A stretch of DNA of 64,000 bases from NCBI GenBank assembly GCA_017452505.1, contig JAFTMI010000003.1, positions 1-64,000 of the forward strand, read 5' to 3'. The notes below the pieces were generated by a model, which saw only the letters and a list, made by a program, of their open reading frames with translations, ran no database searches and was not told the origin of the DNA. Position 1 is the first letter of the stretch. The number at the start of each line of letters is the position of its first letter. The stretch is from Oscillospiraceae bacterium. Lineage in GTDB: Bacteria > Bacillota > Clostridia > Oscillospirales > Oscillospiraceae. The translations under genes and the position numbers were made by a program. Shown piece by piece: positions 1-64,000 of the stretch.

Positions 1-1
1 T

Positions 2-772
2 ATCGCCATCCTCACCAGCGGTACCGTCATCTCTTCTCAGCTGAACATGGAGCTGACCGAGACTCAGCTGTCCGATCTGGGCCACTGCCGTCAGATCGTT
101 GTCACCAAGGACACCACCACCATCGTGGACGGCGACGGCAAGGCTGAGGACATCGCAGCCCGCGCCCAGCAGATCCGCGCATCCATCGCTACCACCACTT
201 CCGAGTACGACAAGGAAAAGCTCCAGGAGCGTCTGGCAAAGCTCTCCGGCGGTGTTGCCGTTATCAAGGTCGGCGCACAGACCGAGGTTGCCATGAAGGA
301 AAAGAAGCTGCGTGTTGAGGATGCTCTGAACGCAACCCGCGCCGCTGTGGAAGAGGGCATCGTGGCCGGCGGCGGTACCGCACAGGTCAATGCCATCGCA
401 GCTGTTGAGAAGCTGATCGCAAAGCTCACCGGTGACGAGAAGACCGGCGCTAAGATCATCGCCACCGCTCTGCAGGCACCCGTTCGTCAGATCGCTGAGA
501 ACGCCGGTGTGGACGGCAGCGTGGTCTTCGAGAAGATCAAGAACTCCAAGAAGGTCGGCTACGGCTACAATGCTTACACCGAAACCTATATGGATATGAT
601 CGAGAACGGCATCGTGGATCCCACCAAGGTGACCCGCTCCTCCCTGGAGAATGCCGCATCCATCGCCGCTTGCGTGCTGACCACTGAAAGCTTGGTCGCC
701 GACAAGCCCAACCCCGAAGCAGATGCCGCTGCAATGGCAGCCGCTGCAGCCCAGGGCGGCGGAATGTACTAA
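2..772 (+). CDS. groEL: Chaperonin GroEL, C-terminal part (5' end outside window)
   Basis: This is the 60-kDa chaperonin subunit, which folds cytosolic proteins in a double-ring complex with GroES. The open frame runs in from base 2, so only the last 256 residues are present, about half of the usual 540. Visible family motifs are the apical/intermediate stretch VAGGGTAQ, the equatorial [13 protein letters not shown] and [22 protein letters not shown], and [10 protein letters not shown] near the end. The tail is Ala-rich and ends QGGGMY instead of the common GGM repeat. A strong terminator follows at 825-860. groES would be expected just upstream, outside the window. Family identification is very secure. 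Confidence 0.97.
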
Positions 773-824
773 GAACCCCACGGCAATGCGTGGTAACACA
801 GTATCGGTTTAGCCTAACTGCATA

Positions 825-860
825 AAAAACACCGGAATGCATCAGCATTCCGGTGTTTTT
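825..860 (+). terminator. Rho-independent terminator after groEL
   Basis: A 16-bp perfect stem (825-840 with 845-860) with loop atca ends in a T run. It lies about 50 bases after the groEL stop and should end the groESL transcript. Confidence 0.9.
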
Positions 861-948
861 GTTGTTGGGTGACCAAAGTTAACCACCAGCGCGGAGCTGA
901 CCGTGGACGGCGGCAATACGATCTAGCTTTATCCCATTATCCCATAAT

Positions 949-975
949 AAAAACCTCCCCATTGGGGAGGTTTTT
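949..975 (-). terminator. Terminator of the GT2-GtrA operon
   Basis: The stem 949-960 pairs with 964-975 around loop att, with A and T runs at both sides, so it can act in either direction. It overlaps the last bases of the gtrA-like gene on the minus strand. Confidence 0.85.
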
Positions 976-1417
976 ATTTCTTGAAAATAATCAGCTTGGA
1001 GAGGAAGTAATTGCCCACTAAGACGGCAATTTGGGCGGCTACCTTTACCCATACGCCGGGGAAGTGCAGCCAGGTAACGAAGACCAGCAAAATGCCCTCT
1101 TCCATCAGAAGGGTCAGCACCCGTCCGGAGAAAAAGCTGACAAGTTCTGTCCAAAAGGCTTTTCCTTTTGTATGAGAGCAGAACACCCAGGTGCGGTTGG
1201 TGGTATAGGCGGTGGCCACAGCCAGCACCCAGGAAATCACGTTGGCGATCAGCGCATCCATGCCCAGGAGAGTTTCGCAGATCACAAAAGAGCCGATTGA
1301 CACCACGGTAGCCACGCCGCCAAAGAGAATATACAAAAGGATCTCCTTGTACTTGGCATATAGCTTGTAGAACCGCCGCAGACCGGGCAGGCTCATGATT
1401 CTATCGAAAATATCCAT
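974..1417 (-). CDS. GtrA-family membrane protein
   Basis: A 147-residue protein with four predicted membrane helices (about residues 25-47, 54-74, 88-112 and 118-142), the size and layout of the GtrA family. Family members are thought to help translocate polyprenyl-phosphate-linked sugars for cell-envelope glycosylation. The motif YTTNRTWVF between helices 2 and 3 is typical. Its ATG overlaps the stop codon of the upstream GT2 gene by one base, so the two are probably translationally coupled and work as a GtrA/GtrB-like pair. The sugar and acceptor cannot be told from the sequence. Confidence 0.88.
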   Translation of the reverse strand: MDIFDRIMSLPGLRRFYKLYAKYKEILLYILFGGVATVVSIGSFVICETLLGMDALIANVISWVLAVATAYTTNRTWVFCSHTKGKAFWTELVSFFSGRVLTLLMEEGILLVFVTWLHFPGVWVKVAAQIAVLVGNYFLSKLIIFKK

Positions 1418-2364
1418 TACTCAAAATCCCGTTTCAGCAGTTTGTCTGTATCCAGCCGCACGATATACCGGGGGCGCTGCTTGACCTCCTGGTAAATGGC
1501 ACCGATGTAGGTGCCCAAAATGCCAAGGCCCAGCAAAATGCCGCCGCCCAGGAACAAAAGCAGCAAAATCACCGTGGTAAAGCCCTCTAAGGCCTTGCCG
1601 CTGAACCATTTTACCAAGGTCTGAATACCCATCACCAGGCCGATGAGAATGGAAAGTCCGCCCATATAGCCCACCATAGCCAGGGGCTTGGTGCTGAAAG
1701 AGATAATGTTGGAAACGGCATATTTTGCCAGGTTAAAGAAGGACCACTTGGTCGTGCCGAAGGCCCGCTCCTGAACATCATAGCCCACCTGGCAGCTTTT
1801 GAAGCCCACCCAAAAAGACATAGCCCGGAAGAAGGTCTTCCGCTCGGGCATATCCAGCAGGACCTGGATCACGGATTTGTCCAGCAGCTTAAAATCGCTG
1901 GTGTTTTCCATCTCCGTGCCGGTGAGGGAGGACAGCAGCTTATAGAAAGTGCCGGCGAACAGCTTGTGGAACACGGACTCCTTGCCCCGGGTGTTCTTCA
2001 CACCCTCCACAATATCGTAGCCCTCTTCCCACAGCTTGTACATCTGCACAATGGTCTGAGGGGGGTGCTGCAGGTCGCAGTCCATCACCACGGCGCAGCC
2101 GCCCTTGATGGCGGAAAGACCGGCAAAAATAGCCGCTTCCTTGCCAAAATTCCGGCTGAATTCCAAACCGCGGATATGGTTATCGTTTTCTGCCAAAGCC
2201 AAAACCTTGGCAAAGGTCTGATCCCTGGAGCCGTCGCTGACAAACACCAGCTCATAGGGGATATGGGCTTCCCGCATAATAGAACTGACAACGCTGGCGG
2301 TGTTTTCAATATTTTCTTCCTCATTAAAGGCGGGGATTACAATAGAAAGGGTTCTGTTTTTCAT
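1417..2364 (-). CDS. Family 2 glycosyltransferase, polyprenyl-phosphate sugar synthase type (GtrB/DPM1-like)
   Basis: A membrane-anchored GT2 enzyme of 315 residues that probably moves a sugar from a nucleotide donor to undecaprenyl phosphate. The N-terminus LSIVIPAFNEEENIENT begins the GT-A fold, and MDCDLQHPP carries the metal-binding Asp motif. Two C-terminal membrane helices follow (about residues 225-300). The ATG at 2364 was chosen because AAGGAG lies 7 bases upstream and the frame before it (23 codons) has no family similarity. It is coupled to the GtrA gene downstream by a one-base overlap. The substrate is unknown. Confidence 0.9.
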   Translation of the reverse strand: MKNRTLSIVIPAFNEEENIENTASVVSSIMREAHIPYELVFVSDGSRDQTFAKVLALAENDNHIRGLEFSRNFGKEAAIFAGLSAIKGGCAVVMDCDLQHPPQTIVQMYKLWEEGYDIVEGVKNTRGKESVFHKLFAGTFYKLLSSLTGTEMENTSDFKLLDKSVIQVLLDMPERKTFFRAMSFWVGFKSCQVGYDVQERAFGTTKWSFFNLAKYAVSNIISFSTKPLAMVGYMGGLSILIGLVMGIQTLVKWFSGKALEGFTTVILLLLFLGGGILLGLGILGTYIGAIYQEVKQRPRYIVRLDTDKLLKRDFE

Positions 2365-2483
2365 CTTTTGTCTCCTTTTCGGGGGATCTATCATATTATG
2401 ATACCAGTATTTCATAAAAAATGCAAGTTGCAAAGACTAAAAAGGTTATTCTTTAAGAATTTAGGGTATATTTCAAAAAACAG

Positions 2484-2512
2484 TTGCAAAAATGCGGCTT
2501 CCGTGCTATAAT
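2484..2512 (+). promoter_or_regulatory. Promoter of tRNA-Gln
   Basis: TTGCAA (2484-2489) and a perfect TATAAT (2507-2512) are separated by 17 bases, 13 bases before the mature tRNA start. Confidence 0.8.
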
Positions 2513-2525
2513 TCCTCCGTGATAT

Positions 2526-2600
2526 TGGGATGTCGCCAAGCGGTAAGGCACCAGACTTTGACTCTGGCATTCGTAGGTTCAAATCCTGCCATCCCAGCCA
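2526..2600 (+). tRNA. tRNA-Gln (anticodon TTG)
   Basis: The acceptor TGGGATG pairs with CATCCCA. The anticodon stem CCAGA/TCTGG encloses the loop CTTTGAC with anticodon TTG. The T arm GTAGG-TTCAAAT-CCTGC is intact and the 3' GCCA is encoded. It has its own promoter and is followed at once by a terminator. Confidence 0.97.
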
Positions 2601-2630
2601 AAAATCCGAAAGCTTCGGCTTTCGGATTTT
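2601..2630 (+). terminator. Terminator after tRNA-Gln
   Basis: A 13-bp stem (2601-2613 with 2618-2630) closed by a TTCG tetraloop and followed by a T-rich stretch, directly after the tRNA. Confidence 0.85.
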
Positions 2631-2722
2631 GCTTTTTATGGCACAAACTGGCAAAAGCTTGCTTTTTCAGGGAAAAAGTGATACAATACCCCAAAGTTTC
2701 GGCAGAAAGGCTGGAGAATATT

Positions 2723-4198
2723 ATGCCGTTTACAACGCAAATATTTACATTCGGATTTTTTCCTGTGAGTATGATTTTATATTATTTGGCGGTGCTTTTG
2801 GAGAAGATCCCACTGCTGAAAAAGTGCAGACTGACCGACCTGGCGCTGATCGGCATCAGCTGTGGCTTTTATATGTGGGCCTGCATGGATGATATTGTGG
2901 GCTTTGCTGCCTACATCGTGCTGGTATATTTGTTGGGCCTGGCAATTCAGAAAATCCGGCAGACGAATTTTTCCATCATCGCCGTGGACGGGGAAAACAA
3001 TCAAAAGAAGTTCTCCATGGCGTTGCCGGTTGTCTTTTTGGGCGTTGCCGCGATTGTGGGTTTGCTGATCCATTTCAAGTACACCGGCCTGTTGGCTGAC
3101 CTTTGGAATCTGCTTGCCAAGGATACTCTGTCCGGGAAATCCATTATTGCGCCCCTGGGCATTTCCTTTATTACATTTTCTGCCATTTCCTATTTGGCAG
3201 ACATCTATATGGGCAAGGCGGCTGCCGGCAATCTCATTGACTGCGCCCTGTATATGACCTTCTTCCCCAAGGTGGTGTCCGGCCCTATTGTGCTGTGGCG
3301 GGATTTCAGCACGCAGACCCGGGATCGGGAGATCAATCTGACCCATATTTCTGACGGCGTCAGCCGGATCATGATCGGCTTTGCCAAGAAGCTGATTTTG
3401 GCAGATACCTTTGGTGCCTGCATCGCCAAGGCCACCGTTGTGGATGTGCCCACGGCCTGGCTGGTTGCGCTGCTGTATATGTTGCAGATCTATTACGATT
3501 TCTCCGGCTATTCCGATATTGCCATCGGCCTTTCCGGTATGCTGGGTTTCTCCGTGAAAGAGAATTTCAATTTCCCCTATCTGTCCTGCTCTATTACGGA
3601 GTTTTGGAGACGGTGGCATATCTCCCTGGGCACCTGGTTCCGGGAATATGTCTATTTCCCTCTGGGTGGCAGCAGACGGGGCGCAAAGCGGGCGATTATC
3701 AATGTGGCCATCGTGTTCTTCCTTACGGGTGTTTGGCACGGCGCCGGCTGGACCTATATGCTGTGGGGTATGATAAACGGTGTATGCAATATCATTGAAA
3801 AGCTGATCGCCAAGAAGACCTGGTATGAAAAGACCCCCAAGTTCCTCAAATGGGCCGCGACCATGGTTGTGACCTTCTTCTGCTGGGAGCTGTTCCGGTT
3901 TGCCGATTTTTCTGCTTGCCTGGAGTGGCTCAAGACCATGTTCGGCCTGGTTACCTTCCCGTCCATTCCCTATAATTGGCAGTATTATCTGGATGCCCGT
4001 ATGATTACGCTGGTGGCGGTGGCGATTTTGGGCGCGACTGTGTTTGGTCTGCCCAAGGTGCAGAGCGCTTATAAATGGCTCACCCAGCGGACCTGGGGCT
4101 ATTTGATTCATCAGATTCTGCTTGTTGCGCTGTTTGTGATTGCGATCCTGTTTATGATCAACTCCACCTACAGCCCGTTCATTTATTTCCAGTATTAA
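2723..4198 (+). CDS. MBOAT-family O-acyltransferase, AlgI/DltB-like
   Basis: A 491-residue polytopic membrane acyltransferase of the AlgI branch of MBOAT proteins, which pass acetyl groups across the membrane to exported polysaccharides. The family signature RRWHISLGTWFREY (His299) and the invariant His339 in VWHGAGWTYMLWG are both present. The ATG at 2723 was chosen for its upstream GGAG and because a longer frame would run back through tRNA-Gln. The AlgJ/DHHW-type partner follows 13 bases later, forming the usual two-gene acetylation module. The neighbouring GT2/GtrA pair hints at a cell-envelope glycan as target, but this is inference. Confidence 0.93.
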   Translation: MPFTTQIFTFGFFPVSMILYYLAVLLEKIPLLKKCRLTDLALIGISCGFYMWACMDDIVGFAAYIVLVYLLGLAIQKIRQTNFSIIAVDGENNQKKFSMALPVVFLGVAAIVGLLIHFKYTGLLADLWNLLAKDTLSGKSIIAPLGISFITFSAISYLADIYMGKAAAGNLIDCALYMTFFPKVVSGPIVLWRDFSTQTRDREINLTHISDGVSRIMIGFAKKLILADTFGACIAKATVVDVPTAWLVALLYMLQIYYDFSGYSDIAIGLSGMLGFSVKENFNFPYLSCSITEFWRRWHISLGTWFREYVYFPLGGSRRGAKRAIINVAIVFFLTGVWHGAGWTYMLWGMINGVCNIIEKLIAKKTWYEKTPKFLKWAATMVVTFFCWELFRFADFSACLEWLKTMFGLVTFPSIPYNWQYYLDARMITLVAVAILGATVFGLPKVQSAYKWLTQRTWGYLIHQILLVALFVIAILFMINSTYSPFIYFQY

Positions 4199-4211
4199 GG
4201 AGGGCGACAGG

Positions 4212-5561
4212 ATGAAATTACTTAGAATCATAACAGTTTTGCTGGTTGCTGCAGTGATTGCCGTGCCTCTGTGCTTCTTTAATACCACCCCGGACGCCAT
4301 CTCCGAGATCGACAACCGGAAATTGGCAGGAAATCCCTTTGAAGCATCCGGTGATCTGACCGTCAATCTGGAAAAATATGTCAATGACCGTATCGGCCTG
4401 CGGGATCAGGCGATCACCGCCTATACGATCCTCAATGACAGACTGTTCGGCAAAATGGTCCACCCCTCCTACAGCTACGGTAAGGACGGGTATGTATTCG
4501 GCGCAGGCTTGTACACGGATGTGAAGTTCGAGGAGTTCCATGTGGTCTTTGCCGATATGGTGGCGGATATTCAGAAGTACTGCGAACAAAGGAATGTTCC
4601 TTTCGTGTTTGCCTTCAATCCTGCTAAGCCTGCCATCTATCCGGAGAAGGTTGCCGACGGGGTAAACTACAACCGGGACTGGGTTGAACCCTTCCTTGCG
4701 GAGCTGGACAAGCGGGGCATCAACTATATAGACAACACCGAAACCCTGGCAGCCTTAAAAGAGCAGGGCGTTCAGACCTTCAATCATAAGTATGATGCCA
4801 ACCACTGGAATGACCTGGGTGCTTTTTATGGCACACAGGCCATGCTGGAAAAGCTCAGCGAGCAGTGCGAAAATATCCATGTGAACCAGCTGGAAGAGTT
4901 TAATGTGGGTGAAAAATTGGAGGAATCTCTGCAAATTTCCAGATTTCCCATTCATGAAAAAGTTCCTGCGCTGAGTCTGCAGGTTCCCGTAACTTATCAG
5001 AATCAAGAATATCCTTCGGAATTGAAGCTGCACCCTTCCTATCGTGGCTTTGGCTATGTGGTAAACAGTGCTGACCAGGTGAAGGATACGCCCAAAACGC
5101 TTGTTTTCCAGGGAAGCTATATGAATGCGTATGGCGGCAAGTATATGCAGAATGCATTTCGGGAATATATCTTTGTGCACGATTATCAGAATGTAATTGA
5201 TTTTCCCTATTATTTTAATATTTTCCAGCCGGAATGCGTGATTTTTGAGGTGGCGGAGTACACCCTGATCGATCTGTATTTTGACTACGAAAATATGTGC
5301 AAGATCGATTATAATCCAGCCCTCTCTACAGTGAGCGAAACCACGCAGATCGCCGTGGAAAATGAGAATATCACCGTGGAAAAAGGCAAAACTTTGACCA
5401 CCATCACCTGGCATACCCAGCAGACCCATCCTTATGTGTGGATGACTTTGGACAATACCTACGATATGCAAAAGGTGGAAGGCGGATATCAGGTAACAGT
5501 GGAAACTGTCCGCTATGAAGCGGCAAAAGACAGCATGGGGATCACCGTCTATACAGGCTGA
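4212..5561 (+). CDS. DHHW/AlgJ-like SGNH acetyltransferase partner
   Basis: A 449-residue protein with an N-terminal signal anchor (residues 1-24) and an extracytoplasmic SGNH-hydrolase-like domain. The family motif is seen as YDANHWNDLG with Asp195, His198 and Trp199, and EIDNRKL near residue 32 and NDRIGLRDQ near 60 are also typical. Proteins of this type accept acetyl groups from the MBOAT partner and place them on exported polysaccharide. AAGGAGGG precedes the ATG, and it lies in one operon with the AlgI-like gene. Two hairpins follow at 5580 and 5615. The acceptor glycan is unknown. Confidence 0.88.
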   Translation: MKLLRIITVLLVAAVIAVPLCFFNTTPDAISEIDNRKLAGNPFEASGDLTVNLEKYVNDRIGLRDQAITAYTILNDRLFGKMVHPSYSYGKDGYVFGAGLYTDVKFEEFHVVFADMVADIQKYCEQRNVPFVFAFNPAKPAIYPEKVADGVNYNRDWVEPFLAELDKRGINYIDNTETLAALKEQGVQTFNHKYDANHWNDLGAFYGTQAMLEKLSEQCENIHVNQLEEFNVGEKLEESLQISRFPIHEKVPALSLQVPVTYQNQEYPSELKLHPSYRGFGYVVNSADQVKDTPKTLVFQGSYMNAYGGKYMQNAFREYIFVHDYQNVIDFPYYFNIFQPECVIFEVAEYTLIDLYFDYENMCKIDYNPALSTVSETTQIAVENENITVEKGKTLTTITWHTQQTHPYVWMTLDNTYDMQKVEGGYQVTVETVRYEAAKDSMGITVYTG

Positions 5562-5579
5562 GTTTGGAAAACGGATTTT

Positions 5580-5607
5580 CAGCACCCCTGTTCAGACAGG
5601 GGTGCTG
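5580..5607 (+). terminator. Hairpin after the acetylation operon
   Basis: An 11-bp GC-rich stem (5580-5590 with 5597-5607) lies 18 bases after the stop. No long T run follows, so it may protect the 3' end or act with the next hairpin. Confidence 0.6.
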
Positions 5608-5614
5608 AATGTAT

Positions 5615-5642
5615 AAAAAACCAGCTTTACAAAAGCTGGTTT
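5615..5642 (+). terminator. Terminator before tRNA-Lys
   Basis: The stem AAACCAGCTTT/AAAGCTGGTTT, with A and T runs either side, sits just upstream of the tRNA-Lys promoter and separates it from the acetylation operon. Confidence 0.75.
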
Positions 5643-5648
5643 GCGCTA

Positions 5649-5677
5649 TTGACTTTTGGGCATGATTGTGATAGAAT
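5649..5677 (+). promoter_or_regulatory. Promoter of tRNA-Lys
   Basis: TTGACT (5649-5654) and TAGAAT (5672-5677) with a 17-base spacer, 14 bases before the tRNA. Confidence 0.8.
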
Positions 5678-5691
5678 GCATAAATGGATTT

Positions 5692-5767
5692 GACCCGCTA
5701 GCTCAGTTGGCAGAGCAACTGCCTTTTAAGCAGTGGGTCCGGAGTTCGAATCTCCGGCGGGTCACCA
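5692..5767 (+). tRNA. tRNA-Lys (anticodon TTT)
   Basis: The acceptor GACCCGC pairs with GCGGGTC, the anticodon stem ACTGC/GCAGT encloses CTTTTAA, the T arm CGGAG-TTCGAAT-CTCCG is intact and CCA is encoded. A 14-nt piece of its 3' end recurs at 29913-29926, next to the right-hand copy of the direct repeat. Confidence 0.97.
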
Positions 5768-5799
5768 AGGGACGCAAATACGAACCCTGCACATTGTGA

Positions 5800-5839
5800 G
5801 GAATATATTTGCGTTCGAAGTAACGATAACCCCTAAGGC
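5800..5839 (+). repeat. Left copy of 40-bp direct repeat bounding the accessory region
   Basis: These 40 bases, starting GGAATATATTTGCGTTCGAA, recur at 29936-29975 in the same orientation with one mismatch (position 25, G against A). The copy lies 33 bases after tRNA-Lys. It could be an attachment-site remnant or a duplicated tRNA-downstream segment; the sequence alone does not decide. Confidence 0.7.
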
Positions 5840-5857
5840 ATAAGCCTTAGGGGTTAT
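5826..5857. terminator. Bidirectional terminator between tRNA-Lys and the helicase gene
   Basis: A 14-bp perfect stem (5826-5839 with 5844-5857) and loop ATAA, overlapping the repeat. It can serve both tRNA-Lys and the convergent helicase gene. The right-hand repeat copy has only the first arm. Confidence 0.8.
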
Positions 5858-5864
5858 TACTTTT

Positions 5865-8777
5865 TTATCTGAGTTTTTCCAGCGCCTCAAAAGCAGCATC
5901 AATTGCTTCTTCCCGGGTTGCGTAAATTTCGGGGCAGAATTGATTATCCAAGGAATACTTCCAGTTGTTATAGTTCTTGTTGTAATACAGCACCACAAGA
6001 TGATCCTTGATTTTTAAGTAACTGTTGGAATTCTTGGAAGTCTTCCAGTGCCGGTTTTTGAAACTTTCTCTCCGGGACTCTTTGCTCTTAAAATCCTGTT
6101 CCCGCTTCTTGGCCTGTTCGATATTGCCCTCCATCTTACCGGCGCAAATACAACCTACACCCAAACTGCGGAAATTGGGATGGATCATATGGTGGACATA
6201 GCGAATGATTTGATGACCGCACATTTCGCAGACACCTACAGGCTCGCCCAAATCGGTAATGCCGGTGCAGACCCAGCCGGTTTTCGGCACATCGTCCCGC
6301 TTCCAGAGATTGTCATAATCCTCCAAATTCGGCTGCTGCGGCTTATCGACTGGCGGCTTTATATCTGTTGCAGCCTGACCGGATTCTGACCCCTGCAGAT
6401 TGAAGGTATCCACTTCCTCGTAACCGTCTAACGGGTCATCGGCAGGTTCTTTTGCCTGCTGCGGTTGCGCTTCAATGAGAGTCTCCTCTGCCGATTGCAC
6501 CGGCTCTTCAGTGGGGATTTCTGCTTTTTCCTCATGTACCAGTGCCGGTTCTTCTGTGGGTGCCTCCAGCTTCTGCTCGGTCGGCTGCGGTAACTGAACA
6601 GGTTCCTCCGAAACAGGTGCTGGTATTGGCGGTAATGTGCGGGGCTTATTGAAGAAGTCCACAGAAATCTCCCGCTCACTTGCCAGCTTATCAAATTTCA
6701 CCCGATAGCTGTTATTGTTTCTGCCAAAGCCCAAAATCTCACCCTCGCCAAATGCTGGGTGGGTCACTCTTGTGCCTGCGGTCTTGGGTGGCGTGACTAC
6801 CGGCTCATCGTAGAGTTGCGCCGCATACCGGTCAGCGTTATACTGCAGTTCCTTGGAAATAGTGCCCACACGGATGTAGTTCTCCTCGCCGATCTCCTTC
6901 AAGAATCGGGAAGGTAGCTTCTGCTTGCCGTTCTGGGTAAATCCCTCGCTGTCCAGCAGGAACAGCCGTTTTTCTGCCCGGGTGATGGCCACATAGCACA
7001 ACCTGCGCTCTTCTTCCAGACCCATTTTCTTCCGTTCCTCGATGGTCTTGGCAGAGGGAAACACGCCTTCCGAGAAGCCGATAACAAATACATAAGGAAA
7101 CTCTAGGCCTTTGGCCGCGTGAATGGTCATCAGCTTCACCATATCACAGGATTCCTCGCTGTCATCCTCCGATTGCAGGGAGATTTGGTTGATAAACTCC
7201 TTGAGGGATACCTTTTCTCCAAAGTTGTTCTCGTACTCGGAGGCGATCCGCTTGAATTCCGACAGGTTTTCAAACCGCTCCATATCCCCCAGTTCCCGGA
7301 TATATTTTTCATAGCCGCTGTCCGTACAAATGCGCTCCACACACTCGGAAATGGGTATGGTTTGATGCAGCTGCCGCACCGCGTTAATAACATCCACAAG
7401 CCCTTGCACACCGCTTCCCTTGAAGGTGGGATCGTCCAAATTGTCCTGCAGGGTTTGGAATAAAGATTCGCCGTCTTTTTGCAGCGCCAGAAGCCTCTGG
7501 AGCTTGACGCGTCCGAATTTCCGACGGGGTTTGTTGATAATGCGCTTGAAAGAAATGTCGTCGTCAAAAGCCACCAGCCGCAGATAGGCCATTACATCCT
7601 GGATCTCCATACGTTGATAGAACTTGACACCGCCGAAAATCTCGTAAGGAACGCCGTTCTCTGTGAACTTCTTTTCGATGACCCGGGAGAGAAATCCGGA
7701 GCGATATAGAACGGCGAAATCCGCGTAATTACAGCCAGTCTCCTTGCGGATTTGGTGGATATTGGCAATGATCTGATCTGCCTCGGCAAACTCGTTTTTC
7801 TCGTGGTAATGGTATACCTGCACACCGTCACCACTTTTGGTAAACAGGTCTTTTTTCAGCCGGAATACATTCTTTTCGATCAGCGTGTTGGCGCAGCGGA
7901 GAATCTGCGGTGTGGAGCGGTAATTCTGATTCAGAATGACTGTTCTGGTCGGGGTATGGGTTTTATCAAAATCCACCAACAGCTTCACATCAGAGCCCCG
8001 CCATTCGTAGATATTCTGATCCGGGTCGCCCACGATCATCAGATTCTTGTGCTTTTCCGAGAGCCTGTCCACCAGCTCCATTTCCGTGTTGGAGCTATCC
8101 TGAAACTCGTCCACCTGGATATAGTTCAGCCTGTCTTGCCATTTCTCCAAAACCTCCGGACAGCGGCTGAAAATATCCAGCACGAAGTACAACAGGTCGT
8201 TAAAATCCATTGCATAGATCTGCTTCTGCTTTTGCAGGAATTCCTCGATGATCTGATCGTCCACGGTGGCAATATTGGGCACGATCTGACAATAATCGGT
8301 GCAGCACATTTTCGCCACATAGTCCCGATGCCTTGCTTTGAAGAACGCGATCTGCTTGATGATCTTCTCAAAGCTGGCGTGATCCAGTTTCAGCTCAAAT
8401 TTCTGATAGATATCCCCTAAAATTGCCTTCTGCTGGGCATTGTCGATGATCTGGAACTCCTTGGGATAGAAGATTTTTTCGATATCCTCCCGGAGCACCC
8501 GGACGCAGAAGCCGTGGTATGTGCAAATTAAGGATGTATCGTACTCCTGGCCAATCAGACTGCGAATACGGCGCTTCATCTCTCCGGCGGCCTTGTTGGT
8601 AAAGGTCACGCAGAGAATGTTGGCAGAATTGATGCCGTACTCCTTCACAAGATAAGCATAACGGCTGACCAGCAACTTGGTTTTGCCGCTGCCTGCGCCG
8701 GCAATTACCCGGAGATACCCCTCCGTGGCCGTCACAGCTTCCAATTGTTTTTCATTTAATGCGGATAAATAATCCAT
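5865..8777 (-). CDS. UvrD/PcrA-type superfamily 1 DNA helicase with extra C-terminal zinc domain
   Basis: A 970-residue ATP-dependent 3'-5' DNA helicase. Walker A is AGAGSGKT (26-33), Walker B is DEFQDS (from Asp223), QNYRSTPQIL is motif IV, and VAITRAEKRL is near residue 610. A PcrA-like Tudor module (VTHPAFGEGEILGFG) follows near 670. After this comes a Pro/Glu-rich linker (about 710-815) and a C-terminal domain with paired cysteines C850/C853 and C876/C878, probably zinc-binding. PcrA proteins are usually about 720-750 residues, so the last 220 are an addition. It starts ATG after GGGGTGAT. It is the first gene inside the left repeat, so it may belong to the element or be a host gene; function beyond helicase is unknown. 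Confidence 0.9.
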   Translation of the reverse strand: MDYLSALNEKQLEAVTATEGYLRVIAGAGSGKTKLLVSRYAYLVKEYGINSANILCVTFTNKAAGEMKRRIRSLIGQEYDTSLICTYHGFCVRVLREDIEKIFYPKEFQIIDNAQQKAILGDIYQKFELKLDHASFEKIIKQIAFFKARHRDYVAKMCCTDYCQIVPNIATVDDQIIEEFLQKQKQIYAMDFNDLLYFVLDIFSRCPEVLEKWQDRLNYIQVDEFQDSSNTEMELVDRLSEKHKNLMIVGDPDQNIYEWRGSDVKLLVDFDKTHTPTRTVILNQNYRSTPQILRCANTLIEKNVFRLKKDLFTKSGDGVQVYHYHEKNEFAEADQIIANIHQIRKETGCNYADFAVLYRSGFLSRVIEKKFTENGVPYEIFGGVKFYQRMEIQDVMAYLRLVAFDDDISFKRIINKPRRKFGRVKLQRLLALQKDGESLFQTLQDNLDDPTFKGSGVQGLVDVINAVRQLHQTIPISECVERICTDSGYEKYIRELGDMERFENLSEFKRIASEYENNFGEKVSLKEFINQISLQSEDDSEESCDMVKLMTIHAAKGLEFPYVFVIGFSEGVFPSAKTIEERKKMGLEEERRLCYVAITRAEKRLFLLDSEGFTQNGKQKLPSRFLKEIGEENYIRVGTISKELQYNADRYAAQLYDEPVVTPPKTAGTRVTHPAFGEGEILGFGRNNNSYRVKFDKLASEREISVDFFNKPRTLPPIPAPVSEEPVQLPQPTEQKLEAPTEEPALVHEEKAEIPTEEPVQSAEETLIEAQPQQAKEPADDPLDGYEEVDTFNLQGSESGQAATDIKPPVDKPQQPNLEDYDNLWKRDDVPKTGWVCTGITDLGEPVGVCEMCGHQIIRYVHHMIHPNFRSLGVGCICAGKMEGNIEQAKKREQDFKSKESRRESFKNRHWKTSKNSNSYLKIKDHLVVLYYNKNYNNWKYSLDNQFCPEIYATREEAIDAAFEALEKLR

Positions 8778-9440
8778 ATTACATCACCCCAGGATATACG
8801 ATAGCATTTTAACTGTCCAATAATTCGGGTATGATTGGGTATCTTTTCCAAAATTTATCTGTATGCTTTTCTTTTTATTCTACAGCAACAAAGAAGGCAT
8901 TGCAACAAGTTCCTTATATTGAGCACTGACAACTAATTTGATCCTATAAGCAAAAAGTTCCGAAACCATAACGGTTTCGGAACTCTTATAATTGTATGAG
9001 TACAACTTTATGACTCCAGAGTTTGAATTACTGTAAGTGCAAGAATCCTGCATTCTATCTTTTTAATCATTTTGTGTCTACTTTTGGATAATTCTCAGAT
9101 ATAAGTCTATATGGCACTACTTTGTCCCCCCATCTGATGTTCCCGTATGGATTAAAACATAGGTCAACCCTATATAAGCGTACCCATTAATGCTCGCAAA
9201 GTGCTTTTTCTAGTTTTATAACATCTAACATTCAAAGGAAAAACAACATATTCTTACATAATCTAGTTATCCACTTTAAGACTGGTTTTTTGAGCTTATC
9301 CAATTCGCACTACACCCTTTAAAAAATATCACCAATGCACATCGGTCAAAAAAGATGTCACTATTCGCCTATATCCAAACATAATATAAGTATAACAAAC
9401 TGTAAGTAGGCTTATTTGCTACGAAAGGTGTTGAAATACT
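8778..9440. other. AT-rich intergenic region, 663 bases
   Basis: No convincing gene is seen. It contains the hairpin at 8956-8984, and the rest is AT-rich, unlike the helicase side. A 24-codon frame beginning near 9334 has no ribosome site and is not called. The radical SAM operon promoter must lie here, possibly in the TATAAT-like run near 9380-9400, but no clear -35 box supports one choice. Confidence 0.5.
8956..8984. terminator. Hairpin flanking the radical SAM cluster, left copy
   Basis: A 12-bp stem AGTTCCGAAACC/GGTTTCGGAACT with loop ATAAC. A near-identical hairpin with the same AGTTCCGAAA arm occurs at 14256-14291, so the pair brackets the six-gene AT-rich cluster. Confidence 0.65.
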
Positions 9441-10475
9441 GTGGTTGAATATTTACCCTGGTCAAAAACAATATATCAAGAAAGTTTAAAACAGTATAAA
9501 AAAGGTTTGTTTTCTAGCTTGGATATTGAACTTGGTGGCGAGTGCAATTTTCATTGTATTTATTGTGATTCGCCTGAATACAAAAAAAAGTGTCAAATTC
9601 CTCTTGAAACGATTGAGGATTATTTATCTACTGGCACAATACAGTGGGTGTATATTTGTGGGTTGGGAGAGCCTACCTTTCATACTAATTACAGCACACT
9701 AATATGGCTTCTAAAAATCTGTCAGCGATATGGTATTCAATGCAGTATCTTCTCGAATCTTTCGAATTTGACCCCAGAACTAATTAGGTTTATCCAAGAC
9801 GGCATTTTACACATTCAGTTTAAGTGCGATTCACATGATGAACATTTAGTAAAGATGCTGTACCAAACTCAAAATCCCGGTGAGCAATTGCATAACATCA
9901 AGTTGATAAAAAAGCTCGTTACTTCTGATGGAAAAACAACAAACCTCGCTGCTTCTATTGTGCCAACAAAGTTAAATTTAAATAGCATTTTAGGGGTTGT
10001 TGAAGAGTGTTTGAACGCAAATATATACCCTCTTCTTGGTGAGCTTGAATGTTCAGGAATGGGGCAAGTTAATTACGAAAATCTGTGTTTACATCCTGAG
10101 GAGGCAATGGAATTAAAACAATCCGTGGAGCATCTCTGTGGAGAATCATATAAAATTCCTGTGTGTCCATCAGTAATTTCCGGGATACACATTAATCACT
10201 CAGGATACATTACGGTGGATAAGAAAACTGGATTATCTTGTCATTGGTTCTGGTTAGACAAACCGCAGATTTTCCGTCTTATGCATTGTAGTAATTATGA
10301 AAATATTAATGCTATTGCCTATGATATATGGAATTATCGTAGCAGTTGTATGGACAACGTTTTAAATTTCCTTAATAATGGCAAAAAAATTGGGATGGCC
10401 TTTGGTGGCTGTGGTGGTGATGTAACGGAACTGTTTAAACAATATGTAGAAAATCATAGGGGAGGAATTGAATGA
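9441..10475 (+). CDS. Radical SAM protein with SPASM-like C-terminal cysteines
   Basis: A 344-residue radical SAM enzyme, cleaving S-adenosylmethionine with a 4Fe-4S cluster. The binding motif is C35-x3-C39-x2-C42 in GGECNFHCIYCDSP, followed by GLGEPTFH. The C-terminal third has further cysteines (CPSVISG, LSCHWFW, MHCSN, SSCMD, GGCGGD) around a GYIT strand, like the auxiliary-cluster SPASM/Twitch region of peptide- and cofactor-modifying members. The GTG start has GAAAGG upstream. Its last four bases overlap the start of the desulfurase gene. No precursor peptide gene was found nearby, so the substrate may be a small molecule or protein. Reaction unknown. Confidence 0.88.
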   Translation: MVEYLPWSKTIYQESLKQYKKGLFSSLDIELGGECNFHCIYCDSPEYKKKCQIPLETIEDYLSTGTIQWVYICGLGEPTFHTNYSTLIWLLKICQRYGIQCSIFSNLSNLTPELIRFIQDGILHIQFKCDSHDEHLVKMLYQTQNPGEQLHNIKLIKKLVTSDGKTTNLAASIVPTKLNLNSILGVVEECLNANIYPLLGELECSGMGQVNYENLCLHPEEAMELKQSVEHLCGESYKIPVCPSVISGIHINHSGYITVDKKTGLSCHWFWLDKPQIFRLMHCSNYENINAIAYDIWNYRSSCMDNVLNFLNNGKKIGMAFGGCGGDVTELFKQYVENHRGGIE

Positions 10476-11614
10476 TCTATCTGGATAATAATGCAACAAC
10501 AAGGTTATATCAGTCAGTCTATCACAAACATTGCGAAATACTCCATCGTTTCTTTGGTAATCCCAGTAGCCTCTACCCTGCCGGTGTAGAGGTAAAGGCT
10601 ATGATTGAGCGGTCAAGAGTCCAAGTTGCTTCTTTTATTAATGCTGATCTATCTGCAGGAGATACAATTTTGTTTACAAGTTGTGCCACTGAAAGCAATA
10701 ACTCAGCATTACATTCTGCCATACATCCTAATAGCCATGGCAAACACATCATTATCTCCGCAGTTGAACATCCCTCAATTTCTGTAACAGCAAGTAATTT
10801 CGAAAAAGCAGGAGCTAAAGTGACCAAAATTGGTGTGGACTCTGATGGCAACTTGCGATTGGAGGAATTGTGTTCTGCTATTACCGACGAAACAGTATTA
10901 GTGTCCATTATGTATGTAAATAGTGAAACAGGCGTAATACATGATATTGCAAATGTTGTTCGTACCGTCAAAAATATCCGTGAGAATATTATTGTACATA
11001 CCGATGCTGTACAAGCAGCTGGAAAAATTCCTATTGATGTCCAAGCTCTCGGGGTAGATATGCTAACTCTATCTGGGCACAAATTCCATGCACCTAAAGG
11101 TGTTGGTGTGTTGTATATCAGAAGAGGGGTGCCTTTTGTTCCATTCGTGCTGGGCGGACACCAGGAGCATAGTTTACGCGCAGGGACAGAGAATACCGCA
11201 TCAATTGTAGCATTAGGTGAGGCAGCTGCAATTACAAAAGCAGAAATGGCATCAGGTTCTGTTGAAACGATAAGCAAATTAAAAGAATTTATGGAAAACA
11301 AACTTAAAATTATTTTCCCAGAATCTATAATTTTTGGTGAAAAGGCTCCTCGTGTATGTAACACTACGAACATTGGCTTCCGAAATATTTTAGGCCACAA
11401 ACTAGTACTGCAATTGGCAAAGAAAGGGATTTATGTATCTAGCGGAACAGCATGCAATTCGTCAAGTGCTAAGCCTTCAACTGTCTTAACCGCAATGAAT
11501 GTCCCCAATGAATACATTAGTTCAATTAGAATCAGTTTGGATAGTTTCAATACCGAACAGAATATTATAGATCTGCTTATTGCACTTGAAGAGATTTTAA
11601 GGGGGAAAAAATAA
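10472..11614 (+). CDS. Cysteine desulfurase, NifS/IscS-like class V aminotransferase
   Basis: A 380-residue PLP enzyme that should take sulfur from cysteine as a persulfide and release alanine. It begins MIYLDNNATTR, has the cofactor-stacking His100 in VEHPS, the PLP lysine Lys204 in SGHKFHAPKG and the catalytic Cys328 in SSGTACNSSS, so the active site is complete. The start overlaps the radical SAM stop as ATGA, which implies translational coupling. In this operon it could feed Fe-S clusters of the neighbours or donate sulfur to a product; no IscU or SufU scaffold is next to it. Confidence 0.92.
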   Translation: MIYLDNNATTRLYQSVYHKHCEILHRFFGNPSSLYPAGVEVKAMIERSRVQVASFINADLSAGDTILFTSCATESNNSALHSAIHPNSHGKHIIISAVEHPSISVTASNFEKAGAKVTKIGVDSDGNLRLEELCSAITDETVLVSIMYVNSETGVIHDIANVVRTVKNIRENIIVHTDAVQAAGKIPIDVQALGVDMLTLSGHKFHAPKGVGVLYIRRGVPFVPFVLGGHQEHSLRAGTENTASIVALGEAAAITKAEMASGSVETISKLKEFMENKLKIIFPESIIFGEKAPRVCNTTNIGFRNILGHKLVLQLAKKGIYVSSGTACNSSSAKPSTVLTAMNVPNEYISSIRISLDSFNTEQNIIDLLIALEEILRGKK

Positions 11615-11615
11615 A

Positions 11616-12254
11616 ATGGCAGTAAAAATCAATTTTAATATTTGCGACAACAGTTTGGAGTGTAGTGGCATCGCTGTATGTAACACGGGAGCGCTTTATT
11701 GGGATGAAACTGCTATTGATTACTGGGGAAATAAGGGCCTGTTATCTGTTGATAACCATAAGTGTATTTCCTGCGGGAAATGTATAGGTGAGGATGGGTG
11801 TCCTGTAGGTGCGATTGTTTTTGCAACTACAACTGAAGAGTTGAATGCCAAAACTGAGACACTTAATATTGACGAAGAACAAATACGGAAACTTTTTGTG
11901 GAACGTTATGGTGCCGAACCTATCGACAAAGCGATTTGCATATCTGAATGCGAACTGGAGGCCGCGATAGCAGAAAATAGCGGCGTTGTTATCGTAGAGC
12001 ACTATGCGGATTGGTCTATTCAGTGCCTGCTTAACTCTATTCCCATCGGATCTATTGTCGAAATGGTTGGGAGCCTGTGTGATGTAAAGGACATGACCTT
12101 TTACAAAGTCGACATCTCCGAGAGTACAGGAGATAAGGGAAACCTCCCAACACTTCAAATTTACAGCAACGGCAAGCTCATAGCAACGGTAAATGGATAT
12201 TATGAACAGCAAGCAGAGAAAGAGCTTATGGCACTGCTTGAAAAGCAACTGTAA
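11616..12254 (+). CDS. Ferredoxin domain fused to a thioredoxin-fold domain
   Basis: A 212-residue protein with two parts. Residues 1-75 form a ferredoxin-like domain with C10, C16 and C22 in the first half and C50-x2-C53-x2-C56-x5-C62-Pro in the second, enough for one and possibly two 4Fe-4S clusters. Residues about 105-212 look like a thioredoxin fold: VVIVEHYADWSIQC takes the place of the WCxxC site, so the first redox Cys is Ser, and LPTLQIYSNGK supplies the cis-Pro strand. It may carry electrons to the radical SAM enzyme or handle persulfide through the single Cys. It lies one base after the desulfurase. The fusion assignment is by motif only. Confidence 0.8.
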   Translation: MAVKINFNICDNSLECSGIAVCNTGALYWDETAIDYWGNKGLLSVDNHKCISCGKCIGEDGCPVGAIVFATTTEELNAKTETLNIDEEQIRKLFVERYGAEPIDKAICISECELEAAIAENSGVVIVEHYADWSIQCLLNSIPIGSIVEMVGSLCDVKDMTFYKVDISESTGDKGNLPTLQIYSNGKLIATVNGYYEQQAEKELMALLEKQL

Positions 12255-12289
12255 TAATGATACTGGAATAATGAAGTGGGTAGATTAAT

Positions 12290-12925
12290 ATGACAATCAA
12301 AGATATCACCAAACAAGTAACCGCTGCGTATGATAAAATTGCCAATGAATACCAGAACGCTTATGCCGAAACAGATGAATTTGACTTAAAATATGTGGAA
12401 CTTTTTTCTCAACTATTTCAGGGCAAACGAGTTGTTGATTTGGGATGCGGAATCGGGACTAATGCTGCATATTTGACGAGAAAGGGATTTGATGTAATTG
12501 GAATTGACAATTCAAGGAAAATGTTGGATGTTGCAAAAGATCTCTATCCGCAAAACACCTTTATGCAAATGAACATTTTAGACTTACCTTCCAGTTTGGG
12601 GAAATTTGATGGTGTTATCTTATCGTATGTTGTCAATCATTTCAATAAAGAAATGCTCAACAAATTAAAAACAGTAGTTGATAATTTGCTTTTTGATGAT
12701 GGTGTGGTTTATATCGCTGCTCATTTGGGGAATGAGGAAAGGATTGTTTCAGATCCACTAGATGCAAATATACAGCTTTACTATAATTTCCTTTCGGCGT
12801 CCACATTAAACAAGCTTTTTCAAAATTATGATCGTATGTTTATTGAAACAAGAACTTCCTTTGGAGAAGAGGAATTTCTTTGCGACAAAGTATTTATCGC
12901 GTATCGAAAGAAGGCGGTTCTATGA
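12290..12925 (+). CDS. Class I SAM-dependent methyltransferase
   Basis: A 211-residue methyltransferase. Motif I is VVDLGCGIGT (about residues 47-56), the acidic ribose-binding GIDNS follows at about 72, and MNILDLP and VILSYVVNHF are motifs II and III. It resembles small-molecule and ubiquinone/menaquinone-type methyltransferases more than DNA enzymes. It lies 35 bases after the ferredoxin gene and overlaps the arginine decarboxylase start by four bases, so it is part of the same operon. Substrate unknown; agmatine or an arginine-derived compound is a guess from context. Confidence 0.88.
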   Translation: MTIKDITKQVTAAYDKIANEYQNAYAETDEFDLKYVELFSQLFQGKRVVDLGCGIGTNAAYLTRKGFDVIGIDNSRKMLDVAKDLYPQNTFMQMNILDLPSSLGKFDGVILSYVVNHFNKEMLNKLKTVVDNLLFDDGVVYIAAHLGNEERIVSDPLDANIQLYYNFLSASTLNKLFQNYDRMFIETRTSFGEEEFLCDKVFIAYRKKAVL

Positions 12926-13389
12926 CACTTCTACCCAAAAACTTTATCCTCCGGACAAGTATCGGAAGAAATACACATCAATTAGGAGCCTTTGATGATG
13001 CATTGCTTAAAGCAGGAATAGGAAACTATAACTTGATAAAAGTAAGCAGCATTTTACCTCCCAAATGCTCGCCAAAGAACACGATAACATTAGCAAAAGG
13101 GGCCCTCCTACCATCAGCGTATGCATTGATATTCTCATCGGATATAGGCACAACCATTTCAGCTGCAGTAGCTGTAGGAATACCTGTTGATACATCTTCA
13201 AATGGCGTAATTATGGAGCATTCTGCACTCGGAACAAAACGCGAAGCTGAAGAAATAGTGCGGACATATGTAAAGCAAGCAATGTTATCTCGGAATTTGG
13301 CAATTAAAGAAATTGTTTCTGTTGCAACTGAGGTAACTGTCATTTCCAACGAAACATATTGTGCTTTTGCAACAGTTTCTATGTGGTGA
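12922..13389 (+). CDS. Pyruvoyl-dependent arginine decarboxylase (PvlArgDC) family
   Basis: A 155-residue proenzyme that should cleave itself at a Ser-Ser bond to make a pyruvoyl group and then decarboxylate arginine to agmatine. The self-processing site is NLIKVSSILPP, with Ser42-Ser43 expected at the cut, and FDDALLKAGIGN just before it matches the family. The ATG at 12922 fits the family N-terminus (PKNFILRTSIG) and overlaps the methyltransferase stop as ATGA. No agmatinase or agmatine deiminase is adjacent, and linkage to radical SAM and sulfur genes is unusual, so another substrate is possible. Confidence 0.88.
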   Translation: MTLLPKNFILRTSIGRNTHQLGAFDDALLKAGIGNYNLIKVSSILPPKCSPKNTITLAKGALLPSAYALIFSSDIGTTISAAVAVGIPVDTSSNGVIMEHSALGTKREAEEIVRTYVKQAMLSRNLAIKEIVSVATEVTVISNETYCAFATVSMW

Positions 13390-13429
13390 TTATTGTTAGA
13401 TTAAGAAATAGAAATGAGGCGTATTAATA

Positions 13430-14191
13430 TTGTCTTTAGAGAAAATATTTAAATCCAGATTGTTTAGTATTATTTGCACAATCACTCTTACCGCTACATT
13501 TATTTTCTTCATTTTACCATATATATCTGAAGAAACAAGCAAATGGGGAACAGCTGAAATTGCCATAGTTATTTCAATTGTTGCGATTCTTGCTCAAATT
13601 GCCCCCCCGTTCATACAGCGGTTTTGGGATAGTAAGAACAAAAAACACCATAATATTATAAAGGATATTTTAGAAAAGCAAACCGAGACATATTACGCAA
13701 TTAAGCTAGATGTAGATGTCCTCGCCGATGGTAATGTTCAGTTTGAAGCAACTATCTGTAATGAGGGTTTAGTGACAATTCTTCCTCAATATACTAAACT
13801 ATACATCGACCAAGGAATAGAAGGATCAGGGGACATCTGCGGTTATGATTTCCCGTTTATTCTTGAACACAAAGGGCACAATGAGGAAAATGATTGCATT
13901 CTGTGCAATCGCTGTAAGGCTGAACAAGGACGCAATTCTTTCCCGATAGATGTTCTGCCAGAGAAATTTAGAAACGAGCTAAGGGATCGCAAATTGGAGT
14001 ATGGTTGCTTCTCGTTGGACCATCTCTCAGAAAAATCGATTAAGTATATCCGCGCGCACGAGCAGTTTCAGGAAAACTTAATTTTAAAGTTTAAAAAATC
14101 TGGTGTCTTTCGCGCTACACTTGTTGTAATTACCAAAAATGCTGATTGTCAGTGTGCAACAGAGCAATTCTATGTAAGCATTAAGCCCTAA
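13430..14191 (+). CDS. Unknown protein with two N-terminal membrane helices
   Basis: A 253-residue protein not recognised as a known family. Two membrane helices (about 11-30 and 42-62) precede a soluble domain with beta-strand character and cysteines in CILCNRC (about 157-163) and CQC near residue 243, which could bind metal. A TTG start is used because GAGG lies upstream and no ATG fits. It follows the decarboxylase by 40 bases, shares the low-GC composition of the operon, and lies inside the same pair of hairpins, so it may be a membrane partner. No function is claimed. Confidence 0.6.
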   Translation: MSLEKIFKSRLFSIICTITLTATFIFFILPYISEETSKWGTAEIAIVISIVAILAQIAPPFIQRFWDSKNKKHHNIIKDILEKQTETYYAIKLDVDVLADGNVQFEATICNEGLVTILPQYTKLYIDQGIEGSGDICGYDFPFILEHKGHNEENDCILCNRCKAEQGRNSFPIDVLPEKFRNELRDRKLEYGCFSLDHLSEKSIKYIRAHEQFQENLILKFKKSGVFRATLVVITKNADCQCATEQFYVSIKP

Positions 14192-14255
14192 AAACATACA
14201 ATTCTACACATGGCCAGGCGAACATGATTACAGAAAACTTTTCCCGCTATAACAA

Positions 14256-14291
14256 AAAAGTTCCGAAAACCATTCTGTTTTCGGAACTTTT
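14256..14291 (+). terminator. Terminator flanking the radical SAM cluster, right copy
   Basis: A 15-bp stem (14256-14270 with 14277-14291) with loop CATTCT and a T run, about 65 bases after the preceding gene. It shares its AGTTCCGAAA arm with the hairpin at 8956. Confidence 0.8.
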
Positions 14292-14300
14292 TGGGTTGAG

Positions 14301-14345
14301 GAGGCAATATTTAAATCCACGACCTCTGGAGTATGAGCGGTCATT
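14301..14345 (-). pseudogene. Possible degenerate tRNA fragment (Met-like, CAT)
   Basis: Read on the minus strand this stretch resembles the anticodon and T-arm half of a tRNA-Met: the plus-strand text CCACGACCTCTGG followed by GTATGAGC matches the usual antisense pattern. The anticodon stem does not pair and the acceptor is missing. It could be a fossil of a tRNA-targeted integration or chance similarity. Confidence 0.3.
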
Positions 14346-14484
14346 AAAGCCTTGTTGTTCGGTGTTTTTTACCACTTGGGTTTTTACTTATCTGACAATC
14401 TTGCATGGGACGAACGGCCATTCGATATCGCCTGGTCCACTGACTGCCCCTGTATAGATCAAAAAATGGTGCCATTTTGAACCA

Positions 14485-16017
14485 TCACTTTTGCACCAAT
14501 GTGTCTATGTCTTCGCCATCATTATATTTACCAATCCAATATTTTTTTGCAGCGCACACCATCGTTGCAAATCCGGTCATAAGTAGGAATGGATAAAAAA
14601 GCAGCGAAAACACACCATCAACAAACTGAGATGTGCTATATCCACCCGCCTCTATTTGTGCTATAAGCTCAGAGCTGAACATCGCTGTGCATGTATCGAC
14701 AAAGAAAGTTTCCACTAAAACATCCTTTGTTAATATAATAAGACCAATGACACCTGCCAGCAGTGCATTGGCTAGTGTTGCTACTCCAGCATTGCAGAAA
14801 CTACTATATGCCCCCCATATAAGAGCAAGGACAATACTGATAATAATACAAACTAAATATTGGCCCGTCGCTCCTGCAAGAATGTCTTTGAATGCAATAG
14901 CAAAAGACAATGCCATTACTATTCCAATAACAATTATTAAGCACATTCCCAGTTCCAGGAAACCGCCCAATGTTGTCATTGCTCTTTGCGAGTCTTTCAA
15001 GAACGTATATATAAGCATGGCCACACTAAGCAAAACCAGCATATAATATCCGAACTTCCATGGAATCATTCTGGTAATCACCAGAATGACATCAATCGAA
15101 AGGATAATCAAGCAGATAATATCGAATCTCCCAATTGCCTTTGTTTTTCCCCAAATGTTATGTACCACCCAACTCTGCGCTCTCCATTCAATTTCGAATA
15201 ACCCTTTAAAAAATCCTCTCTTGTGCTGCTGTCCAGAATTGCTCTCTTTGTCTTTAGAAGCTATGTTAGTTTCTCGGCTATCTTTATCTGTTTTTGGTAT
15301 TGGTTTTTCTTGTTGCAAAGATGCTCCCTTCACACGAAAAAGAAGTTTCCCTATGGATATAAGCAGATACCTTAATGCCAGTCCTACTACTCCCAAAATT
15401 GGCTTTATAATGTGATAATATAGTTTTTTTGTAGTCAATAATTTGTAACGATTATAGAAAAAGATTTCACTCTTAATCATAAAGATATTGTATCTAGACT
15501 TATACGACTCTATCCTTGATATTGGGTTGGATCCTAAGTCGTTTACAAAAAAAGACAAGGCTTCATTCGATTCAAGATCACTTAAACTAGTCAATCCCAC
15601 CTCATGTCGAATAGCTTTTAAGATGTCAGCAACAATATACAACAACACTTTGGGGTTATTGTATTTACTCTTCTGAACGATGGGATTTATTGAGTACTCT
15701 CTAAAGAAAATGTATTTCTTATATACATGTTTTGAGCCGTAGAGCAAGAGAGAAACTCCCGTATCAAAGAATACTTGCTTTCCTTTTTCATCTGGCTTAA
15801 TACCCCCAGACAAGCTCTTTTGAAGCAATTCAATAAATTTCTTATATTCAGCGCGTCGACCCTCATGCTTTTTAAACCTTGTTTCTGAACGTTGTCCCGC
15901 CATAAAAATGATCAATGTTACAGCAACTGAGATTAAGGTAATCTGGTCAGTACTCAGTCCCAAAAACAAGTTTTTAACCTTAATAAGCACCTCGACAATC
16001 TCGTTCCATAAATTCAT
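14485..16017 (-). CDS. Unknown polytopic membrane protein
   Basis: A 510-residue protein not recognised as a known family. One membrane helix lies near residues 25-42, then a soluble stretch, a hydrophobic segment near 205-225 and a charged Lys/Ser-rich linker (about 235-270). At least six closely packed helices fill residues 300-490. The ATG follows AGGTG. It is AT-rich like the neighbouring operon but faces the other way and converges on the hairpin region at 14.3 kb. The layout of cytosolic N-half plus membrane C-half is seen in some sensing or defence proteins, but nothing diagnostic is visible. Confidence 0.65.
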   Translation of the reverse strand: MNLWNEIVEVLIKVKNLFLGLSTDQITLISVAVTLIIFMAGQRSETRFKKHEGRRAEYKKFIELLQKSLSGGIKPDEKGKQVFFDTGVSLLLYGSKHVYKKYIFFREYSINPIVQKSKYNNPKVLLYIVADILKAIRHEVGLTSLSDLESNEALSFFVNDLGSNPISRIESYKSRYNIFMIKSEIFFYNRYKLLTTKKLYYHIIKPILGVVGLALRYLLISIGKLLFRVKGASLQQEKPIPKTDKDSRETNIASKDKESNSGQQHKRGFFKGLFEIEWRAQSWVVHNIWGKTKAIGRFDIICLIILSIDVILVITRMIPWKFGYYMLVLLSVAMLIYTFLKDSQRAMTTLGGFLELGMCLIIVIGIVMALSFAIAFKDILAGATGQYLVCIIISIVLALIWGAYSSFCNAGVATLANALLAGVIGLIILTKDVLVETFFVDTCTAMFSSELIAQIEAGGYSTSQFVDGVFSLLFYPFLLMTGFATMVCAAKKYWIGKYNDGEDIDTLVQK

Positions 16018-16214
16018 TTCGTTGCACCTGCTTTCTTTATCTAATTAATTCCCAGAATAGAGCTATTTTTATATGTCTTAATAATATCAAATCGTGACAC
16101 AAAGTACACATATCAACCATTGAGTTTGCAGTCCAACGATAGAATATGATGCCAAGTGGAAGCAGCTACCAACTCAGGCAAGCAATTGAAACACTTTTTG
16201 TGAGGATTACGCAA

Positions 16215-16246
16215 AACAGCACCATCCAAGGCAGGATGGTGCTGTT
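16215..16246. repeat. Hairpin repeat downstream of the RelA/SpoT gene
   Basis: A 13-bp stem AACAGCACCATCC/GGATGGTGCTGTT. The hairpin and the following TCTGTAGCTTC recur at 17562-17606. Each copy sits 55-40 bases beyond the stop of a minus-strand gene, so both may be transcript 3' ends, though the T run is on the other strand. The rest of 16018-16302 shows nothing else. Confidence 0.6.
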
Positions 16247-16302
16247 GTTCTATCTGTAGCTTCTATGCCTGGTCAAATTATCAACCTGCCTTACGCTACA
16301 GT

Positions 16303-17415
16303 CTATCTTTTGTTGATCGCCGTTCCGATCCTATATAATTTTTTCACTGTTTCTTCGAGCTTCTCTGACTCCCCGATGTCATTCCTAACTAGATATTGTT
16401 CTATTTGTTTATGGGTACACCGTTCTGTCAAGAGGATTGCATATTCCAGATAAAAAACCGCAATTGCCGGGCTAACCTCTTCCTCCTTGTTAGAGATATA
16501 ATCCTTTAGCAGTTCTGTAGCAACATAACAGGCCGTATCATAATAATCATCAATAATGCTGTAAAGCTGTCTTACCGTTTTGACTCCAAGGGAACCCAAC
16601 TCGCGTATAGTGGCTTCGATATACCCCCGGTCCCTTTGTTCCTTCAATTTGGCATTCAAAATACTTGCAATATACTTACCTAATTGCTGTACCTTGGGAT
16701 TCGTATTGATGATGGTCTCAACAAGAACGGCATCGATCTCTTTATCCATAAACTCATCTTGCTGGATTTTTTGCGTTGCCGCCTCCTTGTAATTGGCCAA
16801 AGATCTTCTAATATCATTAAATTCTCTATCAGCTATCTCAAGCAAACCCGCAAGTCTGGAGAAGCTGCGCCGCATTTCTTTAGGAACAGCAATCTCACTT
16901 TTATAGCCAATATCGTGTTCAATCTCCGCCCAGGCGTGCTGTAATACTGAACGAATCTGGATTTCACATTTCATTCCCTTATATGCCTGGCATTCTCGTA
17001 ATACGGTTCGTTCCTCGCTCATGCTTACTACATAATGAACGCTGCAATAACCAAATCTGTCCGGTTCCAAGGATTCTCGCTTATCGATAGAATTCTCCTT
17101 ATCTACTACAAATTCACTTTCGATAATGTCCGCAACCTTATCCACATCCTCAGCATAATAGGTAATAATGCGAACACCAGCAATATCCGTAATTTCTGCC
17201 AAGTCAGCATATTTATTCTGCTTTCTTTCGATTTTTTCTGTTAGACTTTCCCGAGTCTTTAATCTCGATGTAATAGCATTACACACAACTTGGCTTGTTT
17301 GCAGAATACTGGTAATCTGATGTTCTATCTCTGCCAAAAATGATTGATATAACCTATATTTATCATCGTACTGTTCAATAAGTGTAGCTTTCTTTTCTGC
17401 TAGATTTAAAGCCAT
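16303..17415 (-). CDS. Stand-alone RelA/SpoT-domain nucleotide pyrophosphokinase
   Basis: A 370-residue protein with a synthetase domain but no HD hydrolase, TGS or ACT domain. An N-terminal helical part (about 1-70) is followed by AGVRIITYYAEDV, GYCSVHYVV and EIQIRSVLQHAWAEIEHDIGYK, the core motifs of (p)ppGpp synthetases, and then by about 190 mostly helical residues. It is longer than the small alarmone synthetases (about 210-260). The ATG at 17415 was preferred over an upstream GTG because GAGGG fits it. Lying in an accessory region without a hydrolase, it could be an alarmone enzyme or a toxin-like (toxSAS/CapRel-type) protein; no antitoxin gene is evident. Confidence 0.85.
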   Translation of the reverse strand: MALNLAEKKATLIEQYDDKYRLYQSFLAEIEHQITSILQTSQVVCNAITSRLKTRESLTEKIERKQNKYADLAEITDIAGVRIITYYAEDVDKVADIIESEFVVDKENSIDKRESLEPDRFGYCSVHYVVSMSEERTVLRECQAYKGMKCEIQIRSVLQHAWAEIEHDIGYKSEIAVPKEMRRSFSRLAGLLEIADREFNDIRRSLANYKEAATQKIQQDEFMDKEIDAVLVETIINTNPKVQQLGKYIASILNAKLKEQRDRGYIEATIRELGSLGVKTVRQLYSIIDDYYDTACYVATELLKDYISNKEEEVSPAIAVFYLEYAILLTERCTHKQIEQYLVRNDIGESEKLEETVKKLYRIGTAINKR

Positions 17416-17561
17416 CCCGTACACCCTCTTATTTCTTCAATATGGAAAATTATATCATAATTTGACATATTATGCAATGGTTACAACGATAGCGCAAATA
17501 ACATTTATTATCATCGAAATCCAAAGAGTATGCAACAAATAAGTAATAAAAGTTGATGTAT

Positions 17562-17606
17562 AACAGCACCATCCAAGACTGGATGGTGCTGTTGTTTTTC
17601 TGTAGC
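17562..17606. repeat. Hairpin repeat between the SOD and RelA/SpoT genes
   Basis: Second copy of the AACAGCACCATCC hairpin (17562-17574 with 17581-17593), followed by the same TCTGTAGCTTC. It lies 38 bases past the SOD stop on the minus strand. Confidence 0.6.
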
Positions 17607-17630
17607 TTCCACTGCACTACAGAATGGCTA

Positions 17631-18077
17631 TTACACTTTACAGATTACGCCGCAGGCAATCTTCTTTCCGGCATTACCGGCAGGCTGGGAGTAGAAGTCA
17701 TCGGGATCACTATGTATGACCACAGACCGTCCGATAATATCCATCACAGAAAACCGGTCCGTTCTTACGGACAAATACGCATTCCCCTGACACTCCAATA
17801 ATGGTGGCAGGTCGCCTGCGTGTTTTGGATGTGCCTGGTCAGAGGGATTGTAGTGGCTACCTGTACCGGAAAAGTCAGTTCCGGTACAGGTATCTCCTTC
17901 ATGAATATGAAATCCAAAAAATCCTGCCTTACTTTTTCTTGGCAGGCCAGAAATCTTCGCCACAATTAACACACATCCATTCTCTTGGTAAAACTGAACA
18001 CATCCGGATAACTGCGGTGCTTCCGTTCCGCCACGGATTTGCGCTGCTGCATACGGTCTTTTCCCGCAATATTGCAT
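17631..18077 (-). CDS. Copper/zinc superoxide dismutase family protein
   Basis: A 148-residue Cu/Zn SOD that would turn superoxide into oxygen and hydrogen peroxide. The metal-site signatures are visible: FGFHIHEG (Cu histidines), GSHYNP and HPKHAGDLPPL (bridging and Zn His/Asp) and VVIHSDPDD (Cu His). The disulfide Cys pair is probably in GDTC and IACGVI. There is no signal peptide, which is unusual because bacterial Cu/Zn SODs are mostly exported. AGGTGAT precedes the ATG. It follows the ABC exporter genes by 65 bases on the same strand and may share their transcript. Confidence 0.9.
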   Translation of the reverse strand: MQYCGKRPYAAAQIRGGTEAPQLSGCVQFYQENGCVLIVAKISGLPRKSKAGFFGFHIHEGDTCTGTDFSGTGSHYNPSDQAHPKHAGDLPPLLECQGNAYLSVRTDRFSVMDIIGRSVVIHSDPDDFYSQPAGNAGKKIACGVICKV

Positions 18078-18142
18078 AGGATCACCTCATATCAGTATAT
18101 TCCGGTAATCATATTTAGCGACAAGACCTCTCATTATGTCGG

Positions 18143-20008
18143 TTATGCTGTGCGGTATTTTTCTGCCTGCAGGAGAAACATTTCCGCATACTTGCCGTTT
18201 TGCGCCATCAGTTCGTCATGGCTGCCGGATTCAATCAGTTTTCCGTCCGCAAACATAAGGATTCTGTCTGCTATACGGGTAGTAGACAACCTGTGGGAGA
18301 TAAACACCACCGTTTTGTCTTTTGCGTATTCCAGTATGGTATGGTTCAGCTCGTATTCTGCTGCCGGATCCAGTGCGGACGACGGCTCATCCATAATGAT
18401 AAGGTCATAAGGACGGGCAAAGATCCGTGCAATGGCAACCTTTTGACTTTCTCCGCCCGAAAGGTTTACACCCTCGTTAAAGAATTCCTTGGTCAGGTGG
18501 GTATCTAGGCCTTTTTCAAGGGAGGTGAGTTTGTCATTGAATGTAGCCTTCGTCAGTGCATCCGTGACAATCTCGCGATCCGCTTCCGTGCAGGTATCGG
18601 AGAGAACATTCTCTGCGATGGTAGCAGCGAAGATCTTATAATCCTGGAACACTGTACCGATCCTGCTGCGGAGCGAGGGAATGTCGTATTCCTTCAGATT
18701 CCGTCCGTTATAAAGAATCTCGCCCTCAGTCGGATCGTAAAGCCGCATCAACAGTTTGGTCAGCGTTGTCTTTCCCGCGCCGTTGTAGCCAACAATGGCA
18801 ACCTTTTCGCCCTTCTTGATGGTCAGATTCACGCACTCCAGAGACCGCTTGGGTTCTTCCTCCTTTTCCTCTTCTCCGGTTTCCTTCTTTGTTTCAGTTT
18901 CCTCCAGGATGGGCTGATAAGTAAAGGTAACATTCCGCAATTCGATGGTGTCAAGCGGTTCAGCAGCGAGATTGCCGCCCACGATTTTCGGCTTATATTC
19001 CAAGAATTTCAGATACTTGGCAATATACTGGGCGTTGTCAGGCATACGGATTACCTTCTGCGCCAGGTCATACATGCTCCACTGCAGCTGCCAGATCACA
19101 TTGATAGATGCAACGAAGGCGCCAAGCTCAGCTGTGCCATCGAACAGCATAAACAGCAGTATGATAATTGGCCCAAAGCGTGTAGCATTATTGATTAGCT
19201 CCTGTGCCGTGTTCAGCCAATACATCTTCTTACCGATGCTGACATTTTCCTGAATGATATAGGAAATGCTTTCAGAATACTCGGACTGCAGCTTTTCGCC
19301 TGCATTACCGATACGAAGTTCCTTTGCATAGTCGGACAGGTGATACACGCGGTTGATGTAGGAATTCTTTCGACTATGTGGCTTTGTCCGTTCATTCTTT
19401 TTGAAGTACATTTTGTCGGACAGCATCCACAGGGCCGCATTGATAATGCAACCGACGAGAAGAATCATACCAACCACAACATTCACTTGCATCATCAGCG
19501 TAACAAGTGTGGATATGTGAATCAGATAGGACAGCATTTGCGTTGTATCATACATCACGGTGAGCGCACGCTTTTTGGATTCGTCCATTGCCCAGACATA
19601 GTCGTTGTAGAACTTGGGGTCATCATAGCAAGCAAGGTCCATCTTTAGTGCGTGGTCAAACAACTCCGCATGCAAGGAGATCTGCAATTCTTTTTCCGTT
19701 TTCAACTTGTAGTACTGGTTATACCATGCGTAAAACAGGGTAATTGCTGCCTGCGCACCAAATATGAGCAGAAGATACACAGCTACCTCTCTAAAGGTAA
19801 CATTGGGCCGGTCAAGGGCATTGAACAGCATATAGGTAAACACGGTCGTAACTGAGCTACTGATACCCTCCACAACACCTGTCGACAGACTGATCATGAC
19901 AAACGCAGGGGACATTTTCCAAATCTTTCCCAGCATCAGAAGATTATACCGAAGGGCTTTCCCCGCTGGGATCTTGTCTTTTTTCTCTTTTTTCGTCTGC
20001 TTAGCCAC
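18143..20008 (-). CDS. ABC exporter subunit B (permease fused to ATPase)
   Basis: A 621-residue half-transporter: about six membrane helices (residues 25-320) and a C-terminal nucleotide-binding domain with Walker A GYNGAGKTTLTK, signature LSGGESQK, Walker B LIIMDEPSSALDP and switch His in FISHRLS. An acidic EEEKEEE linker precedes the ATPase. The GTG start overlaps the stop of subunit A by eight bases, so the two are coupled and very likely form a heterodimer. Type and layout match drug or peptide exporters. No peptide precursor is adjacent; the cargo is unknown. Confidence 0.9.
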   Translation of the reverse strand: MAKQTKKEKKDKIPAGKALRYNLLMLGKIWKMSPAFVMISLSTGVVEGISSSVTTVFTYMLFNALDRPNVTFREVAVYLLLIFGAQAAITLFYAWYNQYYKLKTEKELQISLHAELFDHALKMDLACYDDPKFYNDYVWAMDESKKRALTVMYDTTQMLSYLIHISTLVTLMMQVNVVVGMILLVGCIINAALWMLSDKMYFKKNERTKPHSRKNSYINRVYHLSDYAKELRIGNAGEKLQSEYSESISYIIQENVSIGKKMYWLNTAQELINNATRFGPIIILLFMLFDGTAELGAFVASINVIWQLQWSMYDLAQKVIRMPDNAQYIAKYLKFLEYKPKIVGGNLAAEPLDTIELRNVTFTYQPILEETETKKETGEEEKEEEPKRSLECVNLTIKKGEKVAIVGYNGAGKTTLTKLLMRLYDPTEGEILYNGRNLKEYDIPSLRSRIGTVFQDYKIFAATIAENVLSDTCTEADREIVTDALTKATFNDKLTSLEKGLDTHLTKEFFNEGVNLSGGESQKVAIARIFARPYDLIIMDEPSSALDPAAEYELNHTILEYAKDKTVVFISHRLSTTRIADRILMFADGKLIESGSHDELMAQNGKYAEMFLLQAEKYRTA

Positions 20009-21890
20009 GGCCGGTCACCTCACTTTCCGTTTGGGCATAGTTTTCTGCCTGCATACGGAACATTTGGGCATATTTGCCGTTTTTCTTCATCAGTTCCTTG
20101 TGCGTACCCGATTCCTTGATGCATCCGTCCTCCATCATAAAGATGCGATCCGCAAGCACGGCGGAGGATAGGCGGTGAGAGATAAAGATCAATGTCCGAT
20201 CCTCACAGGCCTCCAGCATATTTTTAAACATATTGTATTCCGCAATAGGGTCAAGTGCGGAGGAGGGCTCATCTAGAATAACAACGGGAGAATCGTTGGT
20301 AAACGCTCTGGCAAGGGATACCTTTTGCGCCTCACCCACGGACAGCACCGCACCCTCCTGGTCGAATTCACGGGTCAGCGTCGTGTGGATTCCATTTTTC
20401 AAAGACATCACTTTGTCGTAAGCGCCGCTTTTCTTCAGTGCCTGCGTTACGATTTCCTCATCACCCTCACGGAGTGGGCGGAGAAGAACATTTTCCGCAA
20501 CGGACATAGAGAACATTTTGAAATCCTGGAACACGGTCGTAAAATGCGCTTTGTAGGAATCGGTGGCATATTCCTTTATGGGGATTCCGTTCAAGGTGAT
20601 CTTGCCCGCCTTGGGCTCATACAGATGGAGGAGCAGCTTTACAAGGGTGGTCTTTCCCGAGCCGTTGTGGCCCACAAGGGCAATCTTCTCCCCTTGCTTG
20701 ATCTTCATACTCACATTCTTCAGCGCAGGCTTTTTTGCACCTCTGTAGGTAAAGGTAACTCCGGAAAGCGCAATATCACCCTTTCCTGCTTTCTTGCCTG
20801 TTTCCACGCGTTTAATCTTGGGGTCGTAAGCAAGGAAGAAACGGTAATCCTCAATGTACATAGCGTGGTCCCGGAACTCTGTCATAACACCTGTCATACG
20901 GGTAAGGGCCCACGAAACCTGCCCAATGGAGTTGAACACCACAAGGCAGTCACCGAGGAGCATGGTTTTCATCACAAGGGTGCGCAGTGCTGCGTACAGC
21001 ATAGCGCCAAACTCCGTGATATAGGCCGATGAGTTCATAAGAAACTGCAAGATCACCAGCTTGAGACCGTACTTCTTGAACACATCCATGTAATTCTTCA
21101 TTGTTGCCGAATACTTCTCGAGCATCAGCTTATGTATTCCACCGAGGCGCATTTCCTTTGCGTACTCATTTAAGTAAAAGGTTCGCTGAACATAGGCTTC
21201 CCGTCTGTTTAGGGGTTTGAATGCATCTCCACGTTCCTTATTGACCTTGTTTCGCTTATTTCGGATCAGTCCGAACAAAAGGGGAATCAAACCAAACAGA
21301 ATGAGTATGGGGTCAATAACAAACAGGAGAATACTGCAGGAAAAGAGGGTTACGACTGCATAGATAAGGCTGTCAACCGAGTATACTACCGCCATGCACT
21401 TGTTATAGGCGCTATCCATTGCTTTCACATATTTGTCGTAAAACTCGGGATTCTCGTAGCATTCCAGCTCCACCGACTCCGCCTTGCGAAACAGTTCGCT
21501 CTGCACTTTTTCTACGATTTTCTGCTGATACCGGGGATAGAGAATATCATAAAGGAGTCCGATGAGACGGCCCCACACGATATCTGCCACAATAATCACG
21601 ATAACCATCCACAAAAGCTCTCGTGCCGTGCTACCTTGCTGGTAGCGGTTAACCACCTCCCGTAGAAGCCAGGTGTTGGTCATAAACCCCAGCATGGAAT
21701 TACCCACCGACCACAGGAAATAGGTAGGAAGATAAGAGGGCGCTACCGAGTGTACGGTTTTCAGTGCAAAAAAGATATTGGAAAACACTCGCCGCGTTTT
21801 CAGCGCATTGGGATCTTTCTTTTTCTTCTTAAAAAGGTCTTTTATGGTTTTTCGTTCTTTCTTTTTGGTTTCTTGCGTTTTTGTATTCAA
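20001..21890 (-). CDS. ABC exporter subunit A (permease fused to ATPase)
   Basis: A 629-residue half-transporter with a Lys-rich N-terminus, membrane helices across about residues 45-330 and an ATPase domain with Walker A GHNGSGKTTLVK, a modified signature LSVGEAQK in place of LSGGQ, and VVILDEPSSALDP. The modified signature suggests one of the two ATP sites is degenerate, as in other heterodimeric exporters. The TTG at 21890 was chosen because GGGAGGTG lies eight bases upstream; an in-frame GTG at 21899 would fall inside that site. It follows the XRE regulator by 36 bases. Confidence 0.88.
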   Translation of the reverse strand: MNTKTQETKKKERKTIKDLFKKKKKDPNALKTRRVFSNIFFALKTVHSVAPSYLPTYFLWSVGNSMLGFMTNTWLLREVVNRYQQGSTARELLWMVIVIIVADIVWGRLIGLLYDILYPRYQQKIVEKVQSELFRKAESVELECYENPEFYDKYVKAMDSAYNKCMAVVYSVDSLIYAVVTLFSCSILLFVIDPILILFGLIPLLFGLIRNKRNKVNKERGDAFKPLNRREAYVQRTFYLNEYAKEMRLGGIHKLMLEKYSATMKNYMDVFKKYGLKLVILQFLMNSSAYITEFGAMLYAALRTLVMKTMLLGDCLVVFNSIGQVSWALTRMTGVMTEFRDHAMYIEDYRFFLAYDPKIKRVETGKKAGKGDIALSGVTFTYRGAKKPALKNVSMKIKQGEKIALVGHNGSGKTTLVKLLLHLYEPKAGKITLNGIPIKEYATDSYKAHFTTVFQDFKMFSMSVAENVLLRPLREGDEEIVTQALKKSGAYDKVMSLKNGIHTTLTREFDQEGAVLSVGEAQKVSLARAFTNDSPVVILDEPSSALDPIAEYNMFKNMLEACEDRTLIFISHRLSSAVLADRIFMMEDGCIKESGTHKELMKKNGKYAQMFRMQAENYAQTESEVTGRG

Positions 21891-21926
21891 GCAAATCACC
21901 TCCCTGGGTGAATAACGATTGTGTGA

Positions 21927-22499
21927 TTATATACCAATCTCATAATTGCATTTTATAAAGTTCCATCCGTCAATGGTAAAACTGTTGCTTTGCAAAGGCT
22001 GTTCTAAAGGCCGGATCTCTACAAAGGTATCGGTCACCGTGACAAAGAATTGCCGGTCCTCCTTCTTTATCAAATAGAATGCTTTGTCTGCATTTTTAAT
22101 GAGATCCTGCGGACTTGTCTGACAATCCAGTGCACTGCCGGCAAATTGGTCTAAATCCATCAATTCCTGCCGGCCAAGCAAGCTATAGATTTTCGCATCC
22201 GGGAATTTATCCCGCACAACGCGGTCTTTTTTGACTTTCTTGCAACCCCGGCCATAAGCAGCCAGGTTGTAAGATTCCCTAATCATCGCTTCGTCAGTTA
22301 CTTCCGTTTCATCTAACAGCTGATCCACACTGACACTCAGAAGCCGTGCCAAAATCTTCAGATTTCCCACATCCGGCAGACCATTATCTGTTTCCCATTT
22401 CGCAATAGCGGAACGAGAAACAGACATTTTTTCAGCCAGTTGTTCCTGGGACAGACCGCATTTTCGTCGGGCTTCTCTAATCTTTTCTCCCAGAGTCAT
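21927..22499 (-). CDS. XRE-family transcriptional regulator with unknown C-terminal domain
   Basis: A 190-residue DNA-binding protein. Residues 3-60 form a Cro/CI helix-turn-helix (LSQEQLAEKMSVSRSAIAKWE). The C-terminal 120 residues, rich in beta strands, are of a type not recognised and may sense a ligand. GGAGGAACAGAAT precedes the ATG. It is the first gene of the exporter operon, and a perfect palindrome lies just upstream of its promoter, so autoregulation and control of the exporter are likely. Confidence 0.85.
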   Translation of the reverse strand: MTLGEKIREARRKCGLSQEQLAEKMSVSRSAIAKWETDNGLPDVGNLKILARLLSVSVDQLLDETEVTDEAMIRESYNLAAYGRGCKKVKKDRVVRDKFPDAKIYSLLGRQELMDLDQFAGSALDCQTSPQDLIKNADKAFYLIKKEDRQFFVTVTDTFVEIRPLEQPLQSNSFTIDGWNFIKCNYEIGI

Positions 22500-22531
22500 A
22501 TTCTGTTCCTCCGCTTGGTTTCATTTTCATA

Positions 22532-22560
22532 ATCTTACACGAATTTCCTTTGAAAATCAA
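22532..22560 (-). promoter_or_regulatory. Promoter of the XRE-ABC exporter operon
   Basis: On the minus strand TTGATT (22555-22560) and TAAGAT (22532-22537) are spaced by 17 bases, 32 bases before the regulator's start codon. Confidence 0.65.
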
Positions 22561-22570
22561 CAAACTGCGT

Positions 22571-22585
22571 GTTACTTACTGTAAC
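22571..22585. promoter_or_regulatory. Palindromic candidate operator
   Basis: GTTACTTACTGTAAC has perfect GTTAC/GTAAC arms and lies 10 bases upstream of the -35 box of the XRE operon, a plausible site for the XRE protein. Confidence 0.45.
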
Positions 22586-22613
22586 GGCAATTGTAAGAAA
22601 CTGCCCCAAAACC

Positions 22614-24674
22614 TTAGCTTTTTGCAATGTTGATTCTTCTCATGCGGCTGATAAGGGCGTATAGCTCCTGCTTCCGGGGCAGATCCAGAAAACGCTCCGT
22701 GGTGGTGAAGTAAGAGGAGTAGAGAACATCAAGTCCCTCTGCCTCTATTTTCTCATACAGTTCGTCAACCCTTCGTTCCAAGTCGATCTTGTGATCCCAG
22801 TTGGTGGTTTCCAGTTTTCGCAGCATAAAGCCGAGGGTATCCAACTGCCGTTTGGACACAATGTCGTGGAGTCCCCGCACATCGATCCGCTCGTCACCGA
22901 TGAGGATAAAGCCCATATCGGAGATCTCTAGCTTTTCGCTGCCACACCCCTCAGGATAGGAGGAAAAACCTTCAGAATACAGAGTTCTGCTTTGCGACCA
23001 ATCGGCATTACCGGGAAGTTCTGTTGTGACTCCGCAGGCTTTGCAGATTGCTTTCGACCGATCTGTCACATTGTGTATTTGATAGTCCTCCATCATATAG
23101 ATCCTGTCGGCAACTGAGAGGTATTCGCCGCTGCCGCCAATAACAAGGATCGTGGACACCCCTTGGGTACGGTGCAGCTCATTGACCCTGTCGGTAAAGG
23201 GTGTGATGGGTTCTTTCTCAATCAGCTGTTTCATCATTTGATCCCGTATCATAAAGTTGGTGGCACTTCTGTCCTCGTCAATGAGCAGCAGCTTCGCCCC
23301 ACAGTCAACCGCTTCCATAATATTAGCAGCTTGCGAGGTGGAGCCGGAGGCGTGGTCAGTGGAGAAATCCGCCGTATTACCACCGGGGAGCCACTTGATA
23401 AAGGGGGCGATGTTTACATGCTTCACACTTCGTCCGTCTTCTGCCGAAATGCTGACAGCGCTGCCGTCGGTGATGCACAGCTCCCGTCCGTCACCCAAAA
23501 CATGGTCATAAATGCCTGCCGAAATAGCATCCAGCAACGTGGATTTACCGGAGTAGCCGCCACCGGTGATAACCGTGACACCCTTTTTGATGCCCATACC
23601 CCGAACTCCACAAACTTCAATCTCATCTTCCGGTGTAGACTGGAAAGGAACAGCATTTTGAAGTGGCAGGTCTGTTCCCTTGGAACGGGGAAGAATACTC
23701 CCATTGGCAACAAAGGCGCAGTAGTCGCTGTTCTTAAGCCACGCCCGGATGGCTGCCTGCTTTTCCGCCAAGGCAAGAGCCTCATTCAGCCGGACATGGT
23801 CAAATTCCATTAAAAATCGGTCTACCGCATCCGGCAGATCCCGGCAGAGCATCTGGATGGTCTTACGGATCTTCTTTTTAGGAAGCTGTACCTGCAGGCG
23901 GATACACAGGCACATTTTAGGTGGCTGCAGTTGATCATCGGGCATCAAGTAAACGGTAGAGCCGCCACCGTAGTTGTAATCCCGCTGAGGACACAAGGAA
24001 AAATAAGCTGTGTTCCGTTCCAAAATCTCGCCGCCGGGAGTATGAAGATAGTATTTGCCGTTTTCGTTGTCCGGTCGGGAACGGTTGTAAAGCTCAGCGT
24101 TGAGTGCATCGATATACTTTCCAAATTCTCGCAGACAGAAATCCGCCGCAGTGGCAGTATAGGTCTTTAGTCCTATATTTTCCACCGGGATGCTCCAGGT
24201 AACGGTAGGTTTGTCCTGGGCCAATTTGTGGGTAGTGGTAATTTCGCAGGCATTATCATCGTGCCAGTATGTAGAAATATGGTGTACCTCCGGGGGCTGA
24301 ACGTGTCCGTCCCAGGCAGTTGACGGAAAATTTACCTCCATTTTGCCGTCGTACATCTCTTTATATGTTGCGGTATCGTTCTGCATCTGGTGCAAAAAGT
24401 ATTTCAATCGTTTCATGGGCATTCCTCCTTCAAGGTCACAAAGAATCCGATTGCTAGGGATGATGACCACCACAGTGGGCTTATCCTGGGCCAGCTTGTG
24501 GGTGCCGGTAATGTCAAAGCCGATGTCATCCTTATAATAGATAGGGCAGTTGTCCGAGATGGGCGGCATATTCGGGTATCTGGGGTCTTTGATCGTCATT
24601 GCGCCATCGTACATCGCCTCATAGGTCTGGGTATTTGTCTCCATTCCCAGCAGTTTGCTTTTTAAGCGTTTCAT
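22614..24674 (-). CDS. ABC-class ATPase (ABC_ATPase family) with duplicated N-terminal module
   Basis: A 686-residue soluble protein of the ABC_ATPase family: MCLCIRLQVQLPKKKIRK, FVANGSILPR, Walker A GGGYSGKSTLLDA, the SGSTSQAA signature, LLIDEDRSATNFMIRD and LVIGGSGEYLSVADR. It has no membrane part, and the family role is unclear. Two related copies of an N-terminal module (MKRLK...TYxxMYDGxM...HKLAQDKPTV) lie 86 codons apart. Each is preceded by its own GGAGGAATGNCC ribosome site, so translation may also start at 24416 to give a 600-residue form. It sits behind a leader peptide and two terminators, pointing to induction by translation stress. Confidence 0.85.
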   Translation of the reverse strand: MKRLKSKLLGMETNTQTYEAMYDGAMTIKDPRYPNMPPISDNCPIYYKDDIGFDITGTHKLAQDKPTVVVIIPSNRILCDLEGGMPMKRLKYFLHQMQNDTATYKEMYDGKMEVNFPSTAWDGHVQPPEVHHISTYWHDDNACEITTTHKLAQDKPTVTWSIPVENIGLKTYTATAADFCLREFGKYIDALNAELYNRSRPDNENGKYYLHTPGGEILERNTAYFSLCPQRDYNYGGGSTVYLMPDDQLQPPKMCLCIRLQVQLPKKKIRKTIQMLCRDLPDAVDRFLMEFDHVRLNEALALAEKQAAIRAWLKNSDYCAFVANGSILPRSKGTDLPLQNAVPFQSTPEDEIEVCGVRGMGIKKGVTVITGGGYSGKSTLLDAISAGIYDHVLGDGRELCITDGSAVSISAEDGRSVKHVNIAPFIKWLPGGNTADFSTDHASGSTSQAANIMEAVDCGAKLLLIDEDRSATNFMIRDQMMKQLIEKEPITPFTDRVNELHRTQGVSTILVIGGSGEYLSVADRIYMMEDYQIHNVTDRSKAICKACGVTTELPGNADWSQSRTLYSEGFSSYPEGCGSEKLEISDMGFILIGDERIDVRGLHDIVSKRQLDTLGFMLRKLETTNWDHKIDLERRVDELYEKIEAEGLDVLYSSYFTTTERFLDLPRKQELYALISRMRRINIAKS

Positions 24675-24747
24675 TGGACATTCCTCCTTTGGGATGAATT
24701 TTCCGTTGCCGCTTATATTTAAGGTGTTTCCCACGAAAAACAAAAAA

Positions 24748-24763
24748 GCACCCTTTCGGGTGC
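24748..24763 (-). terminator. Attenuator terminator 2 in the ATPase leader
   Basis: On the minus strand GCACCC-GAAA-GGGTGC is followed by TTTTTTG. It stands between the leader peptide and the ATPase start, so it must be bypassed for expression. Confidence 0.75.
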
Positions 24764-24793
24764 AAAAAGGCCAAACTATGCCTAAAACAAAAA

Positions 24794-24815
24794 GCACACC
24801 CGAAACCGGATGTGC
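24794..24815 (-). terminator. Attenuator terminator 1 in the ATPase leader
   Basis: The minus-strand RNA forms a 9-bp stem with one G-U pair, followed by TTTTTG. The wobble exists only on this strand, which supports minus-strand transcription. Its first arm (24806-24813) is also complementary to codons 7-9 of the leader peptide (24864-24871). Confidence 0.75.
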
Positions 24816-24830
24816 CACTGACACAATTGT

Positions 24831-24890
24831 TTATGAACGCGCTTCTTGCGAGGCAACAGTACAACATCCGGCAAATATAAGCTTTGTCAT
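24831..24890 (-). CDS. 19-residue leader peptide upstream of the ABC-class ATPase
   Basis: The reading frame encodes MTKLIFAGCCTVASQEARS. AAGGAGGCGATTGTT precedes the ATG, one of the strongest ribosome sites in the window. It starts about 30 bases after the predicted transcription start and is followed by two terminators before the ATPase. The codons for Ala7-Gly8-Cys9 pair with the first terminator's arm over 8 bp, so ribosome position could decide whether the terminator forms. This arrangement resembles leader-peptide attenuation of antibiotic-response genes; the peptide itself is not recognised. Confidence 0.65.
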   Translation of the reverse strand: MTKLIFAGCCTVASQEARS

Positions 24891-24925
24891 AACAATCGCC
24901 TCCTTAGACTAAATTTTATGAAACA

Positions 24926-24954
24926 ATCATACTATAGGCATTTGGAAAAGTCAA
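24926..24954 (-). promoter_or_regulatory. Promoter of the leader peptide-ATPase transcript
   Basis: Minus-strand TTGACT (24949-24954) and TATGAT (24926-24931) with a 17-base spacer. Transcription would start near 24919, giving a leader of about 245 bases. Confidence 0.75.
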
Positions 24955-25354
24955 CGCTTTTTTGGAAAACTTCCCTCTGTTGGTAGATAGATACAATATC
25001 GTTTTTCTCCCCTCACACTATTTGTGGCATTTCCAAACCAAGCATTCAACCCAACCTTCCATCCTTATGCATAACTGACCCCCATCGTTTTGCAAGAATT
25101 AAAGCGCTGATATGCCTGCCCGGGAGGGGCGTGGTTGGAATTGGAAGCAAGTCCGATCACGCCCCTCCCTTGCCTGTTCTGTCAGGACATTTGCTAAGGC
25201 AAATTGTCCTCACAGAACCCCTTTTTTATTTGCGTTTTTTGCCTGCGCCGATGGCTATCAACGAAATCAGTCTGGTGCAGATAACGACACCTTATTCCAG
25301 TCTGGGGAATTTGCTCTATGACCCTTTTGGAGGTGTCATAGTTGGTATCATTTT
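24955..25354. other. Intergenic region with two large stem-loops
   Basis: About 400 bases without a supported gene. It contains a 12-bp perfect stem (25122-25133 with 25158-25169) and a second long imperfect hairpin (25176-25218) followed by a T run on the plus strand. Frames here on either strand lack ribosome sites. The region could hold a non-coding RNA, a transfer origin or a terminator for the mobile element. Confidence 0.5.
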
Positions 25355-25937
25355 CAGCGGAAAATTTCGCATTTTTCCAGTTCATCCAAGGAGAAAATCC
25401 GGATCTCGGTGTGCCCGATCTCTCCCCAATCGGCAGCAACTCCGCAAGCCATATGCTCGAAATCATCGTCATCAAAAAAGATGCCCTTCAGGTTATTGAT
25501 GACTACATTGATGGCTCGGTTGGAGGTATCCCAGACTCGTTTGTTATTGGTGCCGCGAGGAGTCTGGATCCGATCAGCACGAAGGCCTTCTCGAAATATG
25601 GCAGACCGGTTTTGCTTTCCCGCGCGATGGCATCGTGGATCATTTTGATCCAGTGCTCCTCCACATTACTGGTCAGCTCCTTCCGTGCAGGCAACGGCTC
25701 CGGGATCGTCAGCACAACCAATTTCTTTTCAGTCTGGGGTAACGGATCTACAGGCTTTACCGCAGGTGTTGCAGCAGACATACCGAATTGCTCCATGTCA
25801 TACTGCACAGCAATCAACTGGCTACGCAAACGCAAGGTCAACTCATACGCCTTTTCTAACTGCGCAGGCTCCGGGGTCTTATCCTCCGGCAGTTGATCCT
25901 CAATCTTCTTCAGTGTCTTCCACAGGTCGATATACAT
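25355..25937 (-). pseudogene. Frameshifted mobile-element protein of unknown function
   Basis: The first frame gives 144 residues from an ATG at 25937 (AAGGAGGTG upstream) to a stop at 25503. Near 25569-25576 one base seems to be missing. Continuing in the next frame from RIQTPRGTNNKRVWDTSNRA gives a well-formed further 65-70 residues (LKGIFFDDDDFEHMACG, GHTEIRIFSLDELE) ending at a stop at 25355. The intact protein would be about 195 residues. The acidic IFFDDDDFEHMA block is distinctive but the family is not recognised. The start overlaps the upstream gene's end by 38 bases. It may be a true pseudogene or a sequencing error. Confidence 0.7.
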
Positions 25938-26988
25938 ACATCGACACCTCCTTCATTTCTGTAACATCCGGATACATTTTTGCAACTTCTAAATCCTCCC
26001 GATTTACGCACAAAATATATCTTATCTCTTTAATATGGGATGCAGGATCATTTTGCAAAAGATTCTGCAACCCCTTTACAGCAGAGAAGAAATACACCAA
26101 CAACAGAATATCAAAGGCGGGATTTAAAAAGTACCGCCGTGGCCAATCCTCCCAATTTCCCTCCTTAGGACGATAGGAAGGCCGTCCTTCTTCTATCGTG
26201 GTTTCAATCGTTTCTTTCTCCTCATATATCTCTTCCAGACTTGCAGCAAGTAATGCAGGTGTGGTCAGATACACATGCTCATACTGAGCTCTTAGTTTTA
26301 TAGGCGACCTGGAATATCGAACAGGTTTATCCGTCTCTGCGTAATGCTCCTTCAGCAGAGTTTTCCTTCCCCACATGGTCTGCCGGATGATCCGCATAGC
26401 GATTTCATTACGCCTTCCGTCCTCGCAAATCAGGATCATTCCGTGGGCTCTTGTGTGGAATCTAAAACCGGTGCTAAAAAATAGCGAAGCTTCCGCCCGG
26501 ATCTGCCACTCCATTGTCCCATCTCCGATATCATAAACAGCATACCTTTTCCCGTAGGCAAGGAGCATTCCCGCAAACCGGGTAGTGGACAGAATCCCCT
26601 TTACAATATTGCGCCAGCAGGCAGAAGGAATAAAATAAGGCTCTTCTATATCCTGCAACTCTCCAAAGGCAGGAACACCGCATTTCCCAAGCCACATTGC
26701 TACCCTGGACACCTGCATAATCCTCTGCTGGGCTACTGTCCCCGTAGCAGTGGAAATCAGAGGCATCTCATCCGGGAACAACGCTCTTCCTTTCTTTAGA
26801 ACAGTGACAACACCTTTTTTATTCTTCGATAAATACCTATTCTTCGTTAAAGGGCGAAAAGCATAGGATAAGGCCGTCCGATCTCCGCTATCGTTAGTAT
26901 CCAGCAGCTTTAAACAGTCCTCATACGCCATAAGGTTAAATCGGATCAAATGCCGGATCAGATTCAATTGGTTTTCTTTCAGTTTCAT
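25900..26988 (-). CDS. Mobile-element protein of unknown function, possible winged-helix N-terminus
   Basis: A 362-residue soluble protein. The first 90 residues (MKLKENQLNLIRHLIRFNLM, then a Lys-rich segment KNRYLSKNKKG) look like a winged-helix DNA-binding domain; the rest is mixed alpha/beta with no motif I can assign. The ATG at 26988 was chosen because AGGAGGAACACC lies just upstream. It is in a run of minus-strand genes with the two small genes upstream and the frameshifted gene downstream, the kind of set found next to serine recombinases in Clostridia elements. A role in replication or transfer is possible but unproven. Confidence 0.7.
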   Translation of the reverse strand: MKLKENQLNLIRHLIRFNLMAYEDCLKLLDTNDSGDRTALSYAFRPLTKNRYLSKNKKGVVTVLKKGRALFPDEMPLISTATGTVAQQRIMQVSRVAMWLGKCGVPAFGELQDIEEPYFIPSACWRNIVKGILSTTRFAGMLLAYGKRYAVYDIGDGTMEWQIRAEASLFFSTGFRFHTRAHGMILICEDGRRNEIAMRIIRQTMWGRKTLLKEHYAETDKPVRYSRSPIKLRAQYEHVYLTTPALLAASLEEIYEEKETIETTIEEGRPSYRPKEGNWEDWPRRYFLNPAFDILLLVYFFSAVKGLQNLLQNDPASHIKEIRYILCVNREDLEVAKMYPDVTEMKEVSMYVYRPVEDTEED

Positions 26989-27098
26989 GGTGTTCCTCCT
27001 TAAGTATATAAAAATTAGGTGATACGACCGGGCACAGCCTGTCCATATCACCTGATATACTTTCTCTCTATCGACACAGGAAAGCACTCACTCCTTCT

Positions 27099-27329
27099 TT
27101 ATACGCCAGCCAAATTGCCGGACAAATAAGAGATCATCCGCTCGGTATAAATCCGGGCATAGTTCTGACGGGTGCCAATGTTGGCACCGATGGATGCGTA
27201 GGGCTCTCTGCCATCAGCTATGAGCTTGGACAGCTGCCGGGGTGACACGCCCAGGTACTTGGATGCCACTTCCAGCGGGATATGATTGGGGTACTTCTCA
27301 CGCAGCATATCAGCTTCTCTCTGGTCCAT
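27099..27329 (-). CDS. Small helix-turn-helix protein, excisionase-like
   Basis: A 76-residue protein with VASKYLGVSPRQLSKLIADG (about 18-37), the pattern of a MerR/excisionase-type DNA-binding helix-turn-helix, then an Arg/Tyr-rich wing. AAAGGAGGAAGTGCAA precedes the ATG at 27329. The start lies within the 3' end of the upstream small gene. By size and neighbours it may be a recombination directionality factor or a regulator. Confidence 0.7.
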   Translation of the reverse strand: MDQREADMLREKYPNHIPLEVASKYLGVSPRQLSKLIADGREPYASIGANIGTRQNYARIYTERMISYLSGNLAGV

Positions 27330-27492
27330 TTGCACTTCCTCCTTTCTCATTACGCCACCGTTCAAAGGAACGCATATTCTCCGGATCTTCATAGAATCGG
27401 ATAACTGCCTCTAAGAAAGTGGCGCATAATAACTGCTTCTCCATATTGGGGATTAAAGTGGGTATGACCCGCACGACACCTTCAATGGACAT
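27310..27492 (-). CDS. Small mobile-element protein of unknown function
   Basis: About 60 residues, mostly helical (MEKQLLCATFLEAVIRFYED). GGAGGTG lies right at the start, so the exact start is uncertain; 27492 is the first ATG after it, but the spacing is very short. It overlaps the next gene's start by 20 bases, which suggests coupling. Family not recognised. Confidence 0.5.
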   Translation of the reverse strand: MSIEGVVRVIPTLIPNMEKQLLCATFLEAVIRFYEDPENMRSFERWRNEKGGSANGPERS

Positions 27493-27637
27493 CACCTCCA
27501 TACTGATTCTTTGCGTTTTGTTTATACTTGCCGCAACCTTCTGTGCTTGGTTACGCCTTAATTATATGTTCCGCGCCCTTAACTGTCAAGCATTTTAATG
27601 ACTTTATAATTATTTTCTACAAAGTCCACAAAAACTA

Positions 27638-27666
27638 TTGCAAAACCTGATTTGATGTGCTATGAT
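27638..27666 (+). promoter_or_regulatory. Promoter of the XRE-recombinase operon
   Basis: TTGCAA (27638-27643) and TATGAT (27661-27666) with a 17-base spacer, 30 bases before the XRE start codon. Confidence 0.75.
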
Positions 27667-27695
27667 GTGAGTACCACATACAAAAGGAGCTGAAA

Positions 27696-28328
27696 ATGAG
27701 TATGGAAGAAGAAAAGCAGACCTTTGAAAATATGCCGGTTGAAGAAGTGCACTACACCACTTTTGGTGAGCGACTGCGCGAAATACGGGATGAAAAGGGT
27801 TGGTCACAAAGTGACCTTGCAAAAAAGCTGGGGACAACCAAGCAAATGATCAGCTGTTATGAATTAAACCAGCGATCCCCCAGGATTGAGTTGGTACGCA
27901 AGTATGCCAAGGCGCTGGAAAAACCGGTGGATTATCTGCTGGGTGACACCGAGGCAGAGGCAATTACAAAGACTTTTTGGACGCGAAAGAAAAAGAAGAA
28001 GCCTTTTTATAAGATCTTTATGGATGTAACCGACGAACGTGGTTTGAATATTCCCGAAACTGTACGGGTAACCGGTTTGACGGATCGGCAGGTGCGAACG
28101 ATCATTACTCGTGAGATGAAAGTTGCCCCTCTGGATCTGGCATTGCAGTTGTCCGAGACTTTGAATGTTCCGCTGGCTGTATGGTTGGACGAGGAAGAAT
28201 ATACCCCACCCGAAGTATCGGCAGAGGCCTACGAGGTCGCTCGCGCTTATGACAAAGCAGATCTCCGGGATCGGAATATGGCCAGATTCGCGCTGAAGCT
28301 GGAACTGTTGGAGGAGGTAAAAAAGTGA
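27696..28328 (+). CDS. XRE-family regulator of the recombinase
   Basis: A 210-residue protein with a Cro/CI helix-turn-helix at about residues 23-80 (WSQSDLAKKLGTTKQMISCYE). A Lys-rich hinge (RKKKKKP) leads to a second helix-turn-helix-like segment (about 115-165). AAAAGGAG precedes the ATG. Its stop overlaps the GTG start of the recombinase, so it probably controls, and is coupled to, recombinase expression. Confidence 0.87.
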   Translation: MSMEEEKQTFENMPVEEVHYTTFGERLREIRDEKGWSQSDLAKKLGTTKQMISCYELNQRSPRIELVRKYAKALEKPVDYLLGDTEAEAITKTFWTRKKKKKPFYKIFMDVTDERGLNIPETVRVTGLTDRQVRTIITREMKVAPLDLALQLSETLNVPLAVWLDEEEYTPPEVSAEAYEVARAYDKADLRDRNMARFALKLELLEEVKK

Positions 28329-29806
28329 ACGCTGTTGTTTATGCCCGTTTTTCCAGTCATAGACAGGGTGAACAGTCCATTGAGGGTCAGGTTGCGGAAG
28401 CGGAACGCTTTGCCGCCGCTCACGGATTGACTATCGTTAAAGTCTATGCAGATCGCGCGCAAACCGGGCGAAACGACAACAGAGAACAGTTTCAGCTTAT
28501 GCTGTCTGACGCAGCTAAGCATGCGTTTGATGCGCTGATTGTCTGGAAGACGGACCGAATTGGACGAAACAAAGAGGAGATCGCCCTCAACAAATATCAC
28601 CTGAAGAAAAACGGTGTTAAAATCTACTATGTGGCCGAGGCCATCCCGGACACTCCCGAAGGAATCATTTTGGAAGCTGTCATCGAAGGTATGGCAGCCT
28701 ATTACTCCGAACAGCTTTCCCAAAATGTCCGCAGAGGCTTGCGTATGTGTGCCCAAAAGGCACAGAGTACCGGCGGCACCCATCTTCTGGGCTATACAGT
28801 TGACGAGAACAAAAAGTATGTGATTGACCCGCAGCACGCACCTACCGTCAGACTGATCTTTGATATGTACGCACAGGGCAAAACGATTATCGAAATCGTA
28901 AGAGAGTTGAACGCCCGCGGTCTTCGCACGAAAAAGGGAAATCTCTTTACCAAGAACAGCCTGCACCGGATGATGAAGAACAAGAAGTACATCGGCACCT
29001 ACGAATACAACGGTGAAGTCTGCATTGAAAATGCAGTTCCGCCCATTGTAGATGTAGAAACATTCAACAAAGTGCAGGAACTGCTGAAATACAATCAAGC
29101 TGCAGCTGCCCACAAAAAAGCAAAGGTAGATTATCTGTTGACGGAAAAACTGTTTTGTGGCAAGTGCGGAACTATGATGGTCGGTGTTTGTGGCACAAGC
29201 AAAACCAAAGCGCGATATCACTACTATATGTGTACCCTGCAGAAGAAAAAGCAGTGTACAAAGAAGGCTGTTCGACAAGCCTGGATTGAAAATTTGGTGC
29301 TTGAATATGTAATCAAGCTGGTACAAGATGAAGCACTGTTGGAGTATATTGCAGAAAACACCTATCAGTATTACCTGGCACAGAACACGGATACCAGCTA
29401 TACCAAGTCCTTGCAGAAAGCGTTGGAAGAAACAGAAAAGGCTATTTCCAATTTACTCCGCGCCATTGAGGCCGGCATTTTTAATGAAAGCACCAAGGAC
29501 CGTATGAACGAACTGGAAGCACAAAAGACTGACCTAAAGGCCGCCCTTGCTGCGGCAAAGCTGAAGGAAGATATGGGTCTTAAAAAAGAGCATATTGTGT
29601 TCTTCCTGAAGCAGTTTGCAGATATGGATTATAGCGATATAGCGTGCCAGAAGCGGCTGATTAAGACTTTTATAAACTCTGTGTTTGTCTATGACGATAA
29701 AGTGGTATTGACCTTCAACTATTCAGGTGACCGTCGCACAATGACTTTGAAGGAAATTGACGGCGGATTACAGCAAGGAATTCGTATTCCGCTCTATTTC
29801 TTTTGA
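28325..29806 (+). CDS. Large serine recombinase (site-specific integrase)
   Basis: A 493-residue recombinase that integrates and excises DNA elements through a serine nucleophile. The N-terminal resolvase domain has YARFSS (catalytic Ser10, Arg8) and SIEGQ, followed by WKTDRIGRNKEE. A recombinase domain spans about 160-260, a zinc ribbon follows (FCGKCGTMM ... MCTLQKKKQC), and a coiled coil covers about 355-420. The GTG start overlaps the regulator's stop. It lies 130 bases from the right-hand direct repeat, the expected place for an integrase at an element end. Confidence 0.95.
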   Translation: MNAVVYARFSSHRQGEQSIEGQVAEAERFAAAHGLTIVKVYADRAQTGRNDNREQFQLMLSDAAKHAFDALIVWKTDRIGRNKEEIALNKYHLKKNGVKIYYVAEAIPDTPEGIILEAVIEGMAAYYSEQLSQNVRRGLRMCAQKAQSTGGTHLLGYTVDENKKYVIDPQHAPTVRLIFDMYAQGKTIIEIVRELNARGLRTKKGNLFTKNSLHRMMKNKKYIGTYEYNGEVCIENAVPPIVDVETFNKVQELLKYNQAAAAHKKAKVDYLLTEKLFCGKCGTMMVGVCGTSKTKARYHYYMCTLQKKKQCTKKAVRQAWIENLVLEYVIKLVQDEALLEYIAENTYQYYLAQNTDTSYTKSLQKALEETEKAISNLLRAIEAGIFNESTKDRMNELEAQKTDLKAALAAAKLKEDMGLKKEHIVFFLKQFADMDYSDIACQKRLIKTFINSVFVYDDKVVLTFNYSGDRRTMTLKEIDGGLQQGIRIPLYFF

Positions 29807-29996
29807 ACAAGACGGAGATTCGAAAGACTATATGCAACAGTCCGGGGGACTGTTGCTCGCGACGGCTCGACGGAGCGAAACAATTATTTTCTGCTTTAGC
29901 AGAAAATGCAATGAATCTCCGGCGGGGGAACGAGGGGAATATATTTGCGTTCGAAGTAACAATAACCCCTAAGGCTTACGCAGTGCTTTTTTGTTT
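29807..29996. other. Right end of the accessory region
   Basis: No gene. It holds the 10-bp hairpin GCAACAGTCC/GGACTGTTGC (29834-29856), a second short hairpin near 29890, 14 bases identical to the 3' end of tRNA-Lys (29913-29926) and the right copy of the 40-bp direct repeat. Confidence 0.7.
29936..29975 (+). repeat. Right copy of the 40-bp direct repeat
   Basis: 39 of 40 bases match 5800-5839. It follows the serine recombinase and precedes the core gene cysE. Unlike the left copy it does not form the full terminator, since the second arm is absent. Confidence 0.7.
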
Positions 29997-30929
29997 TTAG
30001 TTTTCGCCCTCGCACCAAAATACCTTGCGGCAATCGGTGCAGCCTTCCCGGGTCTTCATTTGCAGCTCCTGGGTCTTGGTGGTGACGGTGGTGCAGGGGG
30101 CAACGGACTTTGTGATAAAGGCGTTTGCGCCAATGACCGAGCCCTGGCCGATGACCGTCTCGCCGCCCAGCACGGAAGTACCGGCATAGATGGTGACATT
30201 GTCCTCGATGGTGGGGTGGCGGCGCTTGCCCCGCAGGCTTTGACCGCCCCGGGTGGACAGCGCGCCTAAGGTCACGCCCTGGTAGATCTTCACATTGTCG
30301 CCGATGACGGTGGTCTCGCCGATAACGATGCCTGTGCCGTGGTCAATAAAGAAGTATTTGCCCACGGTAGCGCCGGGGTGGATATCGATACCGGTGACGC
30401 TGTGGGCGTGTTCGGTCATGATCCGGGGCAGCATAGGCACTTTCAGAAGATACAATTCGTGCGCCAAGCGATATACAGTGATGGCAAACAGGCCGGGGTA
30501 GGCGAAAATGATCTCCGCCATGCCGGTGGCGGCCGGGTCGCCGTCATAGGAGGCCTGCAGGTCGGTCTGCACCATGGCCCGGATCTGGGGAATTCTCCGG
30601 AAAAACTCCAGACAAACCTCCTGGGCGTGGGCTTCAGCGGTTTCCATGTCCTCGCCGTAGTCGGCAAACACCAAAGCCATCTGTCTGTTTAAGTTGTACA
30701 TCACATCCTCAATGAGCATGGAGAGGTTGTGCTTTGCGTTGTAGGTGCGGTAATTTTTATCCTTAAAATAGCCGGGGAACACGATTCTGCGAAGCTTTTC
30801 AATGATGTCAATGACCACATCCTTGTCCGGCTGACGGAGTTGCTCGATTTTATCGATATCCCGATCGCCCTTGTAGTCCTGCAAAATGGCATCCACTACG
30901 GATTCGATTTTCTCTTCATAGGTATGCAT
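29997..30929 (-). CDS. cysE: Serine O-acetyltransferase (EpsC/CysE type)
   Basis: A 310-residue enzyme that makes O-acetylserine from serine and acetyl-CoA, the first step of cysteine synthesis. The N-terminal helical domain is followed by the left-handed beta-helix with repeated hexapeptides (DIHPGATVGKYFFIDHGTG, VIGDNVKIYQGVTLGA, RHPTIEDNVTIYAG). His and Asp in IDHGTG mark the active site. Length and the long N-terminus fit the EpsC subtype. The C-terminal cysteine-rich tail (CTDCRKVFWC) is unusual and might bind metal. It is divergent from cysK. Confidence 0.95.
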   Translation of the reverse strand: MHTYEEKIESVVDAILQDYKGDRDIDKIEQLRQPDKDVVIDIIEKLRRIVFPGYFKDKNYRTYNAKHNLSMLIEDVMYNLNRQMALVFADYGEDMETAEAHAQEVCLEFFRRIPQIRAMVQTDLQASYDGDPAATGMAEIIFAYPGLFAITVYRLAHELYLLKVPMLPRIMTEHAHSVTGIDIHPGATVGKYFFIDHGTGIVIGETTVIGDNVKIYQGVTLGALSTRGGQSLRGKRRHPTIEDNVTIYAGTSVLGGETVIGQGSVIGANAFITKSVAPCTTVTTKTQELQMKTREGCTDCRKVFWCEGEN

Positions 30930-30955
30930 ACAAAAAATCCCCCTTTTTCCATATC

Positions 30956-30985
30956 TTTATACCATAGCCCGGGGGTGGTTGTCAA
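30956..30985 (-). promoter_or_regulatory. Promoter of cysE
   Basis: Minus-strand TTGACA (30980-30985) and TATAAA (30956-30961), spacer 18. Confidence 0.7.
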
Positions 30986-30993
30986 TGTTCCTA

Positions 30994-31023
30994 TTGACAA
31001 GAAAAGTTCCCTAAGGGTATAAT
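30994..31023 (+). promoter_or_regulatory. Promoter of cysK-ddh
   Basis: TTGACA (30994-30999) and TATAAT (31018-31023), spacer 18. Its -35 box is back to back with that of cysE, and together they form the inverted repeat TGTCAAT-N6-ATTGACA (30980-30999). Confidence 0.8.
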
Positions 31024-31050
31024 TTAAGAAAGATGAACGGAGGATTTTCT

Positions 31051-31968
31051 ATGGCTGTTTATACATCTGCCAGCCAGCTGGTGGGCAACACCCCCCTGTT
31101 GGAGCTGACGGGGATTCAGAAAAAGCTGGGGCTTTCTGCCAAGGTGCTGGCGAAATTGGAATATTTTAACCCTGCCGGGTCTGCCAAGGACCGGGTTGCC
31201 CTTTCTATGATCGAAGATGCGGAGGAAAAGGGTCTGCTGAAGCCCGGCTCTGTGATTATCGAGCCCACCTCCGGCAATACGGGCATCGGCCTTGCCTCCG
31301 TGGCGGCCACCCGGGGCTACCGGACGATCATTGTCATGCCCGACTCCATGAGCATCGAGCGGCAGAAGCTGATGACCGCCTACGGCGCAGAGCTGGTGCT
31401 GACGCCCGGCAAGCTGGGCATGTCCGGTGCGATCGCCAAGGCGGAAGAACTGGCAAAGGAATTGCCAAACAGCTTTATTCCCGACCAATTTGGCAATCCG
31501 GCAAATGCAAAAGCCCACTATAAGACCACCGGCCCGGAGATTTGGAAAGATACCGAGGAGAGCGTAGACTTCTTTGTAGCCGGTGTGGGTACCGGCGGCA
31601 CGATCACCGGCACAGGAGAATTCTTGAAAGAGAAAAATCCTGCAGTGCAGGTGATTGCGGTAGAGCCGGCTGCATCGCCCCTGCTGTCCGGCGGACAGGC
31701 CGGCCCTCACGGCCTGCAGGGCATCGGCGCAAACTTTGTTCCCAAGGTGCTGAACACCAAGATTTACGACAAGGTTATGCCCGTCACCGAGGAGCAGGCC
31801 TATGAAGCAGCTCGTTTGCTTGGCAGGACAGAGGGCGTTTTGGTGGGCATTTCCTCCGGTGCGGCGCTGCACGCCGCTTTGGAAGTGGCAAAGGAAAATC
31901 CCGGCAAGACCGTGGTGGTTTTACTGCCGGACACCGGGGACAGATACCTGTCCACACCTCTTTTCTAA
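31051..31968 (+). CDS. cysK: Cysteine synthase (O-acetylserine sulfhydrylase)
   Basis: A 305-residue PLP enzyme that joins sulfide to O-acetylserine. The PLP lysine is Lys46 in [20 protein letters not shown] binds the substrate, [12 protein letters not shown] binds the cofactor phosphate, and the C-terminal SSGAAL is present. GGAGG lies seven bases before the ATG at 31051. It is divergent from cysE, and ddh follows after 10 bases. Confidence 0.96.
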
Positions 31969-31978
31969 GGAGAGAACT

Positions 31979-32950
31979 ATGATTCGTATTGGTATTTTGG
32001 GCTACGGCAATTTGGGCCGTGGTGTAGAACTGGCAATCGGCCAAAACCCGGATATGGTGCTTGCGGGCATTTTTACCCGCCGCAATCCTGCCACGGTTGC
32101 AACAGAGGGTGGCAGCGTATATTCTGTGGATACCCTTTTGGAAAAGAAAAATGACATCGATGTGCTGATCCTCTGCGGCGGCAGCGCGACGGACCTGCCG
32201 GAGCAAAGTCCCGCCTGGGCCAAGCACTTCCATATCGTGGACAGCTTTGACAATCACAGCCGCATTCCGGAGCATTTTGCGGCCTGTGATGCCGCCGCTA
32301 AGGAAAGCTCCCACACAGCACTGATCAGCGCCGGCTGGGATCCGGGGTGCTTCAGCCTCCAGCGGCTGCTGGGAGAATGCGTTTTGCCCCAGGGGCAGAC
32401 TTATACATTCTGGGGCAAAGGCATCAGCCAGGGCCACTCCGATGCCATTCGCCGCATTGCAGGTGTCCGGGACGCCCGGCAGTACACCATTCCTTTGGAG
32501 GAAGCCTTAAAGCGGGTGCGTTCCGGAGAAAATCCGGACTTGACCACCCGGGAAAAGCATTTAAGAGAGTGTTTTGTGGTGGCAAAGCCCGGTGAGGATT
32601 TGGCTCGTATTGAGAAGGAAATCAAGGAAATGCCCGCTTATTTTGCTGACTACGACACCATCGTACATTTTATTTCCCAGGAAGAATTACTGGCAAACCA
32701 CAGCGGTATGCCCCACGGCGGCTTTGTGATCCGCACCGGCGCAACCGGTGACGAAAGTAACCAGCGGATCGAGTATGCCTTGGAGCTGGAGTCCAACCCG
32801 GCCTTTACCGGCAGTGTGTTGGTTGCCTGCGCCCGGGCGGTGTGGCGCCTGGCAGCAGAAGAAAAATTCGGCGCAAAGACTATTCTGGACATTCCGCCGG
32901 CCTATTTATCTTCCAAATCCTCTGAGGAATTAAGAAGAACGTTATTATGA
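31979..32950 (+). CDS. ddh: meso-Diaminopimelate dehydrogenase
   Basis: A 323-residue NADPH enzyme that makes meso-diaminopimelate in one step from tetrahydrodipicolinate, for lysine and peptidoglycan. The N-terminal Rossmann motif is GILGYGNLGRGVE. SAGWDPG and WGKGISQGHSDAIRRI are typical of the family. AAGGAGAGAACT precedes the ATG. It is co-transcribed with cysK, an uncommon pairing that links sulfur and lysine/wall metabolism. Confidence 0.95.
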   Translation: MIRIGILGYGNLGRGVELAIGQNPDMVLAGIFTRRNPATVATEGGSVYSVDTLLEKKNDIDVLILCGGSATDLPEQSPAWAKHFHIVDSFDNHSRIPEHFAACDAAAKESSHTALISAGWDPGCFSLQRLLGECVLPQGQTYTFWGKGISQGHSDAIRRIAGVRDARQYTIPLEEALKRVRSGENPDLTTREKHLRECFVVAKPGEDLARIEKEIKEMPAYFADYDTIVHFISQEELLANHSGMPHGGFVIRTGATGDESNQRIEYALELESNPAFTGSVLVACARAVWRLAAEEKFGAKTILDIPPAYLSSKSSEELRRTLL

Positions 32951-33235
32951 GGAACAATGCCTCCGGCGGGTTACTTTCTTGTTTCGCCAAAGAAAGTAAC
33001 CAAAGAATGCGCCATAGGGGGAGCGATAGGAGCGCCGCCAGTGGCGGATAAAGCGACTTGAGCGAGTGGCAGCGGTCAAAATTTTGTGAGCGGATAGCGA
33101 ACAAGAAATTTTGGGTACCGCAACAGGAAAGGCTGAGCCGCAACTCCCGCTTGCGAACCGCCCCTCCCCTATGTACCCCTCCCAGCGCATCGCCAGGAGG
33201 TTGGAATAGTGTTTTGGCTTAGTAAAGATGTTAAA
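32951..33235. repeat. Intergenic repeat-like sequence between ddh and murA
   Basis: About 285 bases with no gene. It starts with the 12-bp inverted repeat GGTTACTTTCTT/AAGAAAGTAACC (about 32966-33001) and continues with GC-rich palindromic fragments (GCCGCCAGTGGCGG, GAGCGAGTGGCAGCGG). Frames on the minus strand here are Arg/Ser-rich and lack ribosome sites. It looks like a dispersed intergenic repeat. Confidence 0.55.
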
Positions 33236-33263
33236 TATCCCGGTATCGCAAGATACCGGGATA
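33236..33263. terminator. Bidirectional terminator, ddh and murA
   Basis: A 12-bp perfect stem (33236-33247 with 33252-33263) and loop GCAA with A/T runs on both sides, between convergent genes. Confidence 0.8.
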
Positions 33264-33268
33264 AAATT

Positions 33269-34534
33269 TTAATCTTCAATGCGCTGGATGCTTGCACCTA
33301 AGGAGGTCATCTTCTCTGCCAGGTGTTCGTAGCCACGTTCCACATAACTGATGTTTTTGATGACAGTTGCCCCCTCGGCAACCAGGCCGGCAATGACCAG
33401 CGCTGCGCCTGCACGCAGGTCATGGGCTCTCACAACTGCTCCGGTTAGCTTTTCCCGGCCGCTGATAATGGCGGTCTTGCCACTGATGAGGATATCTGCG
33501 CCCATCATAGCCAGTTCTGTGCAGTAGCCAAAGAAGCGGGTCTCATACACATTTTCGGTGAGATTGCTTACGCCCTTGGCAATGCTCATACACACACAGA
33601 TCTGAGCCTGCATATCCGTGGGGAAGCCGGGGTAGGGACGAGTCTTCACATTGGTGGCACTCAGCCGTCCGTCGGACATAACCCGGATGGAATCGTCATA
33701 GTGGATGCAGGTGACACCCATCTCCTCCAACTTGGAGGTGACGCATTCCATATGCTTGGGGATCACGTTCTGCACCAGCACATTACCGCCGGTGGCGGCA
33801 ACAGCGGCCAAATATGTACCGGCTTCGATCTGGTCGGGGATGATGGCATAAGTACCGCCCTCCAACTTTTCTACGCCGGTGATCTTCACCGTATCTGTAC
33901 CGGCGCCGGAGATATGGGCGCCCATGGTGTTAAGGAAGTTGGCTAAGTCCACGATATGGGGCTCTTTGGCGGCATTCTCAATGATGGTTCTGCCGGGAAG
34001 CAGACAGGCAGCCAACATAATATTGACAGTTGCGCCCACGCTGACCACATCCAAGCTCACCCGACCGCCCTTCAGATCGTTGGGACCGGGCTTCAGATGG
34101 ACATAGTCCTCGGTCTGCTGGACCTTTGCGCCCAGGGCCCGGAAGCCTTTGATGTGCTGGTCGATGGGACGGGCTGCAAAGTTACAGCCGCCGGGCAGAG
34201 CCACGCTTGCCTCATGGAAACGGCTGAGGAGCGCGCCCATCAAATAGTAGCTGGCCCGCATCTTCCGCACCAGTTCCGGATTGGGGTGGGTGCTTTGCAC
34301 ATTGGTGCAGTCCAAAATCACGGTGCTGGGCTCTTCGTAAGTGATCTCAGCGCCCAGGTCCGCCAAAATATCAAGAAGCGTCCGCACATCGGAGATGTCC
34401 GGAACATTTTCAACCCGGCATTTGCCGGAAACCAGCAAGGCTGCCGGTAGGATCGCTACGGCAGCATTTTTACCGCCGCTGATGGTTACCGTGCCTTCCA
34501 GCCGGCGGCCACCGTTAATGACGTATTTCGCCAA
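33269..34534 (-). CDS. murA: UDP-N-acetylglucosamine 1-carboxyvinyltransferase
   Basis: A 421-residue enzyme that transfers enolpyruvate to UDP-GlcNAc, the first committed step of peptidoglycan synthesis. The catalytic cysteine is Cys117 in LPGGCNFAARPID, the fosfomycin target, and ISGGKNAAVAILPA is the N-terminal signature. The TTG at 34534 is taken as start because AAGGAG lies eight bases upstream; an in-frame start seven codons earlier would lie on that site. It stands alone with a terminator. Confidence 0.95.
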   Translation of the reverse strand: MAKYVINGGRRLEGTVTISGGKNAAVAILPAALLVSGKCRVENVPDISDVRTLLDILADLGAEITYEEPSTVILDCTNVQSTHPNPELVRKMRASYYLMGALLSRFHEASVALPGGCNFAARPIDQHIKGFRALGAKVQQTEDYVHLKPGPNDLKGGRVSLDVVSVGATVNIMLAACLLPGRTIIENAAKEPHIVDLANFLNTMGAHISGAGTDTVKITGVEKLEGGTYAIIPDQIEAGTYLAAVAATGGNVLVQNVIPKHMECVTSKLEEMGVTCIHYDDSIRVMSDGRLSATNVKTRPYPGFPTDMQAQICVCMSIAKGVSNLTENVYETRFFGYCTELAMMGADILISGKTAIISGREKLTGAVVRAHDLRAGAALVIAGLVAEGATVIKNISYVERGYEHLAEKMTSLGASIQRIED

Positions 34535-34620
34535 GGGTTTCACTCCTTGCAACAATCAATTTCATACGATGTCAGTATAACACAGTTTCGTTATTATGTA
34601 AAGCAAAAATTTCGGCCATT

Positions 34621-35910
34621 TTATCGGCGTAAACCCTTGGGATAGTGATTTTTCAGCACTTTTCCGTCTGCTTTGCCCCAACCGATGGCAAAATTTCCGG
34701 CTTTTACCAAGGTCCAGCCACGGCTTTCACAGGGGAGGGTCTCACCCCGCATATAGGCTGCCATTTGGGGGCTTTCCGGGTCTAAAGAGATGGAGCTTTC
34801 CGCATCTTTCAGCCACAGGGCCAGTGCGTGGGCCGGCTCAAACCGGTCCTTTTTTAATTCGCCTAATTCAAGGCCCGGGCGCAGAACCTTTACGCCCTTG
34901 ATCGCCGGCATTTCTGACCGGGCCCAGAACAAACTCTGACCAAAGACGATGGCTTTGCCGTTAGGCAGAGAGATCCCCAAGTCCTTGGCAAAAGCGTTCC
35001 ACTCCTTGGGGAGCTTTTCGCCCTTTTCCGCAGGAATGTCTGTTTCCTCGCCGTCTGTTTTCCGGAGAACAGCCACAAAATGCCCTTCTCCCAACAGTTT
35101 ATGCGGCCAAAGCCGGAACATTCCTGTATTTACCTTGGTAAACCAGGGGGCGTCTACATCTTCCAAGGTAAATTCCGGGTGGTTTTGGAGGAAATTCTCA
35201 ATAGCCTGCTCGTTTTCCTCCGGGGCAAAGGTGCAGGTGGAGTACACCAGCCGTCCCCCGGGGGAAACCAGTTCTGCGCCGGATTGGAGGATCTCTCCTT
35301 GTCGCCGGGCGCACATTTCCACCGTTTCCTGGCTCCAATCGGTGACAGCCGCCTCCTCCTTGCGGAACATACCCTCACCGGAGCAGGGGGCATCGATGAG
35401 AACCCGGTCAAAAAAGCCCGGGTATTTTTCTGCCAGCCGGGCGGGATGCTCGTTTGTAACCAGTGCGTTGGCAACGCCCATTCTTTCTATGTTGCGGCTG
35501 AGGATTTTCGCCCGCTTGGGGTTAATTTCGTTGCAAAGCAAGAAACCTTCGCCTGCCATTTTGCCGGCGATTTGGGTGGTCTTGCCACCGGGGGCGGCGC
35601 ACAGGTCGCAGACCCGCTCCCCCGGTTGGGGGTCTAACAGGGCAACCGCCGACATGGCGCTGGCCTCCTGCAGATAGTATACGCCTGCCTCATGATAGGG
35701 GTGCAGACCGGGCCGGGCTTCCGGGTCATAATAAAAGCCCTGTGCTTCCCAGGGTACGCTTTCACCCACAAAGGGCATCACCGGCGCATCGCCTTTTAAG
35801 GGGTTAAACCGCAAAGCCACCGCCCGGGGCCGCTCCAAGCTTTCCAAAAATGCCGGGTATTCTTCTCCCAGCTGATTTTTTACTCTGTCCAAAAATTCCT
35901 GCGGTAGCAT
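34621..35910 (-). CDS. RsmF-type 16S rRNA (cytosine-5) methyltransferase
   Basis: A 429-residue NOL1/NOP2/Sun-family RNA methyltransferase. CDLCAAPGGKTTQIA is the SAM-binding motif, DAPCSGEGMFRK carries motif IV with its Cys and STCTFAPEENE holds the catalytic Cys. A C-terminal extension (about 295-429) resembles the RsmF/YebU RNA-binding region found in Firmicutes. It acts on ribosomal RNA in the cytosol. The exact target cytosine cannot be told. Confidence 0.9.
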   Translation of the reverse strand: MLPQEFLDRVKNQLGEEYPAFLESLERPRAVALRFNPLKGDAPVMPFVGESVPWEAQGFYYDPEARPGLHPYHEAGVYYLQEASAMSAVALLDPQPGERVCDLCAAPGGKTTQIAGKMAGEGFLLCNEINPKRAKILSRNIERMGVANALVTNEHPARLAEKYPGFFDRVLIDAPCSGEGMFRKEEAAVTDWSQETVEMCARRQGEILQSGAELVSPGGRLVYSTCTFAPEENEQAIENFLQNHPEFTLEDVDAPWFTKVNTGMFRLWPHKLLGEGHFVAVLRKTDGEETDIPAEKGEKLPKEWNAFAKDLGISLPNGKAIVFGQSLFWARSEMPAIKGVKVLRPGLELGELKKDRFEPAHALALWLKDAESSISLDPESPQMAAYMRGETLPCESRGWTLVKAGNFAIGWGKADGKVLKNHYPKGLRR

Positions 35911-36160
35911 ATACCCACCCCCCTTTTTGTTCAGTATAACATATCAGAATCAGATTTTCTACAAAAAAGTGAAAGCCTTCCCAGTCCCGTCATTCCGAGG
36001 CACGGAGTGCCGTGGGAATCCGTAAATCCTGCCGCCAAAGGCGATTCTGTAGAAAGAAACGGTAAAGACACTTCTTCGCACTTCGTACTCAGAACCTGAA
36101 AAGATGCAAATTTGCGCCATATTGCACCCAAAATAACTTTTTGGGGTCAACAAACAACAA
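35911..36160. repeat. Intergenic repeat-like sequence upstream of the rRNA methyltransferase
   Basis: No gene. It contains CATTCCGAGGCACGGAGTGC followed by CGTGGGAATCCG, an imperfect palindromic unit of the kind scattered through gut Clostridia genomes. Confidence 0.5.
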
Positions 36161-36192
36161 AATTCCCGGAATGCTGGTGCATTTCGGGAATT
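36161..36192. terminator. Terminator of the PHP phosphatase gene
   Basis: A 14-bp stem (36161-36174 with 36179-36192) with loop TGGT and A/T-rich flanks, downstream of the minus-strand gene. Confidence 0.65.
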
Positions 36193-36277
36193 GTTCGTGA
36201 AGTTAGGTGAAAAAGGGACGGTTCAAAAGCAATATTTCCTAACGGAGTGTTGCCTTTCGACGGGGTTATAAAATATT

Positions 36278-37090
36278 TTACAGGGGGACGGGGATGAAGC
36301 CCTCTTTGGTGAGGATGTGGCGCTCTTCATAGCCGCAATTTCTAAGAAACTCCTTGCCCTCCTCCATCCAGGCATCCATCAAGTGCTTTTGGTGGCAGTC
36401 GGTGGTGATGACCACGCCAAAGCCCAGTCGTTTCAGCTCCTTAATGATGAAATCCTGGGGGTAGGGGGTGGTACGGGTGCCGCGGATCACCGCGCCGCAG
36501 TTCAGTTCAAACAAAGGTACCCGTCCGGCCAAGGCCTCAGCGGCCTCGATGGCGGCATTGCGGTAGGCTTTGTCATTCCAATCGAACAGGGGCTGGGTGT
36601 CCTGATAGCGGGTGATCAGGTCATAGTGGCCGATAATGTCGATGGGGGCTTTGTCCGGGAGTTTGGCAAGCTGGCGGTAGTACTCCTTGGCAAAGGCTAA
36701 GCCGTCGCCGCCAAAGTAGACATCCACCATAGCCTTATGCTTTTCGGGAATGCCGTCAAAATTGCGGTATTCTCCGTCGATATACAGATTGTGCAGAGAG
36801 CCAATGAGGTAGTCATAGCCCACAGGCTCCAAAGGACAGCAGTGGTCATACTCAAGACCCAGAAACACATCGATCCGGTCTTGATAGACCTCCTTCAGCC
36901 GATTGATCTCTTTGCAGTACTCCGGGGTGTTCTCAGCGGTCATAGAATACTGCACGATGGGCATATAGCAGTGACTGGAAAAGCCGATGCCGCCAAAGCC
37001 CTTGGCTATGGCCTCCAAAACCACCTCTTCGGGGGTGTCCTTTCCATCGCAGAAGGTGCAGTGTTGGTGTAAATTTTGCAGCGTATTCAT
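36278..37090 (-). CDS. PHP-domain phosphatase, histidinol-phosphatase-like
   Basis: A 270-residue metal-dependent phosphoesterase of the PHP family. Metal ligands are visible in NLHQHCTFCDG near the start, SSHCYMP (about residue 41), GLEYDH, GHYDLI and TDCHQK near the end. It is close in size and motif order to HisJ-type histidinol phosphatases. No other histidine gene is nearby, so the substrate may differ. The ATG at 37090 has AAGGAG seven bases upstream. It is divergent from the MATE gene. Confidence 0.85.
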   Translation of the reverse strand: MNTLQNLHQHCTFCDGKDTPEEVVLEAIAKGFGGIGFSSHCYMPIVQYSMTAENTPEYCKEINRLKEVYQDRIDVFLGLEYDHCCPLEPVGYDYLIGSLHNLYIDGEYRNFDGIPEKHKAMVDVYFGGDGLAFAKEYYRQLAKLPDKAPIDIIGHYDLITRYQDTQPLFDWNDKAYRNAAIEAAEALAGRVPLFELNCGAVIRGTRTTPYPQDFIIKELKRLGFGVVITTDCHQKHLMDAWMEEGKEFLRNCGYEERHILTKEGFIPVPL

Positions 37091-37159
37091 GCGAACGCTC
37101 CTTATTAATCCATTTCCCTCCATTATACGCTTTTTTTTCCATAAAGCAACAAAAACTTA

Positions 37160-37187
37160 TTGCTTTTTTTCGTTGCTGTGCTATGAT
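37160..37187 (+). promoter_or_regulatory. Candidate promoter of the MATE gene
   Basis: TTGCTT (37160-37165) and TATGAT (37182-37187), spacer 16, 31 bases before the start codon. Confidence 0.55.
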
Positions 37188-37217
37188 AGCCACAGAAATT
37201 TGCCGGGAGGGATTGTC

Positions 37218-38576
37218 ATGGGCAAAACACTGAATATGACCCAGGGCACTCCCTGGAAATTGCTGCTGCGGTTTTCTCTGCCGCTGATGCTGGGCAATGT
37301 GTTCCAGCAGCTTTACACGGTGGTGGATACCGCCATTGTAGGCCGTGGCGTGGGTATGGATGCGCTGGCAGCTTTGGGCTGCGTAGATTGGCTGAACTGG
37401 CTGATGTTGGGCATTGCCCAAGGCTTCACCCAGGGCTTTAGTGTGCGGATCGCCCAGGCCTTCGGCGCAAATGATGAAAAGAGCCTGCACCGGTTTATGG
37501 GGCAATCGGCTTTGGCAACCGCAGGACTGGCGATCCTTTGTACCTTGCTTGGCCTTTTGGGAGTTCCCCTGTTTTTGCAGCTTTTGCAGGTGCCGGAGGA
37601 GCTATCCCCCATGTCCGGGCTTTATGTGCGCATATTGTTTAGCGGCCTGCCCGTGGTGTTCTTCTTCAATTACTGTTCCGCAATGCTCCGTGCTGTGGGC
37701 GACAGCAAAACACCGCTTTTGGCAATGACCGCCGCATCTGTTACCAACATCGGCTTGGACCTGCTTGCCGTGTACGGTCTGGGATGGGGCATTGCCGGCG
37801 CAGCAGCCGCCACAGTGTTTGCCCAGGTGATCTCCGGCATCATTTGTGTGATCAAAATCCTCCGCACCCCCCAGCTGCGCTTTGGAAAGCAGGAATTGTC
37901 CCCTGACCGCCAATCCCTGGGAAATTTGCTGCGCATCGGCACGCCGGCAGCAGCCAAGAACATTGCCGTTGCCGCCGGCGGTATGGTGGTGATGGCGGTG
38001 GTGAATACCTGCGGCACTACCTTCATTGCCGGCTTCACCGCATCCAATAAGCTCTACGGTCTGCTGGAGATCGCCGCTTTGTCCTACGGCTTTGCCATCA
38101 ACACCTATGTGGGACAAAACTACGGCGCAGGAAGAATTGACCGCATTCACAGCGGTATGAAAAGCGCAACGGTGCTTGCCCTTTCCACTTCGGTGGTCAT
38201 TACCCTTTTGATGTTTGTTTTCGGACGGCCTATTACAATGTTATTTATCTCTGCGGAAAACCCACTGGAGGCTGCCCAGGCCGGCAGCATTGCTTACCGG
38301 TATCTTTGCGTGATGGCCGCAGGCTTGTCAATACTTTACATTTTGTACCTTTTGATGTTTGCCCTGCAGGGCTTGGGCGATACAGTGCAGCCTATGCTTT
38401 CCGGCGTGGTGGAGTTGATCCTGCGGATCTGCGTGGCCGCTGCCGTAGCGCTGACCGGCTATGAGATGGGCATTCTACTTGCAGAACCCACCGCCTGGGT
38501 GGGCTGTACGCTGTATCTATGGTATCACTACCGGAAGAAAATGAAGAATAGCCTTCTCTTTGGGGGAAAGCCTTGA
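37218..38576 (+). CDS. MATE-family multidrug/cation efflux transporter
   Basis: A 452-residue membrane protein with about 12 predicted helices. It shows two-fold MATE features: SLPLMLGNVFQQLYTVVDTAIVGR in the first helix region and GTPAAAKNIAVAAGGMVVMA at the start of the second half (about residue 237). MATE proteins export organic cations, drugs or metabolites using sodium or proton gradients. GGGAGGGATTGTC precedes the ATG. Single gene; cargo unknown. Confidence 0.92.
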   Translation: MGKTLNMTQGTPWKLLLRFSLPLMLGNVFQQLYTVVDTAIVGRGVGMDALAALGCVDWLNWLMLGIAQGFTQGFSVRIAQAFGANDEKSLHRFMGQSALATAGLAILCTLLGLLGVPLFLQLLQVPEELSPMSGLYVRILFSGLPVVFFFNYCSAMLRAVGDSKTPLLAMTAASVTNIGLDLLAVYGLGWGIAGAAAATVFAQVISGIICVIKILRTPQLRFGKQELSPDRQSLGNLLRIGTPAAAKNIAVAAGGMVVMAVVNTCGTTFIAGFTASNKLYGLLEIAALSYGFAINTYVGQNYGAGRIDRIHSGMKSATVLALSTSVVITLLMFVFGRPITMLFISAENPLEAAQAGSIAYRYLCVMAAGLSILYILYLLMFALQGLGDTVQPMLSGVVELILRICVAAAVALTGYEMGILLAEPTAWVGCTLYLWYHYRKKMKNSLLFGGKP

Positions 38577-38587
38577 AAACAAAAGTT

Positions 38588-39451
38588 TTATTTCTGCTTG
38601 CTGTCGGCAAGGCCGGAGACCATTATGGCGGCAGATATGAGAACTGCACCCCCAACCAAGGCAAAGGATAAGGTGTCAGAGCCGGCCAGTATGGAGATCA
38701 CACCGGTGACCACCGAGGAAAAGGGCATGGCCACCGCGATAAAAGAGGGGTCCAGCTTTTTTAGGCAGGCAGTGCGGATGATCCAGCACAGCACGGTGGA
38801 CAGCAGCACGATGCCCACCAACGCGCCTAAGTGCAAGGGTGCAAAGGAGAATTTGGGGTCATCTACAAACAGCAACGAATAGCTTGCAGAGACTACGAAT
38901 TGGACCGCAAACTGTATCAGCAGATAAAGTCCGGTGTCCAGTCGCTTGGCAAAAGCGCCGGTGCCGGCGATATTCACCGCGTAAAACACGCCTGCCAGGG
39001 CGCATAAGATCATACCCGGGCCAAAGCCGACCGACAGATCGCCGCCGCACAGGATGAACACACCGCCAAGGCACAGCAACGCGGAAAAGATTTTGGGAAG
39101 TGTGATTTTTTGCTTTGCAAAGAGCAGCATCAGCACGGGAACACAAACGCAGGTCAGATTTTCCAGGAAAGCGCACATTGCCGGGGTGGTCATAGTCAGA
39201 CCGAATTTTTGGGTCAGACCGGCGGCAGAAAAGAACAGACCTGTGGGCAGCGCCACCTTAAAATGCTTCAAGTCCAGCCACTTCAGCTTTCTGCGGTTGG
39301 CGATCAGCAGGCAGGTCACAGAAATCAGACTTGCCGCAGTATCCCACAGGGAAGGGGTATAAAGTGTCAGCAGGTGCTTGGTAAAAACCGGGTAAGTACC
39401 CCACACCAGCACCACAAATAGAATACCTATGTAATAAATTTTTTTGCCCAT
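38588..39451 (-). CDS. EamA/DMT-family transporter
   Basis: A 287-residue protein with ten predicted membrane helices in two EamA repeats (about 5-135 and 150-280), as in drug/metabolite transporters of the DMT superfamily. The ATG at 39451 follows AGAGGTGCAAAG. It converges on the MATE gene, 11 bases away, and is divergent from the LysR gene, which could regulate it. Substrate unknown. Confidence 0.9.
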   Translation of the reverse strand: MGKKIYYIGILFVVLVWGTYPVFTKHLLTLYTPSLWDTAASLISVTCLLIANRRKLKWLDLKHFKVALPTGLFFSAAGLTQKFGLTMTTPAMCAFLENLTCVCVPVLMLLFAKQKITLPKIFSALLCLGGVFILCGGDLSVGFGPGMILCALAGVFYAVNIAGTGAFAKRLDTGLYLLIQFAVQFVVSASYSLLFVDDPKFSFAPLHLGALVGIVLLSTVLCWIIRTACLKKLDPSFIAVAMPFSSVVTGVISILAGSDTLSFALVGGAVLISAAIMVSGLADSKQK

Positions 39452-39490
39452 TCTTTGCACCTCTTTTGCAGAGGGATTGTATCATAGTGA

Positions 39491-39519
39491 TTGACATTCG
39501 GGAAGAGCAGGATTATAAT
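39491..39519 (+). promoter_or_regulatory. Promoter of the LysR-galK operon
   Basis: Consensus TTGACA (39491-39496) and TATAAT (39514-39519), spacer 17, in the divergent region with the EamA gene. Confidence 0.85.
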
Positions 39520-39559
39520 AAGGGCTGTTAAAAAAATTCACAACACAGGTGAAGGGAAT

Positions 39560-40399
39560 ATGGATGTTTTTAAGATCAAAACCTTTCTCAGAGCGGTGGA
39601 GCTGGGAAGTCTTTCCAAGGCAGCCCAGGAGCTGGATTATGCGCCGTCAGCCCTCTCCCATATGCTCCGCAGCCTGGAGCAGGATTTGGGCCTGCCCCTG
39701 CTGAAACGCTCTCCGGCAGGTATCAGCCTAACTGAGGCGGGAGAGCAGCTGCTGCCATTGTTCCGCAGGGCGGTGGAAACGGAATATGCAATCTATACCG
39801 CTGCGGAAAAGCTCACCCGCAAGGTCATACATATCGGCACCTATGCCAGTATTTCCAAATATGTACTGCCGAAGATCGTGAAGGAATTTAACAAGATCTA
39901 TCCCCAGGTGGGAATCTCTGTGACCGTGGCCAACCAATTTACACCGGAACTGGTGGAGAAGCTGGATATGGTGTTTGCGGAGAATGACACCGTGGAGGGC
40001 CAGTGCTGGATGCCCCTTATGGAAGATGCCTATGTGGCGGTGGTTCGGGAGGATTGCCTGGAAGACCGGGAAACGGTCGAGCTGAACGAGCTTGCCGAAA
40101 TACCCTTTATTTTGCCCAATGATTCAGCGGTCAAGAACCTGTGCCGGGGCAGAATTTTCAATGTGCTGGAGGTGTCCTCCGATGACGATACCTCTCCCAT
40201 TTCTATGGTGCGGGAGGGCCTTGGATTTACGATTTTGCCGCAATTGTCCGTAAAGGGTGAGACGGGAGTTCGCACCTTGGGCCTGGAACCCGGTGTGAAA
40301 AGAACCCTGGGTCTGACCTGGTCCAAGAACAATCTGTCTGCAGGCGCGGACCAATTGATTCACTATATCAAGCAACAGTTTGTGGAGGTAGAAGAATGA
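39560..40399 (+). CDS. LysR-family transcriptional regulator
   Basis: A 279-residue regulator with an N-terminal winged helix-turn-helix (LGSLSKAAQELDYAPSALSHMLRSLE) and a periplasmic-binding-type effector domain from about residue 90. GAAGGGA precedes the ATG. It is divergent from the EamA transporter, the classic LysR arrangement, and overlaps galK by four bases (ATGA), so both neighbours are candidate targets. Effector unknown. Confidence 0.92.
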   Translation: MDVFKIKTFLRAVELGSLSKAAQELDYAPSALSHMLRSLEQDLGLPLLKRSPAGISLTEAGEQLLPLFRRAVETEYAIYTAAEKLTRKVIHIGTYASISKYVLPKIVKEFNKIYPQVGISVTVANQFTPELVEKLDMVFAENDTVEGQCWMPLMEDAYVAVVREDCLEDRETVELNELAEIPFILPNDSAVKNLCRGRIFNVLEVSSDDDTSPISMVREGLGFTILPQLSVKGETGVRTLGLEPGVKRTLGLTWSKNNLSAGADQLIHYIKQQFVEVEE

Positions 40400-41610
40400 A
40401 AAATGTATTACCATTGAGCCTTGCGGAAAAGACAGGGCTGGATAAAGGCTTTTTGGAAGCCTTTGGCAGTACACCGGTGCGGTACTTTTCTGCCCCCGGA
40501 CGGACGGAGATCTCCGGCAACCATACAGACCACCAGCGGGGCTGCGTTTTGGCGGCAGCGGTGGATCTGCATACCCGGGCGGCAGTGAAGCCTAACGGCA
40601 GCGACTGCATTCGAATTCAATCCAAGGGCTATCCTCTGGCGGAAATTATGTTAACTGACCTGTCCCCGGTGGAGGCAGAAAAAAACACCACCGCGGCCCT
40701 TATCCGGGGCGTGGCGGCGCGGTTTGTTCAGTTGGGCTGCAAGGTGGGTGGCTTCGATGCCTATGTGGAATCTTCTGTTCTGCCCGGCTCGGGCCTTAGC
40801 TCCTCAGCGGCTTTTGAGGTGCTGGTGGGCACGGTCATCAACCACCTGTTTTTTGATGGCAAAGCAACCCAGCCCGAGGTTGCCCAAATCGGACAGTATG
40901 CGGAAAATGTGTTTTTCGGCAAGCCCTCCGGTCTAATGGATCAAATGGCCTCGGCAGTGGGCGGTATGGTGCATATTGATTTTAAGGATAAGGAAGATCC
41001 TGTTATTACGCCGCTGGATTTTGATTTTGCCGAAACCGGCTATGCCCTGTGCATCATCGATTCCGGCGCGGACCATGCAGATCTCACCGATGAATATGCC
41101 GCGATCCCCCGTGAAATGCAGGCGGTGTGCCGGTATTTCGGCAAGGAAGTGCTGCGGGAAGTGTCAGAGGAAGAATTTTATGTAAACCTTCCTGCCTTGC
41201 GGGAAACCTGCGGCGACCGGGCGGTACTGCGGTGTGTACATATCTTTGAGGAAAACCGCCGGGTGGCAAAACAAAAGGCTGCTCTGCAGAATGGCGATTT
41301 TGAAGCATTTTTGCAGTTGGTGAAAGAAAGCGGCCGTTCCTCCTGGGTGTACCTGCAAAATGTTCTGACCACCGGCGCTACCGAAAACCAGGCTGTGGCT
41401 GTGGCGCTGGCTCTTTGTGAAAAGTATTTGCAGGGCCGGGGCGCATACCGTGTCCACGGCGGCGGCTTTGCCGGAACGGTGCAGGCCTTCGTGCCTGCGG
41501 ATATGGTGGAGGACTTCTGGGAAAAGATGGAAAATGCCCTGGGAAAGGGCGCTTGCCATATTCTCTCTGTGCGACCCCAGGGCGGCGTAGAAATGCAAGA
41601 AAACTGTTGA
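40396..41610 (+). CDS. galK: Galactokinase
   Basis: A 404-residue GHMP kinase that phosphorylates galactose at C1 for the Leloir pathway. The galactokinase signature is GRTEISGNHTDHQRG (about 35-49), the phosphate-binding motif is LPGSGLSSSAAFE, and RVHGGGFAGTVQAF is the C-terminal motif III. It is translationally coupled to the LysR gene. galE lies 3.5 kb downstream in another operon; no galT is in the window. Confidence 0.95.
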   Translation: MKNVLPLSLAEKTGLDKGFLEAFGSTPVRYFSAPGRTEISGNHTDHQRGCVLAAAVDLHTRAAVKPNGSDCIRIQSKGYPLAEIMLTDLSPVEAEKNTTAALIRGVAARFVQLGCKVGGFDAYVESSVLPGSGLSSSAAFEVLVGTVINHLFFDGKATQPEVAQIGQYAENVFFGKPSGLMDQMASAVGGMVHIDFKDKEDPVITPLDFDFAETGYALCIIDSGADHADLTDEYAAIPREMQAVCRYFGKEVLREVSEEEFYVNLPALRETCGDRAVLRCVHIFEENRRVAKQKAALQNGDFEAFLQLVKESGRSSWVYLQNVLTTGATENQAVAVALALCEKYLQGRGAYRVHGGGFAGTVQAFVPADMVEDFWEKMENALGKGACHILSVRPQGGVEMQENC

Positions 41611-41635
41611 AAAATCTGCAGCTTTGTGGTATGAT
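41607..41635 (+). promoter_or_regulatory. Promoter of the AEC transporter gene
   Basis: TTGAAA (41607-41612) and TATGAT (41630-41635), spacer 17, overlapping the galK stop. Confidence 0.75.
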
Positions 41636-41667
41636 GTTGAAGATTTTGCGAAACACGAGGTGCTTTT

Positions 41668-42609
41668 ATGCTGGAAGTATTTAATTTGAGCCTTAGCAAG
41701 GTGGGTATGCTGCTGATTTTTATCAGTGTAGGCTACATTCTCCGTCATTGGCATAAGCTGCCGAAAGAAGCCGCTAAGGTTCTGTCACTGCTGTGCGTGA
41801 TGGTGTTTTCTCCAGCCTACAGTATTTTGAATTTAAGTAGGAATGTGCGTATTGAAAAGCTGGAAGAGAACATAACGCTGTTCGGCTTTGGACTTGCTTT
41901 TGCAGCAGTGGCCATTGTGGCAGGCCTTGTTTTGGGCAAGGCGCTTGGCAAATCCCCTATGGATAAAAGCTCTCTTACCTATGCGTTTACCTTCCCGAAT
42001 TATGGCTACTTTGGCTACCCAGTGATCGAGGGCGTGTTCGGCACAGCAATGCTGGGTGAGTTTATGGTCTTTGCCATTCCTATGAGCATCCTGTGCAGCT
42101 CCTATGGCTATGTGCTGTTCCAAAAAGAGAAAAAATTCGATATTCTCCGCCTGCTGAAGACCCCGCTGATCGCATCTTTGGTGATCGGTATTGCCCTGGG
42201 TCTCACGGGAATCAAATTGCCCTCGGTGTTGGAGAGCGCCCTTTCCGGCGCCAGTGCTTGCATGAGTCCCTGCTCTATGCTGCTGGCCGGTTTTATGCTG
42301 GGTAAACTCCCCTTAAAAAAGCTGTTCTCCGGCTTCCGGCCCTATTATTTGACCGCGATTCGCATGATCGGCATTCCCGTAGCCTTTGGCGCGGTGATGT
42401 ACCTGTGCGGTCTGCGGGGGAATTTGCTGTTCTGGCCTCTTATCTTCTCTTGCCTGCCTTTGGGACTGAATCTGGTGGTTTATCCCGAAAGCAACGGCTT
42501 TGAAAAAGAGGCCGGTGACAATGCCAAGCTGTGCTTTATCTCCTATGTGCTGGCGTTGGCCGTGCTGCCCTGCCTGTTTGCGGTTATGACAAAAATCTGC
42601 GGTATGTAA
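41668..42609 (+). CDS. AEC-family transporter (auxin efflux carrier/malate permease type)
   Basis: A 313-residue membrane protein with about ten helices in two halves. The conserved FTFPNYGYFGYPVI motif near residue 110 matches the half-helix of AEC transporters. Relatives move malate, malonate or similar organic acids. It has its own promoter and a strong terminator, so it is probably a single-gene unit. Substrate unknown. Confidence 0.88.
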   Translation: MLEVFNLSLSKVGMLLIFISVGYILRHWHKLPKEAAKVLSLLCVMVFSPAYSILNLSRNVRIEKLEENITLFGFGLAFAAVAIVAGLVLGKALGKSPMDKSSLTYAFTFPNYGYFGYPVIEGVFGTAMLGEFMVFAIPMSILCSSYGYVLFQKEKKFDILRLLKTPLIASLVIGIALGLTGIKLPSVLESALSGASACMSPCSMLLAGFMLGKLPLKKLFSGFRPYYLTAIRMIGIPVAFGAVMYLCGLRGNLLFWPLIFSCLPLGLNLVVYPESNGFEKEAGDNAKLCFISYVLALAVLPCLFAVMTKICGM

Positions 42610-42614
42610 AAAGT

Positions 42615-42650
42615 TACCCCGGTGTGCAACGCAAAATGCACACCGGGGTA
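42615..42650 (+). terminator. Terminator after the AEC gene
   Basis: A 14-bp perfect stem (42615-42628 with 42637-42650) followed by TTTTTG. Confidence 0.88.
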
Positions 42651-42667
42651 TTTTTGAGAAAACGTTA

Positions 42668-42744
42668 GTAGGGGAGGCATATTATGCCTCCCGCGGTTAT
42701 AAAGACAATTACTTGCGGGAGGGATACTATCCCTCCCCTACAAA
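42668..42744. repeat. Nested inverted repeat, MITE-like
   Basis: GTAGGGGAGG at the left pairs with CCTCCCCTAC at the right, and GCGGGAGG/CCTCCCGC pairs inside. Each half has its own small hairpin (GGAGGCAT-ATT-ATGCCTCC and GGGAGGGAT-ACT-ATCCCTCCC). It looks like a miniature dispersed repeat; the convergent AraC gene ends inside its right edge. Confidence 0.6.
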
Positions 42745-42748
42745 TATT

Positions 42749-43879
42749 TTAACGAAGAGAACGGAGATATTGGGTGGGGGAGATGCCGCAGATGGCACTG
42801 AATTGCCGGGAAAACTGCTGCTGACTGGAAAAGCCCATGCGGGCAGCAATCTGTCCCATACTCAACTGTCCCTCCCGCAGGAGGATCTTGCATTCTTCAA
42901 TGCGGATCTTGGCGATGTACTTGCCCGGGGAGGTGCCAAGATGCACCTGGAACAGCTTGTATAAATAAGGAACACTTACATGAACCAGCTCCGCCAATTC
43001 TTCCAGAGAAAGTCTCCGGTGTAGGTTTTGGGAGATCAGCTGCATAGCCCGATCCACGATCTCGTTTTCCCAGTGGCTGGCGGTGGGGTACTGGGGCGCG
43101 GATTCTGTGGGGGTGTCCTGCAGCAATTCAATGAGGAGGATCTTCATCAGCGATTCCATATATTCCTTGCTGTAGGCATCCTCTTCGCTTTGGGTGAGCA
43201 TTTTTTTGAAAATACTCTTGAATTGGGTGCGCATAGGGATGCGCTTGTTGGTGATAGCGGAAAGGCTGCCTTCCCCGGCCCAAAAGGAAACGGTGAGGAA
43301 GCTTACCGGCTGGTCTGCGTACTGGGTATGCCAGTCGTTGCTGTCGAAGATCATAAAATCCTGCTGGCCCAGCACGATGTCCTGGCCGCGGACTAAATTG
43401 TGCAGCTTGCCCCGATCCACATAGGTCAGCTCGTAGGGCTTGTGGCTTTCACCCCGGAAGTAGAAATCCTGGGTGCATTCCTGGTACAAAAAGGTGTAGA
43501 TCCGTTCAAATTGCAGATCCTTGCTTTGGTTTTCCAAATCCGAAACGGAAACCTGTCCGACGATCCGGGGCTCCTGTGAAGACAGCACATCCACACAGCA
43601 GCTGTCATCCATAGGCATCAGAGAGAAATTGGTGCCTGGCTGCAGGGAAACCACCCGGTCCAGGTAGAAAATATCCGCGTTTTCCTCCCGGTGGATCACA
43701 AGCAGCGACATGCCGGAAACGTAGTCTAAGATCACCGGCCCCTCAGCCTCATAGCGTGGGATCTCCGGTGCGGCAATAATTTCCAGCCGGGTCTTGACCG
43801 GGAATTCCCCTTCGGGGCATTGGGGGAGGATCTCACCGCAGTGTAAAAGGTCCTTGCGGGAGAGATTGCGTATTTGCAC
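42749..43879 (-). CDS. AraC-family transcriptional regulator
   Basis: A 376-residue regulator. The C-terminal 100 residues hold two helix-turn-helix units (LSLEELAELVHVSVPYLYKLF and MGQIAARMGFSSQQQFSRQF). The middle has a cupin-like sugar-sensing segment (YELTYVDRGKLHNLV, about 150-230), preceded by a further 130-residue N-terminal part. The GTG at 43879 was chosen because AAAGGAGGTG lies just upstream; an earlier frame start overlaps that site. It is divergent from the NahK-like operon, its likely target. Confidence 0.9.
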   Translation of the reverse strand: MQIRNLSRKDLLHCGEILPQCPEGEFPVKTRLEIIAAPEIPRYEAEGPVILDYVSGMSLLVIHREENADIFYLDRVVSLQPGTNFSLMPMDDSCCVDVLSSQEPRIVGQVSVSDLENQSKDLQFERIYTFLYQECTQDFYFRGESHKPYELTYVDRGKLHNLVRGQDIVLGQQDFMIFDSNDWHTQYADQPVSFLTVSFWAGEGSLSAITNKRIPMRTQFKSIFKKMLTQSEEDAYSKEYMESLMKILLIELLQDTPTESAPQYPTASHWENEIVDRAMQLISQNLHRRLSLEELAELVHVSVPYLYKLFQVHLGTSPGKYIAKIRIEECKILLREGQLSMGQIAARMGFSSQQQFSRQFSAICGISPTQYLRSLR

Positions 43880-43988
43880 TGTCTTCACCTCCTTTTTTGC
43901 TAATTTATCATATCTTATTTGAAAATGCAAGAATTTTTACAAATTTTATAAGAAATTTATCATTTTGTTTTCACAGCGGGAGAATCCC

Positions 43989-44017
43989 TTGCAATTACAG
44001 GTTAAAAGAGTTACTAT
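43989..44017 (+). promoter_or_regulatory. Candidate promoter of the NahK-GalE-ROK-NagA operon
   Basis: TTGCAA (43989-43994) and TACTAT (44012-44017), spacer 17. The weak -10 box fits an activator-dependent promoter next to the divergent AraC gene. Confidence 0.55.
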
Positions 44018-44050
44018 TAAAATACCAAAATTATGGTTAGGAGAACCTAT

Positions 44051-45115
44051 ATGAACGAACTGATTTCTCAATTTGCGGTAAAGGGCGCACCTGCCCAGTA
44101 TTCCCGCTACGGATGCGGCCATATCAACGAAACCTATATGGTGACTTGCGACTCCGGTTTTGTCTATATCTTGCAGAAAATCAACAAGAATATTTTTACC
44201 AAGCCTGAGGAGCTGATGGAGAACATCGCTGCTACCACTGCGTTCCTGGCAGAGCACAGTGATGACCCCCGGGCCTCTATGCATTTGGTGCTGACTACCG
44301 ACGGCAAGACCTTCTATAAGGATGCAGAGGGTGAGTACTGGAGAATGTACGATTTTGTGCCCTCCACCGTCTGTATGCAGAAGGCGGAAACCCCCAAGGA
44401 TTTCTACTTTTCCGGCCTGGCCTTTGGCCGTTTCCAGGGCCAGCTGGCAGAATTTCCTGCCCAGACCCTTCACGAGGCCATTGTGGACTTCCACAATACC
44501 CGGGCCCGTTTTGCTCAGCTTCACGCAGCTATAGAGAAAAACTACGAAAACCGGGCAGAACTTTGCAAAGCGGAGTTGGAATTCGCCCTGGCGCGGGAAT
44601 GTGAGGGCGGCGCGATCGTGGACAAGCTGGCAAGCGGAGAACTTCCTTTGCGGGTGACCCACAACGATACTAAGCTTAACAATGTTCTTTTCGACTATGA
44701 TACCCGCACCCCTCTGTGTGTCATTGACTTAGACACCATTATGCCCGGCTCCTCTTTGTATGACTACGGCGATTCCATTCGTTTCGGCGCATCCACTGCA
44801 GCTGAAGACGAGAAGAATTTGGACAAAGTGTGGTGCGATATGGAGCTGTTCCGTACCTACACCGAGGGCTTTTTGGAGGGTTGCAACGGCAGCCTGACCG
44901 ATTTGGAAGTGGAAATGCTGCCTATGGGCGCCAAGATGATGACCCTGGAATGCGGCATTCGCTTTTTGGCCGACTACTTAAACGGCGATACCTATTTCCG
45001 CACTCATTATGAAGGCCAAAACCTTGACCGGGCCAGAACCCAGTTCAAGCTGGTGGCGGATATGGAAAGCAAGTGGGAAACCATGCATGCGATCGTAAAG
45101 GAGAGTACAAAATGA
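44051..45115 (+). CDS. N-acetylhexosamine 1-kinase-like protein (APH fold)
   Basis: A 354-residue kinase of the aminoglycoside-phosphotransferase fold. The catalytic loop THNDTKLNNVLFD and the metal site VIDLDTIMPG match the NahK type, which phosphorylates GlcNAc/GalNAc at C1. AGGAGAACCTAT precedes the ATG at 44051. It overlaps galE by four bases. With GalE and NagA downstream it fits salvage of GalNAc/GlcNAc from mucin or milk glycans, but no lacto-N-biose phosphorylase or uridylyltransferase is in the window. Exact sugar unproven. Confidence 0.8.
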   Translation: MNELISQFAVKGAPAQYSRYGCGHINETYMVTCDSGFVYILQKINKNIFTKPEELMENIAATTAFLAEHSDDPRASMHLVLTTDGKTFYKDAEGEYWRMYDFVPSTVCMQKAETPKDFYFSGLAFGRFQGQLAEFPAQTLHEAIVDFHNTRARFAQLHAAIEKNYENRAELCKAELEFALARECEGGAIVDKLASGELPLRVTHNDTKLNNVLFDYDTRTPLCVIDLDTIMPGSSLYDYGDSIRFGASTAAEDEKNLDKVWCDMELFRTYTEGFLEGCNGSLTDLEVEMLPMGAKMMTLECGIRFLADYLNGDTYFRTHYEGQNLDRARTQFKLVADMESKWETMHAIVKESTK

Positions 45116-46128
45116 AGATTTTAGTTACCGGCGGTATGGGCTATATCGGCAGCCATACCTGTGTAGAGTTACTCAATTTGGGTATGGAGGTGGTCATCGT
45201 TGACAACCTGGCTAATTCCAATCCCGAAGTGCTGAACCGGGTGGAGACCATCACCGGCAAGCGGCCTTTGTTCTATGAACTGGATGTGTGCGACGAAGCT
45301 GCCCTTTCCAAGGTTTTTGCAGAGCATAAGATTGACTGTGTCATTCATTTTGCCGGCATGAAGGCTGTGGGTGAGTCCGTGGCCATTCCTGAAAAATATT
45401 ACTCCAACAACCTTGGCTCCACCTTGACTCTGACCCGGGTGATGGCGAAATACAATGTGAAGAAAATCATCTTCTCTTCCTCCGCTACCGTCTACACCGG
45501 CGACAACGAAATGCCCCTGCGGGAGAATTCCCGAACCGGCGGCTGCACCAACCCCTATGGCTGGACCAAGTATATGGGCGAGCAGATCCTGCGGGATATT
45601 GCCTTTGCGGATAAGGAGTGGTCCGTGGTGCTGCTGCGGTACTTTAACCCCATCGGCGCCCACCACAGCGGTCTGATCGGCGAAGACCCCAAGGGCGTGC
45701 CCAACAACCTGATGCCCTATATTTCCCAGGTGGCGGTGGGCCGCAGAGAGAAGCTGGGTGTGTTCGGCAATGACTATGACACCCACGACGGCACCGGTGT
45801 CCGTGACTATATCCATGTAGTGGATTTGGCGAAGGGTCACGTGGCGGCTATCAAATATGCAACCGAGCATACCGGCACGGAAGTGTTCAACTTAGGCACC
45901 GGCACCGGTTACAGCGTGCTGGATATGGTGAAGTCTTTCGAGAAGGTCAATGGCGTTGCCGTGCCTTACGAGATTACCCCCCGCCGCCCCGGTGACTTGG
46001 CTACCTGCTATGCAGATCCCGCCAAGAGCCGTGAGGGCCTGGGCTGGGTGGCGGAAAAGACCCTGGACGATATGTGCCGGGACACCTGGAACTGGCAAAA
46101 GAACAACCCCAACGGTTATAACAAATAA
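45112..46128 (+). CDS. galE: UDP-glucose/UDP-GlcNAc 4-epimerase
   Basis: A 338-residue SDR enzyme that inverts C4 of UDP-galactose, and possibly UDP-GalNAc. The NAD motif is GGMGYIGSH, the catalytic SSSATVYTG and Y-x3-K (NPYGWTKYMGE) are intact and RYFNPIGAHHSG is typical of GalE. Its start overlaps the kinase stop as ATGA, so it is coupled to the NahK-like gene. This pairing is as in the bifidobacterial galacto-N-biose pathway. Confidence 0.95.
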   Translation: MKILVTGGMGYIGSHTCVELLNLGMEVVIVDNLANSNPEVLNRVETITGKRPLFYELDVCDEAALSKVFAEHKIDCVIHFAGMKAVGESVAIPEKYYSNNLGSTLTLTRVMAKYNVKKIIFSSSATVYTGDNEMPLRENSRTGGCTNPYGWTKYMGEQILRDIAFADKEWSVVLLRYFNPIGAHHSGLIGEDPKGVPNNLMPYISQVAVGRREKLGVFGNDYDTHDGTGVRDYIHVVDLAKGHVAAIKYATEHTGTEVFNLGTGTGYSVLDMVKSFEKVNGVAVPYEITPRRPGDLATCYADPAKSREGLGWVAEKTLDDMCRDTWNWQKNNPNGYNK

Positions 46129-46142
46129 CACTGGAGGCAAGT

Positions 46143-47519
46143 ATGCAATACCTGAACATTCCCTATCATGTGAAAAATCTCCCCAAGCTGGATGCGGACT
46201 TTGTGCCCTTCGGCGTGTGGAGAAAGGCATTTTTGGATGAGGCCACTGTACCCTTTTGGGTGGCGGTGGAACGTGAGGACGGCAAAATTACCGTTCGCAA
46301 GACTTTCCTCCGTGGCCCGGAGTATGCCGAGGCGAATTACCGCTATGCTGAGCGCACCGTAAAATTCCTTTTGTGGAGCGTGGGCGGTTTCCGTGTGTAC
46401 TTAAACGGCGACAATGCTGTTATTGAACGAATCCAAAAGGCCTACACCCCCGCTGGTGAGCGGGCTTTTGATGTGCAGTTTATGGAGGATGTGTACGAGC
46501 GTCCTTTTGAAGTGCTGTCTGTGACCGAGGAAGATTTCCCCGAGGCCAATGAGGCAGCGGTAGCTGCCGGCGGCCATATGGACGGCTGCCGTATCGGCTT
46601 TGACGCAGGCGGCTCAGATAGAAAGGTATCTGCGGTCATCGACGGCGTACCTGTCTATTCCGAGGAAGTGGTCTGGCATCCCAAGACCCAGGCAGACCCC
46701 CGGTATCAGTATGACGGCATCGTAGAATCTTTCAAGACTGCCGCCTCCAAAATGCCCCGGGTGGATGCCATTGGCGTGTCCTCTGCCGGTGTGTTTATCG
46801 GCAACAGCCCCATGGTTTCCTCTTTGTTTATTAAAGTGCCCCGCTCTCGCCGGGAAGAGGTGAAGTCCGTCTTTGACCGGGCTGCCAAGGAAATCGGCGA
46901 TGTGCCCATCGTGGTGGCTAACGACGGCGATGTGACCGCTTTGGCCGGCGCTATGAGTATGGAGCAGGGCTGCGTGATGGGCCTGGCTATGGGTACTTCT
47001 GAGGCTGTTGGCTATGTAAATGCCGACGGAAAACTCTTGGGCTGGTTCAATGAATTGGCCTTTGCTCCCGTGGATGTAAGCGAAAAAGCTATGCAGGACG
47101 AGTGGTCCACCGACTTCGGCGTGGGCTGCAAGTACTTTTCCCAGGACGCGGTTATTAAGCTGGCTCCCAGAGCCGGTATTGACCTTGACCCCAATCTGAC
47201 CCCCGCGGAAAAGCTGAAGGTGGTCCAGGGCCTTGCCAACGAGGGCCATAGCGGTGCGCTGCAGATTTTTGAGGATATCGGTACATATTTGGCGCACACC
47301 TTGGTGCTGTATTCCCAGTTCTATAGCCTGAAGTATCTGCTGGTGCTGGGCCGTGTTGCCTCCGGTGTGGGCGGCGACCGGGTGGTTGCCAAGTGCAATG
47401 CCGTGTTGGCAGAAGAATATCCGGAATTGGCGAAATCTGTCACCGTAATGCTTCCCGACGAGAAGACTCGCCGGGTGGGTCAGTCCGTGGCGGCAGCCAG
47501 CCTGCCGGAATTGAGGTAA
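46143..47519 (+). CDS. ROK-family sugar kinase with extra N-terminal domain
   Basis: A 458-residue protein. The C-terminal two thirds are a ROK kinase: GFDAGGSDRKVSAV (about 158, nucleotide phosphate loop), GVSSAGVFIG, VANDGDVTALAGAM (catalytic Asp) and GLAMGTSEAVGY. The usual ROK zinc-binding CxCGxxGC motif is missing. The first 150 residues form a separate domain with FGVWRKAFLD and RKTFLRGPEYAEANYR, which I do not recognise. It lies between galE and nagA, so phosphorylation of GlcNAc or a related sugar to the 6-phosphate is likely. Confidence 0.82.
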   Translation: MQYLNIPYHVKNLPKLDADFVPFGVWRKAFLDEATVPFWVAVEREDGKITVRKTFLRGPEYAEANYRYAERTVKFLLWSVGGFRVYLNGDNAVIERIQKAYTPAGERAFDVQFMEDVYERPFEVLSVTEEDFPEANEAAVAAGGHMDGCRIGFDAGGSDRKVSAVIDGVPVYSEEVVWHPKTQADPRYQYDGIVESFKTAASKMPRVDAIGVSSAGVFIGNSPMVSSLFIKVPRSRREEVKSVFDRAAKEIGDVPIVVANDGDVTALAGAMSMEQGCVMGLAMGTSEAVGYVNADGKLLGWFNELAFAPVDVSEKAMQDEWSTDFGVGCKYFSQDAVIKLAPRAGIDLDPNLTPAEKLKVVQGLANEGHSGALQIFEDIGTYLAHTLVLYSQFYSLKYLLVLGRVASGVGGDRVVAKCNAVLAEEYPELAKSVTVMLPDEKTRRVGQSVAAASLPELR

Positions 47520-47522
47520 ACC

Positions 47523-48647
47523 ATGCTCTATAAAAACGGTTATATTTTTACAAACGGAAAGTTTATCCACGGCAGCTTCCGGGTGGAGAACGACAGATTT
47601 ACGGAAGTCCTTCCCACAGTCCCGGAAGAAGAGGGCATCGACCTGCAGGGCGCTTATGTAATTCCCGGCCTGGTGGATGTCCATAACCACGGAAACTCCG
47701 GTTTTGATTTTTCCGACGGCGATTATGCGGGTCTTGTGGCAATGGCCAAATACCTTGCCCAAAACGGCATCACTTCCTTTGCTCCGGCTTCTATGACATT
47801 GCCCTACGAAACGCTTTCCAAAGCCTTTGCCACCGGCGCAAAGCTTCGGGATGAAAAGCCTGCCGGCTGTTCCCGGATCATGGGCATTCAAATGGAAGGT
47901 CCGTTCTTCTCCGAAAAGAAAAAAGGCGCCCAAAATGGAGCGTATCTTCGTGATCCCGACTTTGCCGCCTTCAAAAAGCTGTACTTTGATTGTGGTGGCC
48001 TGGTGCGGATCGCGGACTTGGCCCCGGAGCTGCCCGGCGCAGTGGAATTCACCAAAGAGGCAATTAAGCTCTGCACCATGTCCGTGGCCCATACAGATGC
48101 CACTTATGAGGAGGCCAAGGCGGTTTACGATGCCGGTGCCACCCATCTGACCCATCTGTTCAATGCCATGCCGGGTATCCACCACCGCAAGCCCGGTGTC
48201 ATCGGCGCGGCGGCGGAAAATGAGAATGTACAGGCGGAGCTGATCTGCGACGGCTTACATGTCCACCCCAGCGTGGTACGCATGGCTTTCAAGCTGTTCC
48301 CGGGACGGATCGTGTTGGTGTCCGATGCTCTGCGGTGCTGCGGTATGCCCGACGGGGAATATGAGTTGGGCGGCCAGCAGGTGTTCCTGCAAGGGGGTAT
48401 TGCCAAGCTTGCTGACGGCACCATCGCCGGCGCGGCTACCGATTTGTACCAGGGTATGCTGAACGCTATCGCCTTTGGTATTCCCAAGGAAGAAGCCATT
48501 CTTTCCGCAACAATGCATCCTGCCAAGGCTTTGGGCTACGGCAAAGAGATCGGCGCTATCGAATCCGGCTACCGGGCAGATTTTGTCGTCTGCGACGAGG
48601 ATCTGAACCGAAAGAAAGTCTATATCGCCGGCGAAGAAATTGCATAA
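47523..48647 (+). CDS. nagA: N-acetylglucosamine-6-phosphate deacetylase
   Basis: A 374-residue amidohydrolase that turns GlcNAc-6-phosphate into glucosamine-6-phosphate and acetate. Motifs are VDVHNHG, MEGPFFS, SVAHTDATYEEAKAVYDAGA, THLFNAM (substrate His), ICDGLHV and LVSDALRCCGM (catalytic Asp). It follows the ROK kinase by three bases and ends the operon at a strong hairpin. A second, divergent NagA-like protein is encoded at 54418. Confidence 0.95.
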   Translation: MLYKNGYIFTNGKFIHGSFRVENDRFTEVLPTVPEEEGIDLQGAYVIPGLVDVHNHGNSGFDFSDGDYAGLVAMAKYLAQNGITSFAPASMTLPYETLSKAFATGAKLRDEKPAGCSRIMGIQMEGPFFSEKKKGAQNGAYLRDPDFAAFKKLYFDCGGLVRIADLAPELPGAVEFTKEAIKLCTMSVAHTDATYEEAKAVYDAGATHLTHLFNAMPGIHHRKPGVIGAAAENENVQAELICDGLHVHPSVVRMAFKLFPGRIVLVSDALRCCGMPDGEYELGGQQVFLQGGIAKLADGTIAGAATDLYQGMLNAIAFGIPKEEAILSATMHPAKALGYGKEIGAIESGYRADFVVCDEDLNRKKVYIAGEEIA

Positions 48648-48651
48648 AAAC

Positions 48652-48680
48652 ATCCCCTCTGTGGCTTCCACAGAGGGGAT
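48652..48680. terminator. Bidirectional terminator after nagA
   Basis: A 13-bp perfect stem (48652-48664 with 48668-48680) with loop CTT between convergent genes, flanked by A and T runs. Confidence 0.88.
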
Positions 48681-48684
48681 CGCT

Positions 48685-49437
48685 TTATTTCAGCAAGTAT
48701 TCCATAAACTGCTTGGTAAGCTCGGGACGGGCGGTGCTTCTGACAGCGCCCACATAGATGGTTGTGCCGTCTAAATAATAAGCCTTTTGCAGGTCTTTGC
48801 GGCGGCTCACATCAATGCCCACGGGAACGGGCTTTTCCATTGTAGTGGGATCTTTGGGATCTTTGGGGTACTCCAATGCATTGGGCTCTACCTGCTCACC
48901 CAAAGGGGAGTTTAACAGATCGATGATGGATTCGTCGATGTAGTAGATCTGACCTTCATATTTTTCCAAAGTCTTCTCATCCAAAACCTCCCGCAGGTCC
49001 GCAAACAGCTTTTGGGAAGTATAGGCGCATACCTGGAAAGCATAGGGATCACCGACGATAAAATCTGCATCCTGAACAGCGCATCCGGCAATGATCCTCT
49101 GAATGGTGTTGTTGTTCAGCTGGATCTGCCCGGGCATGATCTGTACATCCGAATAGCAGGCCGTGGTCTGCGTTTTACCGTCAATGCCGGCAGATTCGTA
49201 AAAACCGTTCCAAAAAGGCTCTTCGTCAATGCCTACTTTGCAGTTGATGCAAAAGCCGGAAAAGACGATCTCCTTTTGGTTGGCTACGGAGGCAACGCCC
49301 TGCACCACCAATACGATGGCAAGAAGAATGCAAATGACGGGGATCTTGTAGTAATCCCAGAAAAATTCCCATCTTTCCTTGGTAGGCAGGTCTTTGACCT
49401 TCTGCCAGTCTTCTTTGATGCGTTTGATGAATTTCAT
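48685..49437 (-). CDS. Unknown membrane-anchored extracytoplasmic protein
   Basis: A 250-residue protein with a charged N-terminus (KFIKRIKEDWQKVKDLPTKERWEFFWDYYK), one membrane helix (about 32-50) and an extracytoplasmic domain of 200 residues. The sequence IVGDPYAFQVCAY and RPELTKQFMEYLL resemble parts of solute-binding folds, but this is weak. It lies one base after the SIS-domain gene in the same operon. Function unknown. Confidence 0.7.
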   Translation of the reverse strand: MKFIKRIKEDWQKVKDLPTKERWEFFWDYYKIPVICILLAIVLVVQGVASVANQKEIVFSGFCINCKVGIDEEPFWNGFYESAGIDGKTQTTACYSDVQIMPGQIQLNNNTIQRIIAGCAVQDADFIVGDPYAFQVCAYTSQKLFADLREVLDEKTLEKYEGQIYYIDESIIDLLNSPLGEQVEPNALEYPKDPKDPTTMEKPVPVGIDVSRRKDLQKAYYLDGTTIYVGAVRSTARPELTKQFMEYLLK

Positions 49438-49438
49438 A

Positions 49439-50041
49439 TTACAGAGCCTTGTTGTTCAGCCGCTCACCAACAGCTCCGCCGGGATGGATCAGCGCAAACT
49501 GCTCAGCCTGGTAGCCGGTCTCTTCGATAACGGCGGCCTGCAGCGCATGGAAGATCATACACAGAGCGGTGGTGGAGGTAGTGCCCTGGGCGTTCCACTT
49601 ATCGGTTTCCTTGTTTACGTGCTGTTTCAGCACCACATCAGCGGCCTGGGCCAGGGGGGACTCCATATTCTCGGTGACGGTGATGATGGAAACACCCTTT
49701 GCCTTGCAGATATCCACGATGGGCAGCAGCTCCTTGGTCTTGCCGCCCCGGGATGCGAAGATCATCACATCGCCAGCCTGCAAAAAGCCGGTAGCGCCGT
49801 GAACAGCTTCGGCGGGGGAGATGAACCGGGCGGGACGCTCGATGCAGCACATCAGGTGAGCCATATGCTGGCAGATGATGCCGGAGTGACCGCAGCCGCA
49901 GGTGCCGATGCGGGGCGCCTTGCTCAGCAGGTCAACGGCCTTACCGAACTGCTCGTCGTCAATGTAGTCGATCATTTCATTGATGCAATCCCGCTCAATA
50001 ACATAAGCGTCGCGGATCGCTTGCAGACTTTCCTTCTTCAT
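49439..50041 (-). CDS. SIS-domain sugar-phosphate isomerase/binding protein (KpsF/GutQ-like)
   Basis: A 200-residue single SIS domain protein. GTCGCGHSG (about 47-55) and FASRGGKTKELLPIV are the phosphosugar-binding loops, and FALIHPGGAVGERL is the C-terminal motif of KpsF/GutQ-type aldose-ketose isomerases. There are no CBS domains. AGGAGG precedes the ATG. Its position between two amino-sugar operons suggests a sugar-phosphate substrate. The cysteine-rich first loop is uncommon. Confidence 0.85.
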   Translation of the reverse strand: MKKESLQAIRDAYVIERDCINEMIDYIDDEQFGKAVDLLSKAPRIGTCGCGHSGIICQHMAHLMCCIERPARFISPAEAVHGATGFLQAGDVMIFASRGGKTKELLPIVDICKAKGVSIITVTENMESPLAQAADVVLKQHVNKETDKWNAQGTTSTTALCMIFHALQAAVIEETGYQAEQFALIHPGGAVGERLNNKAL

Positions 50042-50073
50042 AGAAAAATCCTCCTAAGTTTATTTTTGGGGTA

Positions 50074-50102
50074 ATTATAGCACAAAAGGAGGGACCCTTC
50101 AA
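50074..50102 (-). promoter_or_regulatory. Promoter of the SIS-domain operon
   Basis: Minus-strand TTGAAG (50097-50102) and TATAAT (50074-50079), spacer 17. Confidence 0.75.
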
Positions 50103-50195
50103 GGGATTTGCAAAAATTTTACAAACCCGGTGGAAATGAATTGCAAAAGAAAGAAAATAATTTGCCAAAAGAGGCGAAAAAACCCTTGGTATCAA

Positions 50196-50224
50196 TTGAC
50201 AAATCCCCTTGCGGGGGTTATAGT
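50196..50224 (+). promoter_or_regulatory. Promoter of the ceramidase-like operon with palindromic spacer
   Basis: TTGACA (50196-50201) and TATAGT (50219-50224), spacer 17. The spacer contains CCCCTTGCGGGG, a palindrome placed where a repressor could block polymerase. Confidence 0.75.
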
Positions 50225-50270
50225 ATATAGGGTATGATTATAACTATGCCGAAAGGCGAGGTACATAGGT

Positions 50271-51647
50271 ATGAACACATTGCAAGCCGGCTTCGGCCGG
50301 GTCAATATCACCCCTCCTTTGGGGATCGATATCGTAGGATATTACCACTCCCGCTATGCCTCCGGTATCCTGGATGAACTGGAGATCAATGCGTTGGCCC
50401 TTTCTGCCGGTGAGGACAAGGTGGTCCTGCTCAGTGCAGACCTTTGTTATATCGGTAAGGGACCCCAAACGCAAATTTGCGAGCATTTGCAGAAGGTCAC
50501 AGGCCTTGGCAAGGATCAGATCCTTATCCATACCACCCATACCCATACCAGCCCCGTGGCCAATGCCAATGGCAGAGGCTTGGCGGTTTTCAGTAATGAT
50601 GATCAGAAAGTTGCGCTGGCCCGGGAATACTTCCAGATTTTGCAGCGTAAATTTGCGGATGCCGCCCTGTTGGCGCTGAATGACCTGAAGCCTGCCAGGA
50701 TGGGATGGGCCGTTGGCAATGCGCCGAACATTGCCTTTGTTCGCCGTTTCCGCATGAAGGACGGCTCTGTCCGAACCAACCCCGGCGTGGGCAACCCGGA
50801 TATCCTCCATCCCATCGGTGATGTGGATGAGCGGGTGAATGTGCTCCGCTTTGATCGGGAAAATGCCGAAACAATTGTGTTGGCCAATTTTGGCTGCCAC
50901 CCGGATGTGGTGGGTGGCGATCTCATTTCCGGCGACTGGCCCGCACTGTACCGGCACCGCCTGGAAAAGGCCATGGACAATGTGAAAACCATCTTCTTCA
51001 ACGGCGCTGAGGGCGATGTGAACCATGTGAATGTAAACGCCAAGGACGGCGATATGAACGATATGTTCCACGACTTTGACGATGTAGCCCGGGGCTACGG
51101 TCACGCCCGGCATATGGGCAATGTGATTGCCGGTGCAGTGATGCAGGTCTATGACAAAGTAAACTATGTGGATGTGGACAAGCTCCATAGCCGTGTGCAG
51201 ACCGTTACAGTACCTGCCAACAAGGGTAACCCTGAGGATCTGCCCCTGGCCCATAAGTATAATGACCTGCATAAGGCAGGTAAGGACAGTGAGATCCCCT
51301 TCAAGGGTATGCAGCTGACCACCGTGCTTGCCCAGTCGGCCCGAATGGTACGGCTGGAAAACGGCCCCGAAAGTTTTCAAATGGATGTTACCGGCGTGGT
51401 CATCGGTGATGTGGCAATTGTCGGTATTCCCGGTGAGCCCTTTAACAGAGTGGGCATCGGACTGAAGGAAGCGCCGGGTTGGAAGCTGGTTCTGCCCTGC
51501 TGTAATGTAAACGGCGATGCCGGTTACTTCCCTATGCAGGACTCCTATGACGAGGGTGGCTACGAAGCCTGCTCCTGCAACTATAAAGCCGGTACTGCCG
51601 AACAACTGGTGGCAGAAGGCATCACACTTTTGGACTCCCTGCGCTGA
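50271..51647 (+). CDS. Neutral/alkaline ceramidase-like hydrolase, paralog 1
   Basis: A 458-residue protein of the neutral ceramidase family, zinc-dependent amide hydrolases. Zinc ligands are visible as His90/His92 in HTTHTHTSP, His210 in FGCHPDVVGG, Glu in IPGEPFN and Tyr in DEGGYEA. The catalytic hexapeptide GDVSPN of true ceramidases reads GDVNHV here (Asn251 for Ser), so classical ceramide hydrolysis is doubtful. There is no signal peptide and the immunoglobulin-like C-terminal domain of ceramidases is missing. First gene of a long sugar operon; it may deacylate an N-acyl sugar or similar. A paralog lies at 53062. Confidence 0.82.
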   Translation: MNTLQAGFGRVNITPPLGIDIVGYYHSRYASGILDELEINALALSAGEDKVVLLSADLCYIGKGPQTQICEHLQKVTGLGKDQILIHTTHTHTSPVANANGRGLAVFSNDDQKVALAREYFQILQRKFADAALLALNDLKPARMGWAVGNAPNIAFVRRFRMKDGSVRTNPGVGNPDILHPIGDVDERVNVLRFDRENAETIVLANFGCHPDVVGGDLISGDWPALYRHRLEKAMDNVKTIFFNGAEGDVNHVNVNAKDGDMNDMFHDFDDVARGYGHARHMGNVIAGAVMQVYDKVNYVDVDKLHSRVQTVTVPANKGNPEDLPLAHKYNDLHKAGKDSEIPFKGMQLTTVLAQSARMVRLENGPESFQMDVTGVVIGDVAIVGIPGEPFNRVGIGLKEAPGWKLVLPCCNVNGDAGYFPMQDSYDEGGYEACSCNYKAGTAEQLVAEGITLLDSLR

Positions 51648-51680
51648 CGGCGCAAAAAATACATATTCGTGAGGTAAATT

Positions 51681-52379
51681 ATGAGCAACTGTAAGATCAA
51701 GGCGCCTTTCTTTGAGATCGGCCCCAAGTCCTACCTGTACGGCGACCAGATCCTGGACCTGGCCAAGGCTGCTGACGCAGCTTCCGAGAAGTACGGCGTG
51801 GACATCCTGTTCACCTGCCCCGTCGTGGACATCCGCCGGGTAAAGGAGAACACCAAGCGCATTCACGTATTCGCACCCCATATGGATCCTATCCCCGTGG
51901 GCCGTGGCCTGGCAGATATCCTGCCCGAGTCCCTGGTTGCAGCCGGCGCTGAGGGCGTTATGCTGAACCATGTGGAAAAGCCCCTGGATTTTGATACCCT
52001 GGCTGCTACCATCAAGCGTGCTGACGAAGTGGGTCTGACCACCATCGTCTGCGCGGACTCTATGGCCGATGCTTCCAAGATCGCCACTCTGAACCCCGAC
52101 ATCATCGTTGCCGAGCCTTCTGAGTTGATCGGTACCGGTGTCAGCGTGGGCCCCGAGTATGTGGAAGCTGCCACCAAGTGTGTCAAGAGCGTTAATGAGA
52201 ACATCCTGGTGCTGACCGCTGCAGGTATTGCCAACGGCACCGATGTATATAACACTATCATCGCCGGCGCTGATGCCACCGGTTCTTCCTCCGGTGTTGC
52301 CAAGGCAGAAGACCGCGCCGCTATGGTGGACGAGATGATCGCCGCAGTCCGCAAGGCCTGGGACGAGCGTCACGCTTAA
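51681..52379 (+). CDS. Triosephosphate isomerase-like protein (archaeal type)
   Basis: A 232-residue TIM barrel resembling archaeal-type triosephosphate isomerases. The catalytic His (His97 in LNHVEKP) and Glu (AEPSELIGTG, Glu145/Glu148) are kept. The usual N-x-K at the start reads G14-P15-K16, so the Asn is lost. GADATGSSSGVAKA is the phosphate loop. A second TIM in a sugar operon usually acts on another phosphosugar such as a tetrulose or branched product. It lies 33 bases after the first ceramidase-like gene. Confidence 0.8.
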   Translation: MSNCKIKAPFFEIGPKSYLYGDQILDLAKAADAASEKYGVDILFTCPVVDIRRVKENTKRIHVFAPHMDPIPVGRGLADILPESLVAAGAEGVMLNHVEKPLDFDTLAATIKRADEVGLTTIVCADSMADASKIATLNPDIIVAEPSELIGTGVSVGPEYVEAATKCVKSVNENILVLTAAGIANGTDVYNTIIAGADATGSSSGVAKAEDRAAMVDEMIAAVRKAWDERHA

Positions 52380-52419
52380 TTCCGTTTAGAAAAAATAAAA
52401 ATTTTTGGAGGTATATACT

Positions 52420-53046
52420 ATGGAATTCAAAGTTTATCAGAAAGAGCTGCAGCTGCAGAGCCGTGGCTGGATCCCCACCTTCCACGACATTTCCAAGGAA
52501 GTTATGGAGATCGTAAAGCAGTCCGGTGTCAAGAACGGTACTGTTGCTGTGGTTTCCCACCACACCACCTGCTCCGTCATGGTTCAGGAGTGCTCCCACG
52601 ACATCGACTCCTTCGACCTGGAGTTCCTGCAGCACGACCTGTTGGACATCATGCGCAAGATGATCCCCGACTACACCAACGAGGGCGATTACCGTCATCC
52701 CGGCCCCATCCACGCACAGTTCGGCCGCTATGTTGACGAGCCCGGCAACTACACTTCCATGAACACCGACGGCCACCTGCGCTCCGTGTTCTTCGGCCGT
52801 TCCGAGACTCTGACCATCAAGGATGGCAAGCTGGACGGCGGTGAGTTCGCTCACATTTACTTCATCGACTGGGACCACGTTCGTGCCCGTCCCCGTCAGG
52901 CCAACATCACTGTCATGGGTACCACTGAGGATGTAAACGATCGTAAGTGGAAGGGCGGCGAGACCATCAACACCCTGCGTAAGTTCACTCCCGAGGAGAA
53001 GGCTTACGACCTGCACTACGACAACCAGCTGGAAGACCGCGTATAA
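52420..53046 (+). CDS. YjbQ (UPF0047) family protein
   Basis: A 208-residue member of the YjbQ family, whose E. coli protein has weak thiamine-phosphate synthase activity but whose main role is unknown. Typical motifs are VVSHHTTCSVMVQE (about 42-56), a long middle insertion, and HIYFIDWDHVRARPRQ near the end in place of the common IYFxEFDGPR. At 208 residues it is longer than the usual 140. GGAGG precedes the ATG at 52420. Its position among ceramidase-like and TIM-like genes suggests a catabolic task. Confidence 0.83.
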   Translation: MEFKVYQKELQLQSRGWIPTFHDISKEVMEIVKQSGVKNGTVAVVSHHTTCSVMVQECSHDIDSFDLEFLQHDLLDIMRKMIPDYTNEGDYRHPGPIHAQFGRYVDEPGNYTSMNTDGHLRSVFFGRSETLTIKDGKLDGGEFAHIYFIDWDHVRARPRQANITVMGTTEDVNDRKWKGGETINTLRKFTPEEKAYDLHYDNQLEDRV

Positions 53047-53061
53047 TCGGAGGAACATAGA

Positions 53062-54405
53062 ATGAACACTTTACAAGCTGGATACAGCAAAGTAAATGTG
53101 AATCCCATGCTGGGCATTCCCATCAATGGCTATTTCAAACCCCGCTATGCCGAGGGTATTTTGGATGACCTGGAGATCGTTGCGGTGGCCTTGGCTTGCG
53201 GCGAGACCAAAACCCTGCTGATGGCTATTGATAACCTCCATATCGGCACCAAACTGGTGAAGAACTATCAGGAAAGAATTTCTGAAAAGACCGGTATAGC
53301 CAAAGAGGCTATCTTCATTCACTCCACCCACACCCATACTGCCGGTACGCTGGATATGGACAGCAAAAATGAGCTGGTGCTGGAGTATACAGAATTTGTG
53401 GGCAAGCGCTTTGTGGATGCTGCTGTATTTGCCCTTGAAGACCTGAAGCCTGCCAAGATGGGCTGGGCTGTGGGCAAGGCTCCAAACATTGCTTTTGTCC
53501 GCCGTTTCCGGATGAAGGACGGCAAGGTCCGCACCAACCCCGGTGTGGGCAACCCCGACATTCTGCACCCCATTGGCGACATTGACGATCGCGTAAATGT
53601 GATCCGCTTCGACCGTGAAGGCGCAGATACCATCGTGATGGCCAATATGGGCTGCCACCCCGATGTGGTGGGCGGCAACAAGATCTCTGCCGACTGGCCT
53701 GCTATGTTCCGCCGCCGTTTGGAGAAGTCTCTGGACAATGTGAAGGCTATCTTCTTCAATGGCGCACAGGGTGATATCAACCATGTGAACGTAAACGCCA
53801 AGGACGGCGACTTCAACGACACCTTCCACGACTTTGACGATGTGGATCGTGGCTATGGCCATTCCCGCCATATGGGTAATGTGATGGCCGGCGCTGTCCT
53901 GCAGGTTTATGACAAGGTCAACTACCGGGATGTGGATACCATTCGCTTTGCCTATAAGGTAAGCGAACTGCCCTCCAATATGCCCAAGCCTGAGGATATG
54001 CCCCTGGCCCGTAAGTATCACGAGCTGCACCTTGCAGGCAAGGACAGCGAGATCCCCTTCAAGGGTATGGAGCTGACCACCGTGGTTGCCGAGGCTGGCC
54101 GTATGATTCGCCTGGAGCACGGTCCCGAGACCTTCCCCTTGGGTCTGAGCGCTGTGACCATTGGCCCGGTTGCTCTGCTGGGTATCCCCGGTGAGCCCTT
54201 TAACGGCATTGGCCGCGGCATCAAAGAGGCTGCGGGTTGGGAAGTGGTTATGCCCTGCTGCCTAACCAACGGTTCTGAGGGTTACTTCCCCATGCAGGAC
54301 TCTTATGACGAGGGCGGCTACGAGGCCCGCTCCTCCCGTTATAAGGCAGGTACTGCCGAGCTGATCATCGAAGAGGGTAAGGCTCTGCTTGACACCCTGC
54401 GCTAA
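53062..54405 (+). CDS. Neutral/alkaline ceramidase-like hydrolase, paralog 2
   Basis: A 447-residue paralog of the protein encoded at 50271, with long identical blocks (VRRFRMKDG, NPGVGNPDILHPIGD, GYFPMQDSYDEGGYEA). Zinc ligands are in HSTHTHTAG, MGCHPDVVGG, IPGEPFN and the final Tyr. The catalytic GDVSPN again reads GDINHV. It has no signal peptide, so it acts in the cytosol. AATCGGAGGAA precedes the ATG. The two copies in one operon may act on different acyl groups or form a heteromer. Confidence 0.82.
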   Translation: MNTLQAGYSKVNVNPMLGIPINGYFKPRYAEGILDDLEIVAVALACGETKTLLMAIDNLHIGTKLVKNYQERISEKTGIAKEAIFIHSTHTHTAGTLDMDSKNELVLEYTEFVGKRFVDAAVFALEDLKPAKMGWAVGKAPNIAFVRRFRMKDGKVRTNPGVGNPDILHPIGDIDDRVNVIRFDREGADTIVMANMGCHPDVVGGNKISADWPAMFRRRLEKSLDNVKAIFFNGAQGDINHVNVNAKDGDFNDTFHDFDDVDRGYGHSRHMGNVMAGAVLQVYDKVNYRDVDTIRFAYKVSELPSNMPKPEDMPLARKYHELHLAGKDSEIPFKGMELTTVVAEAGRMIRLEHGPETFPLGLSAVTIGPVALLGIPGEPFNGIGRGIKEAAGWEVVMPCCLTNGSEGYFPMQDSYDEGGYEARSSRYKAGTAELIIEEGKALLDTLR

Positions 54406-54417
54406 GGAGGGTATACA

Positions 54418-55557
54418 ATGACCGCAATCATCAATGCTACATTGGTCATGCGTGACCATTTGATCCCCAACGGCGTACTGCTGATGGAAAATGGCAAGAT
54501 CACAGCTTTTGGCGAAAGCCGGAAAATGGAGATCCCGGAAGGCTGCGAGATCATCGATGCCGAAGGAAAGTACGTTGGTCCCGGCTTTGTGGATATCCAC
54601 ACCCACTCCGACGGCAAGGTTTTCTTCTATGATGATCCCAAGTCCGTGGGCCATCATTTGAAGCACGGTACTACCACCATTTTGGCAGCGTTGTACTTCA
54701 GTATGACCACAGAGGAATTTGTGGATGCCATGGGTAAGATTCGGGAAGCTATGAAGGACCCGGATTGCAGAAACCTCTGCGGTATCTACATGGAAGGCCC
54801 TTATATGAACCCCAAGTTCGGCTGCGACAAGGAGCACAACCCCTGGGTTGGCCCTGTGGACAGAGAAAAGTATCAGCCCATCATCGATGCCGGCTGGGAC
54901 TTGGTAAAGGTTTGGGGCCTGGCTCCCGAGCGGGAGAATATCGTGCAGTTTGTGCAGGATGTAAAGGCTAAGAACCCTGCAGCGGTGTTCTCCGTTGCCC
55001 ACTCTGAGGCTTCTCCTCAGGAGGTGGAGGCACTGATGCCTTATGGCCTGAGAATCGGTACCCACCACACCAATGCCACCGGTGACCGCATTTTCTATCC
55101 GGAAGTCCGTGGCGTTTGCGTAGACGAAGCGGTTAACTACAACCGGGAGATCTATGCAGAGCTGATCTGCGACAGTATGGGTATCCATGTAGATCCTTAT
55201 ATGCTCCGACTGGTGCGGAGAATCAAGGGTGACGACCGTATCATTCTGATTTCCGATGCCTATGCCTGCGACGGCCCGATTCCCGAGGGCTATGACGGTG
55301 TGGACGATATCAACTTTGACTGGGAAGGCGAGATCGCCGGTTCCAAGCTGACGCTGGATATTGCCTGCCGTAATGCTTTGAAGCATTTGGGCGCTTCCGT
55401 TGTGAATGTGTTCCGTTTTGCTTCTTATAACCCTGCTATGGCAGTAGGGTTCTATGACCGCGGTGAGATCGCGGTTGGAAAACGTGCTGACCTGGTGATC
55501 GTTGATCACTGGATGAAAGTAAACAAAGTAATTTTCGAAGGAGAGACCGTACAATGA
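54418..55557 (+). CDS. Amidohydrolase, divergent NagA-like deacetylase
   Basis: A 379-residue metal-dependent amidohydrolase related to GlcNAc-6-phosphate deacetylase. Metal and catalytic motifs are VDIHTHSDG, MEGPYMNP, SVAHSEA, THHTNAT (in place of THLFNAM), ICDSMGIHV and LISDAYACDG. The changed substrate loop and a longer GPIPEGYDGVDD insertion suggest a substrate other than GlcNAc-6-phosphate. It lies 12 bases after ceramidase paralog 2 and overlaps the NagB-like gene by four bases. Confidence 0.85.
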   Translation: MTAIINATLVMRDHLIPNGVLLMENGKITAFGESRKMEIPEGCEIIDAEGKYVGPGFVDIHTHSDGKVFFYDDPKSVGHHLKHGTTTILAALYFSMTTEEFVDAMGKIREAMKDPDCRNLCGIYMEGPYMNPKFGCDKEHNPWVGPVDREKYQPIIDAGWDLVKVWGLAPERENIVQFVQDVKAKNPAAVFSVAHSEASPQEVEALMPYGLRIGTHHTNATGDRIFYPEVRGVCVDEAVNYNREIYAELICDSMGIHVDPYMLRLVRRIKGDDRIILISDAYACDGPIPEGYDGVDDINFDWEGEIAGSKLTLDIACRNALKHLGASVVNVFRFASYNPAMAVGFYDRGEIAVGKRADLVIVDHWMKVNKVIFEGETVQ

Positions 55558-56525
55558 AAGACTTCATTACCGATCCCGCAACCAAATTTGACTTCCAACC
55601 CCACGACTTTGTTCCCTTCAAGGACAAGAAGGTCTGTGAGTATGTCCGCAGCCTGAGCGGCAAGGACCTGGAAAAGCGCGAGCCCTGGTGGCATCCCGAA
55701 TTCGATGTTAAGGTTATCATGAACCCCCATCCCATTCTGATCGCTACCCTGTTCTCCCGTCTGAAGGCAGCTTCCGAGGCTGGCAAGACCTTCACCATGA
55801 TCCTGGGTAACCCCGAGCCCGACACCTACATTCCTCTGGCTCAGCTGATCAACTACTTCCAGGTTGACTGCTCCAAGGTTCACCTGTTCGCTGAGGACGA
55901 GTGGGCTGACGAGAACGGCAACATCGCTCCCATCACCTACGAGGCTGGCTTCGCTCACTCCATGATCAAGTATTTCTACTATCAGATCGACGAGAAGCTG
56001 CGTATGCCCATGGAGAACGTCCACTTCCCCACCAATGAGAACATCAAGGACTACTCCAAGATTATCAACGACATCTCCGAGGGTGGCGCTGATATCGCTT
56101 CCACCTCTCCCGGATGGGCTGGCCACATGGCATTCGTGGATCCCATCCCCGAGTTCATCGGCTCCGGCGATGTTGAAGAGTGGCTGAATCAGCCCGCTCA
56201 GATCGTCAAGCTGCATCCCATGACCATTATGCAGAACTCCCTGAACGGTACCTTCGGTCAGTCCGGCGACATCGCAAATGTTCCTCCCTGCGCCGCTACC
56301 ATCGGACCTCTGGATGTTATGCGTGCTAAGGAGCGTATCGAGGTTCACGCACTGGCTACCTGCGGTACTTTCTCCTCCTGGCAGAGAATGACCTCCCGTC
56401 TGTGCACCCACGGCCCCATCACTCCTTACCTGCCCTCCTCCATGCTGCAGACCAAGAAGACTCAGGTCTACATCAGCGAAGAGCTGGCTGCTCCCTTCGA
56501 GTGCTGGGAGAAGGTCGGTTACTAA
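55554..56525 (+). CDS. Glucosamine-6-phosphate deaminase-like protein with altered active site
   Basis: A 323-residue member of the NagB/RpiA/6-phosphogluconolactonase fold. HLFAEDEWADENGN corresponds to the NagB FNMDEY region. The catalytic segment of NagB (DGHIAFNEP) reads AGHMAFVDP here, so the Asp becomes Ala189 and the Glu becomes Asp196, while His191 stays. It is longer than NagB (about 240-265). It is coupled to the NagA-like gene (ATGA overlap), so it should act on that product, though ordinary deamination is uncertain. Confidence 0.82.
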   Translation: MKDFITDPATKFDFQPHDFVPFKDKKVCEYVRSLSGKDLEKREPWWHPEFDVKVIMNPHPILIATLFSRLKAASEAGKTFTMILGNPEPDTYIPLAQLINYFQVDCSKVHLFAEDEWADENGNIAPITYEAGFAHSMIKYFYYQIDEKLRMPMENVHFPTNENIKDYSKIINDISEGGADIASTSPGWAGHMAFVDPIPEFIGSGDVEEWLNQPAQIVKLHPMTIMQNSLNGTFGQSGDIANVPPCAATIGPLDVMRAKERIEVHALATCGTFSSWQRMTSRLCTHGPITPYLPSSMLQTKKTQVYISEELAAPFECWEKVGY

Positions 56526-56543
56526 TCCTATTATTCCAATGGC

Positions 56544-56572
56544 AAAGGGCCACATCATCGATGTGGCCCTTT
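56544..56572 (+). terminator. Terminator within the long operon, after the NagB-like gene
   Basis: A 13-bp stem (56544-56556 with 56560-56572) followed by T-rich sequence. It may set lower expression of the FGGY kinase and later genes. Confidence 0.8.
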
Positions 56573-56594
56573 TTCAAAAAAGGAGGACACCCTT

Positions 56595-58043
56595 ATGTAT
56601 ATTGGTGTTGATTTGGGCAGTACCAATCTAAAAGCTGCCCTGTATGATGAGAACTTAAATTGCGTTGCCCAGAAGGGCGCGCCTGTTGCGTATATCCGTG
56701 AGGGAGAATTTGTTGAATTTGACGCAGAAAAGTATTTTGATGATCTCGTTGCAGTGTTGCACGATCTGATGGCTGAGAATCCCGGCAAGGTGTTGGAGAT
56801 CGCCCTCACCGGCCAGGCCGAGTCCCTGGTTTGCCTGGATGCAGAGGGTAAGGCCGTTTATAATGCCATCTCCTGGATGGATGAGCGCTCCGGGGAGGAG
56901 TGCGAGATCCTTTCTCAGCAGTTTGATGCCCAGCTGTGCCACCGAAAGACCGGTCAGCAGGCTGTGCTGCCCACCTGGCCTGCCACTAAGATTTTGTGGC
57001 TGAAGCGCAACCGGCCGGAAATTTTCGGCAAGGTAGCAACCTATATGCTGCTGAAGGACTATATCGTTTACCGGCTCACAGACAAGAAATGCGCCGATAT
57101 GTCCATTGCTACTTTCTCTTTTTACTTTGACATTTACGGAAAATGCTACTGGCAGGAAATGCTCCGGGCCATTGGTATTACCGAGAAACAGCTCCCTGAG
57201 CTGATAGAGCCCTGTACTGTGGTAGGCGGCTTGACTGATAATGTGGCAGCAGCCACCGGTCTGACTGCCGAAACCCAGGTCAATGTAGGCACCTTGGACC
57301 ATTTTGCCGGTATGATCGGCACAGGCAACACTGCCCCCGGCGGTATGAACCTGTCCACTGGTACGACAATGGTGCTCACCGCTATGACCGAGGAGAAACC
57401 CGACCCGGACTGTGACCTGGCCCTGCACTACGGCTTTAAGCCGGATACCTATGTGATGTTGCCGGTTATGGAAAGCGGCGGCGTGTGCTTGGATTGGTTC
57501 CGCCGTACTTGTATGAACAATTTGAATTACGATACCTTGAATGCCGAAATCTTGAAAGCCCCGGAAACGGACCTGCTGTTCCTGCCTTATTTGGTGGGTA
57601 CAAACGCACCGGAATTTGACCGGGAGGCCAGCGGTGTATTCTTCGGCCTGCGCCAGGAGCATACGAATATCCAAATGGCTAAGGCAGTCATGGAGGGCGT
57701 GTGCTTCGTCCTGCGGAAAAACTGCGAGGATATCCTGTCCAAGGGTACGAAGATCTCCAGCATCGTAGCCACCGGCGGCGGCGCAAAGAGCCCTGTTTGG
57801 TGTCAACTGCAGGCGGATATCACCGGCCTTCCCCTGGAAGTTCCTGCTGTTACCGAGGCCGGCTGCCTGGGCGCGGCGATGATCGCAGCCAAGAGCCAAG
57901 GTCAGTTTGACAGTTTGGAAGAGGCTGCCAAGGGCGTGAAGATGGTTCGCGCCTATACCCCCAACCCCAGCCCCGCTATCGAAGAAAAATACCGCAAGTT
58001 CTGCAAGCTCTATGAAGCTGCATTGGAAATTGCCAGAATGTAA
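56595..58043 (+). CDS. FGGY-family carbohydrate kinase (xylulokinase-like)
   Basis: A 482-residue sugar kinase. The N-terminal phosphate motif is GVDLGSTNLKAALYD, the catalytic Asp is in VGTLDHFAGMIG (about residue 235), and the adenosine motif is VATGGGAKSPVWCQLQAD near 395. FGGY kinases act on xylulose, fuculose, rhamnulose, glycerol and others. AAAGGAGGACACCC precedes the ATG. A RhaM-like mutarotase nearby hints at a deoxy-hexose or pentose. The exact substrate is unknown. Confidence 0.9.
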   Translation: MYIGVDLGSTNLKAALYDENLNCVAQKGAPVAYIREGEFVEFDAEKYFDDLVAVLHDLMAENPGKVLEIALTGQAESLVCLDAEGKAVYNAISWMDERSGEECEILSQQFDAQLCHRKTGQQAVLPTWPATKILWLKRNRPEIFGKVATYMLLKDYIVYRLTDKKCADMSIATFSFYFDIYGKCYWQEMLRAIGITEKQLPELIEPCTVVGGLTDNVAAATGLTAETQVNVGTLDHFAGMIGTGNTAPGGMNLSTGTTMVLTAMTEEKPDPDCDLALHYGFKPDTYVMLPVMESGGVCLDWFRRTCMNNLNYDTLNAEILKAPETDLLFLPYLVGTNAPEFDREASGVFFGLRQEHTNIQMAKAVMEGVCFVLRKNCEDILSKGTKISSIVATGGGAKSPVWCQLQADITGLPLEVPAVTEAGCLGAAMIAAKSQGQFDSLEEAAKGVKMVRAYTPNPSPAIEEKYRKFCKLYEAALEIARM

Positions 58044-58054
58044 GGGATTTTGCT

Positions 58055-58660
58055 ATGAAAACCTACACCTTAAAGAAAATCACCGGCGCTCCCGATTGGA
58101 ACGTCATCGAGGTAATGCCCATCGATACCCTGCTGTGGACAGATCCTCTGCCCATTACTGCCCAGGCTCAGCTTTGTTGGGACGAGGAGGCCATTTACCT
58201 GCGTATGGAGGCCTTTGAAAAAGAGATCCGCAAGGAAGAAACCGACCCCTTGGCAGAAATCTGCAACGACAGCTGTCTGGAGTTCTTTATCCAGCCCACC
58301 GATGCGCCTACCTATCTGAACTTTGAGATCAACCCCTTGGCAAATTATCTCATTGGCCAGGGCGATTGCGATGTGGATAACCGTTTGCGTGTCATCATTC
58401 CGGACTTTGAGACCCGCATGGAGCCCAAGGTGACCTTCACGGAAACCGGCTGGGTTCTGACCTACAAAGTGCCCTTCTCCTTTATCCGCCTGTTCTATCC
58501 CCAGTTTGAGGCTAAGGCAGGTGTTAAGGTCCGGGGCAACTGCTATAAATGCGGCGACTTGACTGTGAAGCCCCATTTCCTGGCATGGAGTCCCACCGTT
58601 AGTGAAGAACCCGCTTTCCACCTGCCGGAGTATTTTGGAGAACTGATTTTTGGAGAATGA
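58055..58660 (+). CDS. CBM9/DOMON-like carbohydrate-binding protein, intracellular
   Basis: A 201-residue protein resembling family 9 carbohydrate-binding modules: AQLCWDEEAIYLRMEA, NDSCLEFFIQP (the NDSxExF signature) and YLNFEINPLANYL. It has no signal peptide and no other domain, so it is a free-standing binding protein in the cytosol. It lies one base before the hydrolase gene at 58662 and may be its accessory subunit. Confidence 0.8.
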   Translation: MKTYTLKKITGAPDWNVIEVMPIDTLLWTDPLPITAQAQLCWDEEAIYLRMEAFEKEIRKEETDPLAEICNDSCLEFFIQPTDAPTYLNFEINPLANYLIGQGDCDVDNRLRVIIPDFETRMEPKVTFTETGWVLTYKVPFSFIRLFYPQFEAKAGVKVRGNCYKCGDLTVKPHFLAWSPTVSEEPAFHLPEYFGELIFGE

Positions 58661-58661
58661 T

Positions 58662-60806
58662 ATGGCTATTGTGATTGAAAATTCCCTGTTCCGCCTGACG
58701 GTAGGGGAGGATTGTATTGCCCAAAGCCTTGTGTGTAAGGCAAACGGAGAGGAATGCTTAGCAAAAGATGCAAAGCTACCGCTGTTTTCTGTGACCCAGG
58801 AGCGGCCCTTTAATAATGAGGTAAAGCTCTCCACCCTGTGCAAGCGCACGACTTATCCTGCCAACTCTCTCCGACGGGAAGGGGATAAGCTGATTGTAGG
58901 TTTCTCTGTTGCACCCTATGAGGCAGTGGTGCAGGTGCAGGAGAAAGAAAGTTATGTAAACTTCTGCTTGGACAGTTTTATTAATCATCCCGCAGACTAT
59001 GGCCATCTGTGTATGGATAAACCCCCAGCAACGGAGTTCTGCCTGCTGCAGTTGCCTGTGGCTGATCGGGAGAATTTCGGCCAGTGGCTGAATGTAAGCT
59101 GGGACGAGAATACTGCGGTCAATGTGCTGGCATCTGACCCCCGTACCCTGATTGATGCAGAACAGCGGGAGGGCTATCACATTATGCATGCCACCGTCCG
59201 CCGGGATATTCGCATGCAAGGCCCCGGCGCGGCGCTGATCGTTGCCCCCAAGGAGCAGCTTTTGGATTGCGTTGCCGCGGTGGAGGAGGATTTTGACCTG
59301 CCCCGTGGTGTGGAAAGCCGCCGCAATCCCTGCACCAACCAAGCTATTTATTACACCTGGGAGCTGTATCCGGACACGGTAGAGGAGCATATTCGCTATT
59401 GCAAGGCCGGCGGCTACAAGCTGATGCAGGTATATTTTACCAGCATTTATAAATCTGCCCAGTGCTATGGCCTGTGCGGAGATTATGATTATAATGACCA
59501 CTATCCCAACGGCGCGGAGGATTTGCAAAAGGTCCTCTCCCGGCTGCGGGAGGAGGGTATTATTCCCGGTCTGCATCTTTTGCAGCCCCATATTGGTCTG
59601 AAGAGCCGGTATGTGGCCCCGGTTGCTGACCACCGTCTCCACTTGATTCAGCACTATACTTTGGCAAAGCCGCTGGGTAAAGAGGATACCACGATTTATG
59701 TGGAGCAGGATCCCTTTGCTGCGCCTATGGCAGATAAGCGCCGTGTGCTGCAATTCGGCGGTGAGCTGATCACCTACGAAGGTCGCACGGAAGAACGGCC
59801 CTACTGCTTTACCGGTTGTACCCGCGGTGCATACGATACCACAGTCACAGAGCACCCCCTGGGCCAAATCGGCGGTGTGCTGGATGTGAGTGAGTACAGC
59901 GCTGTCAGCGCCTATCTTGACCAAAATACCAGCCTTGCCGACGAGGTATCCCAGAAGCTTGCGGATACCTATAACCTGGGCTTCGGGTTTATATACTTTG
60001 ACGGCTCTGAGGGCACCAATCTGCCCTATGCGTATCATATCCCCAATGCCCAATTCAGCGTGTATAAGAAGCTGCAGACTGCGCCCCTGTTCTGCGAGGG
60101 CGCGGCCAAGGCCCATTTCAGCTGGCATATGCTCAGCGGCGCCAATGCCTTTGACATCTTCCGTCCGGAAGTGTTCAAGGAAATGATCGGTGTTCACCCC
60201 ATTCCCGAAGCCATTGAGATGAAAAAGGACTTCACCCGGGTGAATTTCGGCTGGTGGCAGTTCTGGGGCGGTACAGGAACCCAGGCTGACCAATTTGCCT
60301 ACAGCAGCGCCAAGGCAGCTGCCTGGGATTGCCCGGCAACCATGATTTCCGACCGGAAATTCTTTGGAGAAAATCCCCGGCTCTATGACATTTTGGAAGT
60401 TCTGCGCCGTTGGGAGGATGCCCGCACAAGCGGCTTCTTCACAGAAGAGCAAAAGGAAGAAATGAAGAACCTGGAGCAGGAGCATATCCTGCTGATCAAT
60501 GAGCAGAAGGAATATGAGCTGCAGCCTTATTTCCGGGTAGCGCTGTCTGAGAATTTCCCCATCACTGCCTATACCTTTACCCGGGGTGGCGAAAGCTGGG
60601 CAGTCTACTGGCACAGATCCGGTGAGGGCAAGCTGAAACTGCCTGTAAATGCTGAGGAAATCCAGCTTTATGAGGAGCTTTGGCAGCCGCAGATTTCTTT
60701 GGAAAATGGCTTAGCTGTCCTGCCTGCGGACAAGTGCCGGTATGTAAAAACCGCGCTGCCGATGGAAAAACTTGTGGAAGTTTTCCAAAAAGCAGAACTC
60801 CTATAA
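58662..60806 (+). CDS. Unassigned TIM-barrel hydrolase (glycoside hydrolase-like)
   Basis: A 714-residue cytosolic protein. The N-terminal 220 residues are beta-rich, and a barrel-like domain (about 230-560) includes YKLMQVYFTSIY, IIPGLHLLQPHIG and FGFIYFDGSEG, which recalls the catalytic Asp/Glu strands of glycoside hydrolases with a GH-D or GH13-like barrel. A C-terminal beta domain follows. I cannot place it in a numbered family. The ATG at 58662 was chosen because GGAG lies seven bases upstream. Paired with the CBM9-like gene it probably cleaves an imported glycoside. Confidence 0.7.
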   Translation: MAIVIENSLFRLTVGEDCIAQSLVCKANGEECLAKDAKLPLFSVTQERPFNNEVKLSTLCKRTTYPANSLRREGDKLIVGFSVAPYEAVVQVQEKESYVNFCLDSFINHPADYGHLCMDKPPATEFCLLQLPVADRENFGQWLNVSWDENTAVNVLASDPRTLIDAEQREGYHIMHATVRRDIRMQGPGAALIVAPKEQLLDCVAAVEEDFDLPRGVESRRNPCTNQAIYYTWELYPDTVEEHIRYCKAGGYKLMQVYFTSIYKSAQCYGLCGDYDYNDHYPNGAEDLQKVLSRLREEGIIPGLHLLQPHIGLKSRYVAPVADHRLHLIQHYTLAKPLGKEDTTIYVEQDPFAAPMADKRRVLQFGGELITYEGRTEERPYCFTGCTRGAYDTTVTEHPLGQIGGVLDVSEYSAVSAYLDQNTSLADEVSQKLADTYNLGFGFIYFDGSEGTNLPYAYHIPNAQFSVYKKLQTAPLFCEGAAKAHFSWHMLSGANAFDIFRPEVFKEMIGVHPIPEAIEMKKDFTRVNFGWWQFWGGTGTQADQFAYSSAKAAAWDCPATMISDRKFFGENPRLYDILEVLRRWEDARTSGFFTEEQKEEMKNLEQEHILLINEQKEYELQPYFRVALSENFPITAYTFTRGGESWAVYWHRSGEGKLKLPVNAEEIQLYEELWQPQISLENGLAVLPADKCRYVKTALPMEKLVEVFQKAELL

Positions 60807-60845
60807 GGCACTTTCACGAATTTTCAGAAAAAGCCCTGACAGGAA

Positions 60846-60874
60846 TTGACATTCCGGGCGATTTATACTAAACT
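60846..60874 (+). promoter_or_regulatory. Internal promoter before the RhaM-like gene
   Basis: TTGACA (60846-60851) and TAAACT (60869-60874), spacer 17, in the 115-base gap after the hydrolase gene. Confidence 0.65.
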
Positions 60875-60921
60875 ATATGTTGATGTGGAACGCTTGCAGT
60901 GAATGCATAGGAGGTGGCGTT

Positions 60922-61251
60922 ATGGGAGTCTTGCGATTTGGTCAGCTGGGTAAGCTGAAACCGGAAAAAATCGAGGAGTACTGCGCCTTGCACGCCAATC
61001 CCTGGCCGGAAGTGCTGGAAACCATCAAGCAGTGTAATATGCGGAACTATTCCATTTATCTCCACGGCGATTTGGTCTTTGCTTACTTTGAGTATGTGGG
61101 TGAGGATTTTGATGCCGATATGCAGAAGATGGATAACGACCCCATTACCCAAAAATGGTGGGAGCATACGCACCCCTGCTTTATAGAATATGCAATCCAC
61201 CCGGCAAGTCAGTTTTACCACGATATGAAACCGATTTTTTACTATGAATGA
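60922..61251 (+). CDS. L-rhamnose mutarotase-like protein
   Basis: A 109-residue ferredoxin-like-fold protein of the RhaM family, which interconverts sugar anomers. Family motifs are HANPWPEVLETIKQCNMRNYS (His about 27) and the C-terminal KWWEHTHPCF. AGGAGGTGGCGTT precedes the ATG at 60922. With no rhamnose catabolic genes nearby, the substrate may be another deoxy or amino sugar handled by this operon. Confidence 0.88.
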   Translation: MGVLRFGQLGKLKPEKIEEYCALHANPWPEVLETIKQCNMRNYSIYLHGDLVFAYFEYVGEDFDADMQKMDNDPITQKWWEHTHPCFIEYAIHPASQFYHDMKPIFYYE

Positions 61252-61264
61252 GGAGGAACCCCCA

Positions 61265-61621
61265 ATGGCCTACGGCAAGAAAGTTTGGATTTTCCCGGAT
61301 GCAGAGCTGCCCCCCGAGGGCGTGAACCTGATTCCCGGTCACGAATCCGTCATCATCACCAACGTCAGCGACAAGGTGGCAAATGTGAAGTTCACCCTGA
61401 TCTACACCGATAAGGATCCTGTCAGCTTCACCACCCAGGTGGAAGCTATGCGTGTTCGCTGCCTGCGTACCAATAAGGAGTGCGACTTTGGCCAGTACAC
61501 CGCTAAGTTCGACGAGCAGTACGCCATTATGCTGGAGAGCGATCAGCCCATCGTTGCCCAGTACGGCCGCGCCGAACCCAGAGAGGTCAATTTCTACATC
61601 AATGCCGGTTACTGCGAGTAA
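61265..61621 (+). CDS. ASRT-family (sensory rhodopsin transducer-like) small-molecule-binding protein
   Basis: A 118-residue beta-sandwich protein like the Anabaena sensory rhodopsin transducer: GKKVWIFPDAELPP at the start, GHESVIITNVSDKVA, IYTDKDPV and SDQPIVAQYGRAEP at the end. No rhodopsin gene is here. Published family analyses propose that ASRT domains bind small molecules such as sugars. GAGGAGGAACCCCC precedes the ATG at 61265. Its place between the mutarotase and a peptidase-like gene fits a sugar-binding enzyme or sensor. Confidence 0.85.
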   Translation: MAYGKKVWIFPDAELPPEGVNLIPGHESVIITNVSDKVANVKFTLIYTDKDPVSFTTQVEAMRVRCLRTNKECDFGQYTAKFDEQYAIMLESDQPIVAQYGRAEPREVNFYINAGYCE

Positions 61622-61663
61622 TCGAAAAATAATTATGTAAACTATTTTAGGAGGAAATACAAA

Positions 61664-62836
61664 ATGGCAAGAATTTGCATCCCCGATCACGAGTATAAAG
61701 AAAGAGTAAAGCGCTGCGCTGCGATCCTGGTCCGCGAAAAGCTGGACGTGCTGATCGTTAACGGCAACGAGGCTGACTACGCTAACCCCCGTTACTTCTC
61801 CGGCTTCTGGCCCCTGTTCGAGCGCGCCGGCGTAGCTATTGCTGCTAACGGTGAGGCTGCTCTGATGGTAGGCCCCGAGTCCTCCATCTTTGGTGCTGAC
61901 CGTAACAAGCTGGACAAGATCTTCACCCTGCTTGCTTACCGTGAAGGCGCTGACCCCGCTTACCCCGAGGCTAAGCCCGACACCTTCCACGATGTCTTCA
62001 AGGCTATCGGCGTGACCGGCAAGAAGATCCGCATCGGTGTGGCATCCTTCCTGGATACCTCCGTTACCATCTTCAACGCCATCAAGGACGCTTTCCCCGA
62101 GGCTGAGATTGTTGACGCCGGCAAGATTATGGTCGAGCTGCGCCGCATCAAGTCCGAGAACGAGCTGGCTTGCCTGCGTGAAGGCTATCGCATTGCTGAC
62201 CTGGCTACCCAGCAGGTCATGAAGGAAATCCGTCCCGGTATGACCGAGCTGCAGGCTGTTGGTATCGCACAGCGCGTTGTTTACGAGAACGGCGCCGAGT
62301 ACGAAGGCCTGCCCATGTACGTGTTCTCCGAGGCTTCCACCCGTCACGCTATCTCCCGTTCTTCCTACCGTGAGTTCCAGAAGGGCGACATCGTGCAGCT
62401 GAACCTGTCCGCTAAGATCGACGGCTACTCCGCTGCTATCGGCTACCCCATCTGCCTGGGCACTCTGGAAGGCCAGCGCCGTGACATCGTGCAGTTCTGC
62501 CGCGAGGCTCACACCTGGTCCGAGAAGCAGGTCAAGGCCGGCGTTTGGGCTGCTGACATTGCTAAGGGCTTCTACAAGTACTATGTTGACCACGGCTACG
62601 AGAAGAACTATGTTTACGGTCCTCTCCACGGCACCGGTATCATCGAGGTGGAAGCACCCTGGTGCGAGACTTCCTCTACTTACAACCTGGAGCCCAATAT
62701 GACCTTCCAGGTGGACACCTACATCTCCTCCGACACCTTCGGCGTCCGTTGGGAGAAGGGTATCGCAGTTAAGGAAGGCGGCTACGAGGTTCTCAGCCCC
62801 GAGATCCCCGAGGTCTGCCCCGAGATCCACTTCTAA
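61664..62836 (+). CDS. Creatinase-like M24-fold protein without a full metal site
   Basis: A 390-residue pita-bread-fold protein. It has an N-terminal creatinase domain (1-165) and an M24 C-terminal domain. The five metal ligands of prolidases read Asn247, Ala258, His322, Asp351 and Glu364, so the two Asp are lost, much as in true creatinase, which works without metal through its His. HGTGIIEVEAPW holds that His. It is therefore more likely a C-N hydrolase of a small molecule than a peptidase. AGGAGGAAATACAAA precedes the ATG. A creatininase-family gene follows. Confidence 0.85.
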   Translation: MARICIPDHEYKERVKRCAAILVREKLDVLIVNGNEADYANPRYFSGFWPLFERAGVAIAANGEAALMVGPESSIFGADRNKLDKIFTLLAYREGADPAYPEAKPDTFHDVFKAIGVTGKKIRIGVASFLDTSVTIFNAIKDAFPEAEIVDAGKIMVELRRIKSENELACLREGYRIADLATQQVMKEIRPGMTELQAVGIAQRVVYENGAEYEGLPMYVFSEASTRHAISRSSYREFQKGDIVQLNLSAKIDGYSAAIGYPICLGTLEGQRRDIVQFCREAHTWSEKQVKAGVWAADIAKGFYKYYVDHGYEKNYVYGPLHGTGIIEVEAPWCETSSTYNLEPNMTFQVDTYISSDTFGVRWEKGIAVKEGGYEVLSPEIPEVCPEIHF

Positions 62837-62849
62837 TTATAGTTTACGC

Positions 62850-62877
62850 AAAATGCGCCCTTTCGGGGGCGCATTTT
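62850..62877 (+). terminator. Terminator after the creatinase-like gene
   Basis: An 11-bp stem (62850-62860 with 62867-62877) followed by T-rich sequence. Confidence 0.75.
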
Positions 62878-62883
62878 CTCCCA

Positions 62884-62939
62884 CAGAAGCCTTCTCCTTG
62901 CGGAGAAGGTGTCAGCCGGACAGGCTGACGGATGAGGTG
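62884..62939. repeat. Dispersed intergenic repeat unit
   Basis: Two short hairpins (CTTCTCC-TTGC-GGAGAAG and TCAGCC-GGACA-GGCTGA) followed by CGGATGAGG, a form seen repeatedly between genes in gut Clostridia. Confidence 0.55.
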
Positions 62940-62970
62940 GGGAAATTGCAATGTAAAGGAGTAATTGATT

Positions 62971-63708
62971 ATGCAAATGCTTGAAATGTTTTACGATCAG
63001 ATCCAGGACGCTGTGGATCGCAAGGTTCCCTTCGTGATCCCCATCGGTACAATGGAGTACCACGCAAAGCACGCCTCCTGCGGCACCGACACTTTGGTGG
63101 TCACCGGCTGCCTGCGGGAGCTGGAAAAGGAAAAGGAAATCGTGGTTTGTCCTCCCATTTGGTACGGTGTGGCTTCCTACGCAGTTTGCGAGCCCAAGCC
63201 CAGCCACTTCCATGTGGACGAGGATGCTTATGTAAATTACCTGTACTACATTCTGAAGTCTATGATTGATGCCGGTCATAAGAATATCTACTTAGTACCC
63301 CATCACCAGACCGAGGGCGCAGGCCTGATGCCCATGACCATCGCCTGCCACAAGGCCGCCAAGAAGGTAACTATGGAGTATATGGAAGAAAAGCTCGGCA
63401 AGGGCTGGTGGGGCAGCGATGCCTACGCAAGCTACTACGAGGATATGGGCTCCGAGGACGATCCCTTCTCCTATATTAAGGTGATTCCTCTGATCGGCGC
63501 CGATGCCCAGATCAAGTGCGGTGGCTTCGACCACGCGGGCAAGTGGGAGACCTCCTTGCTGATGGGCACTTACCCCGAGCTGGTGGATCTGAACCGCTGC
63601 AAGGACAATACCGAGTGGTTTGCCAAGAGCGCCGTGGAGGCTTCTGCCGAGACCGGCAAGCACATGGTGGAGTGCACCCTGGAATGGCTCCGGGAAGCTA
63701 TTCAGTAA
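62971..63708 (+). CDS. Creatininase-family amidohydrolase
   Basis: A 245-residue member of the creatininase/FAPy-deformylase/MftE family. Metal-site motifs are IPIGTMEYHAKHASCGTD (Glu, His, Asp) and FDHAGKWETSLL (His, Glu). The middle VPHHQTEGA takes the place of the usual NGHGGN. The ATG at 62971 has AAAGGAG nine bases upstream; an in-frame TTG at 62965 is less well placed. It is the last gene of the sugar region, next to the creatinase-like gene, so both may act on one C-N-bonded substrate. Confidence 0.85.
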   Translation: MQMLEMFYDQIQDAVDRKVPFVIPIGTMEYHAKHASCGTDTLVVTGCLRELEKEKEIVVCPPIWYGVASYAVCEPKPSHFHVDEDAYVNYLYYILKSMIDAGHKNIYLVPHHQTEGAGLMPMTIACHKAAKKVTMEYMEEKLGKGWWGSDAYASYYEDMGSEDDPFSYIKVIPLIGADAQIKCGGFDHAGKWETSLLMGTYPELVDLNRCKDNTEWFAKSAVEASAETGKHMVECTLEWLREAIQ

Positions 63709-63727
63709 GCTGAATACTACGATTGTG

Positions 63728-63759
63728 GGGAACGGCCTGTGTGCCGTTCCCTCTTTTTT
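63728..63759 (+). terminator. Terminator after the creatininase-family gene
   Basis: A 9-bp stem (63728-63736 with 63743-63751) followed by TCTTTTTTT. Confidence 0.88.
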
Positions 63760-63876
63760 TGCAATTTATCTCGATAAAGTGGCAAATTATCCATAAAGGC
63801 CGGCGGGATTTTGCGGTTAAATATATGGAATATTACTAAAAGTGTATTTCACACAAAGAAATTTGTGCACAACCGG

Positions 63877-63905
63877 TTGACAAATGGAGGGCAAGGGTGT
63901 ATAAT
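63877..63905 (+). promoter_or_regulatory. Promoter of the gene at the window's end
   Basis: Consensus TTGACA (63877-63882) and TATAAT (63900-63905), spacer 17, the best promoter in the window. Confidence 0.85.
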
Positions 63906-63952
63906 CAGCCCATCAATTGATTCACTAAGAATCAGCAAAGGAGAGTATGATT

Positions 63953-64000
63953 ATGAAAAAAGTATTAGCACTTGTTCTGGCAGCTGTGATGCTGTTTGGA
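63953..64000 (+). CDS. Start of an exported protein (signal peptide only)
   Basis: The first 16 codons, MKKVLALVLAAVMLFG, form the charged start and hydrophobic core of a signal peptide. AAGGAGAGTATGATT precedes the ATG. The shape is typical of lipoprotein solute-binding proteins of ABC importers, which would suit the sugar operons upstream, but the gene runs out of the window. Confidence 0.75.
   Translation, partial: MKKVLALVLAAVMLFG

Follow-up and report, generated by a model that had tools for sequence, protein, structure and literature searches.

A compact set of genes built around a radical SAM enzyme recurs, in the same order and on the same strand, in distantly related bacteria. In the window, the 64,000-nucleotide stretch of Oscillospiraceae DNA analysed here, it encodes the radical SAM enzyme, a cysteine desulfurase, a ferredoxin-thioredoxin protein, a methyltransferase and a pyruvoyl-dependent arginine decarboxylase (PvlArgDC), and related clusters lie on one Lachnospiraceae, one Clostridia and one Bacteroidia contig (L095, L096 and L097). 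The cassette is rare yet conserved, includes a gene fusion in one version, has mobile-element contexts in four loci, and carries a partner-gene slot with different occupants. This gene set and its swappable partner, a protein resembling those of bacterial immune systems, suggest an undescribed type of immune-like system. The reading we favour, at somewhat under an even chance, is a mobile, modular, defence-like cassette whose radical SAM pathway inserts sulfur and governs an exchangeable effector.

All five window ORFs are intact between 9441 and 13389 on the forward strand, in the order given by the original prediction. The intergenic gaps are −4 (radical SAM to desulfurase), +1 (to ferredoxin-thioredoxin), +35 (to methyltransferase) and −4 (to PvlArgDC), which bears out the two ATGA overlaps described among the four junctions. 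The proposed five-gene unit holds for those genes but probably extends to a sixth, a partner gene that had been overlooked. A hairpin at the borders of this unit matched twice in the window, against none in 100 shuffles; across the whole 2.0 Mb genome it occurs three times, twice at these borders. The features are as follows:

8957..8983, no strand assigned: upstream border hairpin, GTTCCGAAA..TTTCGGAAC, possibly a terminator
9441..10475, forward strand: radical SAM enzyme with a Cys-containing C-terminal part (GLSCHWFWL and FGGCGG motifs; orthologues elsewhere)
10472..11614, forward strand: NifS/IscS-like cysteine desulfurase (family models; orthologues in L095–L097)
11616..12254, forward strand: ferredoxin-thioredoxin fusion, S-I-Q-C replacing C-x-x-C (models; homologues in L095–L097)
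12290..12925, forward strand: SAM-dependent methyltransferase (Methyltransf_25; homologues in L095 and L097)
12922..13389, forward strand: pyruvoyl-dependent arginine decarboxylase (PvlArgDC, TIGR00286; homologues in L095 and L096)
13430..14191, forward strand: two-TM protein, presumed effector (hydropathy; homologues at L091 and L098)
14260..14287, no strand assigned: second copy of the border hairpin (same search as the first)

The five-gene set is not a chance association, since its order and strand recur in three other contigs. The original prediction named a failure of the genes to co-occur elsewhere as its refutation; they do recur together with their order kept, both among Clostridia and in a Bacteroidia record. 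The radical SAM, desulfurase and ferredoxin-thioredoxin genes are present in all four clusters, and the methyltransferase and PvlArgDC genes in three of the four each. The Bacteroidia record (L097) encodes the radical SAM enzyme and desulfurase as a single fused ORF of 716 aa with no internal stop. Two smaller loci, L091 and L098, pair the radical SAM gene with a TM-protein gene (plus a small protein) and lack desulfurase, ferredoxin, methyltransferase and PvlArgDC genes; the sulfur genes are therefore not universal. A phosphoribosyltransferase-like gene (weak match) lies 4 bp upstream of L096, and an AlbA_2/Schlafen-type gene lies 9 bp downstream of the methyltransferase gene in L097.

The model scores bear out the family calls of the original prediction for all five proteins, with ferredoxin (Fer4) models matching only below cut-off. 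The CxxxCxxC motif, the desulfurase Cys loop and the PvlArgDC Ser-Ser and Glu residues, which we take to be catalytic, are kept, as it had also claimed. The window radical SAM enzyme matches Radical_SAM at 1.9e-9 and has orthologues at 43–52% identity in L091 and L095–L098. Ten cysteines are invariant across six sequences, three of them in CxxxCxxC and seven elsewhere; the invariant C242, C267 and C324 fall in the C-terminal third. TIGR04317 is the best single NCBIfam model for the cassette enzymes (6/6 members, best 4.6e-13), although the window protein scores 44 bits where 380 are required. HxsC is matched at 3e-8, and the named maturase models, for metalloenzymes and peptides, are all far below cut-off. 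All six cassette enzymes scanned match pVip (best 8e-11), and the three PDB sequences matched are all viperins (best 5e-4). Membership in the viperins was rejected (32.2 bits vs an NCBIfam cut-off of 180), and the likeness is generic: at 1e-10 the viperin model also hits 309 of the 338 phylum genomes, in no case above its cut-off. A radical SAM protein in genome G695 (1e-15) was likewise set aside as a different protein, its alignment being confined to the first half.

Searching 394 genomes of the order with the window enzyme gave a match at E<=1e-3 in 21 genomes, including its own, and no orthologue; the best non-self match has 25% identity, and the short flanks of the matches hold no desulfurase or other cassette gene. 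The viral contigs, phages, plasmids and genome contigs searched likewise held no orthologue. The plasmid search returned one partial 24% match, a Thermovirga protein adjoining a tungsten oxidoreductase, and three viral matches (L092–L094) reach 26% over 110 aa. Scans with the big protein described below, the TM protein and the other radical SAM enzymes added no loci.

The desulfurase meets the Pfam cut-off for Aminotran_5 (2.9e-78) and matches the NifS equivalog model TIGR03402 at 5.7e-121, but falls short of its cut-off (403.9 bits vs 530.75). Its orthologues in L095–L097 share 41–58% identity, and the Cys loop, ACNS, is kept in all four clusters. Matches to DndA (2e-115) and SspA (3e-115) models are likely generic for NifS/IscS proteins, because IscS, SufS and NifS models match too. 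The ferredoxin-thioredoxin protein (Thioredoxin, 1.4e-5; homologues at 35–48% in L095–L097) is a hybrid as originally called, but its thioredoxin half lacks C-x-x-C: all four cassettes have S-I-Q-C, or S-I-N-C in L097, in its place. This protein is matched in 47 of 398 phylum genomes, near full length only in genome G563 besides its own. The methyltransferase (Methyltransf_25, 8.7e-16) has a homologue in L095 at 49% and one in L097 at 25% across the aligned part; tblastn gave no match in L096.

The window PvlArgDC matches its Pfam family at 1.6e-35 and exceeds the TIGR00286 cut-off (118.5 vs 106.95 bits). Its Ser-Ser cleavage site and Glu align with the M. jannaschii PvlArgDC chains and are conserved in the homologues of L095 (55%) and L096 (45%). 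It is the sole copy found in the window genome (82.5% complete). PvlArgDC is present in 140 of 398 phylum genomes, and none of 30 loci fetched, the window's own excluded, has other cassette genes within ~1.5 kb. The phylum matches to PvlArgDC and to the ferredoxin-thioredoxin protein were rejected as cassette relatives, their loci being ordinary. In a PvlArgDC tree that includes two very long rows, and in which L096 has an odd composition, the three cassette copies do not form one group (2 changes); the window and L095 copies pair with support 99/95, and 31 of the 33 remaining copies group in a single supported clade that contains no cassette copy.

The partner slot holds two kinds of protein, which share no similarity. 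In L095–L097 a protein of 902–1186 aa is encoded after the ferredoxin gene. Profile comparison predicts a TIR-like domain at the C-terminal end of this protein in L096 and L097: the L096/L097 end reached an hhalign probability of 95.4 and a score of 52.8, against at most 22.0 in 200 shuffles and at most 15.7 for nine control queries (four other parts of the big proteins and five other proteins). The L096 end alone reached 33% probability, Pfam TIR models found nothing at E<=10 in the L096 and L097 C-terminal pieces, and a PDB profile search returned nothing relevant. The L095 protein has no TIR domain, and the window has neither a TIR domain nor a big protein. PADLOC families, including the Thoeris ThsA/ThsB models, gave no match at E<=1 to the three big proteins, nor were ThsA/ThsB among the window matches. 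The window instead encodes the two-TM protein, predicted by hydropathy with a weak second segment, whose soluble part carries four Cys that are invariant in three TM proteins. Its homologues sit directly upstream of the radical SAM gene in L091 and L098.

The cassettes are AT-richer than their surroundings in all six loci measured, slightly so in L096 (0.35 vs 0.40). Mobility genes adjoin four loci: two serine recombinases at L091; TraC/TraG-like, CD1107-like and topoisomerase III genes at L095; an integrase and a Mob relaxase at L097; and a TrwB/TraG coupling protein at L098. L096 has a housekeeping setting, with no mobility gene among six flanking proteins scanned and no PADLOC match among three. 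PADLOC families labelled PDC, which are candidates only and may also turn up by chance, adjoin L097 (PDC-M50A, 3e-47; PDC-S01, 6e-31) and occur in the window island (PDC-S33, 9e-22). Among 10 flanking proteins, eight had no PADLOC match and one had only a weak recombinase-type match. An empty-site comparison with 10 UvrD regions of the same genus found no common flanks.

From this arrangement we infer a defence role, sulfur insertion, agmatine use and signalling to the effector. The core of radical SAM enzyme, dedicated desulfurase and ferredoxin-thioredoxin protein would yield a sulfur-modified product: the desulfurase would supply sulfur, the ferredoxin half electrons, the single-Cys thioredoxin half may carry the persulfide, and the radical SAM enzyme would insert sulfur from an auxiliary Fe-S cluster. 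Most versions would also add agmatine, from PvlArgDC, and a methyl group, from the methyltransferase. Either the product itself or its disappearance when a phage takes over might then switch the neighbouring effector, the large TIR-ended protein or the membrane protein, which would stop the cell. We think it somewhat unlikely that the cassette represents a new immune class in which the radical SAM enzyme draws sulfur from its own desulfurase to make a thio-agmatine (or thio-nucleotide) that acts as a signal or guard molecule and controls interchangeable TIR or membrane effectors.

Other explanations appear less probable. The radical SAM enzyme may be a maturase of the neighbouring effector, acting for example on Cys of the TM protein, with the desulfurase and ferredoxin serving Fe-S clusters and the methyltransferase and PvlArgDC as separate cargo. 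The L091 and L098 loci, with radical SAM and TM proteins in the absence of the other enzymes, fit this proposal, as do the invariant Cys of the TM proteins and the matches, however far below cut-off, to metalloenzyme and peptide maturases; one paper proposes that, in a different conflict system, the effector is a peptide modified by a radical SAM enzyme. We nonetheless think it unlikely: separate cargo leaves unexplained why PvlArgDC and the methyltransferase each persist in three of four clusters, and no common substrate is seen, because the big proteins and TM proteins share no similarity. The same persistence, among five enzymes of small-molecule type, would suit a conventional pathway to a specialised metabolite or cofactor (agmatine- and sulfur-containing, methylated), as in the original prediction, here carried as cargo, with the TIR-ended and TM proteins as regulators or resistance parts. 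However, a Pfam scan of six window cassette proteins and 10 from the relatives showed neither carrier proteins nor ligases nor NRPS/PKS domains, and conflict systems typically feature TIR domains and exchangeable partner genes. The partner gene, whether TIR-like or membrane, points to conflict or defence over plain synthesis, and we consider such a pathway distinctly improbable. Nor can the agmatine-derived, sulfur-containing, methylated metabolite of the original prediction be general, since PvlArgDC and the methyltransferase are each absent from one of the four clusters, though a sulfur-containing small molecule is a possible product.

We give just as little credence to thio-modification of tRNA or DNA, akin to phosphorothioation, with an effector that acts when the mark is lost. 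The dedicated desulfurase with its DndA/SspA matches, the ability of radical SAM enzymes to thiolate tRNA, and the phosphoribosyltransferase-like and AlbA_2/Schlafen-type neighbours of L096 and L097 would favour it, but the DndA match is likely generic, and the PADLOC matches of eight window and 10 relative proteins include DndA/SspA (window desulfurase) and no DndB-E or SspB-E model. Least probable of all is a toxin-antitoxin-like stability module, in which the pathway silences the effector and a cell that loses the element dies; the mobile contexts of L091, L095, L097 and L098 agree with it, whereas L096 sits among housekeeping genes and we know of no precedent for a multi-enzyme antitoxin.

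If the favoured defence-like reading is correct, sulfur and radical chemistry, possibly with decarboxylated arginine, would join the bacterial immune signal repertoire, and a radical SAM enzyme fused to its own sulfur donor would be a new enzyme to characterise. Because the cassette is compact and mobile and its partner gene swappable, its function is directly testable.

All the individual proteins fall into known superfamilies, and it is for the gene set with its partner slot that we found no counterpart; a literature text search, in agreement with the original prediction, found no characterised pathway with this set. The likeness to pVip lies in the radical SAM enzyme and is generic by the control above; to our knowledge, viperins lack a comparable C-terminal Cys part and a desulfurase partner. 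The tungsten-cofactor radical SAM maturase (TIGR04317) is the best NCBIfam model, but no aldehyde oxidoreductase or MoaD is seen beside the cassette enzyme, unlike at the Thermovirga locus. Dnd and Ssp systems share the dedicated NifS-like desulfurase, the mobile operon and the conflict theme, whereas the cassette has a radical SAM enzyme, a ferredoxin-thioredoxin protein and PvlArgDC. Thoeris and other synthase-effector systems resemble the cassette in logic only, an enzymatic module beside a TIR or membrane effector; here the TIR-like part ends a ~1000 aa protein that has no PADLOC match, and the enzymatic module is a sulfur and radical SAM set.

The original prediction placed five tightly linked genes at 9441–13389. 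All five lie at these positions on one strand, joined by two 4-bp overlaps and separated by gaps of 1 and 35 bp, and their family assignments were borne out by Pfam and NCBIfam. G+C content is 0.34–0.41 per kb across ∼9–18 kb of the window (0.379 in the cassette itself), 0.50–0.56 past 30 kb, and 0.43–0.57 elsewhere. The features of this region and its surroundings are:

8957–8983: border hairpin
9441–13389, forward strand: radical SAM protein, cysteine desulfurase (NifS), ferredoxin-thioredoxin (FdTrx), methyltransferase and pyruvoyl-dependent arginine decarboxylase (PvlArgDC)
13430–14191: two-TM protein (TM protein), the presumed effector
14260–14287: border hairpin
14485–16017, reverse strand: 510-aa membrane protein, encoded between cassette and RelA gene; unmatched in Pfam, NCBIfam and PADLOC (E ≤ 0.1)
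16215–16249 and 17562–17596: second, near-identical hairpin pair (94%)
16303–17424: RelA/SpoT-domain gene enclosed by the second pair; PADLOC candidate PDC-S33
17631–18077: Cu/Zn superoxide dismutase gene adjoining the island
28325–29806: large serine recombinase, probably from a separate mobile stretch

The genome (2.0 Mb) has three instances of the border hairpin: the two that flank the stretch from the radical SAM to the TM gene, and one directly following a tRNA-Ala where a contig ends. That the pair encloses this stretch speaks for including the TM gene in the cassette unit. The hairpins may simply be terminators. With the second pair, the island looks as though every cargo unit in it had hairpin borders of its own.

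The cassette is rare and scattered. Ordinary searches recovered no relatives of it. A motif-based search, in which non-motif positions of the query alignment were randomised so that short conserved motifs drive matching, recovered L091 from IMG/VR. Among 84,980 species genomes, 151 stretches fit a pattern and five loci (L095–L099) were confirmed, a lower bound given that two strict patterns were used. Of 378 phylum genomes, two matched a profile of six radical SAM sequences at 1e-12: the window's own genome and one with a different radical SAM protein.

The loci follow two layouts. Layout I comprises radical SAM–NifS–FdTrx, then a big protein (902–1186 aa), then the methyltransferase and/or PvlArgDC; layout II comprises, in this order, a small protein, a TM protein and the radical SAM protein.

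Window cassette and related loci (radical SAM identity to the window in brackets)
Window: layout I without the big protein; ends with the TM protein
L095, Lachnospiraceae (52%): all layout I genes; also encodes a 198-aa protein containing two hydrophobic segments
L096, Clostridia (49%): layout I without methyltransferase
L097, Bacteroidia (46%): layout I without PvlArgDC
L091 (43%): layout II
L098, Tenericutes (43%): layout II
L099, Tannerella: radical SAM C-terminus only, at a contig edge; left out of all context counts

The contigs of L091 and L098 end 376 and 531 bp past the radical SAM gene, respectively, so further genes at greater distance are possible. Their opening small protein (3559–4074 and 6016–6483, respectively) is conserved at 61% identity and has no significant Pfam match. 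In L096, a phosphoribosyltransferase-like gene (9373–9996, weak match) lies immediately upstream of the radical SAM gene, with 4 bp between them; in its putative PRPP loop, the acidic pair normally present seems to be missing. Mobility genes adjoin L091, L095, L097 and L098; L096 has housekeeping surroundings, with no mobility gene in the six flanking proteins scanned. PADLOC candidate families adjoin L097 and occur in the window island. Among 10 flanking proteins given to PADLOC, eight had no match and one had only a weak recombinase-type match.

Ten cysteines are invariant in the six radical SAM proteins: three of the CxxxCxxC motif and seven others, three of these in the C-terminal third. 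The extra cysteines are compatible with an auxiliary cluster. The presence of a desulfurase partner suggests that the radical SAM protein would insert sulfur, with cluster repair, by analogy with lipoyl synthase and biotin synthase. In L097 the two proteins are fused in a single 716-aa ORF with no internal stop, making direct sulfur hand-over likely. The thioredoxin half of FdTrx keeps one cysteine, within S-I-Q/N-C, in all four cassettes, compatible with a role as persulfide carrier. In another phylum member (L043, 5962–8048), a NifS-like gene and a gene for a ferredoxin-thioredoxin with WCAPC are convergently oriented, a hint that desulfurase and FdTrx are partners more widely.

The big proteins have a common N-terminal part (26% over 425 positions, L095/L097). 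The C-terminal 187–225 aa of the L096 and L097 proteins match a TIR alignment, for which 16 of 21 TIR_2 places in related genomes were used, with an hhalign probability of 95.4 and a score of 52.8; 200 column shuffles score at most 22.0 and nine other queries at most 15.7. As single sequences, L097 and L096 give probabilities of 94.5 and 33.3. Pfam finds no TIR match on these C-termini and a PDB profile search returned nothing relevant, so the predicted domain is divergent. One Glu kept in both aligns with the Glu of TIR enzymes. The L095 C-terminus has no match to TIR. The window TM protein shares 26–32% identity with those of L098 and L091, and C156, C162, C240 and C242 are invariant across the three.

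The window PvlArgDC aligns with the M. jannaschii enzyme across most of its length and is the sole copy found in its genome (82.5% complete). Although 140 of the 398 phylum genomes searched have a PvlArgDC, none of the 14 other genomes listed from the window's class or a closer rank has one; this absence and the cassette base composition suggest that it was imported. The L095 and L096 genomes likewise carry it only as the cassette copy, none was found in the L098 genome, and the copy in the L099 genome is of a different type. The Ser-Ser site and Glu are retained in the three PvlArgDC-bearing cassettes, so agmatine, or a different decarboxylated derivative of arginine, probably serves as an ingredient there. 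The unannotated 21.8-kb plasmid record NZ_CP061967.1, named Klebsiella pneumoniae and possibly misassigned, encodes a PvlArgDC (L049, 11790–12230) with 39% identity to that of the window.

Text searches of open-licence PMC papers turned up none on this gene set. Among the proteins scanned, none matched a DndB–E, SspB–E or Thoeris model, the only Dnd/Ssp hits being those of the window desulfurase to DndA/SspA, and the likeness of the radical SAM protein to viperin is generic. One paper mentions, as a component of a conflict system, a radical SAM protein proposed to modify a peptide effector (PMC7159879).
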